Positions 1 to 64,000 of a stretch of DNA of 64,000 nt are shown piece by piece. Below the pieces are notes generated by a model that saw only the letters and a list, made by a program, of their open reading frames with translations, had not been told where the DNA came from and searched no databases. Origin of the DNA: Dyadobacter beijingensis DSM 21582 (lineage in GTDB: Bacteria > Bacteroidota > Bacteroidia > Cytophagales > Spirosomataceae); contig NZ_KB907786.1 of assembly GCF_000382205.1 (NCBI RefSeq), forward strand, positions 1,488,001 to 1,552,000, in the 5' to 3' direction. Every line of letters starts with the position of its first letter. Within the stretch, counting starts at the first letter, position 1. The translations under genes and the position numbers were made by a program.

Positions 1-173
1 GTGAACTCGACGCCCGGAATATCGAACGGCGTCGCATTGCGCAACGCCGCCTGAGTCAATACCTCGGTTTCAGGTACATAAATAATTTCTGCATGGGCGT
101 CAATAAAACGCCTGATGAGCCACGGACAGGCGAGGCGGTCAATTTTCGGGCGCTCACGCGTGATCCATTTCAT
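1..173 (-). CDS. ChrB-like (chromate resistance domain) protein, 5' part only
   Basis: The first 57 codons of a gene that continues beyond the left edge, starting at the ATG on the minus strand at 173. The visible residues MKWITRERPKIDR, then ACPWLIRRFIDAHAEI, match the conserved start of the ChrB C-terminal domain family as I know it (TRERP..DR.ACPWLIRRFID). In chromate operons ChrB is a chromate-responsive regulator; stand-alone short domains of this type also occur and have no firmly known role. The start lies 2 nt beyond the stop of the EamA gene, so it is the third gene of an Lrp-EamA-ChrB operon. The C-terminal part and any chromate transporter (ChrA) downstream cannot be seen. Confidence 0.75.
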   Translation of the reverse strand, partial: MKWITRERPKIDRLACPWLIRRFIDAHAEIIYVPETEVLTQAALRNATPFDIPGVEF

Positions 174-174
174 A

Positions 175-1122
175 TCAGCAGGTAGCAGCTACTTGTTTGG
201 GTTTTCTGTATTTGTGTAAATTAATCAAAAGAACACTTCCCAAAATCACGATCAGCCCGGAAATCTGTAAAGGCGTGATGGTTTCGTGCGCGAAGAATAT
301 GCCTAGCAACACGGCAACGACGGGGTTGACATAGGCATAAGTACTCACTTTCGTAGCCGGTTGCACTTTTAAAAGCCACACATAGGCGCTGAAAGCCGCA
401 ATGGATCCGAACAGGATCAGGTAGCCGGTAGCCAGCCACGCATTCAACGGGATTTCCGAAAGTTGTACCGATGAAAATTCACCCGAAAACAACGCGCCCG
501 GGATGAACGCAACGCCCGCGGCCAGCATTTGCCAGGTCGAGTTGACCGTCGCGGAATTGGAAACGGAATTGTATTTGGAATACAAGGAACCGCCCGCCCA
601 GGCCATCGAGCCGATCACGACGAGCACCATCGCAAAGAGGTCGCGACCGCTGTTCAGCGACGAGATGGTGGCCATGATTTTTTCGTAAAACAACAATATC
701 ACCCCTGCAAAACCAACCAGAAGGCCGAGGATCGTCGATTTATTGCTCAAATTCTCCGACCATTTCGGTTTATCCAGCAGCACGAACCACAGCGGCGACG
801 AGGAAACCATAATGGCCACCATGGCGCTCGGAAGGAATTGTTCTACCCAAATGACGACACCGTTACCGACAAATAGCAGCAACAGGCCCGTGATCAGGGC
901 GGGCTTCATCACTTTCCAGGAAAATACTTCTTCTCCCTGCGCAAGGCTCCAACCCAGCATCAGCAAGCCGGCGATGATGAAGCGAAATGCGCCCAGGAAA
1001 AACGGCGGAAACCCCTCCAATGCCCTCTGAATGAAGAAATAGGTGGAGCCCCAAACGATGTAGACGGTGGCAAATGCCAGTACTACCATAAGTGTGGACG
1101 GCGTTTTTACAGATGTTTGCAT
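175..1122 (-). CDS. EamA/DMT family membrane exporter
   Basis: A 315-residue protein with about ten hydrophobic helices in two repeats, the usual architecture of the EamA (drug/metabolite transporter) superfamily in the inner membrane. Visible signatures are FATVYIVWGSTYFFIQ in helix 1 and the second-repeat region with AYVWLLKVQPATKVSTYAYV near residue 250, both typical of the RhaT/YdcZ-like group. Substrates of such proteins are varied (amino acids, metabolites, toxins) and cannot be read from sequence. It starts 7 nt after the stop of the Lrp-like regulator, which suggests that regulator controls it, as is common for amino-acid exporters. The ChrB-like gene follows with a 1-nt gap. Confidence 0.85.
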   Translation of the reverse strand: MQTSVKTPSTLMVVLAFATVYIVWGSTYFFIQRALEGFPPFFLGAFRFIIAGLLMLGWSLAQGEEVFSWKVMKPALITGLLLLFVGNGVVIWVEQFLPSAMVAIMVSSSPLWFVLLDKPKWSENLSNKSTILGLLVGFAGVILLFYEKIMATISSLNSGRDLFAMVLVVIGSMAWAGGSLYSKYNSVSNSATVNSTWQMLAAGVAFIPGALFSGEFSSVQLSEIPLNAWLATGYLILFGSIAAFSAYVWLLKVQPATKVSTYAYVNPVVAVLLGIFFAHETITPLQISGLIVILGSVLLINLHKYRKPKQVAATC

Positions 1123-1129
1123 GGCTGTT

Positions 1130-1606
1130 TCATTTTTCTGGTATAACTAATAGTTGTTCTTCCTTGACCGTTTCGAGGACGATCGTCGTGCGTGTGGATG
1201 TGATACTTTGTATTTTGCTGAATTTGTTGCGCATCAGCTCCATGAGCGACGCCGAATCGGCCGTGCGTACTTTCACCATGTAGCAATCTTCGCCCGCAAC
1301 ATGGTGCACCTCCTGCACTTCCGGTATTTTGGCGAGTTCTTTGGCCGTATTGTTGCTGCCCATTCCCTCCGAGGATTTCATAGCAATGAATGCCAGGAGC
1401 GTTTGTCCAAGCGCTACGGGGCTGATCCGCGTCGTGTATTTGACAATCACCTGCTTTTGTTCCAGCTTCTTGACCCTTTCCAGCACAGCAGAAGGCGCCA
1501 TTTCCAGCTCGCGCGCGAGGTCGGCGTTGGTCATGCGCGCATTTTCCTGCATGAGACGCAGGATGCTGAGGTCTGTTTTATCGAGAACAATTTCCGATCC
1601 GATCAT
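1130..1606 (-). CDS. Lrp/AsnC family transcriptional regulator
   Basis: A 158-residue protein of normal family length. An N-terminal winged helix (about residues 8-55) contains LDKTDLSILRLMQENARMT and DLARELEMAPSAVLERVKKL, the classical AsnC-type helix-turn-helix. The remainder is the RAM/AsnC ligand-binding domain (about residues 75-145), with HVAGEDCYMVKVR, the G(D/E)xD/Y-type element typical of Lrp effector domains. It leads an operon with an EamA exporter and a ChrB-like protein on the minus strand. By analogy with Lrp-like regulators beside exporters it may sense the exported small molecule, probably an amino acid. The 214-nt gap to the divergent mannanase would hold its promoter. Confidence 0.9.
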   Translation of the reverse strand: MIGSEIVLDKTDLSILRLMQENARMTNADLARELEMAPSAVLERVKKLEQKQVIVKYTTRISPVALGQTLLAFIAMKSSEGMGSNNTAKELAKIPEVQEVHHVAGEDCYMVKVRTADSASLMELMRNKFSKIQSITSTRTTIVLETVKEEQLLVIPEK

Positions 1607-1820
1607 TGTGCGGTTTATTAGGGTATTTTTGGAATGATATTCAAAAAAAGTTGCATCAATTTGAATATTGTTCAGCTATTACAATGTGAATATCCTAAAA
1701 GTTCGTTGCTATGTATATAATTTCGAATTTTCTTCGGAAGCGGTATCGGAAAGCGAACAATTGTCCGTTTTCAATTAATTGCCGTATTTGCATTACTTCC
1801 AATCCTGAACCGAAAAGCCT

Positions 1821-2930
1821 ATGAAAATGCTTGCAATGAGCCTGTTAGCGATGTGGTTTAGCCTGGGTGCCGCCCTGGCGCAGATCGATACGAAAGCTAC
1901 GCCGGAGACGACGGCGTTGTATCGCAACCTGAAAAAGCTTTCGGAGGAACACATTCTCTTCGGTCACCAGCACGCAACCGAGTACGGGCACGGGTGGACA
2001 GGCGCCGGGGAACGCTCGGACGTCAAATCGGTTACGGGCTCGCATCCGGCGGTGATCGGCGTTGATTTCATGGGGCTATCCGGCCAGCCGGAAGACCAGA
2101 TCGCGAAGACAGCGGCGGCATTGCGGAAGAATGTGATCGATACTTATAACCGGGGCGGCATTACAACGGTGGCCTGGCATTTCGCCAATCCGGCTTCCGA
2201 GGGCGGATTTTACTGGAAAGACGGCGTTTCGAAAGCCTCGATGGCGCTGATCAAGCCCGGCGGCTCGCATCATGAGCAGTACAGGCAGATCCTTAAAACG
2301 ATCGCCGACTTTGCGCATTCGGTTAAAGGGAAGGACAATACGCTCGCGCCTATGATTTTCCGGCCGTTCCACGAATTTGACGGCGACTGGTTCTGGTGGG
2401 GCAAAGGGCACACTTCGAAGGAAGATTTCATCGCGGTCTGGCGTTTTACCGTCTCTTACCTCCGCGACCAGCTCGGCGTGCATAACTTCATTTACGCATT
2501 TTCACCCGACAATAAATTCACCTCCGAATACGAATTCCTTGAACGATACCCCGGCAACGAATGGGTGGATATGGTGGGAATGGACAACTACGGCGACTTC
2601 GGCCGCGACGGCAAATACAATCTGGAAGCCGGTTTGAAAAAGCTGGAAATAGTTTCTGAATATGCTCAAAAACATGGAAAACTGGCCGCATTCACGGAAA
2701 CCGGCCTGGAATCGATCCCCAACCCGGCCTGGTGGACCGAAACCCTGCTGAAAACGTTAAAGGCCCGGAAACTGCAGTTGGCCTACGTGCTCGTCTGGCG
2801 CAACGACACCAAAAGCCCCACGCATTACTACGCGCCTTTCCCCGGCCAGCTCAGCGAAGCGGATTTTGTCAGGTTCTACCACGATCCTTACACGCTTTTC
2901 GAGAAGGATTTGAAGGACGTTTACAAGTAG
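1821..2930 (+). CDS. Secreted glycoside hydrolase family 26 (endo-beta-1,4-mannanase-like)
   Basis: A 369-residue protein with an N-terminal signal peptide (MKMLAMSLLAMWFSLGAALA, cut after ALA-Q), so it is periplasmic or secreted. The body is a GH26 (beta/alpha)8 barrel: HILFGHQHATEYG near the start, then FRPFHEFDGDWFWWG, in which Glu185 is the expected acid/base, and AAFTETGLE, in which Glu293 is the expected nucleophile. The family mainly hydrolyses beta-1,4-mannans; related activities exist (1,3:1,4-glucanase, xylanase), so the substrate is inferred. It is a single gene with no SusC/SusD pair in view, so it is not part of an obvious polysaccharide utilisation locus here. It is divergent from the Lrp-like regulator. 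Confidence 0.9.
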   Translation: MKMLAMSLLAMWFSLGAALAQIDTKATPETTALYRNLKKLSEEHILFGHQHATEYGHGWTGAGERSDVKSVTGSHPAVIGVDFMGLSGQPEDQIAKTAAALRKNVIDTYNRGGITTVAWHFANPASEGGFYWKDGVSKASMALIKPGGSHHEQYRQILKTIADFAHSVKGKDNTLAPMIFRPFHEFDGDWFWWGKGHTSKEDFIAVWRFTVSYLRDQLGVHNFIYAFSPDNKFTSEYEFLERYPGNEWVDMVGMDNYGDFGRDGKYNLEAGLKKLEIVSEYAQKHGKLAAFTETGLESIPNPAWWTETLLKTLKARKLQLAYVLVWRNDTKSPTHYYAPFPGQLSEADFVRFYHDPYTLFEKDLKDVYK

Positions 2931-3026
2931 CGAATGCCGTTTACTCACCATTCCTGTTAGTTCGTACATTAGATTTCCTGGCGACTTGCCCGGTGACTTA
3001 TCATTGCCTCAAAAATCACGATAGCA

Positions 3027-3440
3027 ATGAAAATCCGAGCATTTACCCTTTTGACTGCCTTGCTCTTCAGTGTAGCGTCAGTTTCCTGCGTGAAGAAGCA
3101 TGAGCATGTGAAGCCTAAACTCGCTTTTCAAACCGGTCCTGCCGTATTCATGCAGCTGGGTGGCGTGATCAGCACATTTACTGTCCTTTTTGAAGGGCTG
3201 GGAAGCGAACCGATCGAAGAGTACGGCATTGTGTATACTTTCAGTGAAGATGTGAAAGACAACTACCCGGACCTTGACGACACGAAGGTGGTGTTTGACT
3301 TGCCCGCCCAGCTGAATTCCAATCAGAAAGTAGTCAATATCGGTTTTCCGGCGGGCGTGCACGCACTCGGTTACCGGGCATATGTGAAAATAAAAGGCGG
3401 TCATGTAACCTTCGCGCCTCCGATCATTACTTATTTCTAG
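3027..3440 (+). CDS. Small hypothetical lipoprotein
   Basis: A 137-residue protein whose first 21 residues form a lipoprotein signal with a lipobox-like ASVSC and the acylated Cys at about position 21, followed by a charged KKHEH stretch. The mature part is beta-rich: GGVISTFTVLFEGLGSEPI, EEYGIVYTF and VHALGYRAYVKIKGG look like one immunoglobulin- or Fn3-like sandwich, as in Bacteroidota lipoproteins that report FALGLKYRAYV-type repeats. I do not recognise a specific function. It lies 96 nt after the GH26 gene in the same direction and could be co-transcribed, but nothing in the sequence ties it to mannan use. Confidence 0.65.
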   Translation: MKIRAFTLLTALLFSVASVSCVKKHEHVKPKLAFQTGPAVFMQLGGVISTFTVLFEGLGSEPIEEYGIVYTFSEDVKDNYPDLDDTKVVFDLPAQLNSNQKVVNIGFPAGVHALGYRAYVKIKGGHVTFAPPIITYF

Positions 3441-3444
3441 CCTT

Positions 3445-3894
3445 TCACTCCTGCGCTACGCGGCCCTGAAACTTCCGGCTGACGAGATGGTAGTTGAACA
3501 ATTCGACCAGATCGATCAGCACGGTGTTCGGGTCGTTGGCGTTGAGGTAGGTCTTCACTTTTCGCACAAAGTCGTACAACGGCTCGTAGTATTTGTGGCC
3601 GGTTTCTTCCTGGAAATCCTGGATAGTAAACGCATTGCCTTTTTTGAGGATCATATACACGGCGATGAAAAAGTAGGAGATAGGCAATTTGCTTCCTTCA
3701 AGCACGGTGCCGCTCTGCAAGGTGGTGCGGAACCGGCATTGCTTGCATTGGAACTGCTGCTTCGGAGCGAGCCAGTAATGATGGGTGCCGCCGCATTTTT
3801 TGCACACGATCCCCCTGCGTAACCTGAAATCTTTGAATGCCTCGGTGGCTATGGTTTCGTTCTTGTAAATGTCGATCAAATTGCCCGCTTGCAT
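3445..3894 (-). CDS. Stand-alone IS1595-type transposase zinc-ribbon protein
   Basis: A 149-residue protein with the N-terminal region of IS1595-family transposases: a zinc ribbon with CKKCGG (Cys30/Cys33) and QFQCKQCRFRTTL (second CxxC), then SGTVLEGSKLPISYFFIAVYMI. In a full transposase this is followed by a DDE domain of more than 150 residues. Here the chain ends with FNYHLVSRKFQGRVAQE and no catalytic acidic residues are present. The reading frame is intact and no flanking inverted repeats were found, so it may be a domesticated DNA-binding module rather than fresh debris; a truncated IS remains possible. It is convergent with the lipoprotein gene, 4 nt apart. Confidence 0.7.
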   Translation of the reverse strand: MQAGNLIDIYKNETIATEAFKDFRLRRGIVCKKCGGTHHYWLAPKQQFQCKQCRFRTTLQSGTVLEGSKLPISYFFIAVYMILKKGNAFTIQDFQEETGHKYYEPLYDFVRKVKTYLNANDPNTVLIDLVELFNYHLVSRKFQGRVAQE

Positions 3895-4284
3895 ATGAAA
3901 TAATGGATATAGACATCCAAATCTAAGAAAAAAGACAATATAATATTAAGTCTATCGAATTTATATAGAATATTTTTAGTGGTAAGCTTTCAAAACGTTC
4001 AGTCCATGAATTCTATTAAAACCATAGGAAAATGAGCCAAATTTTAACAACGAAATCTTTTGATTTTGCAAATAATAGCGCTGGCGTTTGGCGGATAAAT
4101 GCATTAACTTGGTATAATCTACGGGTGCCGGCCGGTTTGGGAAATGGGGTTGCATATGGCTGGTGGCATGCTTTGGGGTTCGTTAAATGCCTGATTCATA
4201 GTTCACGTATGTTTGTGATCGTTAATCCGGCCGCGCCGCTTTCGGCGCAATGCAGCACGTTTCTCAATAATAATCAAATAAAGA
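3895..4284. other. Intergenic region upstream of the encapsulin operon, no gene seen
   Basis: About 390 nt between divergent genes. It is AT-rich at its left end (about 3900-4080) and must contain the promoters of the zinc-ribbon gene and of the encapsulin operon. I found no clear TAnnTTTG box. A sigma70-like TATAAT occurs near 4113, but that promoter type is not typical of this phylum. A 96-codon open frame starting at 4032 has implausible composition and runs into the shell gene, so I do not call it. Confidence 0.5.
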
Positions 4285-5205
4285 ATGGCCAAGTTAAACC
4301 AAAATCAGACTGCCTTGGGTGACGTAGCAGCACGGCAGCTCGCGATCGCGACCAGGACGGTGCCTCAGTTCGAGGCGATTACCCCGCGCTGGCTTACGCA
4401 TTTGCTGAACTGGATTCCCGTGGAGTCCGGCGTGTACCGCCTCAACAAGGTGAAGGAAGGCAGCACGGCGGAGGTGGATTGTTCCCGCCGCGACGAGCGC
4501 GAGCTGCCGCATACCTTTATCGACTACGTAGAGAACCCCCGCGAATACAACCTCACGGCGGTACAAACGGTACTCGATGTGCACACCCGCGTTTCGGACC
4601 TGTACAGCAAGCCCTACAACCAGATCAGCGAGCAGCTGCGCCTGACCATCGAGAGTATCAAAGAGCGCCAGGAAAGCGAGCTGATCAACAACCAGGAATA
4701 TGGATTGCTCGCCAGCGTGGCCGACAAGCAGAAGATTTCGACCCGCCTCGGCCCGCCAACGCCGGACGATCTCGACGACCTGCTTACCAAAGTCTGGAAA
4801 GAACCCGGCTTCTTCCTTTTACATCCGCAAGCCATTGCCGCATTCGGCCGCGAGTGTACGCGCAAGGGCGTCCCGCCACCGACCGTTTCGCTTTTCGGGT
4901 CGCAGTTCATCACATGGCGGGGCATTCCGCTGATCCCCTCGGACAAACTGCCTATTGAAAACGGTAAAACCAAAATCTTGCTGCTCCGCACGGGCGAAAG
5001 CCGCCAGGGCGTGGTAGGATTGTACCAGCCGGGCTTGCCGGGCGAGCAGTCGCCGGGACTTTCGGTACGGTTTATGGGCATCAACGACAAGGCAATCGCC
5101 TCTTACCTGGTGTCGCTGTACTGCTCGCTGGCCGTGCTGGTCGACGACGCGATTGCGGTTTTAGAGGATGTTGAAATCGGTAACTACCATGAGTATAAAT
5201 ATTGA
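4285..5205 (+). CDS. Family 2A encapsulin shell protein
   Basis: A 306-residue protein matching family 2A encapsulin shell proteins (the SrpI group), which adopt the HK97 phage capsid fold and self-assemble into a proteinaceous nanocompartment. Recognisable stretches are ARQLAIATRTVPQFEAITPRW near the N-terminus, HTFIDYVENPREYNLTAVQTVLDVHTRVSDLY in the extended loop region, and KILLLRTGESRQGVVGLYQPGLPGE followed by SPGLSVRFMGIN near the C-terminus. Length is standard for the family. The assignment is strongly supported by the next gene, a cysteine desulfurase with a cargo-type tail, which overlaps its 3' end by 17 nt, and by the following serine acetyltransferase. No cNMP-binding domain insertion, typical of family 2B, is present. 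Confidence 0.93.
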   Translation: MAKLNQNQTALGDVAARQLAIATRTVPQFEAITPRWLTHLLNWIPVESGVYRLNKVKEGSTAEVDCSRRDERELPHTFIDYVENPREYNLTAVQTVLDVHTRVSDLYSKPYNQISEQLRLTIESIKERQESELINNQEYGLLASVADKQKISTRLGPPTPDDLDDLLTKVWKEPGFFLLHPQAIAAFGRECTRKGVPPPTVSLFGSQFITWRGIPLIPSDKLPIENGKTKILLLRTGESRQGVVGLYQPGLPGEQSPGLSVRFMGINDKAIASYLVSLYCSLAVLVDDAIAVLEDVEIGNYHEYKY

Positions 5206-7045
5206 CGGAATACCGGGCGGCCTGCCCGATACCGGCGCCCTGGAACGGCTCGCCAATGAGCTTTTCAAGGCATTGCCGGGCGAAATGCCGCAGCCGGTAC
5301 TCTCTCCGCGGATGGAAGACCATCCGCGGGCGCAGAAAATCCTGGGCATTTTCCAGCAGGAATTGGAGCAGGGCCAGTCTGTCCATCACGAGGATTTCGA
5401 TCTCAGCGAGCCGCAAACCAGCCTGCCCGACCCGCATTTTACCGACGGCAAGGTGCCCCCTTCCGCTGCCGGAACGGGCATATCCCCGGGTAATGCCGCC
5501 GCTTCCCCAGTGCAGCATAACCCGGCGCTGCCGTACGAATCCGGGCCGGTAGCGTCGTACCAGTCGCATTCGGTGCAGGATTTGTCGGAGATTTTCAACC
5601 GGCTGCCTAATTTCGGCAGTGCGCCGCACGGAGCGCCTTCGGGCTTTTCCCTTTCCGAGCCTTCGTTTTATTTTTTGAATGAAAACCTTTCGGAGAAGCT
5701 GCATGTGCCGGGCGCTTCGAATGTTGTGCCCAAGAGCTTTTCTCCCTTTTCATTCAATAATATCCATGTCGGTAACGACCTGGACCAGCTCGGACGGTCG
5801 GTGCAATCGCCTGCCGGCGCGATCCCGTTCGATGTGAACCGAGTCCGCAACGACTTCCCGGTTTTTAAGGAACGGGTGAATGGCAAGCCGCTTATCTGGT
5901 TCGACAATGCCGCTACGACGCAGAAGCCGCGGCAGGTGATCGACCGGATCAGCTATTTTTATGAACACGAAAATTCCAATATCCATCGCGCCGCACACGA
6001 GCTTGCGGCACGCGCTACGGACGCGTACGAGGGGGCGCGCGAGAAAGTGCGGGCGTTCGTGAATGCGCGATCGGTCAACGAGATCGTATTTGTGCGCGGA
6101 ACGACGGAGGCGATCAACCTCGTAGCCAAGACCTGGGGCGACCAGAACCTGCAAGCCGGCGACGAAATCATCGTCAGCCACCTCGAACACCACGCCAATA
6201 TCGTCCCCTGGAAGCAATTGGCCGATAAAAAAGGCCTGGTACTGCGCGTGATCCCTGTCGACGACGACGGCCAGATCCTGCTCGACGCCTACGCGGGTTT
6301 GCTGAATCCCAAAACGAAACTGGTGTCGTTCACGCAGGTTTCGAATGCATTGGGAACGGTCACGCCTGCGAAAGCGATCATCGAAATGGCCCATGCCGTG
6401 GGCGCGAAAGTGCTGCTCGACGGCGCGCAGTCCGTTTCTCACTTGCGCACGGACGTGAGCATGCTCAATTGCGACTGGTTCGTATTCTCCGGTCACAAGG
6501 TGTTCGGGCCGACGGGCATCGGCGCATTGTACGGTAAAGAGGACCTTCTGAATGCCACGCAGCCCTGGCAGGGAGGTGGTAATATGATTGTGGATGTCAC
6601 GTTCGAGCATATCCAATACCATAATGCCCCTTCCCGGTTCGAGGCCGGTACTGGTAATATCGCCGATGCGGTAGGGTTGGGTGCGGCGCTGGATTATGTG
6701 AACCAGCTCGGCATCGAAAATATCCATCAGTACGAACATTTCCTGCTCGAATACGCGACGGGACTGATGCGGCAGGTCCCCGGCCTGCGGCTGATCGGGA
6801 CCGCGAGGGAGAAGGCTTCGGTATTGTCATTTGTTTTAGATGGTTATAAAACGGAAGAAGTAGGCGCGGCGCTGAACAAGGAGGGGATCGCTGTTCGCTC
6901 CGGCCACCACTGCGCGCAGCCCATTCTCAGAAGGTTCGGCCTCGAAACCACCGTTCGTCCGTCGCTGGCATTTTACAATACCTGCGGCGAAATCGATGTG
7001 CTTGTAGCGACGCTGCACCGGCTCGCAGGCCGCGCCCGCCGATAA
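5189..7045 (+). CDS. Family 2A encapsulin cargo: SufS-type cysteine desulfurase with long disordered N-terminal tail
   Basis: A pyridoxal-phosphate enzyme that removes sulfur from L-cysteine as a persulfide. I place the start at 5189 (MSINIDGIPGG) rather than the ATG at 5168, because MSIN begins the conserved tail; both overlap the shell gene. Residues 1 to about 210 are Pro/Ser/Gly-rich and low in predicted structure but hold short conserved-looking patches: LERLANELFKALPG near residue 20, and SEPSFYFLNENLSEKL near 160. In the characterised cyanobacterial family 2A system such a tail targets the enzyme into the shell. The catalytic domain begins at VRNDFPVFKERVNGKPLIWF, with the PLP lysine in FSGHKVFGPTG and the active-site cysteine in VRSGHHCAQP near the C-terminus. 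Confidence 0.93.
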   Translation: MSINIDGIPGGLPDTGALERLANELFKALPGEMPQPVLSPRMEDHPRAQKILGIFQQELEQGQSVHHEDFDLSEPQTSLPDPHFTDGKVPPSAAGTGISPGNAAASPVQHNPALPYESGPVASYQSHSVQDLSEIFNRLPNFGSAPHGAPSGFSLSEPSFYFLNENLSEKLHVPGASNVVPKSFSPFSFNNIHVGNDLDQLGRSVQSPAGAIPFDVNRVRNDFPVFKERVNGKPLIWFDNAATTQKPRQVIDRISYFYEHENSNIHRAAHELAARATDAYEGAREKVRAFVNARSVNEIVFVRGTTEAINLVAKTWGDQNLQAGDEIIVSHLEHHANIVPWKQLADKKGLVLRVIPVDDDGQILLDAYAGLLNPKTKLVSFTQVSNALGTVTPAKAIIEMAHAVGAKVLLDGAQSVSHLRTDVSMLNCDWFVFSGHKVFGPTGIGALYGKEDLLNATQPWQGGGNMIVDVTFEHIQYHNAPSRFEAGTGNIADAVGLGAALDYVNQLGIENIHQYEHFLLEYATGLMRQVPGLRLIGTAREKASVLSFVLDGYKTEEVGAALNKEGIAVRSGHHCAQPILRRFGLETTVRPSLAFYNTCGEIDVLVATLHRLAGRARR

Positions 7046-7076
7046 TTGCTGTTGACCGCTCACCATACGACCCCCA

Positions 7077-7880
7077 ATGCCATCTTCACTCATTGATTTG
7101 CTTAAAAAAACGCATCATGCCGAATGGGAAGCCACGCCTTCCTGGCATGATGCCACCGCCTGGCTCGACAGCCTGATCCATTTCCTGTTCCCGAGTAACC
7201 ATTTACCCAAAAAGACCTCCTATGAGGGTATTTTAAAGAAAAACCAGATCGATCTGGAAAATATCCTGCTGAGTTACCTCGACCCGAAACATAGCGCGAT
7301 CGAGCAGAAAGTAGCTTCGTTTTACGAGGAACTCGAAACGATCTACCGCAACCTCCGCCTCGATGCGAGCAAGATTTACGAGTACGATCCCGCCGCAACG
7401 AGCGTCAACGAGGTGATCGTTTCGTATCCCGGCTTTTACGCCATTGCCGTTTACCGCATCGCCAACCACCTCAGCCGGTTACAAATCCCCGTCCTGCCGC
7501 GTATCCTGACAGAATATGCGCATGGCAAAACCGGTGTCGATATCCACCCGGAAGCGACCATCGGTGTACCGTTCATGATCGATCACGGCACGGGGATCGT
7601 CATCGGCGCCACGTCGGTCATCGGGAAGAATGTGAGCATTTACCAGGGCGTCACCCTCGGTGCATTACAGGTTGCGAAGGAGTTGCACAATACCAAACGC
7701 CATCCGACAGTGGGCGACAATGTGATCATTTACGCCCGGACGACCGTTTTGGGAGGCGACACTATCATCGGCGAAAACAGCGTGATCGGTGGCAGCGTGT
7801 TCCTCACGAAAAGCGTCGCCCCGAATTCGCAGGTGTTTAATACGCACCAGCTGCGCATTACGAGTAAGGCGGAGGGGTGA
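7077..7880 (+). CDS. epsC: Serine O-acetyltransferase (EpsC/CysE type)
   Basis: A 267-residue protein that would acetylate L-serine from acetyl-CoA, the first step of cysteine synthesis. The C-terminal half is a left-handed beta-helix of hexapeptide repeats: GVDIHPEATIG, MIDHGTGIVIGATSVIGKN, VSIYQGVTLGAL, then GDNVIIYARTTVLGG and ENSVIGGSVFLTKSV. The H(G/P)TGIVIG segment carries the family catalytic histidine. The N-terminal helical region (about 1-140) matches the longer EpsC form. It lies 31 nt after the encapsulated desulfurase, the standard neighbour in family 2A encapsulin operons, and would feed cysteine into sulfur storage or mobilisation. A rhodanese, common in such operons, is absent here. 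Confidence 0.92.
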   Translation: MPSSLIDLLKKTHHAEWEATPSWHDATAWLDSLIHFLFPSNHLPKKTSYEGILKKNQIDLENILLSYLDPKHSAIEQKVASFYEELETIYRNLRLDASKIYEYDPAATSVNEVIVSYPGFYAIAVYRIANHLSRLQIPVLPRILTEYAHGKTGVDIHPEATIGVPFMIDHGTGIVIGATSVIGKNVSIYQGVTLGALQVAKELHNTKRHPTVGDNVIIYARTTVLGGDTIIGENSVIGGSVFLTKSVAPNSQVFNTHQLRITSKAEG

Positions 7881-7885
7881 GGGCT

Positions 7886-7915
7886 GATGGGTGGCCGCCG
7901 ACCGCCGACGGTCAT
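7886..7915. repeat. Short GC-rich interspersed repeat copy
   Basis: A block reading GCCGCCGACCGCCGACGG lies between the serine acetyltransferase and the UbiA-PKS gene. The same GCCGACCGCCGA core, in both orientations, recurs at about 41446-41545, which suggests a small dispersed repeat family rather than coding sequence. Confidence 0.5.
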
Positions 7916-7941
7916 ATCCCTTTTTTCCCTAACTTGGCTCC

Positions 7942-9912
7942 ATGCCATTTTCCATCGACCGTAACACCGTTAAACTGCTGAGAATCCCGTTCTCATTTTT
8001 CCTGGCACCGCTCTTTCTGTTTGCTTACAGCCAGGCAGAAACGGTGGTGCACCGGCAGGCTTTGTGGAGCTTCCTGATCATCCATTTGCTCGTTTATCCG
8101 GCCAGTAATGGCTACAACAGCTACATCGACCGGGACGAGGACAGTATTGGCGGACTCGAAAAGCCGCCATTGCCTACCATTCAACTCTTTTATCTTACAA
8201 TATTTCTGGATACCGCCGCAACCGTTTTGGCGCTGGTATTCGTAAATACGTTGTTCGCTATTTGCATGGTGTTGTACATCGCCGCATCGCGGGCGTATAG
8301 TTCGAAACAGGTCCGGCTGAAAAAGTACCCGTTCGCAGGGTTCCTCACGGTAGTGTTTTTTCAGGGGGCATTTACCTACTATATGTCGATTGCCGGTATT
8401 TCGGGCGGTGCATTGCGGATGGATATGGCAAATGTGTTCGTGCTGCTGGGCTGCTCTTTTCAGATCGCAGGCGCGTACCCGCTCACGCAGGTATACCAGC
8501 ACGAGCAGGACCTGCGCGACGGTGTGGTCACATTGAGTTACAAACTGGGCTATATCGGCACATTTGTGTTCACGGCGTGCATGTTTTTGCTCTGTAATGT
8601 GTGCTATTATTTGTACTTTACCAGCAAGGGGCTTGGAATGATTTTTTTTATCGTCCAGGTATTCTTCGTCCCGATCGTGATCTGGTTTGGCGTGTGGTTC
8701 TCGCTGGTGTGGAAAGACCGGCGGCAGGCCAATTTCCGTAACACGATGCGGATGAACTGGATCGCGGCGATTTGCATGAATAGTTGTTTCATCGTTTTAA
8801 TTATTATCAACAGAATCCCATTGAGTTATCTATCCGCTATTGAAACAGCCGTTCCCGAATATGGTTATGCACAGGAAACGCTCACCGATTTCTACCTGCG
8901 ATCGACCGACGACCTCACAACACGTCGGAAAATCAAGATTGTAGCCAGTAAAACGGGTATCGAAAAGCGCTATTCCGTCATCGCGGATTTTGATAAAAGC
9001 CCCGAAGAATACACTTTTTTCAACCGCAATGCCGACCTGCTGCCTGAGCCGACGCTTTCGCAGCGGATGCAGCTTTACCAGCAGCACGCCACGGCACTAT
9101 CGCGGAAGGCCATTGAGCAAATCCCTGATTTTGAATATACTAAAAAGCAGATTACCCATTTGATCACCGTCACTTGCACGGGGCTGTTCGCACCTGGGCT
9201 TGATGTGGAACTGATGCGTGAACTGCGGCTGAACCCGTCCATCGAGCGCAGCAGCGTTAATTTCATGGGCTGCAACGCAGCGGTACTGGCACTCAAAAAC
9301 GCCGATGCGATTTGCCGCAGCAATGTGAATGCAAAGGTGCTCGTCGTTTGCACGGAACTCTGTTCGATCCATTTTCAGAAGCGGTACAATGACGATTACC
9401 TGCTATCAAACATGCTTTTCGGTGACGGGGCGGCTGCGCTGATCGTTTCGTCCCAGCCCGAAATGCACTACCAGCATGCGGTAAAAATCGATGGTTTTAA
9501 ATCGATGATCCTCCATAATGGCTATTCCGACATGGCCTGGCAGCTTTCGGAGACGGGTTTTATAATGAACTTGTCGTCGTATGTACCCGATCTGATCCGC
9601 GACAACATCCAGCCGATGCTCCGATCGGTAGGGCTCAAAGCGGACGATTACCGGCATTGGGCTGTCCATCCGGGCGGCAAACGCATTGTCGACGATTTTG
9701 CGGCGGCGTTGGAATTGGACAAATGTCTGCTCGCGCCTACCTACAATGTCCTTAGGAACTATGGAAATATGTCTTCGCCGACGGTACTTTTTGTCTTGAA
9801 AGAAGTACTGGAAAAAGCGAAATCCGAGCACTTGGGTAACCGGGTATTTGCCGCGGCATTTGGCCCCGGGCTGAGCATCGAAACCATGCAATTACAATAT
9901 GTTCAGGCATAG
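7942..9912 (+). CDS. UbiA prenyltransferase - type III polyketide synthase fusion
   Basis: A single 656-residue frame joining two enzymes. Residues 1 to about 290 are a UbiA-superfamily membrane prenyltransferase with 8-9 hydrophobic helices and both Asp-rich motifs: NGYNSYIDRDEDSIGG near residue 52, and HEQDLRDGVVTLSYKLG near 190. From residue 294 (LSYLSAIETAVPEYGYA) it is a complete type III PKS of the chalcone-synthase fold. Its catalytic Cys444 lies in FMGCNAAV, His576 in WAVHPGGK and Asn609 in YGNMSSP; the His-Asn spacing of 33 equals that of chalcone synthase. There is no stop or shift at the joint, where the last helix runs straight into the PKS. The next two genes overlap in series. 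The product is unknown; a membrane-tethered prenylated or alkyl pyrone/resorcinol/quinone is plausible. Confidence 0.88.
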   Translation: MPFSIDRNTVKLLRIPFSFFLAPLFLFAYSQAETVVHRQALWSFLIIHLLVYPASNGYNSYIDRDEDSIGGLEKPPLPTIQLFYLTIFLDTAATVLALVFVNTLFAICMVLYIAASRAYSSKQVRLKKYPFAGFLTVVFFQGAFTYYMSIAGISGGALRMDMANVFVLLGCSFQIAGAYPLTQVYQHEQDLRDGVVTLSYKLGYIGTFVFTACMFLLCNVCYYLYFTSKGLGMIFFIVQVFFVPIVIWFGVWFSLVWKDRRQANFRNTMRMNWIAAICMNSCFIVLIIINRIPLSYLSAIETAVPEYGYAQETLTDFYLRSTDDLTTRRKIKIVASKTGIEKRYSVIADFDKSPEEYTFFNRNADLLPEPTLSQRMQLYQQHATALSRKAIEQIPDFEYTKKQITHLITVTCTGLFAPGLDVELMRELRLNPSIERSSVNFMGCNAAVLALKNADAICRSNVNAKVLVVCTELCSIHFQKRYNDDYLLSNMLFGDGAAALIVSSQPEMHYQHAVKIDGFKSMILHNGYSDMAWQLSETGFIMNLSSYVPDLIRDNIQPMLRSVGLKADDYRHWAVHPGGKRIVDDFAAALELDKCLLAPTYNVLRNYGNMSSPTVLFVLKEVLEKAKSEHLGNRVFAAAFGPGLSIETMQLQYVQA

Positions 9913-10594
9913 GAGCTTGCAAAAAGAGCTGCTGGACGCGGAGCACATTCCGCCGGCGGATCTCTTTCAAAATCTCCGGGAGCTGGATTTTATCAACCAC
10001 TGGCTGGGCGGTTACGGCATTTCATTTGATGCCTTGAAACGCGTGCTGCAAAAAGACAAGCGCTGCGTGCTGGTCGATATCGGCTGCGGGGGAGGGGATA
10101 CGCTCAAACGCATTGCCCACTGGAACCGGAAGGCCGGTTACGATCTCGACCTGTATGGCATCGACCTCAAAGCGGATTGCATTTCCTACGCCGAAGAGAA
10201 TCTGAACGGCAGCGGCGTAAAGCTGATATGCGATGATTACCGACAGATTTACAGGTACTTACCGCAGGTTGATATGATCCATGCCTGCCTGTTTTGCCAC
10301 CACCTCACGGACGACCAGTTGATTGAGCTCGTACAATTTGCATTGAACAACCGGGCGGTCCTGGTGATCAACGATCTGGAAAGAAATCCGATAGCGCATT
10401 ATTCGATCAGGTGGCTTACCGGACTTTTCTCGAAATCTTACCTCGTGAAAAATGACGCGCCATTATCGGTATTGCGGGGTTTTAAAAAGAAGGAATGGCT
10501 ACGAATTTTGCAGGCGGCAGGTGCCAAATGCTTTTCGGTACGGAATAAATGGGCATTCAGGCATGAAGTGATCGTGTATGGAAACGCGGACTGA
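9899..10594 (+). CDS. Class I SAM-dependent methyltransferase of the type III PKS operon
   Basis: A 231-residue protein with a Rossmann methyltransferase fold. Motif I is VLVDIGCGGGDTL (about residues 58-70), the acidic end of strand 2 is in LYGIDLKADCI, and the post-motif region contains DMIHACLFCHHLTDDQLIEL. Its start overlaps the UbiA-PKS gene by 14 nt, and its end overlaps the oxidoreductase by 17 nt, so the three are probably translationally coupled. In other bacteria, type III PKS genes are often followed by a methyltransferase acting on the alkylpyrone, alkylresorcinol or quinone product; I infer the same role. The residues after 165 (SIRWLTGLFSKSYLVKNDAPLS) resemble UbiE-like lipid-quinone methyltransferases. 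Confidence 0.85.
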   Translation: MFRHRSLQKELLDAEHIPPADLFQNLRELDFINHWLGGYGISFDALKRVLQKDKRCVLVDIGCGGGDTLKRIAHWNRKAGYDLDLYGIDLKADCISYAEENLNGSGVKLICDDYRQIYRYLPQVDMIHACLFCHHLTDDQLIELVQFALNNRAVLVINDLERNPIAHYSIRWLTGLFSKSYLVKNDAPLSVLRGFKKKEWLRILQAAGAKCFSVRNKWAFRHEVIVYGNAD

Positions 10595-11717
10595 ACATTT
10601 CGAATGCGCGATCATCGGCGGCGGGCTGGCGGGTCTCTGTCTGGCGATCCAACTGGCCGATGCGGGCCGGTCCGTGATTGTATTCGAGAAACACAAATAT
10701 CCTTTTCACAAAGTCTGCGGGGAATACATCTCGATGGAAAGCTGGCCGTTCCTGGAAAGCCTGGGGCTGCCGCTGGGCGATCTCGCGCTACCCAGGATCA
10801 GCAGCCTTGGTATTAGCTCTGATCGGGGATTTCTATTGAATCATCCCCTCGGAATGGGCGGTTTTGGTATCAGCCGGTACAGTTTGGATAACCATCTTTT
10901 TGAAATTGCCTTGCGCAAAGGCGCGCGCGTCGTGCAGGAGTGCCGCGTGACAGACGTGCAGGGAAATTTCGATGGTGGTTTTCAAATCCGTACATCCGTC
11001 GGAAATTTTACTTCAAATACAGTTTGCGGAAGCTACGGGAAATATGCCCCGCAATTTATCCAGCTGGACAATCCCAATGCATTGAATGCGGATAACCAGA
11101 ACTATATAGGCGTCAAATACCACATTCAAGCCGATTTTCCTTCCGACCGTATCGAACTGCATAATTTCAGCGATGGTTATTGCGGGATTTCAAAAGTCGA
11201 CCGTGACTGGTATTGCCTTTGCTACCTTACTACCGCGCGGAATTTGCTCGAAAATGGCAAAGATGTGAAACAAATGGAGGAAGCGGTTTTGTATAAAAAC
11301 CCTTTTTTGAAAAAGTACTTTACGAATTCTACTTTCGTGAACCGCCAGCCGTTCATCATCAGCAACGTGCAATTCAGCAAAAAGCAAACGGATACGAAGG
11401 GCATCTTTCTGCTCGGCGACGCAGCGGGCTCTATTACGCCGTTATGCGGGAATGGTATGAGCATGGGCATGCGGGCTTCCAAGCTGCTGGCAGCAGAACT
11501 GGTACCTCTTTTAAGTGGCAAGCAAACCCATTATAATGCATTGAAAAACTATCAACGCACCTGGAATGCGGCTTTCGGGACGAGAATCAGGGCCGGGTAC
11601 CATCTCCAAAAGCTGTTCGGAAAGAGCCGCACGACCGATCTGGCATTGAAATTCCTGGATCGCATACCCGCGCTTACTTCAAAGCTTGTTTCGCTCACGC
11701 ACGGGCCGGTGTTCTGA
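10578..11717 (+). CDS. FAD-dependent oxidoreductase (geranylgeranyl-reductase/monooxygenase-like)
   Basis: A 379-residue flavoprotein. The FAD dinucleotide motif AIIGGGLAGLCLAIQLADAG sits at residues 10-30, the substrate-side element KYPFHKVCGEYIS at about 40-53, and the second FAD motif GIFLLGDAAGSITPLCGNGM near residue 275. This layout is that of the geranylgeranyl reductase / aromatic hydroxylase group, so it may hydroxylate or reduce the ring or prenyl chain made by the preceding enzymes. It overlaps the methyltransferase gene by 17 nt. Its last 39 nt overlap, in antisense, the 3' end of the crtYcd gene on the other strand. Confidence 0.85.
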   Translation: METRTEHFECAIIGGGLAGLCLAIQLADAGRSVIVFEKHKYPFHKVCGEYISMESWPFLESLGLPLGDLALPRISSLGISSDRGFLLNHPLGMGGFGISRYSLDNHLFEIALRKGARVVQECRVTDVQGNFDGGFQIRTSVGNFTSNTVCGSYGKYAPQFIQLDNPNALNADNQNYIGVKYHIQADFPSDRIELHNFSDGYCGISKVDRDWYCLCYLTTARNLLENGKDVKQMEEAVLYKNPFLKKYFTNSTFVNRQPFIISNVQFSKKQTDTKGIFLLGDAAGSITPLCGNGMSMGMRASKLLAAELVPLLSGKQTHYNALKNYQRTWNAAFGTRIRAGYHLQKLFGKSRTTDLALKFLDRIPALTSKLVSLTHGPVF

Positions 11718-12413
11718 GGGATTATTTTTCTCCGATTTTTGAAGAAAAGTTTCGAACAGGAATGCATTCAGCAGCAGCATGAGCATGCCGTAAAAAACAT
11801 CCTCGACAGGGATTGTTAAAATGCGGACGCCGATATTTTGCGCATTGTTATACCATACCACCGGCTTTTCGGGCCCCGTACCCGTGAGAATGCCGTTCAC
11901 GATGAAAAACGGGACGAGCAAAAACATATGGGAATAGTAAAACAGCCCCAGCCATTTCGGCTTGATCTGCCATTTTAAATACATCAGCATAATGGCCAGT
12001 CCGCTCACCGCCGAAACCGTATAATAACGCCCGGCACCCGCTAATCCCATGATTACGCAAAGTGCAAGGAAGGTCCAGGTTACGGCCTGTGTCGCCTTCA
12101 CGCGCATTTCCGGCCCTTTCCAAAGCCGGAAACAGTAGTAGGTGAACATACACGCATATGGAATGCAAATAAAAAACAGGATCTCCTCGATCGGCAGGCC
12201 GAACAGCCCGATGCCGGTCAGATATTGCGGTGTAAAGCCCCAGACGCCGATTTTGGTGAAATAGCTGTCCCAAACGATAAACGGTACCGCCGTGATCAGG
12301 ATCGCCGGCCATAGTGCTTTCCAATGCCGGTCGAGGCGGATTCTGGGATGGAAGGACGCCAATAGCGGTACCGAAATAGCCCCCAGGTCCACCAGCAGGT
12401 AGAGCAGCCTCAT
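11679..12413 (-). CDS. crtYcd: Lycopene cyclase, CrtYc-CrtYd fused type
   Basis: A 244-residue integral membrane protein with about seven helices and two homologous halves, each holding the family acidic signature: LPIEEILFFICIPY in the first half and IPVEDVFYGMLMLLLN in the second. This is the CrtYc/CrtYd (TIGR03462-type) cyclase, fused as is usual in Bacteroidota, which converts lycopene to beta-carotene. I set the start at the ATG at 12413 (MRLLYLLVDLG) because it forms an ATGA overlap with the crtZ stop; the longer upstream frame lies inside crtZ. It is the last gene of the carotenoid operon and overlaps the convergent oxidoreductase gene by 39 nt. Confidence 0.92.
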   Translation of the reverse strand: MRLLYLLVDLGAISVPLLASFHPRIRLDRHWKALWPAILITAVPFIVWDSYFTKIGVWGFTPQYLTGIGLFGLPIEEILFFICIPYACMFTYYCFRLWKGPEMRVKATQAVTWTFLALCVIMGLAGAGRYYTVSAVSGLAIMLMYLKWQIKPKWLGLFYYSHMFLLVPFFIVNGILTGTGPEKPVVWYNNAQNIGVRILTIPVEDVFYGMLMLLLNAFLFETFLQKSEKNNPSEHRPVRERNKL

Positions 12414-12883
12414 TTCGCAGTCGCTTTTTGGGCTTCGCGGAAATATTTGAGCGGCACCCATAGCATTCCGAAACACTCGCCTCCGTGCTTCCCGAGGTGC
12501 TTATGGTGCATTTTGTGCGCCCTGCGAATGGCTTTCAGGTAAATGGAATCGGTGTTGCGGAAGAGCCGGAAGCGTTGGTGAATGAAAATATCGTGGACGA
12601 TGAAATACGTGAACCCGTAAATGGTAATGCCCAACCCGACCCAGAAAAGCCAGTTGAACCCCGCATTTAATCCCAGCCATAAAAACGTAATGCCCGGCGT
12701 GGCGAAAATGACGAAGAAGTAATCGTTCTTTTCGAAAAAATCGCCGTCGTCGCGCTGGTGGTGGTCGTGGTGGAGCGACCACAAAAGTCCGTGCATGAGG
12801 TACTTATGCGCAAGCCAGGCCACACATTCCATGGCCACGAATGCGGCAAGGGTAATCAGTGAATTAATGATCCAGTGGGGCAT
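12410..12883 (-). CDS. crtZ: Beta-carotene hydroxylase
   Basis: A 157-residue membrane di-iron hydroxylase of the CrtZ / fatty-acid-hydroxylase superfamily. The histidine boxes are complete: HKYLMHG, HHDHH, HDIFIHQR and HKMHHKH. It would hydroxylate the beta-ionone rings of beta-carotene at C3, giving cryptoxanthin and zeaxanthin. It follows idi by about 30 nt and is coupled to crtYcd through an ATGA stop/start overlap. Length and helix pattern are normal for bacterial CrtZ. Confidence 0.93.
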   Translation of the reverse strand: MPHWIINSLITLAAFVAMECVAWLAHKYLMHGLLWSLHHDHHQRDDGDFFEKNDYFFVIFATPGITFLWLGLNAGFNWLFWVGLGITIYGFTYFIVHDIFIHQRFRLFRNTDSIYLKAIRRAHKMHHKHLGKHGGECFGMLWVPLKYFREAQKATAK

Positions 12884-12913
12884 TATGTTTGGCCATTTGG
12901 TTTAAAACTAAAA

Positions 12914-13429
12914 TCAGGGCGCAATCCTCCGCGCGATCACCGGGATACAAATCTTGAACCATTCGGTGTAGGCCTGCGGGTTTTGCGCAATATCGGTTTG
13001 TATTTCAGGGATTGTCAGGTATTTGTAATCGCTGGCTTCCGCCGGGTCGATTACCGGTGTGGCATCGGTGGTACCGATGAACACATGGTCGAGTTCGTTT
13101 TCCGTAAGGCCATTTTCAAGGTCTGCGCGGTACTGGAAGGTGTACATGAATTCCAGGTCGGTTTCAATGCCCATTTCCTCGCGCAGGCGGCGTACGGCCC
13201 CGTGATGCACATCCTCGCCCGGGAGCGGGTGGCTGCAACAGGTGTTCGACCAGAGGCCTTCCGAGTGGTATTTCCCAAACGCCCGTCTTTGCAGCAGCAT
13301 TTCGTTCTTGGAATTGAAAATGAACACGGAGAATGCGCGGTGCAGCACACCCTTTTCGTGCGCTTCGAGCTTGGGCATCAGGCCAATGGCTTCGTCGTTT
13401 TCCGTTACGAGGACAACTTGGTCGGTCAT
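12914..13429 (-). CDS. idi: Isopentenyl-diphosphate delta-isomerase, type I
   Basis: A 171-residue Nudix-fold enzyme that interconverts isopentenyl and dimethylallyl diphosphate, supplying precursor for carotenoids. The catalytic Cys is in SNTCCSHP (about residue 64), the metal-binding histidines in HSEGLW and CSHPLPGE, the Nudix-like AVRRLREEMGIE follows, and the catalytic Glu is in TENELDHVF. Length is typical. It sits between crtB and crtZ in the carotenoid operon. Confidence 0.95.
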   Translation of the reverse strand: MTDQVVLVTENDEAIGLMPKLEAHEKGVLHRAFSVFIFNSKNEMLLQRRAFGKYHSEGLWSNTCCSHPLPGEDVHHGAVRRLREEMGIETDLEFMYTFQYRADLENGLTENELDHVFIGTTDATPVIDPAEASDYKYLTIPEIQTDIAQNPQAYTEWFKICIPVIARRIAP

Positions 13430-13489
13430 AGGATGGTGGGTTTCAGGTTCTGAGATTGTGGGATATACTTCCTACACAACACAGAAACG

Positions 13490-14326
13490 TCATAAAAGAT
13501 CAAACTGGTGCCTCAGCAGCGACCGAAACATCAGTCCGAACTTGTCGATATCCGGAATGCGTATCCGCGCATTCATGACTTTTTCCGGCGGCGTCTCCTT
13601 GATCCGCATGAACAGTTTTTTGTAATAATAATAAGCCAGGTAAACCCCCCGCCGCGAGCTGGCGGGCAATCTGCGGATGCCAATCAATGCCGCCTCGAAA
13701 TCCTCTTCGATTTCCTGCTGGATCACCGCTTTTTCGGCATAGGAGAAATGGTTGAAATTCACTCCCGGGAAATAAGTACGGCCTAGCGTTTGATAATCGG
13801 CCTTTAAGTCGCGCAGGAAATTCACTTTTTGGAATGCCGCGCCGAGTTTCATGGCATAGGGTTTCAGCGATTCGTACATGGCGTGGTCGTTTTCCGTAAA
13901 AACCCGCAGGCACATCAAACCGACCACCTCCGCCGAGCCCAGTATATATTCGTCGTAAGAGTCCTGCGTGTGTTCTTTTTGGGACAAATCCATTTCCATG
14001 CTCTTCAAGAAAGTGTCGATCAACTCCCATTCGATGGCGTAGGCGTGCACCACATGCTGGAAACTGTTGAGAATGGGGTTAATGCTGATCCGTTCCCGGA
14101 TGGCTTCCTGCGTTTCGCGGCGGATGCGCGCCATCATTACCCCCTGGTCGTAGCCGTGAAAGCTGTCGACGATCTCGTCGGCAAGCCTTACGAAGCCGTA
14201 AATGCCGTAAATGGCCCTGTGGAGCGAAGGTTTCAGGAAATAAATACCGAGGGAAAACGAGGTGCTGTACAGCTGCGTGGTTTTCTTGCTGCACGACGCC
14301 GATAAATCATCGAAAAGGCTTTTCAT
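13490..14326 (-). CDS. crtB: Phytoene synthase
   Basis: A 278-residue squalene/phytoene synthase that condenses two geranylgeranyl diphosphates to phytoene. The first Asp-rich motif is RLADEIVDSF (Asp50, Asp54). The second region is AAFQKVNFLRDLKADYQTLGRTYF, with the family NxxRDxxxD arrangement. It starts 3 nt after the crtI stop. No geranylgeranyl diphosphate synthase (crtE) is in the window, so that substrate must come from a gene elsewhere. Confidence 0.95.
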   Translation of the reverse strand: MKSLFDDLSASCSKKTTQLYSTSFSLGIYFLKPSLHRAIYGIYGFVRLADEIVDSFHGYDQGVMMARIRRETQEAIRERISINPILNSFQHVVHAYAIEWELIDTFLKSMEMDLSQKEHTQDSYDEYILGSAEVVGLMCLRVFTENDHAMYESLKPYAMKLGAAFQKVNFLRDLKADYQTLGRTYFPGVNFNHFSYAEKAVIQQEIEEDFEAALIGIRRLPASSRRGVYLAYYYYKKLFMRIKETPPEKVMNARIRIPDIDKFGLMFRSLLRHQFDLL

Positions 14327-14329
14327 AAG

Positions 14330-15829
14330 CTAACTGTTTAGGTATTTGAGAACTTCACGGGCGGCAATGGTGCCGGAAATAATGGCCGGAGGCACGCCCG
14401 GGCCCGGCACCGTGAGCTGGCCGGCAAAAAACAGGTTGCTTACCTTCGGACTTTTCAGTTTGGGTTTGAAAATAGCGGTCTGGCCGAGCGTATTGGCGAG
14501 CCCGTAGGCATTGCCCTGGTAAGCATGGTAATCGTTTTTGAAATCGGACACCGAGTAGCTTTTCTTCAAAACCACGTGGTCACGGATATTTTCACCGGCA
14601 AACTTTTCGAGCCTGTCCATCAGCAGCTGGTAATAATGCTCCCGAATAGGCTCCGGGTCGGGGAGGCCGGTGGCAATGGGCATGAGCACAAACACATTCT
14701 CCTGGCCCTCCGGCGCTACCGACGAGTCGGTTACCGAGGGGCAGCAGACGTAGAACAGCGGCGCGGTCGGCCATTTTTTGTCCTTGTAAATTTCTTCCGC
14801 GTGCAGGCCGAAATCCTCGTCAAAAAACAGGTTATGGTGCCGTAGCTTCGCGATTTTTTTATTGATGCCAAGATAAAAAAGCAGGCAGGAGGGAGCAAAC
14901 GTGCGGCTCTCCCAGTAGTCGTCGGCGTACTGGCGGTCGGCCTCGGGTAACAATGCATGCTCAATGTGCCGGTAATCGGCGCTGCCCACGATGGCGTCCG
15001 TTTTGATGGAGCCGCTGGCCGTATGGACATGGCTGACCTTCCCGTGGTGCGTTTCCAGCCTCTCCACCGTTTCGGACGTGCGGAAATTGACACCGGCTGA
15101 GCGCGCAATGTCGCGAAATGCGTCGGCCACCGTCCCAAATCCGCCCATGGGGTAAAAAGTACCCTGTTTGAGGCCCGAGTAGTTCATCAGACTGTACAAC
15201 GCGGGTGTGTCTCTCGGCATCGCGCCGAGGAACAGCACGGGAAATTCGATCAGCGCGAGCAGGCGCGGGTCTTTGAAATACCGCCGTGCATGCCGGCTGA
15301 ACGAGCTGAACAATTGCAGCCGCATAGCCTGCGCGAGCAATTTCAGGCTCATGAATTCGATGAAAGAGTGGCCGGGTTTATAAACCATTTCATCCATTCC
15401 CACGCGGTATTTGAATTCCCCGTCGGCGATGAACTCGCGGAGTTTGTCACCCGCACCGGTTTCCGTCTGTTCGAAAAGCGCGCAGAGCTGCTCGAAATCG
15501 GCGGGAATGTCCATGAGCTCATTGCCTGAGAATACGACGGCAAAACCGGGGTCCAGCTGTTTGAGATCATATAAATCGGCCGTGGTATGTCCGAATTGCG
15601 CGTAAAAGCGGTCGTACACATCGGGCATCCAGTACCAGCTGGGACCCATATCGAAGGTAAAGCCCTGCCCGGAAAACGTGCGCGCCCTGCCGCCTAAGGT
15701 GTCGTTCTTCTCAAAAACCGTTACCTCACAGCCCTGCCGCGCGAGCAGCGCGCTTGCCGCCATGCCCGCAAAACCCGCGCCGATGACGCTTACATTGCGC
15801 TTTCCATTATAAATCGGTGTGTGTGGCAT
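14330..15829 (-). CDS. crtI: Phytoene desaturase
   Basis: A 499-residue FAD enzyme that desaturates phytoene to lycopene. It has the N-terminal dinucleotide motif VSVIGAGFAGMAASALLARQG and the bacterial-type phytoene dehydrogenase C-terminal signature LFFAGQLTVPGPGVPPAI. Start chosen at the ATG at 15829 (MPHTPIYNGKR); an in-frame TTG lies 9 nt upstream. The start overlaps the carH stop (15807) by about 23 nt, which couples its translation to the photoreceptor gene. Confidence 0.95.
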   Translation of the reverse strand: MPHTPIYNGKRNVSVIGAGFAGMAASALLARQGCEVTVFEKNDTLGGRARTFSGQGFTFDMGPSWYWMPDVYDRFYAQFGHTTADLYDLKQLDPGFAVVFSGNELMDIPADFEQLCALFEQTETGAGDKLREFIADGEFKYRVGMDEMVYKPGHSFIEFMSLKLLAQAMRLQLFSSFSRHARRYFKDPRLLALIEFPVLFLGAMPRDTPALYSLMNYSGLKQGTFYPMGGFGTVADAFRDIARSAGVNFRTSETVERLETHHGKVSHVHTASGSIKTDAIVGSADYRHIEHALLPEADRQYADDYWESRTFAPSCLLFYLGINKKIAKLRHHNLFFDEDFGLHAEEIYKDKKWPTAPLFYVCCPSVTDSSVAPEGQENVFVLMPIATGLPDPEPIREHYYQLLMDRLEKFAGENIRDHVVLKKSYSVSDFKNDYHAYQGNAYGLANTLGQTAIFKPKLKSPKVSNLFFAGQLTVPGPGVPPAIISGTIAAREVLKYLNS

Positions 15830-16697
15830 TGTCTGCAATGATTTCGTTCAGTTTGTCGATGGATTGAATATGATGAATGCGGGGGGAATGGGGGCCTTCA
15901 CCCGAAAAGCATATCCTGCAATGCGGGAAGTCCGCGGAAAGCCGTTCAAGCAGCTCAGGGACGCGGTTTTCGGGCTGGTTACCTACGAAAAATGTATAAA
16001 TATGGGTGGGGGTAATATCGCGGGCGACGGATCGCAGGTCGGAGTAAGGCACGCGGGTACCCAGGTATACCGCCTGTTTGCCGGCCCGCAGCAATACGTA
16101 ATAGGCAAAAAGCAAGCCTATCTCGTGGTCTTCGCCTTCGTGCAGAAAAAGCAACCATTTCTGGTCGTTCACCGCAGGTACAGGCAACGCGTCGATCGCC
16201 GCGAACAGTTTCTGGCGGATCAGGTTGGACAGGAAATGCTCCTGCGCAGGCAGCATCGCATCCTTCGTCCACATGAGTCCCGTGCGTACGAGCAGCGGGT
16301 ATAGTACGCGCTGATAGGTTTTTTCGATGCCCAGCAGCCCGACGGCCTCCGCGAAAAGCCGGTGAAACGCAGCCGCATCGTAGGCTGCAACGGCGCTGAT
16401 GGCCCGGTTGATCCACGCTTCCACCGCCTGGTCGTCTTGTAATGAGCCCGCGATGATCCGGTCTATCTCCTCGCCGATCTGCGCGTGGCTGAGCTGACTG
16501 ATGTGCGAAATTTTCATCCCGCGGTTCAGCAACGTACACACATTCAGGAGTTTCTTAACGTGGTCGTCGTTGTAATACCGGATATTCGTGTCGGTCCTTT
16601 CGGGTTCGAGCAGACCGTAACGTTGCTCCCAGATGCGTATCGTGTGCGCCCTGGTACTGGTAATGCGTTCGAGGTCCCGGATCGAATAGGTCGACAT
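15807..16697 (-). CDS. carH: CarH-type B12-dependent photoreceptor / MerR-family repressor
   Basis: A 296-residue regulator heading the carotenoid operon. Residues 3-65 form a MerR winged helix (YSIRDLERITSTRAHTIRIW and LLEPERTDTNIRYY). The middle helical domain holds Trp143 followed after nine residues by Glu153-His154 (the Wx9EH motif). The B12-binding Rossmann domain carries E189-x-H191-x-x-G (EDHEIG), the base-off cobalamin lower-ligand motif. Both motifs define light-sensing CarH, which in Thermus and Myxococcus binds adenosylcobalamin in the dark, tetramerises on operators and releases DNA in light. Start at the ATG at 16697; the in-frame TTG at 16721 would lie upstream of the probable transcription start. 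B12 binding and photosensing here are inferred. Confidence 0.9.
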   Translation of the reverse strand: MSTYSIRDLERITSTRAHTIRIWEQRYGLLEPERTDTNIRYYNDDHVKKLLNVCTLLNRGMKISHISQLSHAQIGEEIDRIIAGSLQDDQAVEAWINRAISAVAAYDAAAFHRLFAEAVGLLGIEKTYQRVLYPLLVRTGLMWTKDAMLPAQEHFLSNLIRQKLFAAIDALPVPAVNDQKWLLFLHEGEDHEIGLLFAYYVLLRAGKQAVYLGTRVPYSDLRSVARDITPTHIYTFFVGNQPENRVPELLERLSADFPHCRICFSGEGPHSPRIHHIQSIDKLNEIIADNATHTDL

Positions 16698-16704
16698 AGA
16701 GTTT

Positions 16705-16755
16705 TGTTTAACTTTTTTCAAAAATAATTAAACAAAATAAATTGTTTACTTTTTT
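16705..16755. promoter_or_regulatory. Putative CarH operator: repeated TGTTTA boxes in the carH promoter
   Basis: Two direct copies of TGTTTA(A)CTTTTTT lie at 16705-16718 and 16743-16755, with an inverted AATTAAACA at 16726-16734 between them. On the minus strand a TAnnTTTG-type -7 box (TATTTTTG) lies at 16726-16719, so the repeats surround the core promoter of the carotenoid operon. The arrangement suits binding by a multimeric MerR/CarH repressor, but binding is inferred. Confidence 0.5.
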
Positions 16756-16778
16756 GTAGGAAAAATAAAAATTGCTGC

Positions 16779-16786
16779 TACTTTTG
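16779..16786 (+). promoter_or_regulatory. Bacteroidota-type -7 box for the S24 regulator gene
   Basis: TACTTTTG fits the TAnnTTTG consensus. A TTTG at 16753-16756 lies 22 nt upstream as a possible -33 element, slightly longer than the usual 19-21 spacing. The gene starts 42 nt downstream at 16829. The -33 element touches the right-hand TGTTTA repeat, so the carotenoid regulator might also affect this promoter. Confidence 0.5.
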
Positions 16787-16828
16787 ATATTGATAATATC
16801 TTATGTTTGATTTTATAAATATCATCTC

Positions 16829-17650
16829 ATGGGTGCGCAGGACATATTCTGGTCAGTCAATATCAAGTTCCTTCGTTTGCGTCAAAAGTTGAGCCAGGAG
16901 GCCCTGGCGGAAAAGCTCGGCATTAGCCGTGTGAAGCTCAACGCGATAGAAAGCGGCCGTACGGCCAATCCGACGGTGGATGACCTGATCAATTTTTCGG
17001 AGTACTTCCGGATGAGCATTGACAGTCTCCTGAAAATAGAGCTGAGCAAGCTTTCCGATCAGAAGCTGAAAGACCTTGAAGAAGGAAGCGAGCTGTTTAT
17101 GAAAGGCAGCCAGATCCGCGTTCTGGCCATTACGGTGGATAAGGAGGACAAGGAGAATATCGAATACGTACCCGTACAGGCGCGCGCGGGCTATCGCTCG
17201 GGTTACGCCGATCCGGAGTTTCTGGCCACACTACCCCGTTTCAACCTGCCGACCGTCCCGAAAAACGGCACGTTCCGGATGTTTCCGACGGTGGGGGACT
17301 CCATGCTGCCCGTTCCTGAAGGCGCGGATATTATCACCAAGTACGTGCAGGACTGGACGACCGTCAAGCCCGAAACGCCCTGCATCGTCATTCTCAAAGG
17401 CGACCAGGATTTCGTTTTCAAACAAGTAACCATTAACCAGGAAGCCGGGACGATGCTCCTGCAATCGTTCAACAAACAATACTTTGCCTACACCGTCCCG
17501 ATCGGCGAGGTGATCGAGCTTTGGGAGTATTACAGCTTCCACAGCAAGGCCCTGCCGGAGCCGCAAACCGACATGCAGCAGCTCATGCGGATGCTCTCCG
17601 AAATGCAGAACGAGATCAAAGAATTGAAGCGACGATCCACCTACAAATAG
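16829..17650 (+). CDS. XRE-type repressor with S24 (LexA-like) peptidase domain
   Basis: A 273-residue protein with an N-terminal Cro/CI helix-turn-helix (about residues 10-65, LRQKLSQEALAEKLGISRVK) and a C-terminal S24 fold. The predicted self-cleavage dyad is Ser158 in GDSMLPV and Lys198 in VFKQV, 40 residues apart as in LexA-like proteins (37 in LexA). An Ala120-Gly121 bond in QARAGYRSGY is a fitting cleavage site. The last 25 residues form a short charged coiled coil (MRMLSEMQNEIKELKRR). It is divergent from the carotenoid operon across a 131-nt region. The targets and the inducing signal are unknown; DNA damage or a phage-repressor-like switch are possibilities. Confidence 0.85.
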   Translation: MGAQDIFWSVNIKFLRLRQKLSQEALAEKLGISRVKLNAIESGRTANPTVDDLINFSEYFRMSIDSLLKIELSKLSDQKLKDLEEGSELFMKGSQIRVLAITVDKEDKENIEYVPVQARAGYRSGYADPEFLATLPRFNLPTVPKNGTFRMFPTVGDSMLPVPEGADIITKYVQDWTTVKPETPCIVILKGDQDFVFKQVTINQEAGTMLLQSFNKQYFAYTVPIGEVIELWEYYSFHSKALPEPQTDMQQLMRMLSEMQNEIKELKRRSTYK

Positions 17651-17703
17651 ACGCCACTCAAACCGGGGCGAAAACCCCTGAAAATCGATACAAATACTTG
17701 GAC

Positions 17704-17731
17704 AAGCCGGGGCCTTCACCCCGGCTTTTTT
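17704..17731 (+). terminator. Rho-independent terminator after the S24 regulator
   Basis: A perfect GC-rich stem, AAGCCGGGG paired with CCCCGGCTT around a CCTTCA loop, followed by a run of six T. It lies 54 nt after the regulator stop codon. Confidence 0.9.
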
Positions 17732-17844
17732 GTGTTTCTACGGGATTCGATGTCTTGGAATCGTCATAGTGGTTAAAATGCGGTTGAGACGCCAATTTCG
17801 AACATTTTGACCTTCGTGACCCTTAAAATTCTAGAAATACTGCC

Positions 17845-17852
17845 TAATTTTG
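17845..17852 (+). promoter_or_regulatory. Possible -7 box (TAnnTTTG) upstream of the surface protein
   Basis: TAATTTTG matches the phylum -7 consensus, but no TTTG is found at the expected -33 distance. It lies about 235 nt from the start codon, so the call is weak. Confidence 0.3.
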
Positions 17853-18086
17853 TGGTCAATATGTAGAATAAATACGGACTTTTCTACAAAAAAATCGTTT
17901 GTAACCGATCTGAAAACTTCGTTACTAAGTGTACATTATCTACGATTAGTGCAATTTTTAAAAAAGTTGTCACCCCTCAAATCTCCGGCATCACCCCAAA
18001 CAACCGAGGGGTGGTCACAAAAAGAATAATCGATCAAAAACGGCGGTCTAAGTTTGTCGAGTCAGAAACACAAAACGACTCAACAC

Positions 18087-20168
18087 ATGTACGCCAAGTC
18101 CCTATTCGTAAGCCTTTTAGCGCTCCTCTCTCTCAACACAAATCAAGCATCTGCCCAGAGCCCAACTTCCGCCGCACAACGGTTCAACATATTTGTAAAA
18201 GGTGACGCTACCCTGCAATCAAGCGAGACCGAAGGTCCGATCGCAGTGGGCGGAAATGTAACCACTAACCAGTATCAGATCAGCTTCAACAAACAACACG
18301 GAGTGCTGTTCGTAAACAATGCATCGATCGGTCTGGCGGTTCGCGGAGCGGTAAAGCTGAACAACGGAAGCCTGATGGTGAATGGCGACAACTATGTGAA
18401 GATCGGTAACTGCAATCCTTCTGACGGCTCAGGCAACACCCTGAAAGTTTGGTACAGAGACAACAACAATGCGGCTTCGACGATCCGCATCAACGGAAGC
18501 ACCAACGATTACAATGCGAACCCCAACATCACGATTAACGCCAACATCAACACCTGGTCACCGAGCGTAGGCGAATCTTCCAACCCTGTTTGCGAGCAGG
18601 TATTCGGTACAGGCGCAGGCCAGATCGACATCGACGGCGCATTCATCTCTTTCATCAAAAGATCTTCTCAACTGAAAGAAATGGCGGACAACCTGCCTAT
18701 CCGCGATCAGAACGGCAACATCATGGCGGCTGCGCCGATGGGCCCTTACCTGAACCCGAACGTGATCGGCAACAACCCTAAAATTATCGTAGACCCCAAT
18801 AAAATCAATGTCCTCACCGTATCGGCTGCCGTCTGGAACAAAATCGGAAACTCCAACATCGAAGGCATTCCACAAGGCCCGCAATTGGGACAAACTTCTG
18901 CTAACACCAACTTCGGTCTGATTATCAACATTGTAGATGTTCCAACCTTTACTTCATCCAACGGCAACGATCGCATCAACTTCCCAAGCTTCGGCGGAAT
19001 GTCGGATTCACAAGGCGGTTATGTTCTTTACAACTTCCCTGACGCAACGAAATCCATCACATTGGGCGGCAACGGACAGATCAGCGGAACGATCTTCGCA
19101 CCACAAGCGGATGTAGTAAAAGAAAACAACGGTAACATCAACGGACAGATCATCGCAAAAAGCTTCGTACACAAAGGCGACGAGGTTCACTTCTGGCCAT
19201 TCCTGCCTTCGATCGCCGAACCGGTAACTAAAAAGATTGAAGTAGCTGTTTCTACAAAATGCGTGAAAAACGCAGCTTACCTGGACTACACAGTAACCCC
19301 TAACTACGACACAAAAGGCCAGGGCGTGAAGATCGAATGGATCGCAAGCGGTGCCAAAACAGTGCAGGAAGACAGCGGCCTGCCATTGAGCGGAAGTGTT
19401 CTTTTCCCTGGTGCAGCGGTTGACGCGAACGGAAATGGCATCGCATGGCCTGGATTCAAGCAGGAAAACGGCAAATGGGTAGAAGTTCCGGGCGACCGTT
19501 ACGGCGCACTTCGCGAAGCCGGCGCAAGCATCCGCGTGACTGTGGACCCATCGGTGGAAGTAGGCATCACCTACCCTGTGTCAAGCTCAACATGTTACAC
19601 AACTCCTCCTCCTGCAACAGCTTTACCGGTAACATTAGCATATTTTACCGCACAAAATGTAAATTGCAATGCGGAATTGAAATGGAAGGTAACCGAAGCC
19701 AAGAATTTCTCACACTTTGAAGTTGAACGCTCGACAGACGCCAAGACTTACAACACGGTTGCCCGCATCGATTTCGACGCCACTAAGAGTACTTATAGTT
19801 TCAACGACACACCATTTTCATCGGAATCTGTACCTGCAAAAGCTTACTATTATCGTCTGAAGCAGGTAGATAATGACGAGACATTCGAATACAGCGCGAT
19901 CCGCAGCGTACAGGCGGGCAGCTGCGACAGCCGGTTGGCAGTAGATTTCTACCCGAACCCAACACAGGATGAAATGAATGTCCGGAGCTTCTCACCGGTG
20001 AAAAAACTCGAAATATACACACTGGGAGGAAAACAGGTTTATCAGGTAATGCCTGGTGCCAACGAAACTGAAATCAAAGTAAATGTTCAGGCTTTTGCAC
20101 AGGGAATGTATATCGTGAGCGTGGTCAATGCAGAAGGCAAATACTCCTCCAAAGTGCTCAAAAAGTAG
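18087..20168 (+). CDS. Choice-of-anchor A domain surface protein with T9SS sorting domain
   Basis: A 693-residue secreted protein. Start chosen at 18087 (MYAKSLFVSLLALLSLNTNQ) because it begins a clean signal peptide ending ASAQ; the longer frame adds eleven polar residues. Residues about 30-370 form a choice-of-anchor A (adhesin-like beta-helix) domain, beginning RFNIFVKGDATLQSSETEG and PIAVGGNVTTN and ending GQISGTIFAPQADVVKEN. A linker and Ig-like domains follow. The C-terminus is a type A T9SS sorting domain (VDFYPNPTQDEMNVRS, then GMYIVSVVNAEGKYSSKVLKK), so it crosses the outer membrane through the Por system and is released or anchored on the surface. It is a single gene closed by a terminator. 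The ligand is unknown. Confidence 0.88.
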   Translation: MYAKSLFVSLLALLSLNTNQASAQSPTSAAQRFNIFVKGDATLQSSETEGPIAVGGNVTTNQYQISFNKQHGVLFVNNASIGLAVRGAVKLNNGSLMVNGDNYVKIGNCNPSDGSGNTLKVWYRDNNNAASTIRINGSTNDYNANPNITINANINTWSPSVGESSNPVCEQVFGTGAGQIDIDGAFISFIKRSSQLKEMADNLPIRDQNGNIMAAAPMGPYLNPNVIGNNPKIIVDPNKINVLTVSAAVWNKIGNSNIEGIPQGPQLGQTSANTNFGLIINIVDVPTFTSSNGNDRINFPSFGGMSDSQGGYVLYNFPDATKSITLGGNGQISGTIFAPQADVVKENNGNINGQIIAKSFVHKGDEVHFWPFLPSIAEPVTKKIEVAVSTKCVKNAAYLDYTVTPNYDTKGQGVKIEWIASGAKTVQEDSGLPLSGSVLFPGAAVDANGNGIAWPGFKQENGKWVEVPGDRYGALREAGASIRVTVDPSVEVGITYPVSSSTCYTTPPPATALPVTLAYFTAQNVNCNAELKWKVTEAKNFSHFEVERSTDAKTYNTVARIDFDATKSTYSFNDTPFSSESVPAKAYYYRLKQVDNDETFEYSAIRSVQAGSCDSRLAVDFYPNPTQDEMNVRSFSPVKKLEIYTLGGKQVYQVMPGANETEIKVNVQAFAQGMYIVSVVNAEGKYSSKVLKK

Positions 20169-20206
20169 AATGAATTGATCTTATATAGCGTTATGTGAAA
20201 CTTAAA

Positions 20207-20235
20207 GCTGCCGGCATTTTGCCGGCAGTTTTTTT
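20207..20235 (+). terminator. Rho-independent terminator
   Basis: The stem CTGCCGGC/GCCGGCAG closes on an ATTTT loop and is followed by seven T, 40 nt after the surface-protein stop. It lies just beyond the convergent glycosyltransferase gene and may serve both directions. Confidence 0.9.
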
Positions 20236-20249
20236 ATATGCCAGTCTCA

Positions 20250-21404
20250 CTACACCAGTTTGCGGCCTTTCCATTCATATTGACCCTGCTGGGCAGCCAG
20301 GCCGAAAAAGCACACATAGAACGGATAAATGCATTGGGTTACGGGGATGTATGCCAGCGATTTAGGTTTTTCCAGGAACGCCAGCACGGAGCCCAGGAAG
20401 AACCACTCGGGCATGCATTTCAATGCGAGCATAGCCGCGAACGCAGCGGGCGGGAGCATGCCTGCGAGGGCAAGTGCGCCCGCAAGGATAAGCGCGAAGT
20501 TGCTGGCAAATATGTAGATCGCCAGAACGAGGGGCGTTTTGCTCTGGTAATGCTTCCACTTGCTCGCCCATCGCTTACGCTGGCGGTAAAAACTCGTCCA
20601 GTTGCGGTGGGGAGCCGTGCGTATAATGGCTTCGGGGTGGCGCAGGAAACGGACGCCACCCGGGTAACGCGCGGCAATCTTGTGCATGAGGAACTCATCG
20701 TCGCCCGATGCAATGTGCCGCACGCCGTCATAGCCGCTTACTTCCAGGAAAGCGGCTTTCTCGTAGGCAAGGTTGGCGCCGTTGCACATGGATGGGTATC
20801 CGGCCGACATCGATGCCGCGCCGCTGCCGATAAGGCTCGCAAATTCGACGGTCTGCAGATGGTCGGTTAATGATGCCTCTTCCGTGAATGTGACCGGTGA
20901 GCTGATCAGCTTCGCGCCGGTTTCGGTATAATAGGTGGCAATGGCGTGAAGCCAGCCCGGCTGCGCCCGGCAGTCGCCGTCGGTAGTGACGATGAGGTTG
21001 CCATTCGCCTGAGCCATTGCCGTTTCGATCGCCCGTTTTTTGGGTGCAGAGGTGCGGACGTCGGGTAGGGGAACGAGGCGGATCTGTGCATGGGAATGCG
21101 CAGCGAAGGCGCGGACGATTTCAGCGGTGTTGTCCGTGGAGCTGTCGTCCATCACGAGTACTTCGAAATGCGCGGCGGGTAATGTCTGACGATCGAGGTC
21201 TTCAAGCAGCGATACGATATTGCCGGCCTCGTTGCGGACGGGTATAATGACGGTGATCAGAAGGTCGCCAGGGATGACTGTGCCGGCCAGGGGCCTGGCA
21301 AGCCTCGCCCAGAACATTGCCAATGCACCGGTGAAAAGCGCGTAGCTGCCCAGCAGGAGCCAAATGGCCGCGATAATCCATGAAGTGAATGCGAAGCTGC
21401 CCAT
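20250..21404 (-). CDS. Membrane glycosyltransferase, family 2
   Basis: A 384-residue GT2 enzyme anchored by one N-terminal helix (residues 5-35) and three or four C-terminal helices (from about 285). The GT-A domain shows ITVIIPVRNEAGNIVSLL, the metal-binding region VTTDGDCRAQPGWL, SGDDEFLMHKI as the general-base loop, and the processive-type QRKRW motif. It would transfer a sugar from a nucleotide sugar at the inner membrane face to a lipid or glycan; the acceptor is unknown. Its start abuts the stop of the flippase-like gene with no gap, so the two are a functional pair, as is common for glycolipid assembly. Confidence 0.85.
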   Translation of the reverse strand: MGSFAFTSWIIAAIWLLLGSYALFTGALAMFWARLARPLAGTVIPGDLLITVIIPVRNEAGNIVSLLEDLDRQTLPAAHFEVLVMDDSSTDNTAEIVRAFAAHSHAQIRLVPLPDVRTSAPKKRAIETAMAQANGNLIVTTDGDCRAQPGWLHAIATYYTETGAKLISSPVTFTEEASLTDHLQTVEFASLIGSGAASMSAGYPSMCNGANLAYEKAAFLEVSGYDGVRHIASGDDEFLMHKIAARYPGGVRFLRHPEAIIRTAPHRNWTSFYRQRKRWASKWKHYQSKTPLVLAIYIFASNFALILAGALALAGMLPPAAFAAMLALKCMPEWFFLGSVLAFLEKPKSLAYIPVTQCIYPFYVCFFGLAAQQGQYEWKGRKLV

Positions 21405-22409
21405 TTACGCTTTGTTTTTCTTCCATTTATATTTCCAGATCAGGAATATCCCGACGAGGATCGGCCCGAGGACGTTCAGTATCCATATCAGGAAAGTTGC
21501 TGCGATGATTTGCTCCGCAGGCAGTTGGTAGGAGGCAAAAACGACCAGCGCCGTGAATTCCCGCAAGCCCAGGTCGCCCAGCACATTCACGGCTGGAATG
21601 AGGGTTTTGGACAGAAATACCAACGTCACGCAGGCTGCCAGCCCCGCTACCGGCACCGGGAAGTGGAAGAGGGACAATGCAAGCAGGAACTGTGACAGGA
21701 AAACCAGGTAGCGCACGGCCCCGTATAATGTTGCCGTGGAAACGTCGCGCGCCGTGTAGCTGGCGATCACGCCGATGTATTCCTGTATTTTTTGAAAAAC
21801 TTTCCTGCGCGCAGGCCAGCCAAGCAATGGTTTTCGGAATGCGAATACAATAGGGCCGAGTGCCAGTACGGCGATCAATGTAAGACTCACCGCAGTTTTG
21901 ACGCGCTCAGGAATGTTGAGTTGGTCCCGCAAAAACAGCCAGCCCGCAGCACCCGCCAGCACGGATATGTAAAACTGGATGCCATTGGAAACCAATGCCG
22001 CGCCGATCGCTTCCAGCCGCCGGTCGGATTTGAGGGCGGCCACGCGCCCGAGCGTATCGCCCAGCTGCGCGGGAACAGCCACTCCTACGGCCAGGCCCGT
22101 TAATGTGCCGCGAAATGCCTCGTTGAAGCCGATCGGGATGATTTTGCGGGTTAATGTCTGCCATTTGAGGCTTTCGAACGCCCAGTTGACGGGCACCAGC
22201 AAGACCATTATCACGAACACCGGCATGTTTTCAGCAGACCATATTTCACCGAAAACACTCCAGATGTCGGCAATGCCTTTTTGTTCGTTCCGGAAAGTCC
22301 GGTAGATGTAGCTCAGGATCAACACCGTCACCACGAGCTTAATCGCCCAGAGCAGGTTTGCCTGGCCGCTTTTTGGCTTTGGAGGGGAGAGTTCCTTATC
22401 TTGCACCAT
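21405..22409 (-). CDS. Flippase-like / lysylphosphatidylglycerol synthase TM-region family protein
   Basis: A 334-residue polytopic membrane protein with about eight helices, matching the UPF0104 / LPG-synthase transmembrane region family. Typical segments are WQTLTRKIIPIGFNEAFRGT, then GVAVPAQLGDTLGRVAALKS, and LIPAVNVLGDLGLREFTALV near the C-terminus. It lacks the soluble lysyl-transfer domain of MprF, so it is probably a lipid-linked-product flippase or scaffold. It is followed directly by the GT2. I set the start at the ATG at 22409; this overlaps the divergent ruvC start by 2 nt. An upstream alternative start (22460) would overlap ruvC further. Confidence 0.8.
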   Translation of the reverse strand: MVQDKELSPPKPKSGQANLLWAIKLVVTVLILSYIYRTFRNEQKGIADIWSVFGEIWSAENMPVFVIMVLLVPVNWAFESLKWQTLTRKIIPIGFNEAFRGTLTGLAVGVAVPAQLGDTLGRVAALKSDRRLEAIGAALVSNGIQFYISVLAGAAGWLFLRDQLNIPERVKTAVSLTLIAVLALGPIVFAFRKPLLGWPARRKVFQKIQEYIGVIASYTARDVSTATLYGAVRYLVFLSQFLLALSLFHFPVPVAGLAACVTLVFLSKTLIPAVNVLGDLGLREFTALVVFASYQLPAEQIIAATFLIWILNVLGPILVGIFLIWKYKWKKNKA

Positions 22410-22992
22410 GTTAAAAACGGAGGTTTCGGAAAAGGTCATTATCGGAGTCGACCCAGGCACGCAGGTGATGGGTTATGGGGTTATTTCGGTCAAAGGACAG
22501 CAGATTTCGCTGGTTCAGTATGGTGTTATTCATCTGAGCAAATATAGTACGCACGAACTGAAGTTGAAGAAAATCTTTGAACGCCTCACCCAGCTCATCG
22601 AAGAGTACCTGCCCGACGAAATGGCGATCGAAGACCCTTTTTACGGCAAAAATGCGCAGTCGATGCTGAAACTGGGCCGTGCGCAGGGGGTAGCGATGGC
22701 TGCCGCGCTGGCGCGTAACATCCCGATCGTCGAGTACTCGCCCAAGAAGGTGAAGCAGTCGGTGACCGGCAGCGGCAATGCTTCCAAGGAACAGGTCGCC
22801 TACATGCTCGAAAAAATCCTCAAAATGGAGCTCAGCCGCGAATTCATGGACGCTACCGACGGCATCGCGATCGCGATTTGCCATCAGTACCACGCCAATT
22901 CCCCTGCTTCCGTAAGCACCCCCGGTTCCAAAAAGGCCAAAAAGGGCGGCTGGGGTGCATTCGTCTCCGAAAATCCCGGGCGCGTGAAATAG
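22408..22992 (+). CDS. ruvC: Crossover junction endodeoxyribonuclease RuvC
   Basis: A 194-residue Holliday-junction resolvase acting with RuvAB in homologous recombination. All four catalytic acidic positions are visible: Asp15 in VIIGVDPGTQVMGYG, Glu in EMAIEDPFYGKN, and the C-terminal pair in FMDATDGIAIAICH. The middle motif IVEYSPKKVKQSVTGSGNASKEQV is characteristic. The C-terminus carries a short basic extension (GSKKAKKGGWGAF). Its start overlaps that of the divergent flippase-like gene, so its promoter must lie inside that coding region or act from a shared divergent site. Confidence 0.96.
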   Translation: MLKTEVSEKVIIGVDPGTQVMGYGVISVKGQQISLVQYGVIHLSKYSTHELKLKKIFERLTQLIEEYLPDEMAIEDPFYGKNAQSMLKLGRAQGVAMAAALARNIPIVEYSPKKVKQSVTGSGNASKEQVAYMLEKILKMELSREFMDATDGIAIAICHQYHANSPASVSTPGSKKAKKGGWGAFVSENPGRVK

Positions 22993-22993
22993 C

Positions 22994-25900
22994 CTAGCGC
23001 ATCATTCTGAGCGATTTGGTTTGTTTGCCAGCCTTCAAACGGTATACATAAAGGCCCGGCGCCAGCCAGTTGCTATTCACGTCCACACTATGCCAGCCCT
23101 GCGCCAGTTCCCCGCTTTTCAGGTCGCTGATCTTCTGTCCCGACAAATTGAACAGTTCCAGGTTGACCGTTTCCGGCCTGGGCAGGTAAAAGGAAATACT
23201 ACCCCCGGTGCCGATCGGGTTCGGCTTGTTTTGCAGCAGTAACAGCTCCTGCGCCTGGCCGCATGCCGAAGATGGAAGAATGGTAAATTCCGCGCTCGGG
23301 TGACTGGTAATTTCAGGACTGGTCGTTTGAATAGCTAAGGAGTAATTTCCCTGCGGCAGGCTGTCGGGCAGGGAAACGCTTAACCTGCGCTTGTCGTCGC
23401 CGCTGATTTGCCAGGTAATTGTCTGGTTCGTTCCTGCCTTCCGCAATGCTGCGCTGATTTTGTTGCCGGCGCCAAAGCTGGAATTGGTCGCCAGGGACAG
23501 GTCGAGGGGTTCGCCGGGGCAGTATTTCTGCTTCGGGACAAATGACAATATCTGTCGCTCGTCGAATGCATGTATTTCGCCGCCGGTTGTCATGATCAGC
23601 AGCTGATCCTTGAAAAATTCCAGGTCGAAAGGCTCATGCAGGAAATTGAGGCCGTCGGTGTAAGCGGTCGTCTTGCCGTAGGCATATTTGATCAATGCCA
23701 CGTTTTCTACACCTGTAAACTGGCTGTTGAGCCGGTAGGATGCGAGCCACATCGTTCCCTTGTCGTCGAAGATCAGCTTTTTGACGTTGAATTTTTGCAA
23801 ATCCGCAATCAATTCCCATTGCCCTGACCCCGCTGCAAGCCTGCTCACGCCAAAATCGCCGTAGATGAAGCAGTTATCGCTGTCGTCGAATGCCATTCGG
23901 GTGAGGTTAGCGGGGTAGGGGAACGCGAGCAGGTAGGCCCATTCGTTGTTTTCGAATCGCCATACGGCACCGGCATCGCCCATCACCCATATGCGTCCTT
24001 TGCTGTCTTTGGCCATGCAATGCACCATGCCCAGCGGCAGCCGGTTGCGATGAAAGTAAAATCCGCCGTTGTAGAACTGAATGATCAGTTTTTGCGAATT
24101 TTTGAGAAAATAGCCATACTGCTCCGAATGGATCATTTCCTGGGTGTCGTCAAAATAAATGACGTCCGGCGTGGGGACGCTCTGATACAGGTCTCCCGTT
24201 TTATACAGAAAGCCCTGGTAAGGGTCGGCCAGCAATATATTGCCATCCGGCGAGGCGCCGAATGCGGTCACGACCTGCGAGCTTCTGCCGTTGGTCGTCG
24301 AGGGGAGGAAGCTCTGCCAGGATTGCAGGTCGGTGGTAAGGTGGTAGCCGCCCTGGAAATTGAATACATAAAGCTTGTCGCCCGATTTTACAAACCGGTT
24401 GTAAAGCGAGAACATCAGACGGTAGGAGCTCGTATGCAGCACTTTGGACGGCGTTCCCAGGAACCGGAACCGGTTGTCGCGGACACCCGTCCGAAACCGT
24501 GAAACCGCCCATTCAGATTGTATCGCGGCTGGTTGCAGCATGCGCGAACGCATAAAGTATGTGGTGTTACCGCTGAGCGAAGGAAGCAGTAATTCCTTAT
24601 CGGTAGCCCAATCGCCGAAGGAATTATTGGTAAAGGACTGCTCAAAAACGATGCTGCGGAACAGTGAATCCGTGGCGATTTGCGCCAGGCCGGTAAATGG
24701 CTGGGTGCCGGTATACGGTACCCATTGCCGGATGGCCAGGATGGGTGCCGTAGCTTGCGCGTCATCACTGTTCAATGAAATCTGGCTCGTCGATACCGGT
24801 GTTTCGAACCACGTCGGAGCCGACCACTGGCTCCAAATGCCTTGCCTGCTGACCCGGTAGCGGAGGTAAAAAACACGGTCGTTGGAGAAACCGGAGGGCT
24901 CGGCAAAATGGTGCGTACCGGCTTGGGTAATCTGCCCGCTCCGCTCGTGGAACTCGTTGTCAAAGGTATTGTAAAACTGGACCTGGTAGGCCGAAACGCC
25001 TTCCAATGCCCTGAACGAGCCGTAAACGATGCCCGAATTGTCGCGCCGCATTCCCCAGGGCTGGGAAGGTACTACTGCTTCGGAAAAGGCATTTACCCGG
25101 AATGCTGCGGGCGTCGACCAGTTGCTTCCACCCAAATCATTTTCCGGCAGATAGCGGGCAAAATAGCTCCCCTCGTTCATTCCCGGCGACCGGTAGAACG
25201 ACTGGCTGGTAACCGTATCCTCCACAATGCGGGTAAATGCCTCGTCCGTCGCGATCTGGAAACGGTACCGTTTGGCACGCCAGGCAGCCTGCCATTCAAA
25301 GGACGGGGTTATGCCCGTGACATTGGCGGATGGGGAATAAACCGTGATACTTCCTGGCGAAGTGGGCTTTTCGGCGTAGGGTTTGAGTGAAAAAGTCTCG
25401 ACGATCCGCCCCTCCGAAAATTCCCTGATCAGGTTGCGGCACAGGGGATGGAAAGTGAGTTTGGAACGGCAATAGGACATGATCGAGCCGTTCACGAATT
25501 CCTGACGGCCCGCCGGGCATGTTTCCGACGTGTACTCGATGGGCGCGCAGCGGTCGATAGGCCCGCCCGGCCACGCGCAGCTGTGCGTATGCGGGGAGCC
25601 GAGCGTATGTCCGAGCTCATGCGCGAGAATGTCGACGGTAAAACGGTCGCCGGGGCCTGGAAAATTGGAAGTACACATGCGGAAACCGCCCCAGAATGTA
25701 CCGCTCCTGGCCGACAATGACACGACGGCATCACGCTCTTCGCGCCGGTTGCGTTCCCAGTAGTCGAGAATTTTACTGAAATAATCGAAGTCGTCCACCA
25801 ATGCATACGGCTCGGGCTGCTGCCAGATGTGGATATAGGTAATGGTGAGTTTGATATTCATTTCCCGCTCGAAAATGGCGGATGTTTCGGCAAATACGTC

Positions 25901-26167
25901 ATACACGGTCTGCCGGATCTTCTCCTGGTCATGGCCATACATCTTGGCCGTTTGATAGTTGATATCCACCGCTAAACGGTATTCCAGCATTTCGCCCGCA
26001 TGTGTCCGCGCGGCAGTCAGGTCGACGCGTTTCGAGATTTTTTCAAGGTAAGCGGCGGTGAGCGAATCGCTGGTGCCGCAAGTCGGCGGAGATTGGGGAA
26101 ATGCCGTTTTTGGCAGGTTTAGTAAGGTAATGAAAAATAGAAAACAAGTAAAGAAGGATGCTTTCAT
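22994..26167 (-). CDS. Secreted reprolysin-like (M12B) metalloprotease with T9SS sorting domain
   Basis: A 1057-residue secreted protein with a signal peptide (first 24 residues, ending FPQ). A zincin domain covers about residues 60-270 with HELGHTLGSPHTHSC (His183, Glu184, His187, His193), the HExxHxxGxxH site of reprolysins. It is followed by Cys-containing turns and the Met-turn candidate NGSIMSYC. Residues about 270-560 are fibronectin-III-like repeats, and about 580-880 form a beta-propeller-like region (for example KDSKGRIWVMGDAGAVWRF). The C-terminus is a type A T9SS sorting domain (LLLQNKPNPIGTGGSIS to LYVYRLKAGKQTKSL). It probably digests proteins outside the cell. Its stop lies 1 nt from the convergent ruvC stop. 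Confidence 0.9.
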   Translation of the reverse strand: MKASFFTCFLFFITLLNLPKTAFPQSPPTCGTSDSLTAAYLEKISKRVDLTAARTHAGEMLEYRLAVDINYQTAKMYGHDQEKIRQTVYDVFAETSAIFEREMNIKLTITYIHIWQQPEPYALVDDFDYFSKILDYWERNRREERDAVVSLSARSGTFWGGFRMCTSNFPGPGDRFTVDILAHELGHTLGSPHTHSCAWPGGPIDRCAPIEYTSETCPAGRQEFVNGSIMSYCRSKLTFHPLCRNLIREFSEGRIVETFSLKPYAEKPTSPGSITVYSPSANVTGITPSFEWQAAWRAKRYRFQIATDEAFTRIVEDTVTSQSFYRSPGMNEGSYFARYLPENDLGGSNWSTPAAFRVNAFSEAVVPSQPWGMRRDNSGIVYGSFRALEGVSAYQVQFYNTFDNEFHERSGQITQAGTHHFAEPSGFSNDRVFYLRYRVSRQGIWSQWSAPTWFETPVSTSQISLNSDDAQATAPILAIRQWVPYTGTQPFTGLAQIATDSLFRSIVFEQSFTNNSFGDWATDKELLLPSLSGNTTYFMRSRMLQPAAIQSEWAVSRFRTGVRDNRFRFLGTPSKVLHTSSYRLMFSLYNRFVKSGDKLYVFNFQGGYHLTTDLQSWQSFLPSTTNGRSSQVVTAFGASPDGNILLADPYQGFLYKTGDLYQSVPTPDVIYFDDTQEMIHSEQYGYFLKNSQKLIIQFYNGGFYFHRNRLPLGMVHCMAKDSKGRIWVMGDAGAVWRFENNEWAYLLAFPYPANLTRMAFDDSDNCFIYGDFGVSRLAAGSGQWELIADLQKFNVKKLIFDDKGTMWLASYRLNSQFTGVENVALIKYAYGKTTAYTDGLNFLHEPFDLEFFKDQLLIMTTGGEIHAFDERQILSFVPKQKYCPGEPLDLSLATNSSFGAGNKISAALRKAGTNQTITWQISGDDKRRLSVSLPDSLPQGNYSLAIQTTSPEITSHPSAEFTILPSSACGQAQELLLLQNKPNPIGTGGSISFYLPRPETVNLELFNLSGQKISDLKSGELAQGWHSVDVNSNWLAPGLYVYRLKAGKQTKSLRMMR

Positions 26168-26315
26168 CGAGGGTTGTGGATTATGTAACCGAAAGTTGTA
26201 AATCCTAAGACCATAAAACGCCGTCCTACTGTTGCACCGATTTTAATCTCAGCATTAAAAAACTTTAATGGTACTAATCCAACATTTGCTTTTATTAATC
26301 AAACGTTTGTTTAGT

Positions 26316-26339
26316 AAAATCAAACGATCGTTTGATTTT
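26316..26339. promoter_or_regulatory. TetR-type palindromic operator of the efflux operon
   Basis: A perfect 24-bp palindrome centred between 26327 and 26328, with core ATCAAACGATCGTTTGAT. A second partial site with CAAACGTTTG lies at 26300-26309. The palindrome covers the -33 TTTG (26331-26334) of the promoter, so the TetR protein encoded 76 nt downstream probably represses its own operon here. Confidence 0.8.
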
Positions 26340-26362
26340 TGTTGAAGCGCGTTTTACCTTTG
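26331..26362 (+). promoter_or_regulatory. Promoter of the TetR-TolC-EmrAB operon
   Basis: TTTG at 26331-26334, a 20-nt spacer and TACCTTTG at 26355-26362 match the Bacteroidota primary sigma consensus. The start codon at 26415 is about 46 nt after the predicted transcription start. Confidence 0.75.
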
Positions 26363-26414
26363 TGCCAACATTAGCAATAAAGAAGAAGATAATCCCTGCT
26401 AATGAGGTACTTAA

Positions 26415-27059
26415 ATGGAATACAACGCGAAACAATTGCAGATAATAGAAGTGGCGGAGCGGCTGTTTTCACAGAAAGGTTTTGCCGGCACTTCGGTGAG
26501 GGATATTGCGCAGGAAGCGGATGTGAACGTCTCGATGATATCCTACTATTTCGGTTCGAAGGAAAAGCTGATCGAGGCGCTTTTCCAGCTACGTATGACG
26601 GAGTCGCGGTCCCGGCTCGAAACGCTCGTGATGACCAGCGAGCTTTCCGCCTTGCAAAAATTCAATATGTTCATCGACAGCGTGATCGATCGGCTGATGG
26701 GCAACCAGTGCTTTCACAATATTATGCTGCGCGAGCAACTGTCGTCGGAGCGGACGCCCGTGATCTCCGAATTTATCCGTAGCCTCAAATTCCGGAACGT
26801 GGAGCTGATCCAGCGCATGTTGCGCGAAGGACAGGAAGCGGGTGATTTCAAAAAGGACATTAATGTGAGCCTGGTCACGACGACGCTTTACGGCACGGTG
26901 AACTACGCCATCGCTACCCAGGATTTTTACAAAATGATCAATGGCCTGGACCACATGTCCGACCAGGAGTTTCAGGCGCACCTCCGGCAGGAGCTCAGCC
27001 AGCATCTTAAGAACTTATTCAAATCAACAATAACCAATGAACACCACATCCAGAATTAA
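26415..27059 (+). CDS. TetR/AcrR family repressor of the efflux operon
   Basis: A 214-residue protein with an N-terminal TetR helix-turn-helix (residues about 8-55: VAERLFSQKGFAGTSVRDIA, then VSMISYYFGSKEKLIEALF). The C-terminal all-helical domain, which should bind the inducing drug, contains LMGNQCFHNIMLREQLSSER. It is the first gene of the operon with tolC-, emrA- and emrB-like genes and overlaps the tolC-like gene by 23 nt. A perfect palindrome over the promoter supports autoregulation. The ligand is unknown. Confidence 0.93.
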   Translation: MEYNAKQLQIIEVAERLFSQKGFAGTSVRDIAQEADVNVSMISYYFGSKEKLIEALFQLRMTESRSRLETLVMTSELSALQKFNMFIDSVIDRLMGNQCFHNIMLREQLSSERTPVISEFIRSLKFRNVELIQRMLREGQEAGDFKKDINVSLVTTTLYGTVNYAIATQDFYKMINGLDHMSDQEFQAHLRQELSQHLKNLFKSTITNEHHIQN

Positions 27060-28377
27060 CAGAATGGTTTGTCTGGCAACCGGGATCGTCTGGATTGCTT
27101 TGACCGGCCATTCGTACGCCCAAAGCGCACGCACGATCAAGCTGGAAGAGGCCATTGCGATGAGCCTGCAAAACAGCAAGCAATTGAAATTGAGCCAGAG
27201 CAATGTAGACCTGGCCGGGCTGGGCATTCGTCAGGTGAAGGAAAACCAGCTCCCGAGCCTGAGTGTTTCGGGTTCATACCTTCGGGTAAATTCACCGAAT
27301 GTGAACCTGAAAATCAAGCAGGAAGGCAACGACAGCACCGGTAACTCGGGCAGCATGCCGAATGTACATCAGGCCATGTATGGCATGGCGAGCGCATCGC
27401 TCCCGTTGTTTTCCGGTTTCCGGTTCAAATACGGCCTCGAATCGGCGAAGTACCTGGAACAGGCGGCCCGCCTCGACGCCGACAACGACCGTGACGCCGT
27501 GATCCAGAATACCGTTGCCGCATATGGCAATTTGTACAAAGCCAGCAAGGCCGTTGACCTCGTGACCGAAAACCTGGCCAGCGAGCGGGAGCGCGTGCAG
27601 GAGTTTACCAACCGGGAAAAGAACGGTATGCTCGCCCGCAACGATCTCATGAAGGCCAAATTGCAGGAATCGAACGTGGAGCTGGCACTGCTGAATGCGC
27701 AGAATGATTTGAAAATCACAACCATTAATATGAACCTGCTGCTGGGCTTGCCGGAAGAAACCGTCCTCGACGCCGATTCCAACAGCTTCGTATCCCTGAA
27801 ACAGGAAGGCAATGCGGCGGAATGGGAGCAAACGGCGCTGACACACCGCAAAGATATCGCCGCAAACGGCATCCGCCAGAAAGCCGCCGATACGGATATC
27901 AAGGTAGCCAAAGCGGACCTGTACCCGAGCGTGGCATTGTCGGCAGGGTATGTGGCGCTGAACATCCCGGGCGTGGTAACGGTCCCTAACGCGGTGAATG
28001 CGGGTATCGGCTTCAAATATGACGTGGCATCGCTCTGGAAATCAGGTGCGAAGATCGCGCAGGCCCGGACGAAGGCTTACCAGATGAAGACCAACGAGCA
28101 AATCATCCTCGACCGCATTCACCTCGAAGTCAATACCGCTTATTACAATTATGTATTGAGCAAAAGAAAGATCGATGTGTACGCGAAGGCGGTTGAGCAA
28201 GCCAACGAAAACTATCGCATTACTAAAAACAAATATGATAACAGCCTCGTAACCACCACCGAATTGCTCGACGCTGACGTGGCACAGGTGCAATCCCGCA
28301 TCGATTATGAAGCGGCGAAAGCAGATGCGGTGGTCGCTTACAAGAGATTGGAGCAAACCGCAGGCATTATTAATTAA
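27037..28377 (+). CDS. TolC family outer membrane efflux protein
   Basis: A 446-residue outer-membrane channel of the tripartite efflux system, with a signal peptide ending HSYAQ at about residue 29. The repeated outer-membrane efflux protein (OEP) halves show KLEEAIAMSLQNSKQLKLSQ, then KVAKADLYPSVALSAGY and NKYDNSLVTTTELLDADVAQ, the last being the classic TolC-family C-terminal helix. It provides the exit duct for the EmrA/EmrB-like pair encoded next. It overlaps the TetR gene by 23 nt; a 96-nt pyrimidine/purine-rich spacer with TCATTCATTCAGTCATT repeats separates it from the emrA-like gene. Confidence 0.92.
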   Translation: MNTTSRINRMVCLATGIVWIALTGHSYAQSARTIKLEEAIAMSLQNSKQLKLSQSNVDLAGLGIRQVKENQLPSLSVSGSYLRVNSPNVNLKIKQEGNDSTGNSGSMPNVHQAMYGMASASLPLFSGFRFKYGLESAKYLEQAARLDADNDRDAVIQNTVAAYGNLYKASKAVDLVTENLASERERVQEFTNREKNGMLARNDLMKAKLQESNVELALLNAQNDLKITTINMNLLLGLPEETVLDADSNSFVSLKQEGNAAEWEQTALTHRKDIAANGIRQKAADTDIKVAKADLYPSVALSAGYVALNIPGVVTVPNAVNAGIGFKYDVASLWKSGAKIAQARTKAYQMKTNEQIILDRIHLEVNTAYYNYVLSKRKIDVYAKAVEQANENYRITKNKYDNSLVTTTELLDADVAQVQSRIDYEAAKADAVVAYKRLEQTAGIIN

Positions 28378-28473
28378 GGAAAAAAGGGAAGATGGACGAA
28401 GGGGGGAAGACGCTTCCTCCATCCTCCTTCCTCCCCGATATTCAGTCATCAAGTCATTCATTCAGTCATTAAT

Positions 28474-29577
28474 ATGGAAACCAAACAAAACACCACCGAA
28501 GAAGCACCGAAAAAGAAAAACTCCCGCTTCCTCATCATCCTTGCCGTGCTGATCATTGGCGGCGGCACCTGGGGTTTTACCAAATATAACCACGGCCAGC
28601 ACCACGAAGAAACCGACGACGCGCAGATCGATTCGGATATCAGCCCGGTAATCCCCCGCATTTCAGGCTATGTGACCGAAATCCGCGTGAAAGACAACCA
28701 GACCGTGAAAAAAGGCGACACGCTGATCGTGCTCGACAACCGCGACCAGACCATTAAACTCGAACAAGCCAAAGCCGGTCTTCTGGGTTCGGAAGGCAGC
28801 CTTACCGTGGCACACGAAACCACCAATGCCTCGGCAGCGAGCGGCATTACCTATGAGGCAAATATTGCGGTGGTAGCAGCGCAGATCGAAGAGGCGAAAG
28901 TGAATGTATGGCGCGCCAACCAGGATTTCGCACGATACGAAAACCTGATCAAGGACCATTCGATCACCCAGCAGGAATTCGAACAGGCGCAGGCGACGAA
29001 ACAAAAAGCCGAACGCGCACTGGCGGTATTGGAAGCACAAAAAGGTGCAGCCGAACGCCAGGCGAAAGCAGCCGGCCGCCAGACCCGCGCCACTTCGGTA
29101 CAATCGGCCGTAGCGAATGCGAATATCAAGGCACGCCAGGCTGAAATCGCAAATGCGGAGTTGAACCTGTCGTACACCGTGATCACCGCGCCTACCGACG
29201 GCCGCGTGTCCAAAGTGAATGCGCAGCTGGGCCAGTACCTGCAGGCGGGACAATCGCTGTTCAGCATTATTTCTACCCACAAACCCTGGGTGACGGCGAA
29301 TTTCAAGGAAACGCAATTGACGAGAATGAAAATTGGTCAGCACGTGAAGATCCACGTGGACGCTTATCCCGAGCACGAATTTGAAGCACAGGTAGCGTCG
29401 TTCTCGCCGGCAACAGGCGCCCGTTTTGCCCTGCTTCCTCCTGATAATGCGAGCGGTAACTTCGTGAAAGTGGTGCAACGCCTCCCGGTCCGCATTGAAT
29501 TCACGAAAGCGGACGACGAGAAAATCGCGCAGCTGCGTCCGGGCATGAACGTGTTCGTGGATGTGGAGCTGAACTAA
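28474..29577 (+). CDS. EmrA/HlyD family periplasmic adaptor
   Basis: A 367-residue membrane-fusion protein with one N-terminal helix (FLIILAVLIIGGGTWGF, residues 21-38). The lipoyl/barrel-sandwich domain begins DAQIDSDISPVIPRISGYV and DNQTVKKGDTLIVLDNRDQ. A long helical hairpin (about 100-215) follows, then the second half-lipoyl NLSYTVITAPTDGRVSKVN and a beta-barrel with FKETQLTRMKIGQHV. It links the MFS pump in the inner membrane to TolC. The four-gene operon order tetR-tolC-emrA-emrB is typical of Bacteroidota multidrug efflux loci. Confidence 0.93.
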   Translation: METKQNTTEEAPKKKNSRFLIILAVLIIGGGTWGFTKYNHGQHHEETDDAQIDSDISPVIPRISGYVTEIRVKDNQTVKKGDTLIVLDNRDQTIKLEQAKAGLLGSEGSLTVAHETTNASAASGITYEANIAVVAAQIEEAKVNVWRANQDFARYENLIKDHSITQQEFEQAQATKQKAERALAVLEAQKGAAERQAKAAGRQTRATSVQSAVANANIKARQAEIANAELNLSYTVITAPTDGRVSKVNAQLGQYLQAGQSLFSIISTHKPWVTANFKETQLTRMKIGQHVKIHVDAYPEHEFEAQVASFSPATGARFALLPPDNASGNFVKVVQRLPVRIEFTKADDEKIAQLRPGMNVFVDVELN

Positions 29578-29619
29578 GGTTCATCAACGGAATTTTTTGA
29601 TTCTAAAAATCAATAATCA

Positions 29620-31194
29620 ATGGAAATGCAGGAATCACTTGTCGAATACGGCTACCGCAGGGTAATTATTACCATCACGGCTGTATTGTGCGCGCTGCTC
29701 GAAATCGTGGATACCACGATCGTGAACGTAGCGCTCAACGACATGCGCGGAAACCTGGGCGGCACGTTGTCGGAAGTGAGCTGGGTGATCACCGCCTACG
29801 CGATCGGTAACGTGATCATCGTGCCCATGACCAGCTGGCTCTCGCAGCAGTTTGGCCGCCGGAATTACTTTGCCGCTTCCATCATCATATTTACCGTGGC
29901 CTCATTCCTTTGCGGTAATGCGGATAATATCTGGGAGCTGGTATTTTTCAGACTGATCCAGGGCTTCGGCGGCGGCGCATTGCTCGTAACGGCGCAAACG
30001 CTGATCACCGAGAGTTACCCGCCGGAAAAACGCGGTATCGCACAGGCCATTTACGGTCTGGGTGTGATCGTAGGCCCTACGCTGGGCCCGCCGCTGGGCG
30101 GTTATATTGTCGATAATTACAGCTGGCCTTACATTTTTTACATCAACATCCCGCTGGGTATCATCGCGGCCATGCTGACGATGGAATTTGTTAGAAGCCC
30201 GAAATTCGCCAATAAAAAGGCAGCCAACGAGATCGACTGGTGGGGCATTATCTTCCTCGCCGTGGCCGTAGGTTCATTGCAGTACGTGCTCGAAAAGGGC
30301 CAGGAAGAAGACTGGTTCAACGACGAAATCATCGTTATTCTTTCCGTAACCTCTGTTTTTGCCTTCTTCTTCTTTATTTGGAGAGAATGGACTTACAAAA
30401 ACCCGATCGTGAACCTGCGCGTGTTATCCAACGGTAACCTGCGCGTCGGGACGATCCTGTCGTTCATCCTGGGCTTCGGCTTGTACGGCTCGACATTCAT
30501 TATCCCGCTGTACACCCAGGCCACATTAGGCTGGACGGCCACGCAGTCGGGTATGCTCATGGTGCCCGCCGCGATTGTGACGGCAATGATGATGCCCGTA
30601 GTGGGCCAGCTGCTCCAACGGGGGGTGAAACAACAATACCTGGTAGCGATCGGGATGATATTCTTCTTTATTTATAGCTACTGGGGATACCTGATCCTGA
30701 CGCCGGATACCGGCAAGGATGCGTTTTTCAATATGCTCATCGTCCGGGGGATCGGCCTGGGGCTGTTGTTCGTGCCTATTACCACCCTCGCATTGTCGAC
30801 CCTGAAAGGCCGCGAGATCGGGGAAGGCGCCGCTTTCACCGGTATGATGCGGCAATTGGGCGGCTCGTTCGGGGTGGCGGTAATCACGACCTTCATCGCA
30901 CGCCAGAACATGGCCCACCGCAACGACCTGGTCAGTAAGCTGGACATCAACAACCCCGTCGTGCAGCAGCGCGTGGAGGGTTTGCAGCGGAGTTTCCTGG
31001 CGAAAGGCATGAGTCCGGACGTGGCCCTGAACAGCGGCTACAAAATGCTGGACTACACGGTCTCCAAGCAGGCGCAGGTAATGTCGTATATGGACGTGTT
31101 CCTGTACCTGGGCGTGATGTTTTTGATTTGTGTTCCCTTTGTGTTATGGACGCGCAGCGGCAAAACGAAAGTCGACGCATCGTCCGTGCACTAG
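29620..31194 (+). CDS. EmrB/QacA (DHA2) family MFS drug exporter
   Basis: A 524-residue proton antiporter with 14 hydrophobic helices. Helix 1 carries LLEIVDTTIVNVALNDMRGNL, the DHA2 motif D1. Motif A-like GRRNYFAASII and motif C GLGVIVGPTLGPPLGGYIVD (helix 5, the antiporter signature) are clear, and GGSFGVAVITTFIARQNMAHR near the end is the EmrB-type loop. It completes the tripartite efflux pump and is the last gene of the operon, followed by a hairpin terminator. Substrates are probably hydrophobic toxins; none can be specified. Confidence 0.94.
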   Translation: MEMQESLVEYGYRRVIITITAVLCALLEIVDTTIVNVALNDMRGNLGGTLSEVSWVITAYAIGNVIIVPMTSWLSQQFGRRNYFAASIIIFTVASFLCGNADNIWELVFFRLIQGFGGGALLVTAQTLITESYPPEKRGIAQAIYGLGVIVGPTLGPPLGGYIVDNYSWPYIFYINIPLGIIAAMLTMEFVRSPKFANKKAANEIDWWGIIFLAVAVGSLQYVLEKGQEEDWFNDEIIVILSVTSVFAFFFFIWREWTYKNPIVNLRVLSNGNLRVGTILSFILGFGLYGSTFIIPLYTQATLGWTATQSGMLMVPAAIVTAMMMPVVGQLLQRGVKQQYLVAIGMIFFFIYSYWGYLILTPDTGKDAFFNMLIVRGIGLGLLFVPITTLALSTLKGREIGEGAAFTGMMRQLGGSFGVAVITTFIARQNMAHRNDLVSKLDINNPVVQQRVEGLQRSFLAKGMSPDVALNSGYKMLDYTVSKQAQVMSYMDVFLYLGVMFLICVPFVLWTRSGKTKVDASSVH

Positions 31195-31221
31195 TGTTTT
31201 TAAGTGTAGTAGTATTGCAGA

Positions 31222-31249
31222 AGAAGCCCTCCGGTGTCGGAGGGCTTCT
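31222..31249 (+). terminator. Hairpin terminator after the efflux operon
   Basis: A 12-bp perfect stem, AGAAGCCCTCCG paired with CGGAGGGCTTCT around GTGT. The T-tract is interrupted (CTTGTTTT), so termination may be partial. It lies 27 nt after the emrB-like stop. Confidence 0.75.
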
Positions 31250-31313
31250 CTTGTTTTATGGGAAAGGGGAACCTGGCCCGGAGGGCCATCCTGTTTCCAG
31301 GTAGCCGCGCCGC

Positions 31314-31515
31314 GGCACTTGCATAATAGCTCCACGACATTTGCTGCAACGGACGGAGCATAAAAGTCGCCGATCACTTCTTCGTATTCTTCCAGTATTT
31401 CTGTGGTAACCGCAAACTGAAACTTTCCGGTTCGTATCGCATCAAACAACCCACGTGTGGCGGAATGTTTAGGGATACTAATAAGGAGGCAGTTTGTATT
31501 CGCGGAATTTCGGCT
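31314..31515 (-). pseudogene. Remnant of a PIN-domain toxin (VapC-like)
   Basis: A minus-strand stretch translates as NTNCLLISIPKHSATRGLFD, then KFQFAVTTEILEEYEEVIGDF and VAANVVELL. This is the N-terminal half of the PIN-family toxin group whose normal start is (V)IDTNVLL.SIPK. The first catalytic Asp is replaced (ANTN) and no start codon with good context precedes it. After VVELLCKC the frame turns into unrelated sequence, so the acidic residues of the second half are lost. No antitoxin gene is beside it. It is a decayed toxin gene between the efflux operon and the RqcH gene. Confidence 0.7.
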
Positions 31516-31600
31516 CCCTGGCTTAGCGAATATTCGCACCTCCCTTTCCTCCTTCCTGCATTCCTCCCTACATTTGCCATCATACAATCCCGATTAAAAA

Positions 31601-33169
31601 GTGCATCAGAATTACCATTTCCTCAAACAACTTGCCCCGCGGCTGCATGACGAGCTGGCCGGAAAGCGCTTCGTAGAGGCTTTCAGCCAGCAGAAGGACG
31701 AGCTCATCATCGTTTTCGCAGAAGAGGATAACGACGAGGAGTTGATAGAACCCTTCTTCATCAAAGCCACATTAACCAACAGTTTCTCCTGCCTGAGCTT
31801 CCCCGAACGCTTCGACCGGGCGCGGCGGAACAGCGTGAACCTCTTCAATGACTTTGAAGGGGACCGGGTTGATTTTGTGAAGGTTTGCGAAAATGAACGG
31901 GCGATCCAGCTGCATTTCGAAAGCGGCAGGGATTTGATATTCAAGCTCTTCGGGAACCGTTCCAACTTCATCGCATTGAATGCGGAAGGGGCGGCGACGC
32001 AGCTTTTTAATAACAAACTTGCCACCGACCGCAGCCTGACAGTGGCTTCGCTGAACCGGTACATTGACCAGTCGTGGGAAGCGTTTGTGGCGAATAATGG
32101 CCGATTCGAGCCGCTATTCCCTACTTTCGGGAAGGTGGTGAATCAATATTTGTCGGCAAAACTCGCAGGTACGGCAGCGTTGGCGGAACGCTGGGCGATC
32201 GTTCAGGAGGTTTTGGCGGAGCTTGACGCGTCGGATTTTTACATTACCAAAATAGAAAACATTCCCGCACTTACCCTGTTCGAAACGGGCGAGGTGGTGC
32301 AGTTGCTGCACGATCCGGTCGAGGCATTAAATGCCTTCTACCTCGCTTACATTCGTTTGAGCGGGCTGGACAAGGAGAAGGCGGATATCGTCCGGCTGTT
32401 GAAAAAACGCATTCAGCAAACGGATAACTACCTGGAAAATACCTTTCAAAAGCTGGTAGACCTGGAAAATGCGACCAAAAATGACGAATTGGCCAACATT
32501 ATCATGGCCAATCTGCACATTATCCCCGAACGGGCAGAGAAAGCGGAACTCTACGATTTTTACAGGGATCAGCCCATCACCATCAAACTGAAAAAAGACC
32601 TCTCTGCCCAGAAGAATGCGGAAGGGTATTACCGGAAAGCCAAAAACGAGAAGATCGAGATCGACCGGCTGAATGACAGCCTCTCTGCGCGGGAAGCCGA
32701 CCGGAAGCAATTGCAGGCGCATCTGGAACACATTGAAGGCATGGAATCGCTGCGGGATATGCGGGCTTACATCAAAGCCAACAAGCTGGAACAGGGTAAT
32801 GCGGGGCCGGCGGCAGACGAACTTTTCAAGCGCCTGGATTTCATGGGCTACACGATACTGATCGGCCGGAATGCAAAGAACAGCGACTTGCTCACGAAGC
32901 AGGCGCATAAGGAAGACCTTTGGCTGCACGCCAAGGATGTGACAGGTTCGCATGTGGTGGTGAAAAACCAGCCGGGCCGCAAATTCCCGTCGCCGGTGAT
33001 CGAGCGGGCGGCTGAACTGGCGGCGTTTTACTCCAAACGAAAGAATGATTCGCTGTGCCCGGTGATCGTGACGCCGAAGAAATTCGTCCGGAAGCCGAAG
33101 GGACTTCCCGACGGCCTCGTGCTGATCGACAAGGAGGATATCGTGATGGTCGTCGCTAAGGGCGAGTGA
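31601..33169 (+). CDS. rqcH: NFACT family protein RqcH (ribosome quality control, Ala-tailing factor)
   Basis: A 522-residue protein of the NFACT/Rqc2 family, often called fibronectin-binding protein. It begins with NFACT-N (HQNYHFLKQLAPRLHDELAG), has a central coiled coil (about 255-400) and ends in the NFACT-R domain (GYTILIGRNAKNSDLLT and DLWLHAKDVTGSHVVVKN). In bacteria RqcH binds stalled 50S-peptidyl-tRNA and adds C-terminal alanine tails that mark nascent chains for degradation. The start is a GTG at 31601: an in-frame TAA lies 3 nt upstream, so no ATG start is available. C/T-rich sequence precedes it. Confidence 0.88.
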   Translation: MHQNYHFLKQLAPRLHDELAGKRFVEAFSQQKDELIIVFAEEDNDEELIEPFFIKATLTNSFSCLSFPERFDRARRNSVNLFNDFEGDRVDFVKVCENERAIQLHFESGRDLIFKLFGNRSNFIALNAEGAATQLFNNKLATDRSLTVASLNRYIDQSWEAFVANNGRFEPLFPTFGKVVNQYLSAKLAGTAALAERWAIVQEVLAELDASDFYITKIENIPALTLFETGEVVQLLHDPVEALNAFYLAYIRLSGLDKEKADIVRLLKKRIQQTDNYLENTFQKLVDLENATKNDELANIIMANLHIIPERAEKAELYDFYRDQPITIKLKKDLSAQKNAEGYYRKAKNEKIEIDRLNDSLSAREADRKQLQAHLEHIEGMESLRDMRAYIKANKLEQGNAGPAADELFKRLDFMGYTILIGRNAKNSDLLTKQAHKEDLWLHAKDVTGSHVVVKNQPGRKFPSPVIERAAELAAFYSKRKNDSLCPVIVTPKKFVRKPKGLPDGLVLIDKEDIVMVVAKGE

Positions 33170-33289
33170 GTTACGTTAAATGTCCTAAAAATGAAGTTTT
33201 TATTATTGATTAACACGAGCCACCCTTTGAATAATCTTTTGCTATTGCGAACTTCGTGGAAATTTGAGAACCGGAATTTTTAGTGCAGA

Positions 33290-35290
33290 ATGCTCGAAAG
33301 TCGTCGATTTGTTATTATTGGTTTTTTTGCATTAGTAGGTGTTATATACTTATTACGACTTTTCTACCTCCAGGTGCTGGATGAGAGCTATTCCATCGAA
33401 TCATCCAGCAACTCCATCAAACGTGTAACCGAAATCCCTTTCCGCGGCCAGATTTATGACCGCTACGGAAAGCTCATCGTATATAACACCCCCGTTTACG
33501 ACCTTCTCGTGACGCCTTCCAAGGTACGGATGGACGATACGCTGCGTTTTTGCAAGGTTTTGGGTATTGAAAAACGCGATTTCGACAGCTTAATGACCGC
33601 TGCGGGCAATTACAGCCGCGTGAAACCTTCTTTATTCCTGCGGCAGCTTTCGAAAGAAGATTTTGCCTCGATCCAGGATATTATGGTTGATTATTCGGGA
33701 TTTGAATTTGCCAAAAGCTCCCTGCGCACGTACACGGCGCCGACGCTCGCGAATACGCTCGGGTATGTGAGCGAGGTGACGAAGGGCCAGCTCGAAAGGC
33801 AGGAAGAGCCTTATTACCGCCAGGGTGACTACATCGGTCAGAGCGGGGTAGAGAAGATTTATGAAAACGAGCTGCGCGGCAAGCGGGGTACCAAGTTTGT
33901 CATGCAGAATGTGAATGGCGTGTACAAAGGTCCCTGGAAGAACGGAGAGCTCGATACGATGGCCGTAGCGGGCGAAAACCTGCATACCGGCCTCGACCTG
34001 GAAGTGCAGCAATATGCCGACAGCCTGATGGTGAACAAGGTGGGAAGCGTGGTGGCGATAGAACCGAAGACGGGTCAGATCATTTCGATGGTTTCGGCGC
34101 CGACTTACGACCCGAACATCCTCGCTAGCCGCTATTTCTCCAAAAACTTCGCCGCATTGGCCCGTAACCCTTACAAACCTTTGTTCAACAGGCCGGTTAT
34201 GGCTAGCTACCGGCCCGGATCGACATTTAAGTTGATCCAGGCATTGATCGGTTTGCAGGAGGGCGTGATCACGCCGGGCAGCGGTTTTACCCATGCCAAC
34301 TGCCCGGTAGGCTGCCACAACCACCCGGCCACCAGTACCGTGGCCCTGGGCGTGGCGCATTCGTGCAACCCTTATTTTTACAATGTTTTCAGGAGATTGA
34401 TTTATAAAAACAATATCAAAAACACATTCCGCGCGTCGGCCGTGGGGCTCGATGCCTGGCACGACGATATTGCCAAATTCGGCATCGGCCAGCGGCTGGG
34501 GATCGATTTGCCGAGCGAATACAAGGGTAATTTGCCCAATAAAAAATACTACGACCGCTTCTACGGCGAGTACCGCTGGAAATTCTCGAATATCTACTCG
34601 CTGAGTATCGGCGAGGGCGAGCTGCTGATCACGCCGTTGAAAATGGCAAATGTGGCGGCCATTATCGCCAATCGCGGGTATTTCTACACGCCGCACGTGA
34701 TCCACGGCATCGGCGACAAGCGGACCGTGAAGCCTGAATTCCTCGAACGCCACGAAACGGGCGTGGAACCGCACAATTTCGAGCCGGTGATCGAGGGGAT
34801 GATTGGAGCGGTGGAGGCCGGTACGGCCCGTCGCTCGCGCGTGGAAGGCATTTCAATCGCGGGTAAAACCGGTACTTCACAAAACAAACGCGGGGACGAC
34901 CACTCCATTTTTATCGCCTTCGCGCCCGTGGAAGATCCGAAGATCGCCATTGCCGTGTTCGTGGAAAACGCAGGGGCGGGTGGTTCGGCAGCGGCACCCA
35001 TTGCCAACCTTATCATTGAAAAATACCTCTCGCGCAAAGTGACCAACAAGGCGCTGGAAGAGCGGATGATGAAGCTCGACCTGATGAGCAAGGTAATTTT
35101 GCCGACCCAGAAAAAACCGGCTTCGGCGGATTCGACCAAGAAGAAAACGGAAGAAACCAAACCGGTAAATGGCGATCCCAACAGTCCCGAAAACCGCCGG
35201 CCCGGTACGCCGCACCCGAATAACCCTGCCGCCATGAGAAAGCCGGTGGTAGCCACCTTGCCGAAGGGAAATCAGCAGAAAGCGCTTTAA
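33290..35290 (+). CDS. mrdA: Penicillin-binding protein 2 (cell elongation transpeptidase)
   Basis: A 666-residue class B PBP with one N-terminal membrane helix (VIIGFFALVGVIYLLRLFYL). The dimerisation domain contains TEIPFRGQIYDRYGKLI. The transpeptidase active-site motifs are all present: STFK in YRPGSTFKLIQ (catalytic Ser), SCN in VAHSCNPYF and KTG in IAGKTGTSQNKRG. The C-terminal 60 residues are a Lys/Pro-rich tail. It cross-links peptidoglycan during elongation with RodA, encoded 22 nt downstream. The usual mreC/mreD genes are not upstream; an RqcH gene is there instead. Confidence 0.95.
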   Translation: MLESRRFVIIGFFALVGVIYLLRLFYLQVLDESYSIESSSNSIKRVTEIPFRGQIYDRYGKLIVYNTPVYDLLVTPSKVRMDDTLRFCKVLGIEKRDFDSLMTAAGNYSRVKPSLFLRQLSKEDFASIQDIMVDYSGFEFAKSSLRTYTAPTLANTLGYVSEVTKGQLERQEEPYYRQGDYIGQSGVEKIYENELRGKRGTKFVMQNVNGVYKGPWKNGELDTMAVAGENLHTGLDLEVQQYADSLMVNKVGSVVAIEPKTGQIISMVSAPTYDPNILASRYFSKNFAALARNPYKPLFNRPVMASYRPGSTFKLIQALIGLQEGVITPGSGFTHANCPVGCHNHPATSTVALGVAHSCNPYFYNVFRRLIYKNNIKNTFRASAVGLDAWHDDIAKFGIGQRLGIDLPSEYKGNLPNKKYYDRFYGEYRWKFSNIYSLSIGEGELLITPLKMANVAAIIANRGYFYTPHVIHGIGDKRTVKPEFLERHETGVEPHNFEPVIEGMIGAVEAGTARRSRVEGISIAGKTGTSQNKRGDDHSIFIAFAPVEDPKIAIAVFVENAGAGGSAAAPIANLIIEKYLSRKVTNKALEERMMKLDLMSKVILPTQKKPASADSTKKKTEETKPVNGDPNSPENRRPGTPHPNNPAAMRKPVVATLPKGNQQKAL

Positions 35291-35312
35291 GAACTTACAA
35301 ACAGATATTGAA

Positions 35313-36596
35313 ATGGCTGAAAGCAAGCCGATTACCAAGAATGTGGACTGGATGGTGGTGTTGATTTACATCGCTTGCCTTGCCATCGGATGGTTGAATA
35401 TTTATGCCGCCGTGTACAACCCCGAGGCGCACACAAGCATGTTCGACCTTTCGAACAACGCCGGTAAGCAGCTCATGTGGATCGGGACTGCCGCGTTGCT
35501 CATTGTTTGTATACTTGTCATCGACTATAAATTTTACGAAACGTTTTCCTTCGTCATTTACGCGGTGGTGATATTCCTGCTGGTCGTCGTGCTTTTTGCG
35601 GGTTCGAACATCAACGGATCGCGGTCGTGGATCAAATTGGGCAGTTTTTCACTCCAACCGGCCGAGTTTTCGAAGCTGGCGATCAGTCTGGCGATCTCCA
35701 AATACCTGAGCGATCCGGCGATCAGCCTTACGCGGAAACTGAAAGATTATTACCCGATCATGGGGATTATCGCATTGCCCGCATTCCTCATTCTTTTGTC
35801 GAACGAAACGGGTTCCATGCTCGTTTTCGCCTCGTTTGCGATCGTGCTCTACCGCGAGGGAATGCCGGGTTTCATCCCGGCAATCGGGATTATCGGCGCG
35901 GCATTGCTGATCATCACCTTGTTGTTTGTCAAATGGTATATTGCCGGTGCCATTATCGTCATCGCCGGGCTGGTGATCTGGCTGATGCCCGTTATGACGC
36001 GGCGGCGGGGCGGGTTATGGGCCACGATCATCATCGCGATCGGGATGATCGGCATCGTGTTCGGGGTGGATTTCTTTATGAATAATGTGCTCCAAAAGCA
36101 CCAGCGCGGCCGCATTATGGTACTGCTCGACCCGGATTCCGACCCGCGCGGCATCGGCTGGAACGTGATCCAGTCCAAAATCGCCATCGGCTCCGGCGGT
36201 CTTACCGGCAAAGGCTTTTTGCAGGGTACCCAAACCAAATTCGACTTCGTACCCGAACAAAGCACCGACTTCATTTTCTGCACCGTAGGAGAGGAGCATG
36301 GCTTTTTAGGCACCGCTATTGTGGTATTCCTGTTTATTGCATTGATTTCCAGGTTGGTAGTGTTGGCCGAGCGACAGCGCAGCCGCTTCGCGAGGGTGTA
36401 TGGCTACTGTGTGGCGGGCATTATATTCTTTCACTTCCTGGTGAATGTCGGAATGACCATCGGCCTGATGCCCGTAATCGGAATCCCGCTGCCATTTTTC
36501 AGCTACGGCGGCTCATCCCTCTGGTCATTTTCCGTACTCCTTTTTATTTTCCTGAAAATCGACGCGCAGCGGCCGTTTACGCTGTCGAGGGCGTAA
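35313..36596 (+). CDS. rodA: Rod-shape peptidoglycan glycosyltransferase RodA
   Basis: A 427-residue SEDS-family membrane protein with about ten helices. Signature regions are WIKLGSFSLQPAEFSKLAISL, then LLSNETGSMLVF and DFIFCTVGEEHGFLGTAIV, and the C-terminal GIPLPFFSYGGSSLWSF. It polymerises lipid II during elongation in partnership with PBP2. A Gly-rich insertion region with extra helices (about 180-240) is longer than in Proteobacteria, as in other Bacteroidota RodA proteins. It is followed by a G12 run and repetitive sequence. Confidence 0.94.
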   Translation: MAESKPITKNVDWMVVLIYIACLAIGWLNIYAAVYNPEAHTSMFDLSNNAGKQLMWIGTAALLIVCILVIDYKFYETFSFVIYAVVIFLLVVVLFAGSNINGSRSWIKLGSFSLQPAEFSKLAISLAISKYLSDPAISLTRKLKDYYPIMGIIALPAFLILLSNETGSMLVFASFAIVLYREGMPGFIPAIGIIGAALLIITLLFVKWYIAGAIIVIAGLVIWLMPVMTRRRGGLWATIIIAIGMIGIVFGVDFFMNNVLQKHQRGRIMVLLDPDSDPRGIGWNVIQSKIAIGSGGLTGKGFLQGTQTKFDFVPEQSTDFIFCTVGEEHGFLGTAIVVFLFIALISRLVVLAERQRSRFARVYGYCVAGIIFFHFLVNVGMTIGLMPVIGIPLPFFSYGGSSLWSFSVLLFIFLKIDAQRPFTLSRA

Positions 36597-36599
36597 TGC

Positions 36600-36770
36600 G
36601 GGGGGGGGGGGTGTCCGGTATTGTTGCGTGCTGTCCGGTATTGCCGGAGATAGTCAGGAGTAGTCAGATTTTGTTTTGCTTTCGTAAGCAATTTTAAAAG
36701 CCCCAATATCTACCCCATGCCCAGTGAAACTATTCCTGGCAATACCTGACCACCCCTGACTATTTCGCTC
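36600..36770. repeat. G12 tract and interspersed repeats between rodA and DUF423
   Basis: A run of 12 G (36600-36611) is followed by two copies of TGTCCGGTATTG (from 36612 and 36631), then GGAGATAGTCAGGAGTAGTCAG (about 36647-36667). On the opposite strand related blocks recur at about 36739-36764 (GGCAATACC and CTGACCACCCCTGACTAT). The same two modules, GGTATTGCC and ATAGTCAGG(A/G)GT(A/G)GTCAG, appear inverted and in swapped order, which suggests facing copies of a tandem repeat. Confidence 0.55.
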
Positions 36771-36778
36771 AAACACAC

Positions 36779-37156
36779 CTACAACTTCCCCGCCGCCAAA
36801 ATCAGCAACACCCACCCGATGATCAGCGCGACCCCGCCTATCGGTGCCGTGGCGCCGAACTTGGTGATGCCGGTGAAACAAATGGCGTAAAGGGAGCCGG
36901 AAAAGATGATGACGCCGATCGCGAAGGCGTTACCGGCCCAGCCGAGCATTCTGACGGCATCTTCGCCTGCACGCTGCATCAGTATGCCCACGAGCACCAT
37001 CGCGAGGGCGTGATAGAACTGGTATTTCACAGCCGTTTCAAACGTTTCCGTTCTGCCGGCAGCTTCCAGCATGCCTTTTAATGCGTGTGCGCCGAATGCG
37101 CCGAGCGAAACGGCCAGCGCGCCCAGGATGCCGCCTGCCTGTATCATGAATTTCAT
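36779..37156 (-). CDS. DUF423 family small membrane protein
   Basis: A 125-residue protein with four hydrophobic helices. The family signature ILGALAVSLGAFGAHALKGML is at residues 12-32 and YQFYHALAMVLVGIL follows; the third helix contains GVIIFSGSLYAICFTG and the last is GVALIIGWVLLILAAG. This matches the YgdD/DUF423 family of inner membrane proteins, whose function is not established. It stands alone, convergent with rodA. Confidence 0.9.
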   Translation of the reverse strand: MKFMIQAGGILGALAVSLGAFGAHALKGMLEAAGRTETFETAVKYQFYHALAMVLVGILMQRAGEDAVRMLGWAGNAFAIGVIIFSGSLYAICFTGITKFGATAPIGGVALIIGWVLLILAAGKL

Positions 37157-37347
37157 ATCGTAAACCGGTATTTGTATGGATTATTTGGAACGGAAGACGA
37201 CCGGCCGTTCAATAGAATCCGGCCCAATCATCGGGGTAAAGTTAGGTGCGGGCGCAGGCGCGACCAACTCTTTTGGGCAATTTTATTAACTTGCGCGCTT
37301 CGGAAAGGCATTCCGGAATGCCGCTCATCGTGGAAAAGACTCGACCA

Positions 37348-38421
37348 ATGACCATAGAACGCTTCATTCAGCTGTGGACACACCGCTATCATAAATACAC
37401 GCACATTTTCAAGGCGCATATCAAAGGCCGGCAGGCCAGGACGCATTTCAGCAGCGTAAAACGAAGCCTGAAAAAAGGGCAGGAGCTGATCGCCATCATC
37501 CGCACCGAGCATTTCGGCGATATCGTGGCCGCCGAGCCGATTTCGCGTTACGTACGCGAACAGCACCCGAATGCGCATATCGTGTGGTTTGCCAAACCGG
37601 CATTTGCCGAGCTGGTGGCCCATAATCCGAATGTCGACGAGGTTTTCCGGGAGTTTTGCGTGACCGAGCGACGCGTCCTGCTGGAAGGAAACGTGTTCGA
37701 TAAAGTGATTGAATTGCAATTCAGGAATAATAACCATTGTCCTAAATGCCAGGTGTTTACGGAAAATCCGGTGGCATTGAAGCGCGACATTACCGTTCAT
37801 AATTATTTCGATTACGGCAACCTGCTGGAAGTTTTCGCGCAAACAGGCGACCTCATTCCGCCGAAATCCGCATTCCCGGCCGACGATCAGCCGCGCCTGT
37901 ACCTGCAACCTGCTCACAAAGAGAAGGTCGATCGATTGAATTTGCCGGAAAAATACATTGTGCTGCATTGCCGCTCCAACTACGAGCCGAAAGACTGGCC
38001 GGCCGATCGCTGGAACCGCCTGGTGCACTGGCTGTCGGAAGAATATGATTATCAACTGGTTGAGATCGGTCTGGAAAGCAATCTGACTATCCAGACACCG
38101 GCTTACCGTAACCTGTGCGGCCAGCTGAGCATCCTGGAAACGGCAGAGGTGATCCGTCGTGCGTCGTTTTTCATCGGGCTGGACAGCGGGCCGTCGCATT
38201 TGGGCAATGCCACGGGCACATTCGGCATTATCCTGATGGGCGCACTCAACAACTTTCTGAATTACAATCCCTACTCGGGTAAATATGGCCGGCAGGAGAA
38301 TGCATTACTGGTAAGGCAGGCGGGTTTGCCCTGCTCGCAGCTATCTTTTGAATTTGTGCGCGACCAGGTGAAGGCGGTACTGGAAAAGAGCGCCGATAAT
38401 GCGCCGAAAGTGCTATCGTGA
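37348..38421 (+). CDS. Glycosyltransferase family 9 (heptosyltransferase-like)
   Basis: A 357-residue GT-B enzyme of the lipopolysaccharide heptosyltransferase family. I set the start at the ATG at 37348 (MTIERFIQLW) because the upstream extension does not resemble the family. The N-terminal domain shows ELIAIIRTEHFGDIVAAEPI, the GD(x)x donor/acceptor loop of GT9. The C-terminal domain shows YIVLHCRSNYEPKDWPADRW, the K.W(P).E.W-type motif, and FFIGLDSGPSHLGNATG, the D(T/S)GP.H nucleotide-sugar motif. It probably adds a sugar to LPS core or another surface glycan. Its 3' end overlaps the convergent yggS gene by 9 nt. Confidence 0.85.
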   Translation: MTIERFIQLWTHRYHKYTHIFKAHIKGRQARTHFSSVKRSLKKGQELIAIIRTEHFGDIVAAEPISRYVREQHPNAHIVWFAKPAFAELVAHNPNVDEVFREFCVTERRVLLEGNVFDKVIELQFRNNNHCPKCQVFTENPVALKRDITVHNYFDYGNLLEVFAQTGDLIPPKSAFPADDQPRLYLQPAHKEKVDRLNLPEKYIVLHCRSNYEPKDWPADRWNRLVHWLSEEYDYQLVEIGLESNLTIQTPAYRNLCGQLSILETAEVIRRASFFIGLDSGPSHLGNATGTFGIILMGALNNFLNYNPYSGKYGRQENALLVRQAGLPCSQLSFEFVRDQVKAVLEKSADNAPKVLS

Positions 38422-39075
38422 ACCGAAGATCGCGCTGCCTACGCGTACGAGCGTGCCGCCTTCTTCCTGGGCGATGAGGTAGTCGCCGCTCATGCCCATG
38501 GATAGTTCCCTCATGATAACCTGTTGGTTTTCATGTGCTTTGAATGATTCGAATGTGGCTTTCAATCCGCGGAATTCATTGCGGACGATGGACTGGTCGT
38601 CGGTGTTGGAAGCCATACCCATCAGACCCACGATCCTTACATGACCTAATGCAGCAAGGTCGGGCGAAGAAATAATTTCGAGCGCCTCATCTTCCGAAAG
38701 GCCGAATTTGGTCTCCTCGCGGGCGATATAAATTTGCAGAAGGCAGTCGATCACGCGGTCGTTCTTTTTCGCTTCCTTATCGATCTCTTTGAGAAGCCTG
38801 AAACTGTCGACCGAATGCACGAGCCCCACAAATGGCGCCATATATTTGACCTTGTTGGTCTGCAAATGCCCGATCATATGCCACTCGATGTCCTTCGGAA
38901 GTTCCTCGTGTTTCGAGACCATTTCCTGGACCTTATTCTCGCCGAAAACACGCGCCCCGGCTTCGTACGCTTCCATCAGCAGGGTGGTTGGCTTGGTTTT
39001 TGTAACTGCCACGAGACGTGTTTCTTTTCGTAATCCTTGTTCGATCTGGGCCAGGTTGGCGGCAATGGAAGGCAT
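38413..39075 (-). CDS. YggS family pyridoxal-phosphate homeostasis protein
   Basis: A 220-residue fold-type III PLP protein without known catalytic activity that buffers PLP and affects amino-acid balance. The PLP lysine is in LVAVTKTKPTTLL near residue 26; EWHMIGHLQTNKVKYM and GLMGMASNTDDQ are family signatures, and MRELSMGMSGDYLIAQEEGGTLVRVGSAIFGSR is the characteristic phosphate-binding C-terminus. Length is normal. It is a single gene on the minus strand. Confidence 0.93.
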   Translation of the reverse strand: MPSIAANLAQIEQGLRKETRLVAVTKTKPTTLLMEAYEAGARVFGENKVQEMVSKHEELPKDIEWHMIGHLQTNKVKYMAPFVGLVHSVDSFRLLKEIDKEAKKNDRVIDCLLQIYIAREETKFGLSEDEALEIISSPDLAALGHVRIVGLMGMASNTDDQSIVRNEFRGLKATFESFKAHENQQVIMRELSMGMSGDYLIAQEEGGTLVRVGSAIFGSR

Positions 39076-39215
39076 GTGGAGAGACTAAAAAATTGATAAT
39101 TAGGCGGTTAATCAAAGAATTTATTGACCGGACGCTATAAATCGCTGGTTGCTTATTTCAAAATTGAAAAAAACATACTTCTTTTACCAACTAAATTCAA
39201 AATTTAACCTTCTGT

Positions 39216-40157
39216 ATGGACTACAACCAGGAACAAAAGCAAGACAGAAAGACACTCCTATGGGCCGCTCTGGCCGTTTTGCTGTTGCTTAATTTGGTGC
39301 TTGTTTACTTTATATATCACGAAAAGCAGGAAAATCTGGCGAAGGACGAAATCATCACCGCCAAAACGGAGGAAGTCCTTTCCATTAAGACCAAACTGGA
39401 TTCCATTTCGACAGAACTGGATATTAAGATCGCCGAAATTCAGAAACTGGGCGGTAGTGTGGACTCGCTCGTGGCCTTGAAAGCACAGCTTGAAAAGGAT
39501 AAGCGGGAACTGAAAAATGCGAATACCTATTCGGCGGCGAATTACAACAAGAAGATCAAGAATTACGAATCGGTGCTGTCTGAAAAAGACGGGGAAATTG
39601 CCCGCCTGAAACAGGAGCTGGGTATTGCCACTACGAAAAACGAGGAATTGAACCAGAAAGTGACCGGCCTCGAATCGGAGAAGCAACTGCTGGCGGATTC
39701 GGTGTCGACCTATTCGGCACAGAACAAGGAGCTTTCTGAAAAAGTAACGCTGGCATCGGCGCTGCGTGCGGAAAGCGTAACCGTGAATGCGGTGTCGTCC
39801 AAAGGTAAAGAACGCGAAGGCGGCAAATACCGAGCGAAACGCATTGATAAGCTGAGAGTGAACTTCAAACTCGGCGAAAATGCCGTAGCAAGGCAGAATG
39901 AAAAAGACATATACCTGCGTGTGCTCGACCCGGATGGCGCGGTATTGTCCGACATGGCAACCGGCTCCGGATCTTTCATTCATAATGGTAAGGAGTTGAT
40001 TTACAGCTCAAAACAAACGGTTAGCTTCACGAATACAGGTCAGTCCGTCGACATCTTCTACGGCCGCGGCGGCATTCCGATGAAAGACGGCAAATATTCG
40101 ATCGAGCTGTACAGCGAAGGCTTCAAGATCGGCCAGGGCGATTTTACGGTGAAATAA
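39216..40157 (+). CDS. Membrane-anchored coiled-coil protein of unknown function
   Basis: A 313-residue protein with a short charged N-terminus, one membrane helix (LLWAALAVLLLLNLVLVYFI, residues about 14-34) and a long coiled coil (about 40-185) rich in Lys/Glu heptads. A compact beta domain (about 200-313) follows, containing KRIDKLRVNFKLGENAVA, RVLDPDGAVLSDMATGSG and GKYSIELYSEGFKIGQGDF. Most of it should lie in the periplasm. Similar proteins are common in Cytophagales; none I know has a function assigned. The C-terminal domain resembles a small carbohydrate- or peptide-binding sandwich, but this is a guess. Confidence 0.75.
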   Translation: MDYNQEQKQDRKTLLWAALAVLLLLNLVLVYFIYHEKQENLAKDEIITAKTEEVLSIKTKLDSISTELDIKIAEIQKLGGSVDSLVALKAQLEKDKRELKNANTYSAANYNKKIKNYESVLSEKDGEIARLKQELGIATTKNEELNQKVTGLESEKQLLADSVSTYSAQNKELSEKVTLASALRAESVTVNAVSSKGKEREGGKYRAKRIDKLRVNFKLGENAVARQNEKDIYLRVLDPDGAVLSDMATGSGSFIHNGKELIYSSKQTVSFTNTGQSVDIFYGRGGIPMKDGKYSIELYSEGFKIGQGDFTVK

Positions 40158-40186
40158 CCTGCCGGAAGTTTCGGTTAAGTCATACA

Positions 40187-40221
40187 AGGGCTTGGAATTT
40201 TGAATTTCAAGCCCTATTTTT
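40187..40221 (+). terminator. Terminator after the coiled-coil gene
   Basis: The stem AGGGCTTG/CAAGCCCT (8 bp, 13-nt loop) is followed by a TATTTTT tract, 30 nt after the stop. Its T-tract is also the -7 box of the rpsF promoter. Confidence 0.75.
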
Positions 40222-40222
40222 G
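40192..40222 (+). promoter_or_regulatory. rpsF operon promoter
   Basis: TTGG at 40192-40195, a 19-nt spacer and TATTTTTG at 40215-40222 fit the Bacteroidota promoter pattern. It overlaps the hairpin of the upstream terminator. Confidence 0.55.
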
Positions 40223-40260
40223 CACCCTCATTTTGACGATTCTGTCAAGGTGAGGGTTTT
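40223..40260 (+). ncRNA. rpsF leader hairpin
   Basis: In the 5' leader, CCCTCA (40225-40230) pairs with TGAGGG (40251-40256) and TTGAC with GTCAA inside it, leaving a GATTCT loop and a 2x2 internal mismatch; TTTT follows. It may be an attenuator or a ribosomal-protein binding site for feedback control. The CCG bulge of the known S6:S18 leader motif is not evident, so I do not assign that family. Confidence 0.4.
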
Positions 40261-40288
40261 AAACTTATCATAATTAACCAATTACCGT

Positions 40289-40669
40289 ATGTCTAAGCAA
40301 TATGAAACGGTGTTCATTCTAACTCCCATTTTGTCTGAGGCCCAGGCAAAGGACGCCGTTGAAAAATTCACGACAATCATTACCTCAAACGGTGCACAGA
40401 TTGTACATGAAGAAAACTGGGGATTGCGTAAGCTGGCCTACCCCATCCAAAAGAAAAACTCCGGTTTCTATCACGTAGTAGAATATACTGCGCAAGAAGG
40501 AAACGTGGTGGATGTTTTGGAAACCGAATTCCGTCGTGACGAGCGCGTTTTGCGTTTTATGACTATCGCCCTGGATAAGCATTCAATTGCTTACAACGAG
40601 AAAAAACGCAAGGGTCTGGTAGGCAAGAAGAAAGAAGAAGCAACTGAGTCAAAAACCGAAAACGCATAA
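40289..40669 (+). CDS. rpsF: 30S ribosomal protein S6
   Basis: A 126-residue protein with the S6 ferredoxin-like fold: [43 protein letters not shown] and [17 protein letters not shown] charged Lys/Glu tail follows, usual in Bacteroidota. It binds 16S rRNA as a heterodimer with S18, encoded 3 nt downstream. Confidence 0.97.
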
Positions 40670-40672
40670 GCT

Positions 40673-40924
40673 ATGTCACTCGTAAACGAGCCGGTTGAAA
40701 AAAACATTAACCGCAAAAAATACTGCCGTTTCAAAAAAGCAGGCATCAAATACATCGACTACAAGAACCCTGACTTCCTTTTGAAGCTGGTGAACGAGCA
40801 AGGTAAAATCCTTCCCCGCCGCCTTACAGGTACCAGCCTGAAATATCAGCGCAAAGTATCCCAAGCGATCAAAAGAGCACGTCACCTGGCATTGTTGCCG
40901 TTTGTTGCTGACCAATTGAAATAA
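40673..40924 (+). CDS. rpsR: 30S ribosomal protein S18
   Basis: An 83-residue protein with [20 protein letters not shown] and the conserved [20 protein letters not shown] and [11 protein letters not shown]. It is the S6 partner in the 30S platform and lies between rpsF and rplI, the standard order. Confidence 0.98.
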
Positions 40925-40944
40925 TACAGTAAAGAGCTATCATA

Positions 40945-41391
40945 ATGGAAATCATACTTTTAACGGATATTGCTGGGGTTGGTTACAAGAACGATATCGT
41001 GACTGTGAAAGCAGGTTACGGTCGTAACTACCTCATCCCGCAAGGTTTTGCGCTGCTGGCGAATGCCTCCAACCGCAAGATTGTTACTGAAAACGTGCGC
41101 CAGGCGGCACACAAGGCTGAGAAGCTCAAAAAGGACGCAGAAGATATCGCAGCAGCGATCGGCGACCTGGTAATCGATATCAAAACTGTGGTAGGTGAAA
41201 GCGGCCGTATCTTCGGACGTGTGACCAACACACAAGTGGCCGACAGCCTGAAAGCGAAAGGCTTCGATATCGATCGTAAGAAAATCACTGTGGATGACGT
41301 GAAATCAATCGGTACTTACGGTGCGTTGATCGACCTTCACAAAGAAGTGAAACACAAAGTTACCCTGAACGTAGTAGCAGCGGAAGACTAA
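40945..41391 (+). CDS. rplI: 50S ribosomal protein L9
   Basis: A 148-residue protein: N-terminal rRNA-binding domain with MEIILLTDIAGVGYKNDIVT and GYGRNYLIPQGFALLA, a long connecting helix, and a C-terminal domain with GRIFGRVTNTQVADSLK and VKSIGTYGALIDLHKEV. It is the last gene of the rpsF-rpsR-rplI operon, closed by a strong terminator. Confidence 0.98.
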   Translation: MEIILLTDIAGVGYKNDIVTVKAGYGRNYLIPQGFALLANASNRKIVTENVRQAAHKAEKLKKDAEDIAAAIGDLVIDIKTVVGESGRIFGRVTNTQVADSLKAKGFDIDRKKITVDDVKSIGTYGALIDLHKEVKHKVTLNVVAAED

Positions 41392-41409
41392 GCGTTTCGG
41401 AAATGCATG

Positions 41410-41445
41410 AAAAAAGGACGACCTGAGAGGGCCGTCCTTTTTTTT
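41410..41445 (+). terminator. Terminator of the rpsF-rpsR-rplI operon
   Basis: AAAAAGGACG (41411-41420) pairs with CGTCCTTTTT (41433-41442) around a 12-nt loop, ending in a long T-run 20-50 nt after the L9 stop. Confidence 0.9.
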
Positions 41446-41545
41446 GACGGCCGACGGCCGACCGCCGATTTCAAATTGCGGTCGGCGGTCAGCCGTCAGC
41501 TTATTCAACAATCGGCGGTCGGCCATCAGCCGTCGGCGGTCACTA
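41446..41545. repeat. GC-rich repeat block (CGGCGGTCGGC family)
   Basis: About 100 nt made of short direct and inverted copies of GCCGACCGCCGA / TCGGCGGTCGGC and GTCAGCCGTC, lying between the L9 terminator and the stop of the LysM gene. The core also occurs at 7886-7915. It has no coding potential and could fold into several GC-rich hairpins. Confidence 0.6.
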
Positions 41546-42013
41546 TCATTTCAACGCCGGAATCCGCAGCACCTGGCCGGGATAAATGAGATCCGGGTCT
41601 TTCAGCATGGGTTTGTTGGCTTCGAAGATGATGGGGTATTTCATCATGTCGCCGTACACGGTTTTGGCGATTTTAGAGAGCGTGTCGCCTTTTACTACCG
41701 TGTGATAGGTTGCCTCCGGTTCGGGCGTAGCTACTTTCAGGCGGTTGTCTACCACTTCAACGCCTTCCACATTGCCTACCGCCAATGCGATTTTTTCGGC
41801 ATCTTCCTGTTTGGCCACCTCGCCTTCGAGGGTGACGGTGTCGCCGGAGGTTTTCACCGTGAGGCTGTTATAGGAAAGGCCGAGCGCCTTCACGTGCGCG
41901 AGCAATGCGCTGGCGCGCAGCGGTTCCGCTTCGGGGGTAGGGGCTGCCGCGGGTGCATCCTTGCCGCCGAATACTTTTTCTCCAACGCCTTTGATAAAAG
42001 AGATTAAGCCCAT
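41546..42013 (-). CDS. BON-LysM domain protein, Kbp (YgaU)-like
   Basis: A 155-residue protein with the layout of E. coli Kbp, a cytoplasmic K+-binding protein. The start MGLISFIKGVGEKVFGG is similar; a BON domain (about 40-95) contains GDTVTLEGEVAKQEDAEKIA and VGNVEGVEVVDNRL, and a C-terminal LysM (about 103-152) contains YHTVVKGDTLSKIAKTVYG and IFEANKPMLKDPDLIYPGQVLRIP. An Ala/Pro-rich insert (residues 20-32) is extra. K+ binding is inferred from similarity. No signal peptide is seen, in agreement with a cytoplasmic location. Confidence 0.9.
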   Translation of the reverse strand: MGLISFIKGVGEKVFGGKDAPAAAPTPEAEPLRASALLAHVKALGLSYNSLTVKTSGDTVTLEGEVAKQEDAEKIALAVGNVEGVEVVDNRLKVATPEPEATYHTVVKGDTLSKIAKTVYGDMMKYPIIFEANKPMLKDPDLIYPGQVLRIPALK

Positions 42014-42164
42014 GTTTTTCAGGTTTTGGTTAAATAATAGATTTGAGTTTGTGAATGAAAGGTAGCGGTAATGTTATCTTTCCTGGGGGTAAGATGCAAT
42101 TATTATACCAAAATTGCCAATCGATATTGATTTGATAATATGGGTTTTTACGGGCGCAACTTTG

Positions 42165-42172
42165 TACTTTTG
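42165..42172 (+). promoter_or_regulatory. -7 box (TACTTTTG) of glpD
   Basis: It fits TAnnTTTG and lies 40 nt before the glpD ATG. No convincing TTTG is found at the expected -33 distance, so the call rests on the -7 element. Confidence 0.45.
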
Positions 42173-42211
42173 CAGCACGTCCCAACCATGCCGAATCTGC
42201 ATTAAGTATCA

Positions 42212-43843
42212 ATGAACCGCACCACATCGCTTGCCCGGTTACAAAATGAATTGTTCGATATCTGTATCATCGGCGCCGGTGCCAGCGGGGCCGGATGTGC
42301 CCTGGATGCGGTTCTGAGAGGTTATAAGGTAGCCCTGATCGATAAAAAGGATTTCGCTTCCGAAACTTCTTCTCGTTCCACCAAGCTCATTCACGGCGGC
42401 GTGCGTTACCTGGAACAGGCATTCAAAAAGCTCGATTTCGCGCAGTTGAAGCAGGTTCGGCACGGATTGGAGGAACGACACATTGTGTTGAAAAATGCGC
42501 CGCACCTCGCACGCCCCCTCGCGCTCATGACGCCTGTGAGCTCCTGGATCGAAGGCCTGTATTTCAAGATCGGGCTGTCGCTTTACGACACCTTCGCCAC
42601 CAACGACACTTTGCCCAAAAGCAAATGGCTCAGTAAAAAGGAAGTGCTCGAAAAAATCCCCACGCTCGACCGCAAAAAGCTGCATAGCGGCGTGCTGTAT
42701 TACGACGGCCAGCTCGACGACGCCCGCTATTGCCTCGCACTGGCACAATCGGCATCCGAAAACGGCGCCGCGGTGGCGAATTACGTCGAAGTGAATGGTT
42801 TTGAGAAAGAGGAAAACGGCAAGGTGAATGCCGTGCGTGCGAAAGATGCGATCAGCGGGAATGCGATCACCATCCGTACCAAACTGGTGATCAACTGCAC
42901 CGGCCCGTTCTCGGACCATGTGCGGCTGATGGCCAATGCGGCATTGAGCGAGCGGCTGCGCCCGAGCAAAGGCGTGCATCTGTCTTTGCCATATCATACG
43001 TTGAACAGCGAATACGCCATGCTCATTCCGAAGACCTCGGACGGCCGCGTCGTGTTTGCGATACCTTTCGAAGGCGCGACGATGATCGGCACCACCGATA
43101 CCGAATGCGACGAAATCAACCGCGAACCGACGCTGAACCACGCGGAACGGGAATACCTCGCGGCCACCTTGAACCCCTACCTGGCCAAGCCGATTGATCC
43201 GAAAGAAATCCGGGCGGGCTTCGGCGGGCTGCGGCCATTGCTGGCGGCGGATCCGTCGAAATCGACCAAAAGCCTCGTGCGGGACCATGAAGTGGAGGTG
43301 GACGAAGCATCCGGGCTGATCAGCCTGCTGGGCGGAAAATGGACGACCTACCGCCTGATGGCGAAAGACACGCTCGATGAGGCCGATAAAGTCCTTGGTG
43401 ATGCAAAGGATTGTAGAACAGCGGATTACGTACTGGCCGGTGGTGAGAATTACCGTGCAAAAAGCTGGCAGGACATTCAAGCCAAATATGCGTTGCCGGA
43501 AGATATTTCACGGCATCTCGTGCTGAAATACGGCTCGCGTGCGCCCCAGGTAGCGCTGCTCGCACAGGAAGATAATGCATTGAAAGAACGGCTCAGTCCG
43601 CATTATCCCTACATCCGCGCCGAGGTGGTGTACACCGTTCGGAATGAGATGGTGGTGGCCCCGCGCGACTTCCTCGCCCGCCGTATCCGCCTCGAAATAA
43701 CCGATTGGAATGAAACCTTAAACTCCCTGCCGGTTGTTGCTGATCTGATGGCACGCGAATTGAGCTGGACGGACGAGGAAAAGACGAGATATGCCGACGC
43801 GTACGCCGAGGAAATCGGGAAGTTTATCTCCGACGCCCGATAG
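42212..43843 (+). CDS. glpD: Glycerol-3-phosphate dehydrogenase, FAD-dependent
   Basis: A 543-residue membrane-associated flavoenzyme oxidising sn-glycerol 3-phosphate to dihydroxyacetone phosphate and passing electrons to quinone. The N-terminal FAD motif is DICIIGAGASGAGCALDAV, followed by the family signature SRSTKLIHGGVRYLEQ. The substrate region has IPFEGATMIGTTDTECDE and RAGFGGLRPLL. The C-terminal helical domain (about 420-543, VVYTVRNEMVVAPRDFLARR) is intact. It is a single gene with no glycerol kinase beside it; the flexirubin cluster begins 29 nt downstream, which may be chance. Confidence 0.95.
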   Translation: MNRTTSLARLQNELFDICIIGAGASGAGCALDAVLRGYKVALIDKKDFASETSSRSTKLIHGGVRYLEQAFKKLDFAQLKQVRHGLEERHIVLKNAPHLARPLALMTPVSSWIEGLYFKIGLSLYDTFATNDTLPKSKWLSKKEVLEKIPTLDRKKLHSGVLYYDGQLDDARYCLALAQSASENGAAVANYVEVNGFEKEENGKVNAVRAKDAISGNAITIRTKLVINCTGPFSDHVRLMANAALSERLRPSKGVHLSLPYHTLNSEYAMLIPKTSDGRVVFAIPFEGATMIGTTDTECDEINREPTLNHAEREYLAATLNPYLAKPIDPKEIRAGFGGLRPLLAADPSKSTKSLVRDHEVEVDEASGLISLLGGKWTTYRLMAKDTLDEADKVLGDAKDCRTADYVLAGGENYRAKSWQDIQAKYALPEDISRHLVLKYGSRAPQVALLAQEDNALKERLSPHYPYIRAEVVYTVRNEMVVAPRDFLARRIRLEITDWNETLNSLPVVADLMARELSWTDEEKTRYADAYAEEIGKFISDAR

Positions 43844-43872
43844 TAGCAACCACCCAGGAGTTATTTTCACGA

Positions 43873-44916
43873 ATGTATATTACCGATTCAGCCTGCATAT
43901 CACCCCAGCGTACTTTTGACGATGCCTTTTTCGAAGGCGATATCAAAGTGCACGAGGGCGACAGGTACCTGGCCGTTGAACCTGCCTATGGCCAGCTCAT
44001 TCCCGCCGGATTGCTCCGCAGGATGGGCAAAGCCGTCCGTATGGGCGTCGGTGCCGGCCTTCCGCTTATTCAGAATGCGCCGATCGAAGGCATCATTCTC
44101 GGCACTGCCAACGGTGGCCTCGAAGATTGTCTCAAATTCCTGAACCAGATCGTCGATTATAAGGAAGGCACGCTCACGCCGACGAATTTCGTGCAGAGCA
44201 CGCCCAATGCCGTGGCCGGTAACCTCGCATTGATGAGCAAAACGACGGGCTACAACACCACGCACGTCCACAAGGGCCTCGCGTTCGAAGCCGCCCTACT
44301 CGATACCATGCTGCTGCTCGAAGAAAAGCGTGGCAAGCAGTTCCTCGTGGGGAGTATTGAAGAGATTTCAGATTACAACCATAACATCGATCTGCTCGCC
44401 GGTTCATTCAAAACAGGCCATTTTACGTCGGAAAACTTGTTAACACTCGATTCGCCCGGCTCTGCAAACGGGGAAGGGGCGGCGATGTTCGTCGTGAATG
44501 CCGAACGCCCGGAAAATGCCATAGCGCAGATCCGCGATGTATTTCAAAGCAATAACCTGGCCGAAATGGAGCTGGCGCCCGTCGTAAGCGCCTTTTTAAG
44601 GCACAACCACCTCGATACGACAGATATTGACGCCGTTATGATGGGTATCAGCGGCGATAACCGCACCGACCATTGGTATTTCAACCTGCAACAGGCATTG
44701 TTCGCCGGCGCCAATTGCTACACCTATAAGAACATGGTAGGCGATTACCCGACGGCTTCCGCGTTCGCGACGTGGATGGGGGCGCAGGTGATCGCGGGCA
44801 GGCAGGTGCCTCATGCGTGCGTGTTGGCCCAAAAAAATACCCGCACCCCGAAGCATGTCCTGATTTACAATCATTACAAAGCTTCGCAGCACGGGTTCAT
44901 ATTGCTCAGTGCCTGA
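43873..44916 (+). CDS. Ketosynthase-like protein without active-site Cys (chain-length-factor-like), flexirubin cluster
   Basis: A 347-residue protein with the thiolase/ketosynthase fold, recognisable from IIGLTANGGLEDC-like IILGTANGGLEDCLKFL, FVQSTPNAVAGNLALMS and the C-terminal VMMGISGDNRTDHWY. At the position of the catalytic Cys it has YNTTHVHKGLAFEAALLD, with no Cys, and the usual His pair is missing. It is a paralogue of the protein at 60568-61503. By analogy with aryl-polyene KS/CLF pairs it may partner an active ketosynthase and set chain length. It is the left-most cluster gene on the plus strand and is convergent with the halogenase-like gene, 3 nt apart. Confidence 0.8.
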   Translation: MYITDSACISPQRTFDDAFFEGDIKVHEGDRYLAVEPAYGQLIPAGLLRRMGKAVRMGVGAGLPLIQNAPIEGIILGTANGGLEDCLKFLNQIVDYKEGTLTPTNFVQSTPNAVAGNLALMSKTTGYNTTHVHKGLAFEAALLDTMLLLEEKRGKQFLVGSIEEISDYNHNIDLLAGSFKTGHFTSENLLTLDSPGSANGEGAAMFVVNAERPENAIAQIRDVFQSNNLAEMELAPVVSAFLRHNHLDTTDIDAVMMGISGDNRTDHWYFNLQQALFAGANCYTYKNMVGDYPTASAFATWMGAQVIAGRQVPHACVLAQKNTRTPKHVLIYNHYKASQHGFILLSA

Positions 44917-44919
44917 GCG

Positions 44920-46164
44920 TCAGGAATTGGCTTCTTCCGCTTTTTCCTTCATCTTGATCACTTTCGCCAGCGTAGGCAGGATGGTGTCGTGCTTTTTCAC
45001 GAACGGGTTGCTCTGGTCCCAAACGTAGCCGGCAAGTACCGAGCAGATTTGGCGCTTGATATCTTCGTCGATGTATTTTGCAAAAACAATCGTTTGGAAA
45101 TCTCCTGAGTACCAGCCTGATACATAGCTTCGGAACACGTCGATACCTTTCTGGATCACCTGTTCATAATCCTTTTTCCAATCCACGTTTTCGCCTTGCA
45201 AATGCCGGTGCGTCATTTTTGCCGAAAGCAGCCCCGAAGCCGTCGCGAAAGTGACGCCGGACGAGAAAATAGGGTCCAGGAACTCGGTACTATTGCCGGA
45301 AAGCACGAAACCTTCGCCCGACATTTGTTTCACACCGATGGAATAACCCAGGATTGCCCGCGGTTCGAATTTGAACTGTGAATCGGAAAAACGGCCGCCG
45401 AGGTCTTCGAAATTTTTGACAAACTCCTTATATTTTTCGCCGCCATTCTCGGCCAGCGCCTCGATCTTCTCGCGGTCGCCTACAATGCCTACGGACGTGG
45501 AGCCGTCGGAGAATGGAATGGCCCAGATCCACGACTTGTTGCTGTCGAATGAATGCACAAAAATGTTATTGCTGGCTTTCTCGGTGCGGTTTTTATCTTC
45601 CAAATGCGAGAAAACCGCCCCGCGAGGCGTGAATGCCGACGGTTTGCTGAGGTCGAAAAGTCGCGGCAGCACGCGCCCGTAGCCGCTCGAATCGATGATG
45701 AATTTCGCTTCAATACGGTGCGGGTTACCTGCTGGGTCGTTATAGTCGATAATCTGCTTGTCGGGTCCGCATTGCACGGCCGTCACTTCGCATTCAAAAT
45801 TCACGTCGACCCCTTTCGCGCGCGTCGCTTCGGCCAGTTTGCTGTCGAAGTCGGCCCTTTTTACCTGCCACGTCCATGTCCAGCCTTTGGTAAACTGGTC
45901 TTCGAAAAAGAACTCGCAGCGTTTTTCGCCCCGCATGAATGCCGCGCCTGTTTTTTTCTGAAAATTCAACGGCTCGATGGCCTCTCTTAGCCCCGATTCC
46001 GTCAAATGCTCCATGCAGCAGGGAAGCAGGCTTTCGCCGATCTGGAAACGCGGGAATTTTTCTTTTTCAAGTATCGTGACATCGTAGCCTTGTTTTTTCA
46101 GGTAAGAAGCGGCGACCGTTCCGGCAGGACCGGCCCCAATGACCAGCACATCGACAGTTTGCAT
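44920..46164 (-). CDS. Flavin-dependent halogenase-like oxidoreductase, flexirubin cluster
   Basis: A 414-residue FAD protein. The start is the ATG at 46164, 3 nt after the preceding gene stop; a GTG-started longer frame is rejected. FAD motif VLVIGAGPAGTVAASYLKKQ lies at residues 6-25, and FPRFQIGESLLP at 37-48 is shared with tryptophan-halogenase-like proteins. KSWIWAIPF contains W212-x-W-x-I-P217, the halogenase WxWxIP motif; Lys71 in QKKTGAAF is a candidate for the catalytic lysine. Some chlorinated flexirubins are known, so chlorination of the aryl head is a reasonable inference, but related family members act as hydroxylases or reductases. Confidence 0.8.
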   Translation of the reverse strand: MQTVDVLVIGAGPAGTVAASYLKKQGYDVTILEKEKFPRFQIGESLLPCCMEHLTESGLREAIEPLNFQKKTGAAFMRGEKRCEFFFEDQFTKGWTWTWQVKRADFDSKLAEATRAKGVDVNFECEVTAVQCGPDKQIIDYNDPAGNPHRIEAKFIIDSSGYGRVLPRLFDLSKPSAFTPRGAVFSHLEDKNRTEKASNNIFVHSFDSNKSWIWAIPFSDGSTSVGIVGDREKIEALAENGGEKYKEFVKNFEDLGGRFSDSQFKFEPRAILGYSIGVKQMSGEGFVLSGNSTEFLDPIFSSGVTFATASGLLSAKMTHRHLQGENVDWKKDYEQVIQKGIDVFRSYVSGWYSGDFQTIVFAKYIDEDIKRQICSVLAGYVWDQSNPFVKKHDTILPTLAKVIKMKEKAEEANS

Positions 46165-46166
46165 AA

Positions 46167-47696
46167 TCAGGCGTTTTTTACTTTTTGAATGAGTTTTTCT
46201 TTGTCTATAAATGAAAAGCACGTTACGAATGCGCTCACGGTAACTCCCAAAATGCCATGCAGCGACACGTTTTGGCCCGTCAAATGCAGGTTAGGGATCT
46301 TCGTGCGCGTGTTGATACGTGTGCGCAGGGGCGAGGTCGAATCCTTCATAATCCCGTACATCGTGCCGTTCCGGTTGCCGATATAATCGCGGAAGGTGAG
46401 CGGCGACGCGCTGTGCACCGATTTGATTGTGGCTGAAATGCCGGGAAAAACGGTTTCCAGCCGCGCTATGACCTTCGCTTCCTTCTCCTTTTTGAATTGC
46501 GCATATTCCTCGCCGCGCTTGCCCGGCTCGGCCACCGTGCTGAATGTCCCGGCCCATTGTGCCGTCTCTTCCGCATTCATGTAAGTCATGATCGACATAG
46601 AATCGGCGTATTTCCCTTTTTTGGAAATAGAAGGCGTACAGATGAAGTACGTTTGCGGCCAGGTTTCCGGGTCGTAATCGATACCGCCCCACACGTCGTC
46701 GATGTGGTGCTGGTAAATATTGTAATTCAGGTATTCGAAAGTATGATCGTGGAATGAAATATGGACGAGGAATGTCGAAATGCTGTCTTCCAGGGCTAGT
46801 ACGCGGTTTTTGTATACACTTAAAAACCGCTCCTGCCCAAAAATATCAATCGTTACCGACGGGTGTACATTGGATATAAACTCTTTCCCGCGGAAAGTCT
46901 CGCCATTGTCGCATAGTACCTCGGTAATGCGGCCTTTTTCGTCGTAGTTCGCGCCGGTTACTTTTTTGTACTTGAAAATCTTCCCGCCATGCTGCCGCAG
47001 CGACCGGCTAAGCTGGATCGCGATCTGCGAACCGCCGTCTATGAATTTATAGGCGCCGTTCAGGTAGCTTTTCATGATCAGCGCATGCACGTAAAACGGC
47101 GTTTTAGTTTTTACCCCCGCATACAGCAAGTTGCTGCCGGCGAGTACATTGCGCAGCCGTACATTGTCTGTCAGCGAGGCGATGTAATCGTGCGCATTCA
47201 GGCTCAGAACGGCTTCGTCGGCGAGGTAGCTTTCGCCGGCCGTTTCCAGATTATACAGGGGGAATTTCTTGCAGACTTCGACCAATTTCGCGCAGAAGGT
47301 ACGGATAGCCTCCGCTTCGCCGGGGAAGTATTCGATGAGTTTCTGCTCAAAATGTTCGATTCCCTGCGCATAAGCATATTCGCAGCCGTCCCCGAAACGG
47401 ATCACGTCGAATTCCTCATCGAGGCGTTTCAATTTCAGCTTGTCGAGAATGCCGAAATATTTGAAAAACTGGTAGAGATTTTCGCCTTCGTCCAGGCCAC
47501 CGACGTAATGCACGCCGGTGTCGTAAATGCTCTTGTCGCGGCTGTATACCTGTAAATGCCCGCCGATCTGGTGGTTTTTTTCCAGCACCGCCACGCTGTG
47601 ACCTTCCATTGCCAGGATGTTGGCGCAAGCCAGACCGCCCAGTCCGCTCCCAACAATCACAAAATCATATTCCTTTTGCACAGCGGAAGTTTGCAT
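46167..47696 (-). CDS. CrtI-like FAD oxidoreductase, flexirubin cluster
   Basis: A 509-residue protein of the phytoene desaturase / retinol saturase group. Start at the ATG at 47696 (MQTSAVQKEYDFV). FAD motif DFVIVGSGLGGLACANILAME at residues 10-31, then EKNHQIGGHLQVYSRDKSIYDTG, and the C-terminal LTGQNVSLHGILGVTVSAFV. It is about 25% shorter in the middle region than carotenoid desaturases and is clearly distinct from the crtI at 14330-15829. It may reduce, isomerise or desaturate the polyene. It lies between the trifunctional protein gene and the halogenase-like gene in one minus-strand operon. Confidence 0.85.
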   Translation of the reverse strand: MQTSAVQKEYDFVIVGSGLGGLACANILAMEGHSVAVLEKNHQIGGHLQVYSRDKSIYDTGVHYVGGLDEGENLYQFFKYFGILDKLKLKRLDEEFDVIRFGDGCEYAYAQGIEHFEQKLIEYFPGEAEAIRTFCAKLVEVCKKFPLYNLETAGESYLADEAVLSLNAHDYIASLTDNVRLRNVLAGSNLLYAGVKTKTPFYVHALIMKSYLNGAYKFIDGGSQIAIQLSRSLRQHGGKIFKYKKVTGANYDEKGRITEVLCDNGETFRGKEFISNVHPSVTIDIFGQERFLSVYKNRVLALEDSISTFLVHISFHDHTFEYLNYNIYQHHIDDVWGGIDYDPETWPQTYFICTPSISKKGKYADSMSIMTYMNAEETAQWAGTFSTVAEPGKRGEEYAQFKKEKEAKVIARLETVFPGISATIKSVHSASPLTFRDYIGNRNGTMYGIMKDSTSPLRTRINTRTKIPNLHLTGQNVSLHGILGVTVSAFVTCFSFIDKEKLIQKVKNA

Positions 47697-47718
47697 TAAT
47701 ATGGCTATTGAAAAAATG

Positions 47719-50700
47719 CTAGTTAGTAATCGGTGAAGGTTTGCGCAATACAAAAAGGACATTGGACGTATTGGCCGAATGTTCCTGCATTTCATAACCA
47801 AAACCATGCCGCCCGGCATAGCTGCGGATATCCTGCGACGAGAAGAAATGGAAATCGTCGGTTTTGCGGTTGAATGCGAACAGGCCTGTCGACAATGCTT
47901 CGGTTTTTTGTGTATTCTCGTGTTTTGCGGTCAGATCGGTGATGCCGTCGCGGATAAAGAGGATGCCGCCGGGTGCGAGGGCCGCCGCTAAACGATCGAG
48001 CAAAATAAGCTGTTTTTCCCTGGATAAATAGTGCAGCACATCATTTAAAAATATGACGTCCTGCGTGCCGGTCCCGGCAGCCATAATGTCCTGGTGCACA
48101 AACCGCAGGTTATCCGTCTTGTGGTAACTGTTCTCCGCAATCCCGATCTTTTCCTCGTCGTAGTCGATGCCCGTGATCACGCGGTCTTCATTTTTATAAT
48201 GCAGGAAAAACGACAGGTATCCATACCCGCAGCCGACGTCCAAAATATGCTTCCGCTCGCCGATCAGCTCGTTGTAGTAAGTAAAATTCGCGCTCTCCAA
48301 CCGCCATTTTACTTTGAAATACCATTCGAGTACCGGCCCTTTGAAGACGTAATTGGTGAATATTTTGTGTTTCAAATACCGGGCATCCTCCATTTCGTAC
48401 TGAAATGCGGCATATTCCTGCTTGAAGAAGGCGGAAATGGCCTTCGTTTTGTCGCGGAGCGTCGTGCCCCATCGATCGTCCGCGTAGGTGATGCGCGGGA
48501 GCACGCGAACGTTGAGCGCGCCCGGGCGGATGAGGAAGTCGTTTTTGGGCAGCACGTCGTGGGCACCGTGAAGCAATATCGGCTGAATATCCAGGCCCAG
48601 CTGCTCGGCGAGGTAGAACGCGCCCTTGTGGAAGCGGGCAATGCGGCCGTCCTCCGAGCGCGTGCCTTCCGGGAAAATGAGCACGGAATAGCCGTCGGCA
48701 ACCAATGCGCGTACCTTTTCAATGTTTTCTTCCGGACCGTCCTCGCTGTACACATAGCCTGCAAAGCGGATTATCGGACCGAAAAACGGTGATTTATAGA
48801 CCCAGCCTTTCACCATCAGCACAATTTTCGGATGGAGCATAATGGCCAGCAGGATGTCCAGGAACGAAGTATGATTGGCGATAAAGATTGCCGGTTTGCT
48901 CATATCGAGGTTTGCCCGGCCCGAAATGTTCTTTCTGACGTGGGGGCCGGAGTAAATCACCGTTTTGGCATAAAACGAAAGGGAATTGTTGATCGCCGCC
49001 TGCTTCTTTTTGCGGGACATCGGCAGCAGCAGGATCGTCACCAGTTTGGAATGTAAAAACAGGCAGCCCGAAAGGAAATAGGTAAAGCTCGAAATGCTGA
49101 TCAGGAAAGGCAGCATCGTGACGGGCGCTTTCTTTTTGGCGATGCGTTTTTGGACAAAAAAATCGAACAGTACCGGCTGGAAAACGAAGGAAATGAACAG
49201 GATACAAACGATCCCCAGCACGCTTATGAGCGAAATGGAGTGAATGGCGGGGTGTTTGGCGAAGATCAGCACGCCGGTACCGATCAATGTCGTGGTGGCG
49301 GATAATGCAATGGCGGCCTGGTAGGAGCGGAGCGTGTCTTTGCCGGATTTGTATTTACTTAAAAGCCCGTCGGTCACGAAAATGCTGAAATCGTCGCCCA
49401 GGCCAAAGATGAACGTCGTCACGATCACATTCACGAAGTTGAACCTGATGCCCAGAATGGCGGCGATGCCGAGAATCCAGATCCAGCTGATGACCATCGG
49501 CAGGAACGACAGCAATGTGAGCTCGATGCGGCCGTAGACAATCAGCAGTGTAAAGAAGACGATGGCCGCCGAGATCAGCAACAGGTAGTTGAAATCGTCC
49601 TTCACCATGGTGAGCAGCTCGCCCGCCAGCTCTCCGCGGTCGAAAAGCTGCACGCCATGCATTGCCCGCAATTCCTTTTTGACGTCTGCCAGCTTCGCCT
49701 GGTCCACGACCACCGTCGAAATAAAGGTCGTACCGGAAGCTTTGCTATCGATCAGGTTATCGACGCCGAGCTCGTTGAAAAGGGTATCGAGCGAGACATT
49801 CGAACTGCTCCGACCGGCAATCCAGCCCTTGAAATCGTTGAATGCATAGGCATTGAAGCCATTTTGCGCGGCCGACTGGTTCAGCACGCGGAATGTCGAA
49901 TCGGTGCGGCCGGGTGTCCAGAAATCCTGCCAGCGGCGCATACGCTCCCGTTTGAGATCTTGCGGAATAAGCAGCGAGCCCGACGATACAAAACTGACAA
50001 TGCGGCCTTCGCCGTGCAATGCGGCCAGTTTCTGGTAAGTACGATGATTCACGTCCTCCGCCACGGCCCGCCGCGGGTCGGACGCGAACACGTAAATGCG
50101 CTTCTGCTTGCGGGGATCGATGCCCGTGAGCGCCTGTTCCCGGCCGCTCAGCTCAGGGTCCTGCATGCTGAGATTTTCAAAACCCGCGTCGAACTCGGTA
50201 CCACCCGAAAAATACAGGAACACAACCGTCAGCACGGCGATGCCGGCCAACGTAGCGCCGCGCCAGCGATCGGGGATGGTGGGAATGCGGAACGAACCGT
50301 GCTCGCCGGGGATTTTTTGAATGTCGAAACGGGTGGAGGCGAGGATGACCGGCAGTGCCGTAAGCGTAAACAATGCCGCGCCGAGCAGTGCGAGCGAAGA
50401 AAACAGCCCGAAATCCTGCAAGACGGTCGAATTGGCGAAATGCAATGCGCTGAACGCCATCACCGTCGTGAAACTTCCCGTGAGCAACGGCCCGCTTACT
50501 TCCTTGATGGCGACGGGAATGGAATGAGTATGCCGGAGGTGTGTGAAAAAATGGAATGCGTAATCGAGCAGGATACCGAAGATGACTGCGCCGGTAGCAA
50601 GTGAAATACCCGAGATCTCCGGCCGGATGTAGCCGATGATGCCCAATGCGAATAGCGCCCCGAAAATCCCGGGCATCGTTATATATATGGGGATAAGCAG

Positions 50701-51567
50701 CTTCCGGTAATAGGCGATCAGTAATGCGAGAATGCCCGCGAGTGCGAGGAACGACGTGAAATAGGAGTCCTGCTTAACCTGGATCGCATTCCGCGCCGCA
50801 ATTTCGAATGTGCCGAAATAGGAGAATTTGTTGTACCGGTGCTGGCCGTTCCATTTGGCTTTGAATGCCTCCATAAGCTCGAAGAGCTCTACGTTCTTGT
50901 CCGAAGCGCCGGAGTCGAAGCTGGTGGAGCCAAAAATGAGGATGTTTTTGCGGTCGGCGGTGAACATCATGCCGTCGTCCATGACCATGGCGCTGCTGTT
51001 GTTGGCGGCATTGAGCTGCCGGAAGTAGGCGCCGGTAATGCCCAGCGGGTCGTTGAGCACGAATTGTTTCAGGAACGAGCCGCCCGGCGTCATGAGCTGG
51101 TTATGGGTAGATGTTACCGAGGCGCGGATGGAGTCGGGCAGAATGCGCGACGTGATATGCTTGTAATAGGAAGGCTCGATGAGCTGGGGGAAGTGGCTGT
51201 ATACATATTGATATACATCTTCCTGCACGTTCGGCCGCTCGGCCTGGATATTGCGCACGAAGCCGTTGGTATAGCGCCCCAGCGAATCAGTGAAGTTTTC
51301 GGCTATTTCCCGGGCGGCGTCGGTGTCCGTTTCGGCAGGGATTTCGAGGGAAAATACGATCTGGTTGATGATGTTTTTACTTTCTACCAACCGGTTGAAC
51401 TCTTCGAAGCTTTTACCCTGCGGCAAGGTGGCGAAAATACTTTCGGTTACTTTTAGCCGCCCGATGCCGGCCACGAGGATACTGACAATGACGAGCAGGC
51501 TAACAAAAAACGCAGGTTTGTGACGGAACAGGAATTTGTTTAGCCTTAACAGAAGATCTCCTAGCAT
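47719..51567 (-). CDS. Trifunctional MMPL transporter / acyltransferase / methyltransferase
   Basis: A 1282-residue fusion of three modules. Residues 1 to about 830 are an MMPL/RND-type exporter with 12 membrane helices and two large periplasmic loops; the GDDFSIFVTDG segment in helix 10 carries the charged pair expected of a proton-driven pump. Residues about 850-1060 are a 1-acyl-glycerol-phosphate acyltransferase-like domain with NHTSFLD (His899, HX4D) and FPEGTRS. Residues about 1080-1282 are a SAM methyltransferase with HILDVGCGYGYLSFF near 1110. The same trio exists in known flexirubin clusters. It probably esterifies, methylates and exports the aryl polyene. Its promoter faces the ammonia-lyase gene across 146 nt. 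Confidence 0.9.
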   Translation of the reverse strand: MLGDLLLRLNKFLFRHKPAFFVSLLVIVSILVAGIGRLKVTESIFATLPQGKSFEEFNRLVESKNIINQIVFSLEIPAETDTDAAREIAENFTDSLGRYTNGFVRNIQAERPNVQEDVYQYVYSHFPQLIEPSYYKHITSRILPDSIRASVTSTHNQLMTPGGSFLKQFVLNDPLGITGAYFRQLNAANNSSAMVMDDGMMFTADRKNILIFGSTSFDSGASDKNVELFELMEAFKAKWNGQHRYNKFSYFGTFEIAARNAIQVKQDSYFTSFLALAGILALLIAYYRKLLIPIYITMPGIFGALFALGIIGYIRPEISGISLATGAVIFGILLDYAFHFFTHLRHTHSIPVAIKEVSGPLLTGSFTTVMAFSALHFANSTVLQDFGLFSSLALLGAALFTLTALPVILASTRFDIQKIPGEHGSFRIPTIPDRWRGATLAGIAVLTVVFLYFSGGTEFDAGFENLSMQDPELSGREQALTGIDPRKQKRIYVFASDPRRAVAEDVNHRTYQKLAALHGEGRIVSFVSSGSLLIPQDLKRERMRRWQDFWTPGRTDSTFRVLNQSAAQNGFNAYAFNDFKGWIAGRSSSNVSLDTLFNELGVDNLIDSKASGTTFISTVVVDQAKLADVKKELRAMHGVQLFDRGELAGELLTMVKDDFNYLLLISAAIVFFTLLIVYGRIELTLLSFLPMVISWIWILGIAAILGIRFNFVNVIVTTFIFGLGDDFSIFVTDGLLSKYKSGKDTLRSYQAAIALSATTTLIGTGVLIFAKHPAIHSISLISVLGIVCILFISFVFQPVLFDFFVQKRIAKKKAPVTMLPFLISISSFTYFLSGCLFLHSKLVTILLLPMSRKKKQAAINNSLSFYAKTVIYSGPHVRKNISGRANLDMSKPAIFIANHTSFLDILLAIMLHPKIVLMVKGWVYKSPFFGPIIRFAGYVYSEDGPEENIEKVRALVADGYSVLIFPEGTRSEDGRIARFHKGAFYLAEQLGLDIQPILLHGAHDVLPKNDFLIRPGALNVRVLPRITYADDRWGTTLRDKTKAISAFFKQEYAAFQYEMEDARYLKHKIFTNYVFKGPVLEWYFKVKWRLESANFTYYNELIGERKHILDVGCGYGYLSFFLHYKNEDRVITGIDYDEEKIGIAENSYHKTDNLRFVHQDIMAAGTGTQDVIFLNDVLHYLSREKQLILLDRLAAALAPGGILFIRDGITDLTAKHENTQKTEALSTGLFAFNRKTDDFHFFSSQDIRSYAGRHGFGYEMQEHSANTSNVLFVLRKPSPITN

Positions 51568-51654
51568 TGACAGGGGAAACGTGAATGTCCGACAAAATTA
51601 ATGAATTGTATCACTCAGGCAACTTCCATGCCTGCTACCGGTCACCGGTTCCTG

Positions 51655-51687
51655 TTTGCCAAAACGGCAAAAAAAGATTTATTTTAC
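51655..51687 (+). promoter_or_regulatory. Putative promoter with inverted repeat before the ammonia-lyase
   Basis: An inverted repeat TTTGCC-N5-GGCAAA lies at 51655-51671. Its first TTTG is 21 nt upstream of TATTTTAC (51680-51687), which matches TAnnTTTG at six of eight positions. The ATG at 51714 follows. The repeat may be a regulator site over the -33 region of the flexirubin operon; the regulator is not in view. Confidence 0.4.
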
Positions 51688-51713
51688 ACCATATTTAATT
51701 ACGCCAGCACTAA

Positions 51714-53243
51714 ATGAATCGTATTTCATTAGCTCAGATCGAGCAGTATGCTTTTGAAAAGAAGGAATTTATCTTAGCCGAAGACACCCTCCATCAAGTA
51801 TCCCAATCATTCGCTTTTTTAACGAATTTCTCCAAGGACAAAATCATATACGGGATCAATACCGGATTTGGGCCTATGGCGCAATACCGCATTGAGACCG
51901 ATCAGCTCAATAATCTGCAATATAACCTCATCCGCAGCCATTCGAGCGGGGTGGGCAAGCCGCTGAACGAAATATACGCACGCAGCGTCATGCTCGCGCG
52001 CCTGAACTCATTTTTGCAGGCCAATTCCGGCGTGAGTACGGCGGTGATCAAGCAGCTGGTCGCATTTTTGAATAATGGCGTTATTCCCGAAATCTTCGAG
52101 CACGGCAGCGTAGGTGCCAGCGGCGACCTCGTGCAGCTCTCGCACCTGGGCCTGAACCTGATCGGAGAAGGGTATGTGTACGACCAGGGCGTTCGTCGCA
52201 AAACGGGCGAGGTACTGGCGGAAAAAGGCCTCAAACCGCTTAAAATGGAGCTCCGCGACGGGCTGGGGCTGATCAACGGCACCTCCTGCATGACGGGTAT
52301 GGCGGCGATCAACCTTATTTATGCGAAGCGCCTCGTGCAATGGGCCATTACGGCGTCGTCGATGATCAACGAGGCCATCGAGTCGTTCGATGATTCGTTT
52401 TCGAAGCAGCTCAATGCTGTGAAGCATCACAAAGGCCAGCAGATGGTGGCCCAGCACATGCGTGATTTCGTGGCCGGCAGCGGGCTCATACGTAACCGGG
52501 AGGAGCTTTTCCGCGACGATACCGCGATGCAAAAGACTGAATTTGAAAGAAAAATACAGGAATATTACTCGATCCGCTGCGTGCCGCAAATCCTTGGCCC
52601 CGTGCTGGATACGCTTCATTACGCGCAGGAAGTGGTGGAAAACGAATTGAATTCTACCAACGACAACCCGATCGTGCGGCCGGAAGACGACAATGTATTC
52701 CACGGCGGCAACTTCCACGGCGACTATATTTCCCTCGAAATGGATAAGGTGAAATTGGTGCTGACCAAGCTGACCATGCTCATGGAACGCCAGCTCAACT
52801 TCCTGATGAACAGCAAGCTGAACGGCAAATTTCCGCCTTTCCTCAATGCAGGGACATGGGGCTTGAACTTCGGTTTTCAGGGCGTACAGTTCACCGCTAC
52901 GTCCACGACGGCGGAAAGTCAGGCACTATCGACTTCGGTTTACATTCATAGTATCCCCAATAACAACGACAACCAGGACATTGTGAGCATGGGCACCAAC
53001 TCGGCGGTAATCGCGAAGCAGGTGCTTGAAAACGCATTCCAGGTGATGGCGATCCACATGATGGCGATCTGCCAGGCGATAGACCTGCTGCATCCGGAAG
53101 AGAAGGAGAAGCTTTCGCCGAATGCGAAATCGGTGTACGCACAGATACGCCGGCGGGCGCAGTTTGTGAAAGACGACGTCCCGCAGTTCGAAAGTATCGC
53201 TGCCGTTTTTGAATACATTAAAGAAACCCCATTCAACCTATGA
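51714..53243 (+). CDS. Aromatic amino acid ammonia-lyase (probable tyrosine ammonia-lyase)
   Basis: A 509-residue HAL/PAL/TAL-family enzyme. The electrophilic MIO cofactor forms from Ala135-Ser136-Gly137 in GSVGASGDLVQLSHLGL. Other conserved sites are YGINTGFGPMA (catalytic Tyr loop), NSTNDNPIVRP and NFGFQGVQFTATSTTAE. In flexirubin clusters this enzyme supplies 4-coumarate from tyrosine as the starter for the aryl polyene, which is why I favour TAL over histidase. It starts the long plus-strand operon and overlaps the fabG-like gene by 4 nt (ATGA). Confidence 0.9.
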   Translation: MNRISLAQIEQYAFEKKEFILAEDTLHQVSQSFAFLTNFSKDKIIYGINTGFGPMAQYRIETDQLNNLQYNLIRSHSSGVGKPLNEIYARSVMLARLNSFLQANSGVSTAVIKQLVAFLNNGVIPEIFEHGSVGASGDLVQLSHLGLNLIGEGYVYDQGVRRKTGEVLAEKGLKPLKMELRDGLGLINGTSCMTGMAAINLIYAKRLVQWAITASSMINEAIESFDDSFSKQLNAVKHHKGQQMVAQHMRDFVAGSGLIRNREELFRDDTAMQKTEFERKIQEYYSIRCVPQILGPVLDTLHYAQEVVENELNSTNDNPIVRPEDDNVFHGGNFHGDYISLEMDKVKLVLTKLTMLMERQLNFLMNSKLNGKFPPFLNAGTWGLNFGFQGVQFTATSTTAESQALSTSVYIHSIPNNNDNQDIVSMGTNSAVIAKQVLENAFQVMAIHMMAICQAIDLLHPEEKEKLSPNAKSVYAQIRRRAQFVKDDVPQFESIAAVFEYIKETPFNL

Positions 53244-53971
53244 ATTGCGCATTGGTAACCGGTGCATCCAGAGGCCTCGGCAGGGCTATTGCCGTCCAGC
53301 TGGCCAAGGACCACGGTTTATATATATTGGTCAACTACGCTTCCAACCAGGCTGCCGCCGAAGAAACGCTGGCCGAGATCCGCTCGAACGGCGGCGACGG
53401 CGAGCTGCTGCATTTCAATGTGCAGACGAAAACGGAGGTGGACGCGGCGCTGAATGGCTGGCGCGAAAAGAACGAAGACAAGTTCATCAGCGTTTTGGTG
53501 AACAATGCAGGCATTACCCGCGACGGCCTCTTTATGTGGATGTCGGAGCAGGATTGGGACGATGTACTGAACATTTCGGCCAAAGGGCTTTACAACGTGA
53601 CCCAGAATGCGATCCAGCAAATGCTGCGGAAGCGCTCGGGGCGTATCGTGAACATCGCGTCGGTGTCGGGTATGAAGGGCGTTGCGGGGCAGACCAACTA
53701 TTCCGCAGCGAAAGGGGCGATTATCGCGGCCACCAAATCGCTCGCGCAGGAGGTCGCCAAGCGCAAAATCACCGTGAATGCCGTGGCGCCGGGTTTCATC
53801 ACGAGCGACATGACCAAAGATCTCAATGAGGACGAATTGAAACAAATGATACCGATGAACCGTTTTGGCAAAGCGGAGGAAGTAGCGCACCTGGTGAGCT
53901 TCCTCGTTTCCGACAAGGCCGCGTACATTACGGGTGAGGTTATTAATATCAACGGAGGAATTTACTCATAA
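53240..53971 (+). CDS. 3-oxoacyl-ACP reductase (FabG-like), flexirubin cluster
   Basis: A 243-residue short-chain dehydrogenase. The NADPH motif is ALVTGASRGLGRAIAVQLA; the NNAG motif follows in VLVNNAGITRDGLF. The catalytic Ser is in IVNIASVSGMKG and the Tyr-x3-Lys in TNYSAAKGAI. The C-terminal AAYITGEVININGG is typical of FabG. It would reduce the beta-keto group after each condensation of polyene synthesis. It is translationally coupled to the ammonia-lyase, and the next gene starts 4 nt after it. Confidence 0.93.
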   Translation: MNCALVTGASRGLGRAIAVQLAKDHGLYILVNYASNQAAAEETLAEIRSNGGDGELLHFNVQTKTEVDAALNGWREKNEDKFISVLVNNAGITRDGLFMWMSEQDWDDVLNISAKGLYNVTQNAIQQMLRKRSGRIVNIASVSGMKGVAGQTNYSAAKGAIIAATKSLAQEVAKRKITVNAVAPGFITSDMTKDLNEDELKQMIPMNRFGKAEEVAHLVSFLVSDKAAYITGEVININGGIYS

Positions 53972-53974
53972 TCC

Positions 53975-55192
53975 ATGAGCCAAAGGGTCGTCATTACCGG
54001 TATTGGCATTTACTCCTGCCTGGGCAAAAACCTGGGCGAGGTGACGCAGTCATTATATACCGGTAAAAGTGGAATCGTGTTTGATCAGGTACGGAAAGAT
54101 TTCGGCTTCCGCTCGGCCCTCACGGGAATGGTAGAGGAGCCGGACCTTAAAAATTACCTCTCGCGCCGCCAGCGCGTTGGTATGCACCAGCCCGCGATCT
54201 ACGCGTACATGGCTACGCACGAGGCGCTTGCATTGTCGGGCCTCGATATCGATTTCCTCGAAACGACCGAAACGGGCATTATCTACGGCAACGACAGTAC
54301 GGCGGCGTCCGTGGTGGAGGCGGTAGACAAAGTCCGTGAAAAGCACGACACGACGCTGATCGGCTCCGGTGCCATTTTTCAGAACATGAACAGCACGGTG
54401 AATATGAACCTTTCGACGATTTTTAAGCTGAAAGGCATCAATTTCACATTGAGCGCCGCCTGTGCGTCGGGTTCCCATTCGATCGGGATGGGTTACCTGA
54501 TGATCAGCCAGGGCTTGCAGGAGCGCGTGATATGCGGGGGCGCGCAGGAGATCAATGCTTCGGCGATGGCGAGTTTCGACGGCCTGGGCACTTTCTCCGT
54601 CCGCGAATCGGAACCCGAAAAGGCATCACGGCCCTTCGACCGCGACCGCGACGGCCTGATCCCCAGCGGCGGTGCGGCTACGGTGATCCTTGAATCCTAT
54701 GAAGCGGCCGTGAAACGCGGGGCGCCGATCCTGGGCGAACTCATTGGTTACGGATTCTCTTCCAATGGCGATCATATTTCCAATCCCAGCATCGACGGCC
54801 AGACCCGTTCGCTGCAAATGGCCCTGAAACAGGCCGGGATTTCCGTCAAAGAAGTAGACTACATTAATGCGCACGCCACTTCCACGCCGGTAGGCGATGG
54901 CAGCGAGGCGCGGGCGATTTACGAGGTGTTCGGTGCGGATGTGCCGGTAAGCTCCACCAAGTCGATGACCGGGCACGAGTGCTGGATGGCCGGTGCGAGC
55001 GAGATCGTGTATTCGCTGCTGATGATGCGGAATTCGTTCATCGCGCCCAATATCAACTTCGAAAACCCGGACGAGGATTCGGCCCGGATCAACATTGTTC
55101 CCGAAACTAAGGAGCAGGAAATCAATTGTTTCCTGTCCAATTCGTTTGGTTTCGGCGGGACTAATTCCACACTGATCGTGCGGAAGATCTGA
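53975..55192 (+). CDS. Beta-ketoacyl-ACP synthase (FabF-like) with full active site
   Basis: A 405-residue ketosynthase. Catalytic Cys163 lies in SAACASGSHSIG; the two histidines are in YINAHATSTPVGD and SMTGHECWMAGA; C-terminal NSFGFGGTNSTLIV is intact. It would extend the aryl-polyene chain on ACP. It is the first of three active-looking ketosynthases in the cluster. A 215-nt gap separates it from the ACP gene, where a new promoter may lie. Confidence 0.92.
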   Translation: MSQRVVITGIGIYSCLGKNLGEVTQSLYTGKSGIVFDQVRKDFGFRSALTGMVEEPDLKNYLSRRQRVGMHQPAIYAYMATHEALALSGLDIDFLETTETGIIYGNDSTAASVVEAVDKVREKHDTTLIGSGAIFQNMNSTVNMNLSTIFKLKGINFTLSAACASGSHSIGMGYLMISQGLQERVICGGAQEINASAMASFDGLGTFSVRESEPEKASRPFDRDRDGLIPSGGAATVILESYEAAVKRGAPILGELIGYGFSSNGDHISNPSIDGQTRSLQMALKQAGISVKEVDYINAHATSTPVGDGSEARAIYEVFGADVPVSSTKSMTGHECWMAGASEIVYSLLMMRNSFIAPNINFENPDEDSARINIVPETKEQEINCFLSNSFGFGGTNSTLIVRKI

Positions 55193-55407
55193 CCACCCCG
55201 CAAGCCGTCGACAAGGCCGCATTACTACTACAACTTCGTAAACGGCGACCCGGTGCCTATCGAAATTTTGTATTTTTGTTAACCTTCAATATTCCATGAT
55301 GCAAGTGCAATGATTTTCAGTGGAAATTATTGTGTGACCATTATCATTTATTTGAAAATTTGGGAATATTTTTAAACTATCGGCAAGAATAAACTAATTT
55401 TGCAGCT
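55193..55407 (+). promoter_or_regulatory. Gap with possible internal promoter before the ACP gene
   Basis: TATTTTTG at 55271-55278 and TAATTTTG at 55395-55402 both fit the -7 consensus. The second lies only 5 nt before the ATG and would give a near-leaderless message; neither has a good -33 TTTG. The gap divides the cluster into an initiation unit and the ACP-led unit. Confidence 0.35.
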
Positions 55408-55674
55408 ATGTATGCTAACGACGTTAAAATGAGTTGGGAAGAAGTAATTGAAGAAACCAGAGATTTTTTATCTGAGGAATTTGAGGTGGACCGGGATTCG
55501 ATTCTTCCTGAAAACAGTCTGAAAGACACTTTGGATCTGGACAGTCTCGACTACGTCGACCTGGTTGTGCTCATCGACGAAAACCTCAATGTAAAGCTCA
55601 CCGGCGAGGACTTTAAAGGAATCGTGACATTCGGTGATTTCTATCAGCTTATCCGTCAGAAACTCGCGTTGTAA
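55408..55674 (+). CDS. Acyl carrier protein 1, flexirubin cluster
   Basis: An 88-residue ACP. The phosphopantetheine serine lies in DTLDLDSLDYVDLVVLID. Charge pattern and length fit type II ACPs. It leads a run of genes (acyltransferase, dehydratase, thioesterase, ketosynthase) with overlaps or tiny gaps. Confidence 0.93.
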   Translation: MYANDVKMSWEEVIEETRDFLSEEFEVDRDSILPENSLKDTLDLDSLDYVDLVVLIDENLNVKLTGEDFKGIVTFGDFYQLIRQKLAL

Positions 55675-55676
55675 GA

Positions 55677-56543
55677 ATGAGCCGTTGGGACGGTAAGACC
55701 AAGGGATCGTTAACGGGTTACAAAATTTTCCTGTTTTTTATCAATACCCTGGGGCTCGGCTTCGCATACGGGCTCCTTCGGGTGGTTACTTTCTACTATT
55801 ACCTTTTTGCGGCGAAGCCCCGGAAGGCTTTGCTGGATTTTTATACGAACACCCTTCACATCGCCGGTTCCGAAGCCCGGACAATGGCCCGCAGGAACTT
55901 CTATATTTTCGGGCAGACGCTCGTCGACCGCGCGGCGTTCCTGCTGGGAAAAGACCGGCAGTTTTCACACATTTTTGAAAACGAACAATACCTGATCGAC
56001 ATCCGGGATGCAGGCAAAGGCGGGATTTTGCTCAGCGCACACCTGGGCAACTGGGAAACGGCCGGTAACCTGCTCAAAGGCCGCATTACGCCCACGATCA
56101 ACATTGTGATGCTGGACGCGGAAGTCGAAAACATCAAGAAATACATGGATCTGTCCACCGGCGGCTCACGGTTCAAGGTGATCGCGATCAAGGACGATCT
56201 TTCACATATTATTTCGATCCGCAATGCATTGGTCAACAACGAGTTCGTGGCCATCCACGCGGATCGGTACCTCGATGGCGCGAAGTTTATCGAGCTGGAT
56301 TTCCTGGGGAGAAAGGCGAAGTTTCCCTACGGCCCGTTTGTGATTGCCTCGAAATTCAATGCGCCGGTGACATTCGTTTTTGCGGCGAAAGACGGCAAAT
56401 ACAGCTATCATTTGAGTGCTACGAAGCCGATCGACAAGAAAATGAAGCCGGAGGAAATCGCGCAGCTGTACGTGGAAGAGCTGGAACGAAAAGTGAAGGC
56501 ATTTCCCGAACAATGGTTTAATTATTTCAATTTCTTTCAATAA
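55677..56543 (+). CDS. LpxL/HtrB-like acyltransferase, flexirubin cluster
   Basis: A 288-residue membrane-anchored acyltransferase of the lipid A late-acyltransferase family, with an N-terminal hydrophobic segment (YKIFLFFINTLGLGFAYGLL) and the HX4E active site in SAHLGNWETAGNLL. The region FVAIHADRYLDGAKFIELDFLGRKAKFPYGP is typical. In aryl-polyene and flexirubin clusters such an enzyme likely transfers the polyene acid from ACP to its acceptor. It starts 2 nt after the ACP stop and its own stop overlaps the next start. Confidence 0.9.
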   Translation: MSRWDGKTKGSLTGYKIFLFFINTLGLGFAYGLLRVVTFYYYLFAAKPRKALLDFYTNTLHIAGSEARTMARRNFYIFGQTLVDRAAFLLGKDRQFSHIFENEQYLIDIRDAGKGGILLSAHLGNWETAGNLLKGRITPTINIVMLDAEVENIKKYMDLSTGGSRFKVIAIKDDLSHIISIRNALVNNEFVAIHADRYLDGAKFIELDFLGRKAKFPYGPFVIASKFNAPVTFVFAAKDGKYSYHLSATKPIDKKMKPEEIAQLYVEELERKVKAFPEQWFNYFNFFQ

Positions 56544-56962
56544 TGCTCATCGAAAAGGACGCTATAACCCGATACATTCCGCACCGCGCGCCATTTGTGA
56601 TGGTGGACGGCCTCGTAAGCGCCACCCGCGAGCGGTTCGAATCGGAACTGACGGTTGCCGCGGATAATGTGCTGGTACAGAACGGGTTTTTCCTGGAAAC
56701 GGGGCTGATCGAGCACATGGCGCAAACGTGCGCGGCGTCGTTCGGCTACCTCGACAGTGCGGAAGGAGGGGAGCCTAAGATCGGGTTTATCGGCGCGGTG
56801 AGCAAGGTGGTGGTGCATGAGCTCCCGCCCGTCGGCGCTACGGTCCGGACGGTGGTCACACCCCTTCACCAGTTGGGAAATATTTACCTCGTAAAAGGCG
56901 AAAGTTCGTCCGATGGGCGTATATTGCTGGGTTGTGAGTTGAAAATCGTAGTAAGCGAATAA
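56543..56962 (+). CDS. Hotdog-fold 3-hydroxyacyl-ACP dehydratase 1, flexirubin cluster
   Basis: A 139-residue protein resembling aryl-polyene dehydratases (ApeI/ApeP-type). The catalytic region is YIPHRAPFVMVDGLVS (His), with ETGLIEHMAQTCAASFGYLD containing the acidic residue of the second half. It would dehydrate the beta-hydroxy intermediate to keep the chain conjugated. It overlaps the preceding gene by 1 nt. Confidence 0.87.
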   Translation: MLIEKDAITRYIPHRAPFVMVDGLVSATRERFESELTVAADNVLVQNGFFLETGLIEHMAQTCAASFGYLDSAEGGEPKIGFIGAVSKVVVHELPPVGATVRTVVTPLHQLGNIYLVKGESSSDGRILLGCELKIVVSE

Positions 56963-56978
56963 CCCTAATAACTGTTGC

Positions 56979-57392
56979 ATGATTTCTTCCGAAATAGATA
57001 TTGATATCCGATTTAGTGAAACCGACGCCATGGGTGTAGTGTGGCATGGCAATTACCTGAAATTTTTTGAGGACGGCCGGGAAGCTTTCGGTAAAAAATA
57101 CGGTTTGGAATACCTCGACATTCACGCCAAAGGCTACGTGACGCCCATCGTCAAGTCGGAAATCGATCATAAGGCGCCGGTCTATTACGGACAGGTGATC
57201 AAAGTCATTACCAAATATATTCCTGCCAAATCCGCGAAAATCCAGTTTGAATACGAGGTGATCAACGTCACCACGGGCCAGCTGTGCGCTACGGGCAAAA
57301 CGATGCAGGTCTTCCTCGACCGCGATTCGCGCGAGCTGGAACTGATATCGCCGGATTTTTACAAGGAATGGAAAGTGAAGTACGAGCTATGA
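56979..57392 (+). CDS. Hotdog thioesterase (4HBT/YbgC-like), flexirubin cluster
   Basis: A 137-residue acyl-thioesterase with the 4-hydroxybenzoyl-CoA thioesterase signature IRFSETDAMGVVWHGNYLKFFEDGR, where the Asp is catalytic. It may release or proofread acyl-ACP. Its stop overlaps the next ketosynthase start by 4 nt (ATGA). Confidence 0.9.
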   Translation: MISSEIDIDIRFSETDAMGVVWHGNYLKFFEDGREAFGKKYGLEYLDIHAKGYVTPIVKSEIDHKAPVYYGQVIKVITKYIPAKSAKIQFEYEVINVTTGQLCATGKTMQVFLDRDSRELELISPDFYKEWKVKYEL

Positions 57393-58471
57393 TTTACGTT
57401 GGTGCCGAGGTGATCGTGAGCCCGCTGGGAAACAATGCGGAAGATAACTGGCAGGCGCTGAGTGCCAACCGCAGCGGTATTGCGCTCGTACCGGCCGCCG
57501 GGTTCAGCGGCGAGGATATTCACCTGGCGCGGATCGGCAGCCTTGCAGGGCCGTTACGCTTTCAGCAATTGATCGTTAATGCATTAACCGCCCTTATCAG
57601 CCGGATAGACGCCGCTATCGTGCCCTCGAACCGCACGCTGGTGCTCATCAGCTCCACCAAAGGCGCGCTGGACGACGATATGAACGACCAGTTCAACGCT
57701 ACCTGTGCATTGCTACAACAGCATTTCGGGCTGGCGCATTTGCCGCTCGTGATCTCCAATGCCTGCATTTCGGGCGTACTCACACTGAATGTCGCCGCGA
57801 ATATGGTGAAAGCCGGCCAGTACGAGCATGTGATCGTTGTCGGCTGCGATGTGGCTTCCGATTTTGTACTCTACGGTTTCCAGTCGCTTTTTGCCGTAAG
57901 CGACAAGCCCTGTGCGCCTTTCGACGCGGCGCGCAACGGCATTACCCTCGGCGAGGGCTGCGCGGCGGTGCTCGTTTCGGGTACCGGCTCGGTATTTGAG
58001 AATGCGCCGCTGGAACTGCTCGCCGGCGCGAGCGCGAACGATGCCAACCACATTTCCGGTCCGTCGCGGACGGGGGAGGGGCTGGTGCGAAGCGTGAAGC
58101 GTACTTTCGAAACGCATGGAGTGTCGGCTGACGAAATCGATTTTGTTTGCGCGCATGGTACGGGCACACTTTTCAATGATGAAATGGAGTCCATCGCATT
58201 CGACCGGCTATCGCTGGCGGATAAGCCGCTGAACAGTTTGAAAGGCTATTTCGGGCATACGCTCGGCGCCGCCGGCGTGATCGAAACGGCAGTTTGCATG
58301 CAGATGGTGCGGAATGGGATGCTTGTCAGGAGTTTAGGTTATACCGATGCGGGAACATCCCGGCCTTTGAATATTATTTTAAAAAACGAGCCGAAAATAT
58401 TGAATACCATCCTCAAAACGGCTTCGGGGTTCGGTGGAGGTAACGCCTCTTTGATGATCAGGAATATATGA
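57389..58471 (+). CDS. Beta-ketoacyl-ACP synthase 2, short form, flexirubin cluster
   Basis: A 360-residue ketosynthase with Cys126 in VISNACISGVLTLN and histidines in CAHGTGTLFNDEM and KGYFGHTLGAAG; the C-terminal GFGGGNASLMI is present. It is about 40 residues shorter than FabF at the N-terminal side. I set the start at 57389 because it forms an ATGA overlap with the thioesterase stop and begins the family strand IYVGAEVIVSPLG. It is probably the ketosynthase paired with the small KS-like protein that follows, also through ATGA. Confidence 0.9.
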   Translation: MIYVGAEVIVSPLGNNAEDNWQALSANRSGIALVPAAGFSGEDIHLARIGSLAGPLRFQQLIVNALTALISRIDAAIVPSNRTLVLISSTKGALDDDMNDQFNATCALLQQHFGLAHLPLVISNACISGVLTLNVAANMVKAGQYEHVIVVGCDVASDFVLYGFQSLFAVSDKPCAPFDAARNGITLGEGCAAVLVSGTGSVFENAPLELLAGASANDANHISGPSRTGEGLVRSVKRTFETHGVSADEIDFVCAHGTGTLFNDEMESIAFDRLSLADKPLNSLKGYFGHTLGAAGVIETAVCMQMVRNGMLVRSLGYTDAGTSRPLNIILKNEPKILNTILKTASGFGGGNASLMIRNI

Positions 58472-59094
58472 AAGTGATAACGGCATATTGCAACCTGCGG
58501 GCCGATCGCTGCCTGGTCAATGGGGAAGTGGTGGCGGAACGCGATCCCGCTTCGGAGGATAGCTGGTTCAAGCAGATTTACAAAAAGCACGCACTGGCAT
58601 ATCCTAAATTTTATAAAATGGATGTGCTCTCGCAGGCCGGTTACCTGGCGTCGGAGCTTATTAAGAAGGCAAATCCGGGCCTGGTCGATGCTTACGCCGA
58701 CGATGAAATAGCATTGATATTCGCCAATGCGACGTCTAGTGCGGAAACCGACCGCCGTTTTAAGCAGTCCTACGAGGAGGCTGGTACGCCCAGTCCATCG
58801 CTTTTTGTGTACACATTGCCCAACATTGTTTTGGGGGAAATAGCCATTGCCAACAAGTGGTATGGCGAAAATATGTTTGCTGTTTTGCCTAAATTCGCTC
58901 CGGGTTTTTACCTCGACTACGGGCAGATACTGTCGTCCTCGGGCAGCCGCGCGCTGCTGTGCGGTTGGCTGGAAGTGACGGCAACCGGTACGGACGTGTT
59001 TCTTTTTATGGTGGAGGAGCGGGAAACCGGCCCGGCATTCAGCCACGATAACCTCCTTCAACTGTCGCAGGCGCGTGAAGCTGCGGCTATTTAA
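58468..59094 (+). CDS. Short ketosynthase-like protein (3-oxoacyl-ACP synthase-like), no catalytic Cys
   Basis: A 208-residue protein. Segments YADDEIALIFANATSSAETDRRF and TLPNIVLGEIAIANKWYGENMF resemble the N-terminal half of a ketosynthase, in which the latter precedes the catalytic Cys. Here the region contains no Cys, and the second half of the fold is missing. It has full-length homologues in other flexirubin clusters as far as I can judge, so it is not simply a truncation. It may act as a partner subunit of the ketosynthase encoded just upstream (ATGA overlap). Function unproven. Confidence 0.7.
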   Translation: MKVITAYCNLRADRCLVNGEVVAERDPASEDSWFKQIYKKHALAYPKFYKMDVLSQAGYLASELIKKANPGLVDAYADDEIALIFANATSSAETDRRFKQSYEEAGTPSPSLFVYTLPNIVLGEIAIANKWYGENMFAVLPKFAPGFYLDYGQILSSSGSRALLCGWLEVTATGTDVFLFMVEERETGPAFSHDNLLQLSQAREAAAI

Positions 59095-59117
59095 CTGACG
59101 CTCAATTAATCAGCACA

Positions 59118-59378
59118 ATGGATAGTTTAAAAGAAGACCTTAAGAAACAGATTATCGAACAGCTCAACCTGGAAGATCTGACGGTGGCGGATATCGCGGA
59201 CGACGCGCTGCTTTTCAACGATCAGGGCCTGGGCCTCGATTCGATAGACGCGCTCGAACTGATCGTACTGCTCGAAAAATACCACGGTATCCAGCTTGTG
59301 AACCCCGAAGAGGGCAAGGAAGCATTCAAGTCCGTCGACACGATGGCGGCCTATATCCGTAAAAGAAAAGCAGCTTAA
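59118..59378 (+). CDS. Acyl carrier protein 2, flexirubin cluster
   Basis: An 86-residue ACP with the phosphopantetheine serine in GLGLDSIDALELIVLLEK. It differs from ACP 1 (DSI rather than DSL) and lies just before the third ketosynthase, which suggests each ACP serves a different chain or step. Confidence 0.93.
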   Translation: MDSLKEDLKKQIIEQLNLEDLTVADIADDALLFNDQGLGLDSIDALELIVLLEKYHGIQLVNPEEGKEAFKSVDTMAAYIRKRKAA

Positions 59379-59390
59379 TTACTTCACCGA

Positions 59391-60575
59391 ATGGGCGTTA
59401 GCATTACCGGTATCGGCGTTGTGTCGGCGATAGGCATGTCGGTGGAGGAAAACCTGCGGTCGTTGCGCGAAAGTAAGTCGGGCATCGGGCCGCTGCATTA
59501 CCTGCAAGGCACCAAAGCGTCGCGGGCGGGAGAGGTGAAAGCCTCAAACGACGACCTGCGCCGTGCATTGGGCGTGAGCACGGAATATGTTTCGCGTACT
59601 TCGCTGCTGGGCTTGCAGGCGGCGCGGGAAGCCTGGGGCGACAACAAGCGCTCTGGTGTGATCCGCACCGGCCTGATCTCGGCCACGTCGGTGGGCGGGA
59701 TGGACCGCAGCGAGGTGTTTTACAAGGATTACCTTTCCCAAAATAAGCCCGATTACCAGCTCCTTACTACGCACGACAGCGGCAGTACCACCGAGCGCAT
59801 TGCCAGGGAACTGGGTATTACGGGTTATATCAATACACTTTCGACAGCCTGCTCGTCGGGTGCGAACGCGATCATGCTCGGCGCGCGCCTGATCCTGCAA
59901 GGTACGCTCGACCGCGTGCTCGTAGGAGGTACCGATGCATTGAGCGGCTTCACAATCGACGGTTTCCGCTCGCTCATGATCTACGACGAGCAGTGGTGCC
60001 GGCCATTCGACGAGTCGCGTGCGGGGCTGAACCTGGGCGAAGGCGCGGGTTTCCTCTTGCTGGAAGGTGAAAAAAGCCTCGAACTGACAGGCAATGTGCC
60101 TGTTTGCCAGGTAAGCGGCTGGGCCAATGCGGCAGATGCCTATCACCAAACGGCTTCTTCGCCCGACGGAAAAGGCGCCACGCTGGCGATCGAAAATGCG
60201 ATCCGCCGTGCGGGAATCGGGCTGGGCGACATCTCATACGTGAATGCGCACGGCACGGGTACGAAGAATAACGATCATTCCGAATCCGTGGCATTAAAGA
60301 ATGTCTTCGGCGATCATATCCCGCCATTCAGTTCTACCAAAGCATTTACCGGGCATACCCTGGCTGCGGCGGGGGCCATCGAGGCGGTATTTTCCGTGCT
60401 GGCCATTCAGCAAAACCTCATTTACCCGAACCTGAATTACCAGACTCCGATCGCCGAAACGGGCCTCGCACCGGTGGCGCAGCTGAATACGGCCGTCCCT
60501 GTGAATGCGGTACTGTCCAATTCGTTCGGTTTCGGGGGCAATAATTCATCACTCGTTTTTACACGCTATGAATAA
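59391..60575 (+). CDS. Beta-ketoacyl-ACP synthase 3, flexirubin cluster
   Basis: A 394-residue FabF-like ketosynthase with Cys154 in STACSSGANAIMLG and histidines in YVNAHGTGTKNNDHSES and TKAFTGHTLAAAGA; NSFGFGGNNSSLVF closes the protein. It overlaps the next, Cys-less, ketosynthase-like gene by 8 nt, a layout like the KS/CLF pair of aryl-polyene clusters (ApeO/ApeC). It would condense malonyl-ACP units to build the polyene. Confidence 0.93.
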   Translation: MGVSITGIGVVSAIGMSVEENLRSLRESKSGIGPLHYLQGTKASRAGEVKASNDDLRRALGVSTEYVSRTSLLGLQAAREAWGDNKRSGVIRTGLISATSVGGMDRSEVFYKDYLSQNKPDYQLLTTHDSGSTTERIARELGITGYINTLSTACSSGANAIMLGARLILQGTLDRVLVGGTDALSGFTIDGFRSLMIYDEQWCRPFDESRAGLNLGEGAGFLLLEGEKSLELTGNVPVCQVSGWANAADAYHQTASSPDGKGATLAIENAIRRAGIGLGDISYVNAHGTGTKNNDHSESVALKNVFGDHIPPFSSTKAFTGHTLAAAGAIEAVFSVLAIQQNLIYPNLNYQTPIAETGLAPVAQLNTAVPVNAVLSNSFGFGGNNSSLVFTRYE

Positions 60576-61503
60576 AACGGCCTTGTACATTACGGCAGCA
60601 TCCACGGTGTCGCACCAGCCTACCTTCGGCAATGCGGGCTTCTCGGCGGCATTGGGGCCGGTCGGCGCGGATCATGCGCTCATCAGTCCTGATTATAAGG
60701 CCTACATTGAAGCGGGGCTGCTGCGCCGGATGAGCAAAATCCTGCGGATGTCGGTGGCCTGTTCCAAAGAATGCATCGCGCAGGCGGGTATCGGACAGCC
60801 CGATGCGATCGTGGTGGGGACGGGGCTTGGCTGCTTGCAGGATACGGAGAAGTTCCTCAATACTTCGCTGACCGTCGAGGGGCTGCTTCCGCCGACCTCA
60901 TTCATCCAATCGACGCATAACACCATGGCCGGGCAGATTTCGCTCAGCATCGGCAACCATGGTTATAATATGACGCACACACAAAACACATTGTCGTTCG
61001 AACACGCGTTGCTGGACGCCTCGCTGCTCCTGCACGAGGGCGACAGGAATGTGCTGGTAGGTGCGGCCGACGAGCATATCGACATCCTGGATGACATTAC
61101 CGGGCAACTGGCATTCGAAACCGGTGCGGCGCTCACGTCGGGCGCTTCGTTTTTCATATTGTCTAGTGAAAATACGGCTTATACGATGGCAGAACTGGCA
61201 GATGTGCACGTGGTAGGCGGCGTTGCGGGCATTCAGGAGGAAACGGACGCATTCCTGGGCCGCAATGGGTTGGCTACGAAAGATGTAGATCTGGTGCTAT
61301 TTGCCGGGAATCCGGTGGATGGTGCGTTGAAAAACGTGCCTTACCTCGCGCTATCGGGCGTGTACGCAACGGCCTCCGCGTTTGCACTGCATTATGCGGC
61401 CGATCTTTTGCAAGCCGATCGTGGAGTCAGGAATGTGTTGATTTGTAACGCATTGCGGGAAAGTAATCTGGGATTAACCTTGCTGCGGACCGTTGAAGCA
61501 TAA
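60568..61503 (+). CDS. Ketosynthase-like chain-length factor, no active-site Cys, flexirubin cluster
   Basis: A 311-residue KS-fold protein starting at the ATG at 60568, inside the end of ketosynthase 3. It is related to the protein at 43873-44916: both have SP.YKAYIEAGLLRRM(S/G)K-type starts and FIQSTHNTMAGQISL / FVQSTPNAVAGNLAL. At the Cys position it reads NMTHTQNTLSFEHALLD. The catalytic His pair is missing too. It is the best candidate for the chain-length factor of ketosynthase 3. Confidence 0.85.
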   Translation: MNKTALYITAASTVSHQPTFGNAGFSAALGPVGADHALISPDYKAYIEAGLLRRMSKILRMSVACSKECIAQAGIGQPDAIVVGTGLGCLQDTEKFLNTSLTVEGLLPPTSFIQSTHNTMAGQISLSIGNHGYNMTHTQNTLSFEHALLDASLLLHEGDRNVLVGAADEHIDILDDITGQLAFETGAALTSGASFFILSSENTAYTMAELADVHVVGGVAGIQEETDAFLGRNGLATKDVDLVLFAGNPVDGALKNVPYLALSGVYATASAFALHYAADLLQADRGVRNVLICNALRESNLGLTLLRTVEA

Positions 61504-62263
61504 CCTCCTCATATTCATCTGCATTACGGCAGCGGCGCTCAGTTCCATCATTTTCTGGGAAACGGATTACCTGTGGATCGTCATGGCGGGCATCGCATTG
61601 CTGTTTGTCGGTGTAACCGCTTATGGATCGGCGCAGATTCAGGCCAATTATTTTCTCAAATCCATTAATAAAGGGCGCAGCAAGGCTATCGCATTGACTT
61701 TCGACGACGGTCCGGACCCGGATTCGACCCCCCGAATTCTCGAAACATTGCGGCAAAACGACCTGAAAGCTACGTTTTTCGTCATTGGCAGAAAAGCCGT
61801 GGAGCATCCGGAACTGCTGCGCCGGATCGTAGAGGAAGGCCATACCATTGCCAACCATTCGTACAGCCATTCCTACCTCATCGCATTGTTTTCAACCCGG
61901 AAGCTCAAAGCGGACATTCAGCGCTGCAACGAGGCGATCCGTGACATTACCGGCCGCGCGCCCGTGTTTTTCAGGCCCCCGTTCGGTGTGACGAACCCGC
62001 GCTACGCCCGTGTTTTGAAGGAATTGCAAATGCAGTCGATCGGATGGTCGCTGCGCAGCATGGATACGCGGGCGAAGAACAAGTACCAGCTCATCAACAC
62101 TATTGTTTCAAAATTAAAGCCCAGGAACATCGTTCTGCTTCATGACCATCTGCCGCTGACGGCCGAAACCCTGCCGGATATCATCGGTCATTGCCGTGAA
62201 ATGGGTATCAAAATAGAACCGCTTCCCCGGCTGATCGGGAAGGAACCTTATGAAACACATTAA
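61493..62263 (+). CDS. Polysaccharide deacetylase (NodB domain), flexirubin cluster
   Basis: A 256-residue membrane-anchored carbohydrate esterase 4 protein. The NodB motifs are ALTFDDGPDPDSTPRIL (motif 1 with Asp-Asp), NHSYSHS (motif 2, metal His) and FFRPPFGVTN (motif 3). Two hydrophobic segments precede the domain. The start is a TTG at 61493, overlapping the preceding stop by 11 nt; the next in-frame ATG would cut the membrane segment. Its role in pigment biosynthesis is unknown; deacetylases are often found in these clusters. Confidence 0.85.
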   Translation: MKHNLLIFICITAAALSSIIFWETDYLWIVMAGIALLFVGVTAYGSAQIQANYFLKSINKGRSKAIALTFDDGPDPDSTPRILETLRQNDLKATFFVIGRKAVEHPELLRRIVEEGHTIANHSYSHSYLIALFSTRKLKADIQRCNEAIRDITGRAPVFFRPPFGVTNPRYARVLKELQMQSIGWSLRSMDTRAKNKYQLINTIVSKLKPRNIVLLHDHLPLTAETLPDIIGHCREMGIKIEPLPRLIGKEPYETH

Positions 62264-62882
62264 GTTACTGATCATTACCTGGCTCGCGTGCGTGTGTACG
62301 CTTGCCGGTGCGCAGTCGTTCAAGCCGGCAGCGAACCCGGAGAAGGCGTTGGCCGATCTGCGCAAGACCTCGCAGGGGACCACGTCCATTCAGGCGTCTT
62401 TTACGGAAGAAAAATACCTGGCCGTGCTCAAAGAGCCCGAGAAATCCAGCGGCGTTTTTTACTACCAGCAGAAGGACAAAATGCGCTGGGAACAGCGGAC
62501 GCCTTCGAAATACATTATTGTCATTAACGGCGACAAGCTGCGCGTGCAGGAGGGTGGGAAAGAGAAAAACGTGGGACAGGCTGGTCGCATGGCCGCGCAG
62601 ATCAAAGAGCTGATGATCGGGCTTGTAAATGGTGATTTTCAGCAGAATAAGGGCTTTTCTACGGCCTGCCTGGAAAGCGATGGCGAGTACCAGATCGTGC
62701 TGACGCCGGTCAACCGCCGTTTGAAGAATATTTATGCCAAAATCACGATGGTATTCCCTAAAAGCACGCTGCGGCTGAAAGAACTCGCATTCTTCGAAAA
62801 AGGCGGCGACAAAAGCATCATGAAGTTCCAGCAGGAGAAATTCAACCAGCCGATCGCGGAAAATCTATTCAAAGACCTCTGA
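62250..62882 (+). CDS. LolA-like outer membrane lipoprotein carrier protein, flexirubin cluster
   Basis: A 210-residue periplasmic protein with a signal peptide (ending AGAQS, about residue 22) and the LolA fold: TTSIQASFTEEKYLAVLKEP, SSGVFYYQQKDKMRWEQRTP and YIIVINGDKLRVQEGGK. It overlaps the deacetylase by 14 nt. A cluster-specific LolA, as in aryl-polyene clusters, may carry the lipid-like pigment across the periplasm. Confidence 0.9.
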   Translation: MKHIKLLIITWLACVCTLAGAQSFKPAANPEKALADLRKTSQGTTSIQASFTEEKYLAVLKEPEKSSGVFYYQQKDKMRWEQRTPSKYIIVINGDKLRVQEGGKEKNVGQAGRMAAQIKELMIGLVNGDFQQNKGFSTACLESDGEYQIVLTPVNRRLKNIYAKITMVFPKSTLRLKELAFFEKGGDKSIMKFQQEKFNQPIAENLFKDL

Positions 62883-62884
62883 GA

Positions 62885-63241
62885 ATGTCAATACACGACC
62901 TTTATTCGATCGAAAACATGGAACAGGACGGCAACCGAATCACCTGCCGGGTGCAGATCGATGCCGGCCACCCGGTTTTTGAGGGGCATTTCCCCGGCTC
63001 ACCGGTGCTGCCCGGCGTGGTACAGGTGGAAATGGTGAAGGCGGCGCTGGCGAATGCATTGGGTAAGCCGATCCGGTTGACAGACATGACTACCTGCAAG
63101 TTCCTGGAAATCCTCGACCCGCGTGCGACGCCTGAAATGGTCATTTCCATCCAGTACAAAGGCGATGCGGCGCTGGACGTGTCGGCCACGGGCAGCGCAG
63201 GCGACAAGACTTTTTTCAAAATCAGGGCCAGTTTTATTTAA
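62885..63241 (+). CDS. FabZ-like 3-hydroxyacyl-ACP dehydratase 2, flexirubin cluster
   Basis: A 118-residue hotdog protein with the FabA/FabZ signature in FEGHFPGSPVLPGVVQVEM, where the His and Glu are catalytic. The protein is a little short at the N-terminus compared with FabZ (about 140-150). It follows the LolA-like gene by 2 nt. With the dehydratase at 56543 it gives the cluster two dehydration enzymes. Confidence 0.88.
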   Translation: MSIHDLYSIENMEQDGNRITCRVQIDAGHPVFEGHFPGSPVLPGVVQVEMVKAALANALGKPIRLTDMTTCKFLEILDPRATPEMVISIQYKGDAALDVSATGSAGDKTFFKIRASFI

Positions 63242-63265
63242 AATACCTTCCTTAAACCCATCGCC

Positions 63266-64000
63266 ATGAGCCTGTCGGACATCCAGTGCTGCGTGATCAT
63301 TCCCACTTACAACAACCGCAATACCTTGCGGCGGGTGATCGACGGCGTGTTGCAGCAAACGACCGGCCAGGAGATCATCGTCGTGAACGACGGCTCCACC
63401 GACGATACCGCCTCCATATTGGCCGCTTACGGCGCCAGAATCCGGGTGCTGGACAATGTGGTGAACAAAGGCAAAGGTTTTTCGCTGCGGAAAGCGTTCG
63501 CGGAAGCCATCCGGCTCGGCTTTGAAAATGCCATTTCGATCGATTCCGACGGGCAGCATTTGCCGTCAGATATACCGCTTTTCATCGCAGCCGCGAAGGC
63601 AAATCCGGGTGCCTTGCTCATGGGTTCGCGCAATATGGAGCAGGAGGGGGTGCCGGGCAAAAGCTCTTTCGGCAACAAGTTCTCCAATTTCTGGTTCAAA
63701 TTCGAGACAGGCCTTACATTACCCGACACGCAAACGGGCTTTCGCCTCTACCCGCTCGGCCCGTTAAAAAAAATATCGCTCTTCACGACCAAATTCGAGA
63801 CGGAAATCGAGGTCATCGTCAAAATGGCGTGGCGCGACGTGCCGATTATCCCCATCAACATCCAGGTCATTTACGACAAAAACGAGCGCGTGACGCATTT
63901 CCGTCCATTTCGAGATTTTACCCGCATCAGTATCCTCAATACCTGGCTGGTGACGCTCACGCTTGTCTATTACCTGCCGCGGCGGCTGTTTCAGTATATT
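63266..64000 (+). CDS. Glycosyltransferase family 2, 3' end outside the window
   Basis: An open frame of 245 codons without stop up to the right edge. It begins at the ATG at 63266 (MSLSDIQCCVIIPTYNN) and shows the GT-A core EIIVVNDGSTDDTASIL, KGKGFSLRKAFAEAI and the DXD-like ISIDSDGQHLPSDI. DTQTGFRLYPL fits the DPM1/DPG-synthase-like group. Similar GT2 genes occur in flexirubin clusters. The gene end, any membrane helices and further cluster genes are not visible. Confidence 0.88.
   Translation, partial: MSLSDIQCCVIIPTYNNRNTLRRVIDGVLQQTTGQEIIVVNDGSTDDTASILAAYGARIRVLDNVVNKGKGFSLRKAFAEAIRLGFENAISIDSDGQHLPSDIPLFIAAAKANPGALLMGSRNMEQEGVPGKSSFGNKFSNFWFKFETGLTLPDTQTGFRLYPLGPLKKISLFTTKFETEIEVIVKMAWRDVPIIPINIQVIYDKNERVTHFRPFRDFTRISILNTWLVTLTLVYYLPRRLFQYI

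Follow-up and report, generated by a model that had tools for sequence, protein, structure and literature searches.

The window analysed here, a 64,000-nucleotide stretch of the Dyadobacter beijingensis DSM 21582 genome, carries a single uninterrupted open frame on the forward strand (7942–9912) that starts with ATG and encodes 656 amino acids. Pfam places a UbiA domain at residues 22–271 (PF01040, 60.9 bits, cut-off 34.2), Chal_sti_synt_N at residues 297–506 (108 bits, cut-off 27) and Chal_sti_synt_C at residues 523–653 (80.6 bits, cut-off 27), which bears out the original prediction that a UbiA prenyltransferase and a type III polyketide synthase (PKS) share one frame. The catalytic triad it had assigned to the PKS, Cys444/His576/Asn609, is present in the window gene and kept in 32/32 fused genes of the genus. 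The TTG at 8821–8823, where the prediction had the PKS part begin, is codon 294 of the fused frame. Features of the gene and its operon are collected in Table 1.

Table 1 Features of the fused gene and the genes that follow it, in window coordinates.
Feature	Position	Strand	Basis or remark
UbiA-type prenyltransferase domain, codons 1–291	7942..8814	+	Pfam; AF2 model; nine predicted TM helices
Depressed synonymous change, codons 278–305	8773..8856	+	61 observed vs 144 expected
Four-residue joint, codons 292–295, from TM9 (ends 291) to first PKS strand (296–303)	8815..8826	+	AF2 secondary structure
TTGAGTTA: ancestral PKS start TTG overlapping the former UbiA stop TGA, which is no longer in frame	8821..8828	+	Alignment of 32 fused genes
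Type III polyketide synthase domain	8821..9909	+	Pfam Chal_sti_synt_N/C; PDB matches to plant PKSs and PKS18
Putative second product, 363 aa, from inner TTG	8821..9909	+	Inferred start
SAM methyltransferase gene, next in operon, overlaps PKS end	9899..10594	+	Same place and strand in relatives
FAD-dependent oxidoreductase gene (geranylgeranyl-reductase/UbiH-like), last of conserved operon	10578..11717	+	

An AlphaFold2 (AF2) model of the whole fused protein has a pLDDT of 91.4 and a pTM of 0.74, and the best 50 Foldseek rows for this model are all type III PKS structures. When the UbiA half was modelled alone (residues 1–293, pLDDT 93.9), Foldseek matched it to AfUbiA (4tq3), ApUbiA (4od5), DGGGP synthase (7bpu) and UBIAD1 (8djk), all with the same nine-helix fold and with TM-scores of 0.60–0.70 to the model. 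Sequence identity in the best 16 rows is 12–19%, and a PDB sequence search with the UbiA sequence gave no match to a solved structure up to E 10. Members of the superfamily carry two Asp-rich motifs, approximately NDxxDxxxD and DxxDxxxD. Both had been predicted here, and two motif sites are indeed conserved, their residues being invariant in 28/28 aligned UbiA sequences, but the motifs are degenerate (N56xxN59SxxD63xD65 and H187xxD190) and looser than had been claimed. In this, and in its C-terminal PKS, the fused protein departs from these four structures.

The PKS half has the fold and the Cys-His-Asn triad of PKS18 (1ted), with which its VNFMGC and ELCS stretches align. It is about 25–32% identical to type III PKSs (PKS18 and plant chalcone/stilbene-type enzymes) and differs from them in that its N-terminus is joined to a membrane protein via four residues. 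The NCBIfam equivalog for DpgA (3,5-dihydroxyphenylacetyl-CoA synthase) gives a score of 161 bits, below its cut-off of 425. The N-terminal half has the superfamily profile and, in the predicted models, the nine-TM fold of UbiA proteins, and the C-terminal half has both Chal_sti_synt domains above cut-off together with the triad of type III PKSs. Judged from its sequence, the 656-residue frame is a genuine fusion of UbiA with a type III PKS whose catalytic residues are intact, and prenyl transfer is predicted for it. Estimates of dN/dS are 0.05–0.10 for UbiA and 0.04–0.09 for the PKS (6/8 pairs each gave a value); these values come from 12/16 comparisons, the rest being dS-saturated and dS exceeding 1 in most, and by this measure both domains are under purifying selection.

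The methyltransferase and FAD genes lie downstream on the same strand in 63/65 adjacent-pair loci (L033–L099, duplicates included); L041 and L070, which lack this arrangement, are cut off by contig edges. The conserved operon (UbiA, type III PKS, methyltransferase, FAD oxidoreductase), which the fused gene opens here, is found mainly in Bacteroidota. According to the available text of PMC10896814, hidABC and planctomycete operons bring together a type III PKS, a methyltransferase and an FAD oxidoreductase and make alkylresorcinols; these three genes are shared with the operon described here, in a different order, and the word prenyltransferase has no occurrence in that text. In Streptomyces, a type III PKS cluster makes polyketide quinones (available part of PMC9927152). 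Among the literature matches listed there was no characterised operon that combines a prenyltransferase and a type III PKS. From the operon content, the pathway product is probably a methylated, oxidised, prenylated alkylresorcinol, pyrone or quinone. Beside the operon and convergent with it is a gene set at 11679–15838 on the reverse strand which includes a lycopene cyclase (PF18916) and whose other members we take, by translation, to be CrtZ-, Idi-, CrtB- and CrtI-like. Matches to this set recur beside many Dyadobacter loci, and none was seen in the ~6 kb flanks of loci not named Dyadobacter.

Our family survey comprised 222 genomes, 48 of them Dyadobacter with the present one included. Within the genus, 32 genomes have the one-frame form, 13 have two adjacent genes and three (G057, G062 and G075) lack a strong match, so the situation that would have spoken against the fusion, two separate genes in all relatives, does not obtain. 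The same single frame is kept in 31 other Dyadobacter genomes at 72–88% identity, which argues that the fusion is not a product of chance. Among the 47 relative loci compared, 11 are fused, all named Dyadobacter, and 36 are separate, 10 named Dyadobacter and 26 not; fusion was thus seen at 0/26 loci not named Dyadobacter, of which L070 is cut by a contig end. A sample of the phylum (395 genomes, including the present one) yielded no further fusion among the matches listed. G472, the only other full-length match in one row among those listed (46% identity over 5–649, one TAG inside), was considered as a second fusion outside the genus and was ruled out, as its open reading frames are two genes, UbiA terminating at a stop of its own that lies three bases ahead of the TTG of the PKS. 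No UbiA-type III PKS fusion was found in the titles and abstract openings of the literature matches listed. At 20 more distant loci of the family (L100–L119), a UbiA gene lies on the same strand in five, on the opposite strand in nine and nowhere in the stretch in six. At L093 (G122, another genus of the family) the PKS is 60% identical and is followed by the methyltransferase and FAD genes; no UbiA was found on that locus.

The two-gene relatives suggest how the frames were joined. In all 13 Dyadobacter pairs the genes overlap as TTGA, in which TGA is the UbiA stop and TTG the PKS start. The fused genes retain TTGAGT, reached in the other frame, and the TGA triplet is still present in 32/32 of them, out of frame by a one-base shift. 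Since the triplet was kept and only the frame moved, the stop was side-stepped and not mutated, contrary to the recent loss of the UbiA stop codon that had been proposed. In the closest comparisons, the junction of the separate pair L082 is AATCATTTCCTTTGAG; that of the fused L032, AATCATTTTCCTTTGAG, has exactly one T more, and that of the fused L049, AATCATTTTCCCTTGAG, differs from L082 by one additional base and one substitution. It looks as though the fusion arose through a one-base insertion just upstream of TTGA. The genome that carries L032, G082, has an rpoB (C2:4280704-4284544, L203) split into two overlapping frames, possibly an assembly error, and its junction is the less trustworthy of the two, though L049 shows the same state.

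On the UbiA+PKS protein tree two state changes are needed, and a single fused clade is not rejected (AU p 0.292). The rpoB tree needs three changes, its starred branches force two, and G073 and G082 stand apart from the main fused lineage; here too one clade is not rejected (p 0.173). A single origin is possible, and two or more origins fit the trees better. Reversal from fusion to two genes was considered for the two-gene L083 (G064), which falls inside the fused rows in the UbiA+PKS tree, but G064 lies outside the fused rows in the rpoB tree and we do not claim it.

Several lines of evidence bear on whether the old PKS start is still in use. The inner TTG sits not merely close to, but exactly at, the position where free-standing PKSs begin: among 40 separate relatives the codon at the homologous start is TTG in 28, GTG in seven, ATG in four and CCC in one. 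The longest nucleotide run that is invariant across the 32 fused genes is TTGAGTTA; the third-longest, TATGTT, holds the ATG of the next gene and serves as an unplanned positive control. Codon 294 is TTG and codon 295 is AGT in 32/32 fused genes; in these genes TTG accounts for 21% of all Leu codons, and 17% of those for Ser are AGT. Codon 294 is alone in being codon-invariant among 37 invariant Leu columns, as is codon 295 among 18 invariant Ser columns, and no other of the 65 invariant columns of six-codon residues shares this property. Taking all 283 invariant columns other than Met/Trp, seven are codon-invariant (31, 186, 232, 235, 282, 294 and 295), and 294/295 is the sole codon-invariant pair among 153 adjacent pairs of amino-acid-invariant columns. 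The window gene has 17 TTG codons; 294 alone is unchanged across the 32 fused genes. Codon changes were counted on a tree that was built with the joint left out and spans 6.06 substitutions per site: the other 36 invariant Leu columns show a mean of 11.8 codon changes (minimum 4) and the other 17 Ser columns a mean of 9.6 (minimum 2); the Poisson probability of no change is 7.7e-6 for codon 294 and 6.9e-5 for codon 295, figures which rest on parsimony counts and treat columns as alike.

One mark of a dual-start gene, a start codon kept at the nucleotide level inside a longer frame, is found here. Because the invariance of TTG AGT falls at the exact homologous start position, we read the old start, on balance, as still used; initiation at 8821 probably still yields a free PKS alongside the fused form. 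Inner in-frame starts that give a long and a short protein are known, for example in cheA. As in cheA, there would be two nested products in one frame; the difference is that the inner start here would descend from the start of a once separate gene.

Synonymous change is also depressed more broadly around the joint (Table 1). The dip at codons 278–305, measured at 17 amino-acid-invariant columns, was equalled in 0/20000 permutations and persists when codons 294 and 295 are omitted (61 observed vs 124 expected); the lowest 25-codon window of the gene, at 0.36 of expected, is centred on codon 300. Known starts dip little in the same scan (0.90 for the window centred on codon 19, near the true start, and 0.88 for window 642, near the methyltransferase start), and starts in these genes are thus not usually marked by a broad dip. 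A second, unrelated dip lies near codon 228 (about 8587–8661, 0.39). There is also an invariant GTTGTTT at codons 281–283 (8783–8789), which begins 38 nt upstream of the old start.

TTG is a weak start, and its surroundings are mixed. RNA accessibility at the inner TTG has a median percentile of 0.956 within its own gene and is at least 0.9 in 21/32 genes, with a minimum of 0.35. Upstream there is an A at -6 in 30/32 and at -12 in 31/32; at -3, where A is favoured, all 32 have C. Shine-Dalgarno signals are missing in Bacteroidetes. Initiation in F. johnsoniae is helped by adenines at -3 and -6, and positions -6 and -12 are both named in that work (available text of PMC6847099). The base immediately before the TTG varies (A 16, T 13, C 3). 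It is the third base of codon 293, which encodes Pro in 32/32 (CCA 16, CCT 13, CCC 3), and residue 291 is basic in 32/32 (R 29, H 2, K 1).

In the AF2 model, TM9 ends at residue 291, across the membrane from the Asp motifs, and the PKS begins with a strand at 296. The 32 fused proteins average 11.8 K+R in the loops of the Asp-motif side and 3.3 in those of the opposite side. Charge and homology make it probable that the Asp-motif face points inward and the C-terminus outward. For AfUbiA, a C-terminus-out arrangement was inferred from charges and called consistent with an E. coli UbiA experiment (available part of PMC4106721). A gain of positive charge after TM9 was considered as a sign of cytoplasmic retention (residue 291 is K/R in 30/32 fused proteins) and dropped, as 5/13 separate Dyadobacter UbiAs also have K/R within their last four residues; mean TM9 hydrophobicities were set aside since the windows were not exactly aligned between the fused and separate groups. 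Type III PKSs use CoA thioesters, which are cytoplasmic. With the C-terminus outside, plain channelling would therefore need an unusual TM9, whereas a free PKS made from 8821 would not.

We propose, with a probability of roughly 0.6, that a one-base insertion fused UbiA to the PKS, that the old TTG is still used so that the gene gives two products, and that the free PKS is the working synthase. An insertion just before the TTGA overlap would put UbiA in frame with the PKS, and ribosomes starting at 7942 would make one 656-residue protein. Continued use of the TTG at 8821, as its nucleotide-level conservation suggests, would add the free PKS as a second product. If UbiA has its canonical topology, the fused copy of the PKS would be outside the cytoplasm and so apart from malonyl-CoA; the free PKS would then probably be the working synthase, with UbiA tolerating the tail. 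The C at -3, the weakness of TTG as a start, the variable accessibility and the small dips at known starts count against this two-product model, and it does not account for the dip at codon 228 or the invariant GTTGTTT. Pro293 and the basic residue 291, which it does not need, point to a value of the fused protein itself.

If, instead, only the 656-residue protein were made, the PKS would be held at the membrane beside the prenyltransferase and the polyketide handed over to it. The retention of a single frame in 32/48 Dyadobacter genomes, the purifying selection on both domains, and a Pro293 with varied third base next to a basic 291, suggestive of protein-level constraint at the joint, would all be expected of such a plain functional fusion. 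We nevertheless regard it as fairly unlikely, because it leaves the synonymous invariance of TTG AGT unexplained and sits badly with the position of the TM9 end, the loop charges and the orientation assigned to AfUbiA. It is rather improbable that the fusion is ordinary and TTGAGTTA is some other DNA or RNA element, such as an inner promoter, a regulator site or a stop for frame-shifted ribosomes. Conservation of codons does not by itself identify the element, the TGA has been kept as well as the TTG, and another invariant run starts 38 nt upstream; yet TTGAGTTA matches exactly the start-codon position of 39/40 separate homologues, and codons 290–293 vary, leaving no fixed slip site just upstream. 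Nor does the variable base before TTG fit TANNTTTG, a promoter element of Bacteroidota. A sequencing or assembly error, as the original prediction had allowed, or a stop lost very recently in a single strain, might be suspected from the short T/C runs near the joint and the split rpoB of G082, but is refuted by a frame common to 32 distinct Dyadobacter genomes across the 6.06-substitution tree.

Type III PKSs are dimers. One extension of the two-product reading, which we consider speculative and improbable, is that fused and free PKS subunits pair and the fused copy recruits soluble enzyme to the prenyltransferase. For this, TM9 would have to leave the PKS on the cytoplasmic side, contrary to the topology usual for UbiA; a PKS domain facing out of the cytoplasm, which is the alternative, would be even stranger.

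On the two-product reading, these genomes form a natural series in which overlapping genes become one frame through a single base, with the old start codon undecayed, and offer a testable case of operon gene fusions arising without loss of the separate product. They also caution that two fused domains do not necessarily imply metabolic channelling and that membrane topology is to be checked first.

A different route to a joined protein is suggested by three of the 13 separate Dyadobacter pairs (L089, L090 and L091), in which UbiA ends AAT TTT TTC CTT TGA and so contains T_TTT_TTC, a form of the classical -1 slippery site. A -1 shift at this site would enter the PKS frame, and some two-gene species might thus also make the fusion.
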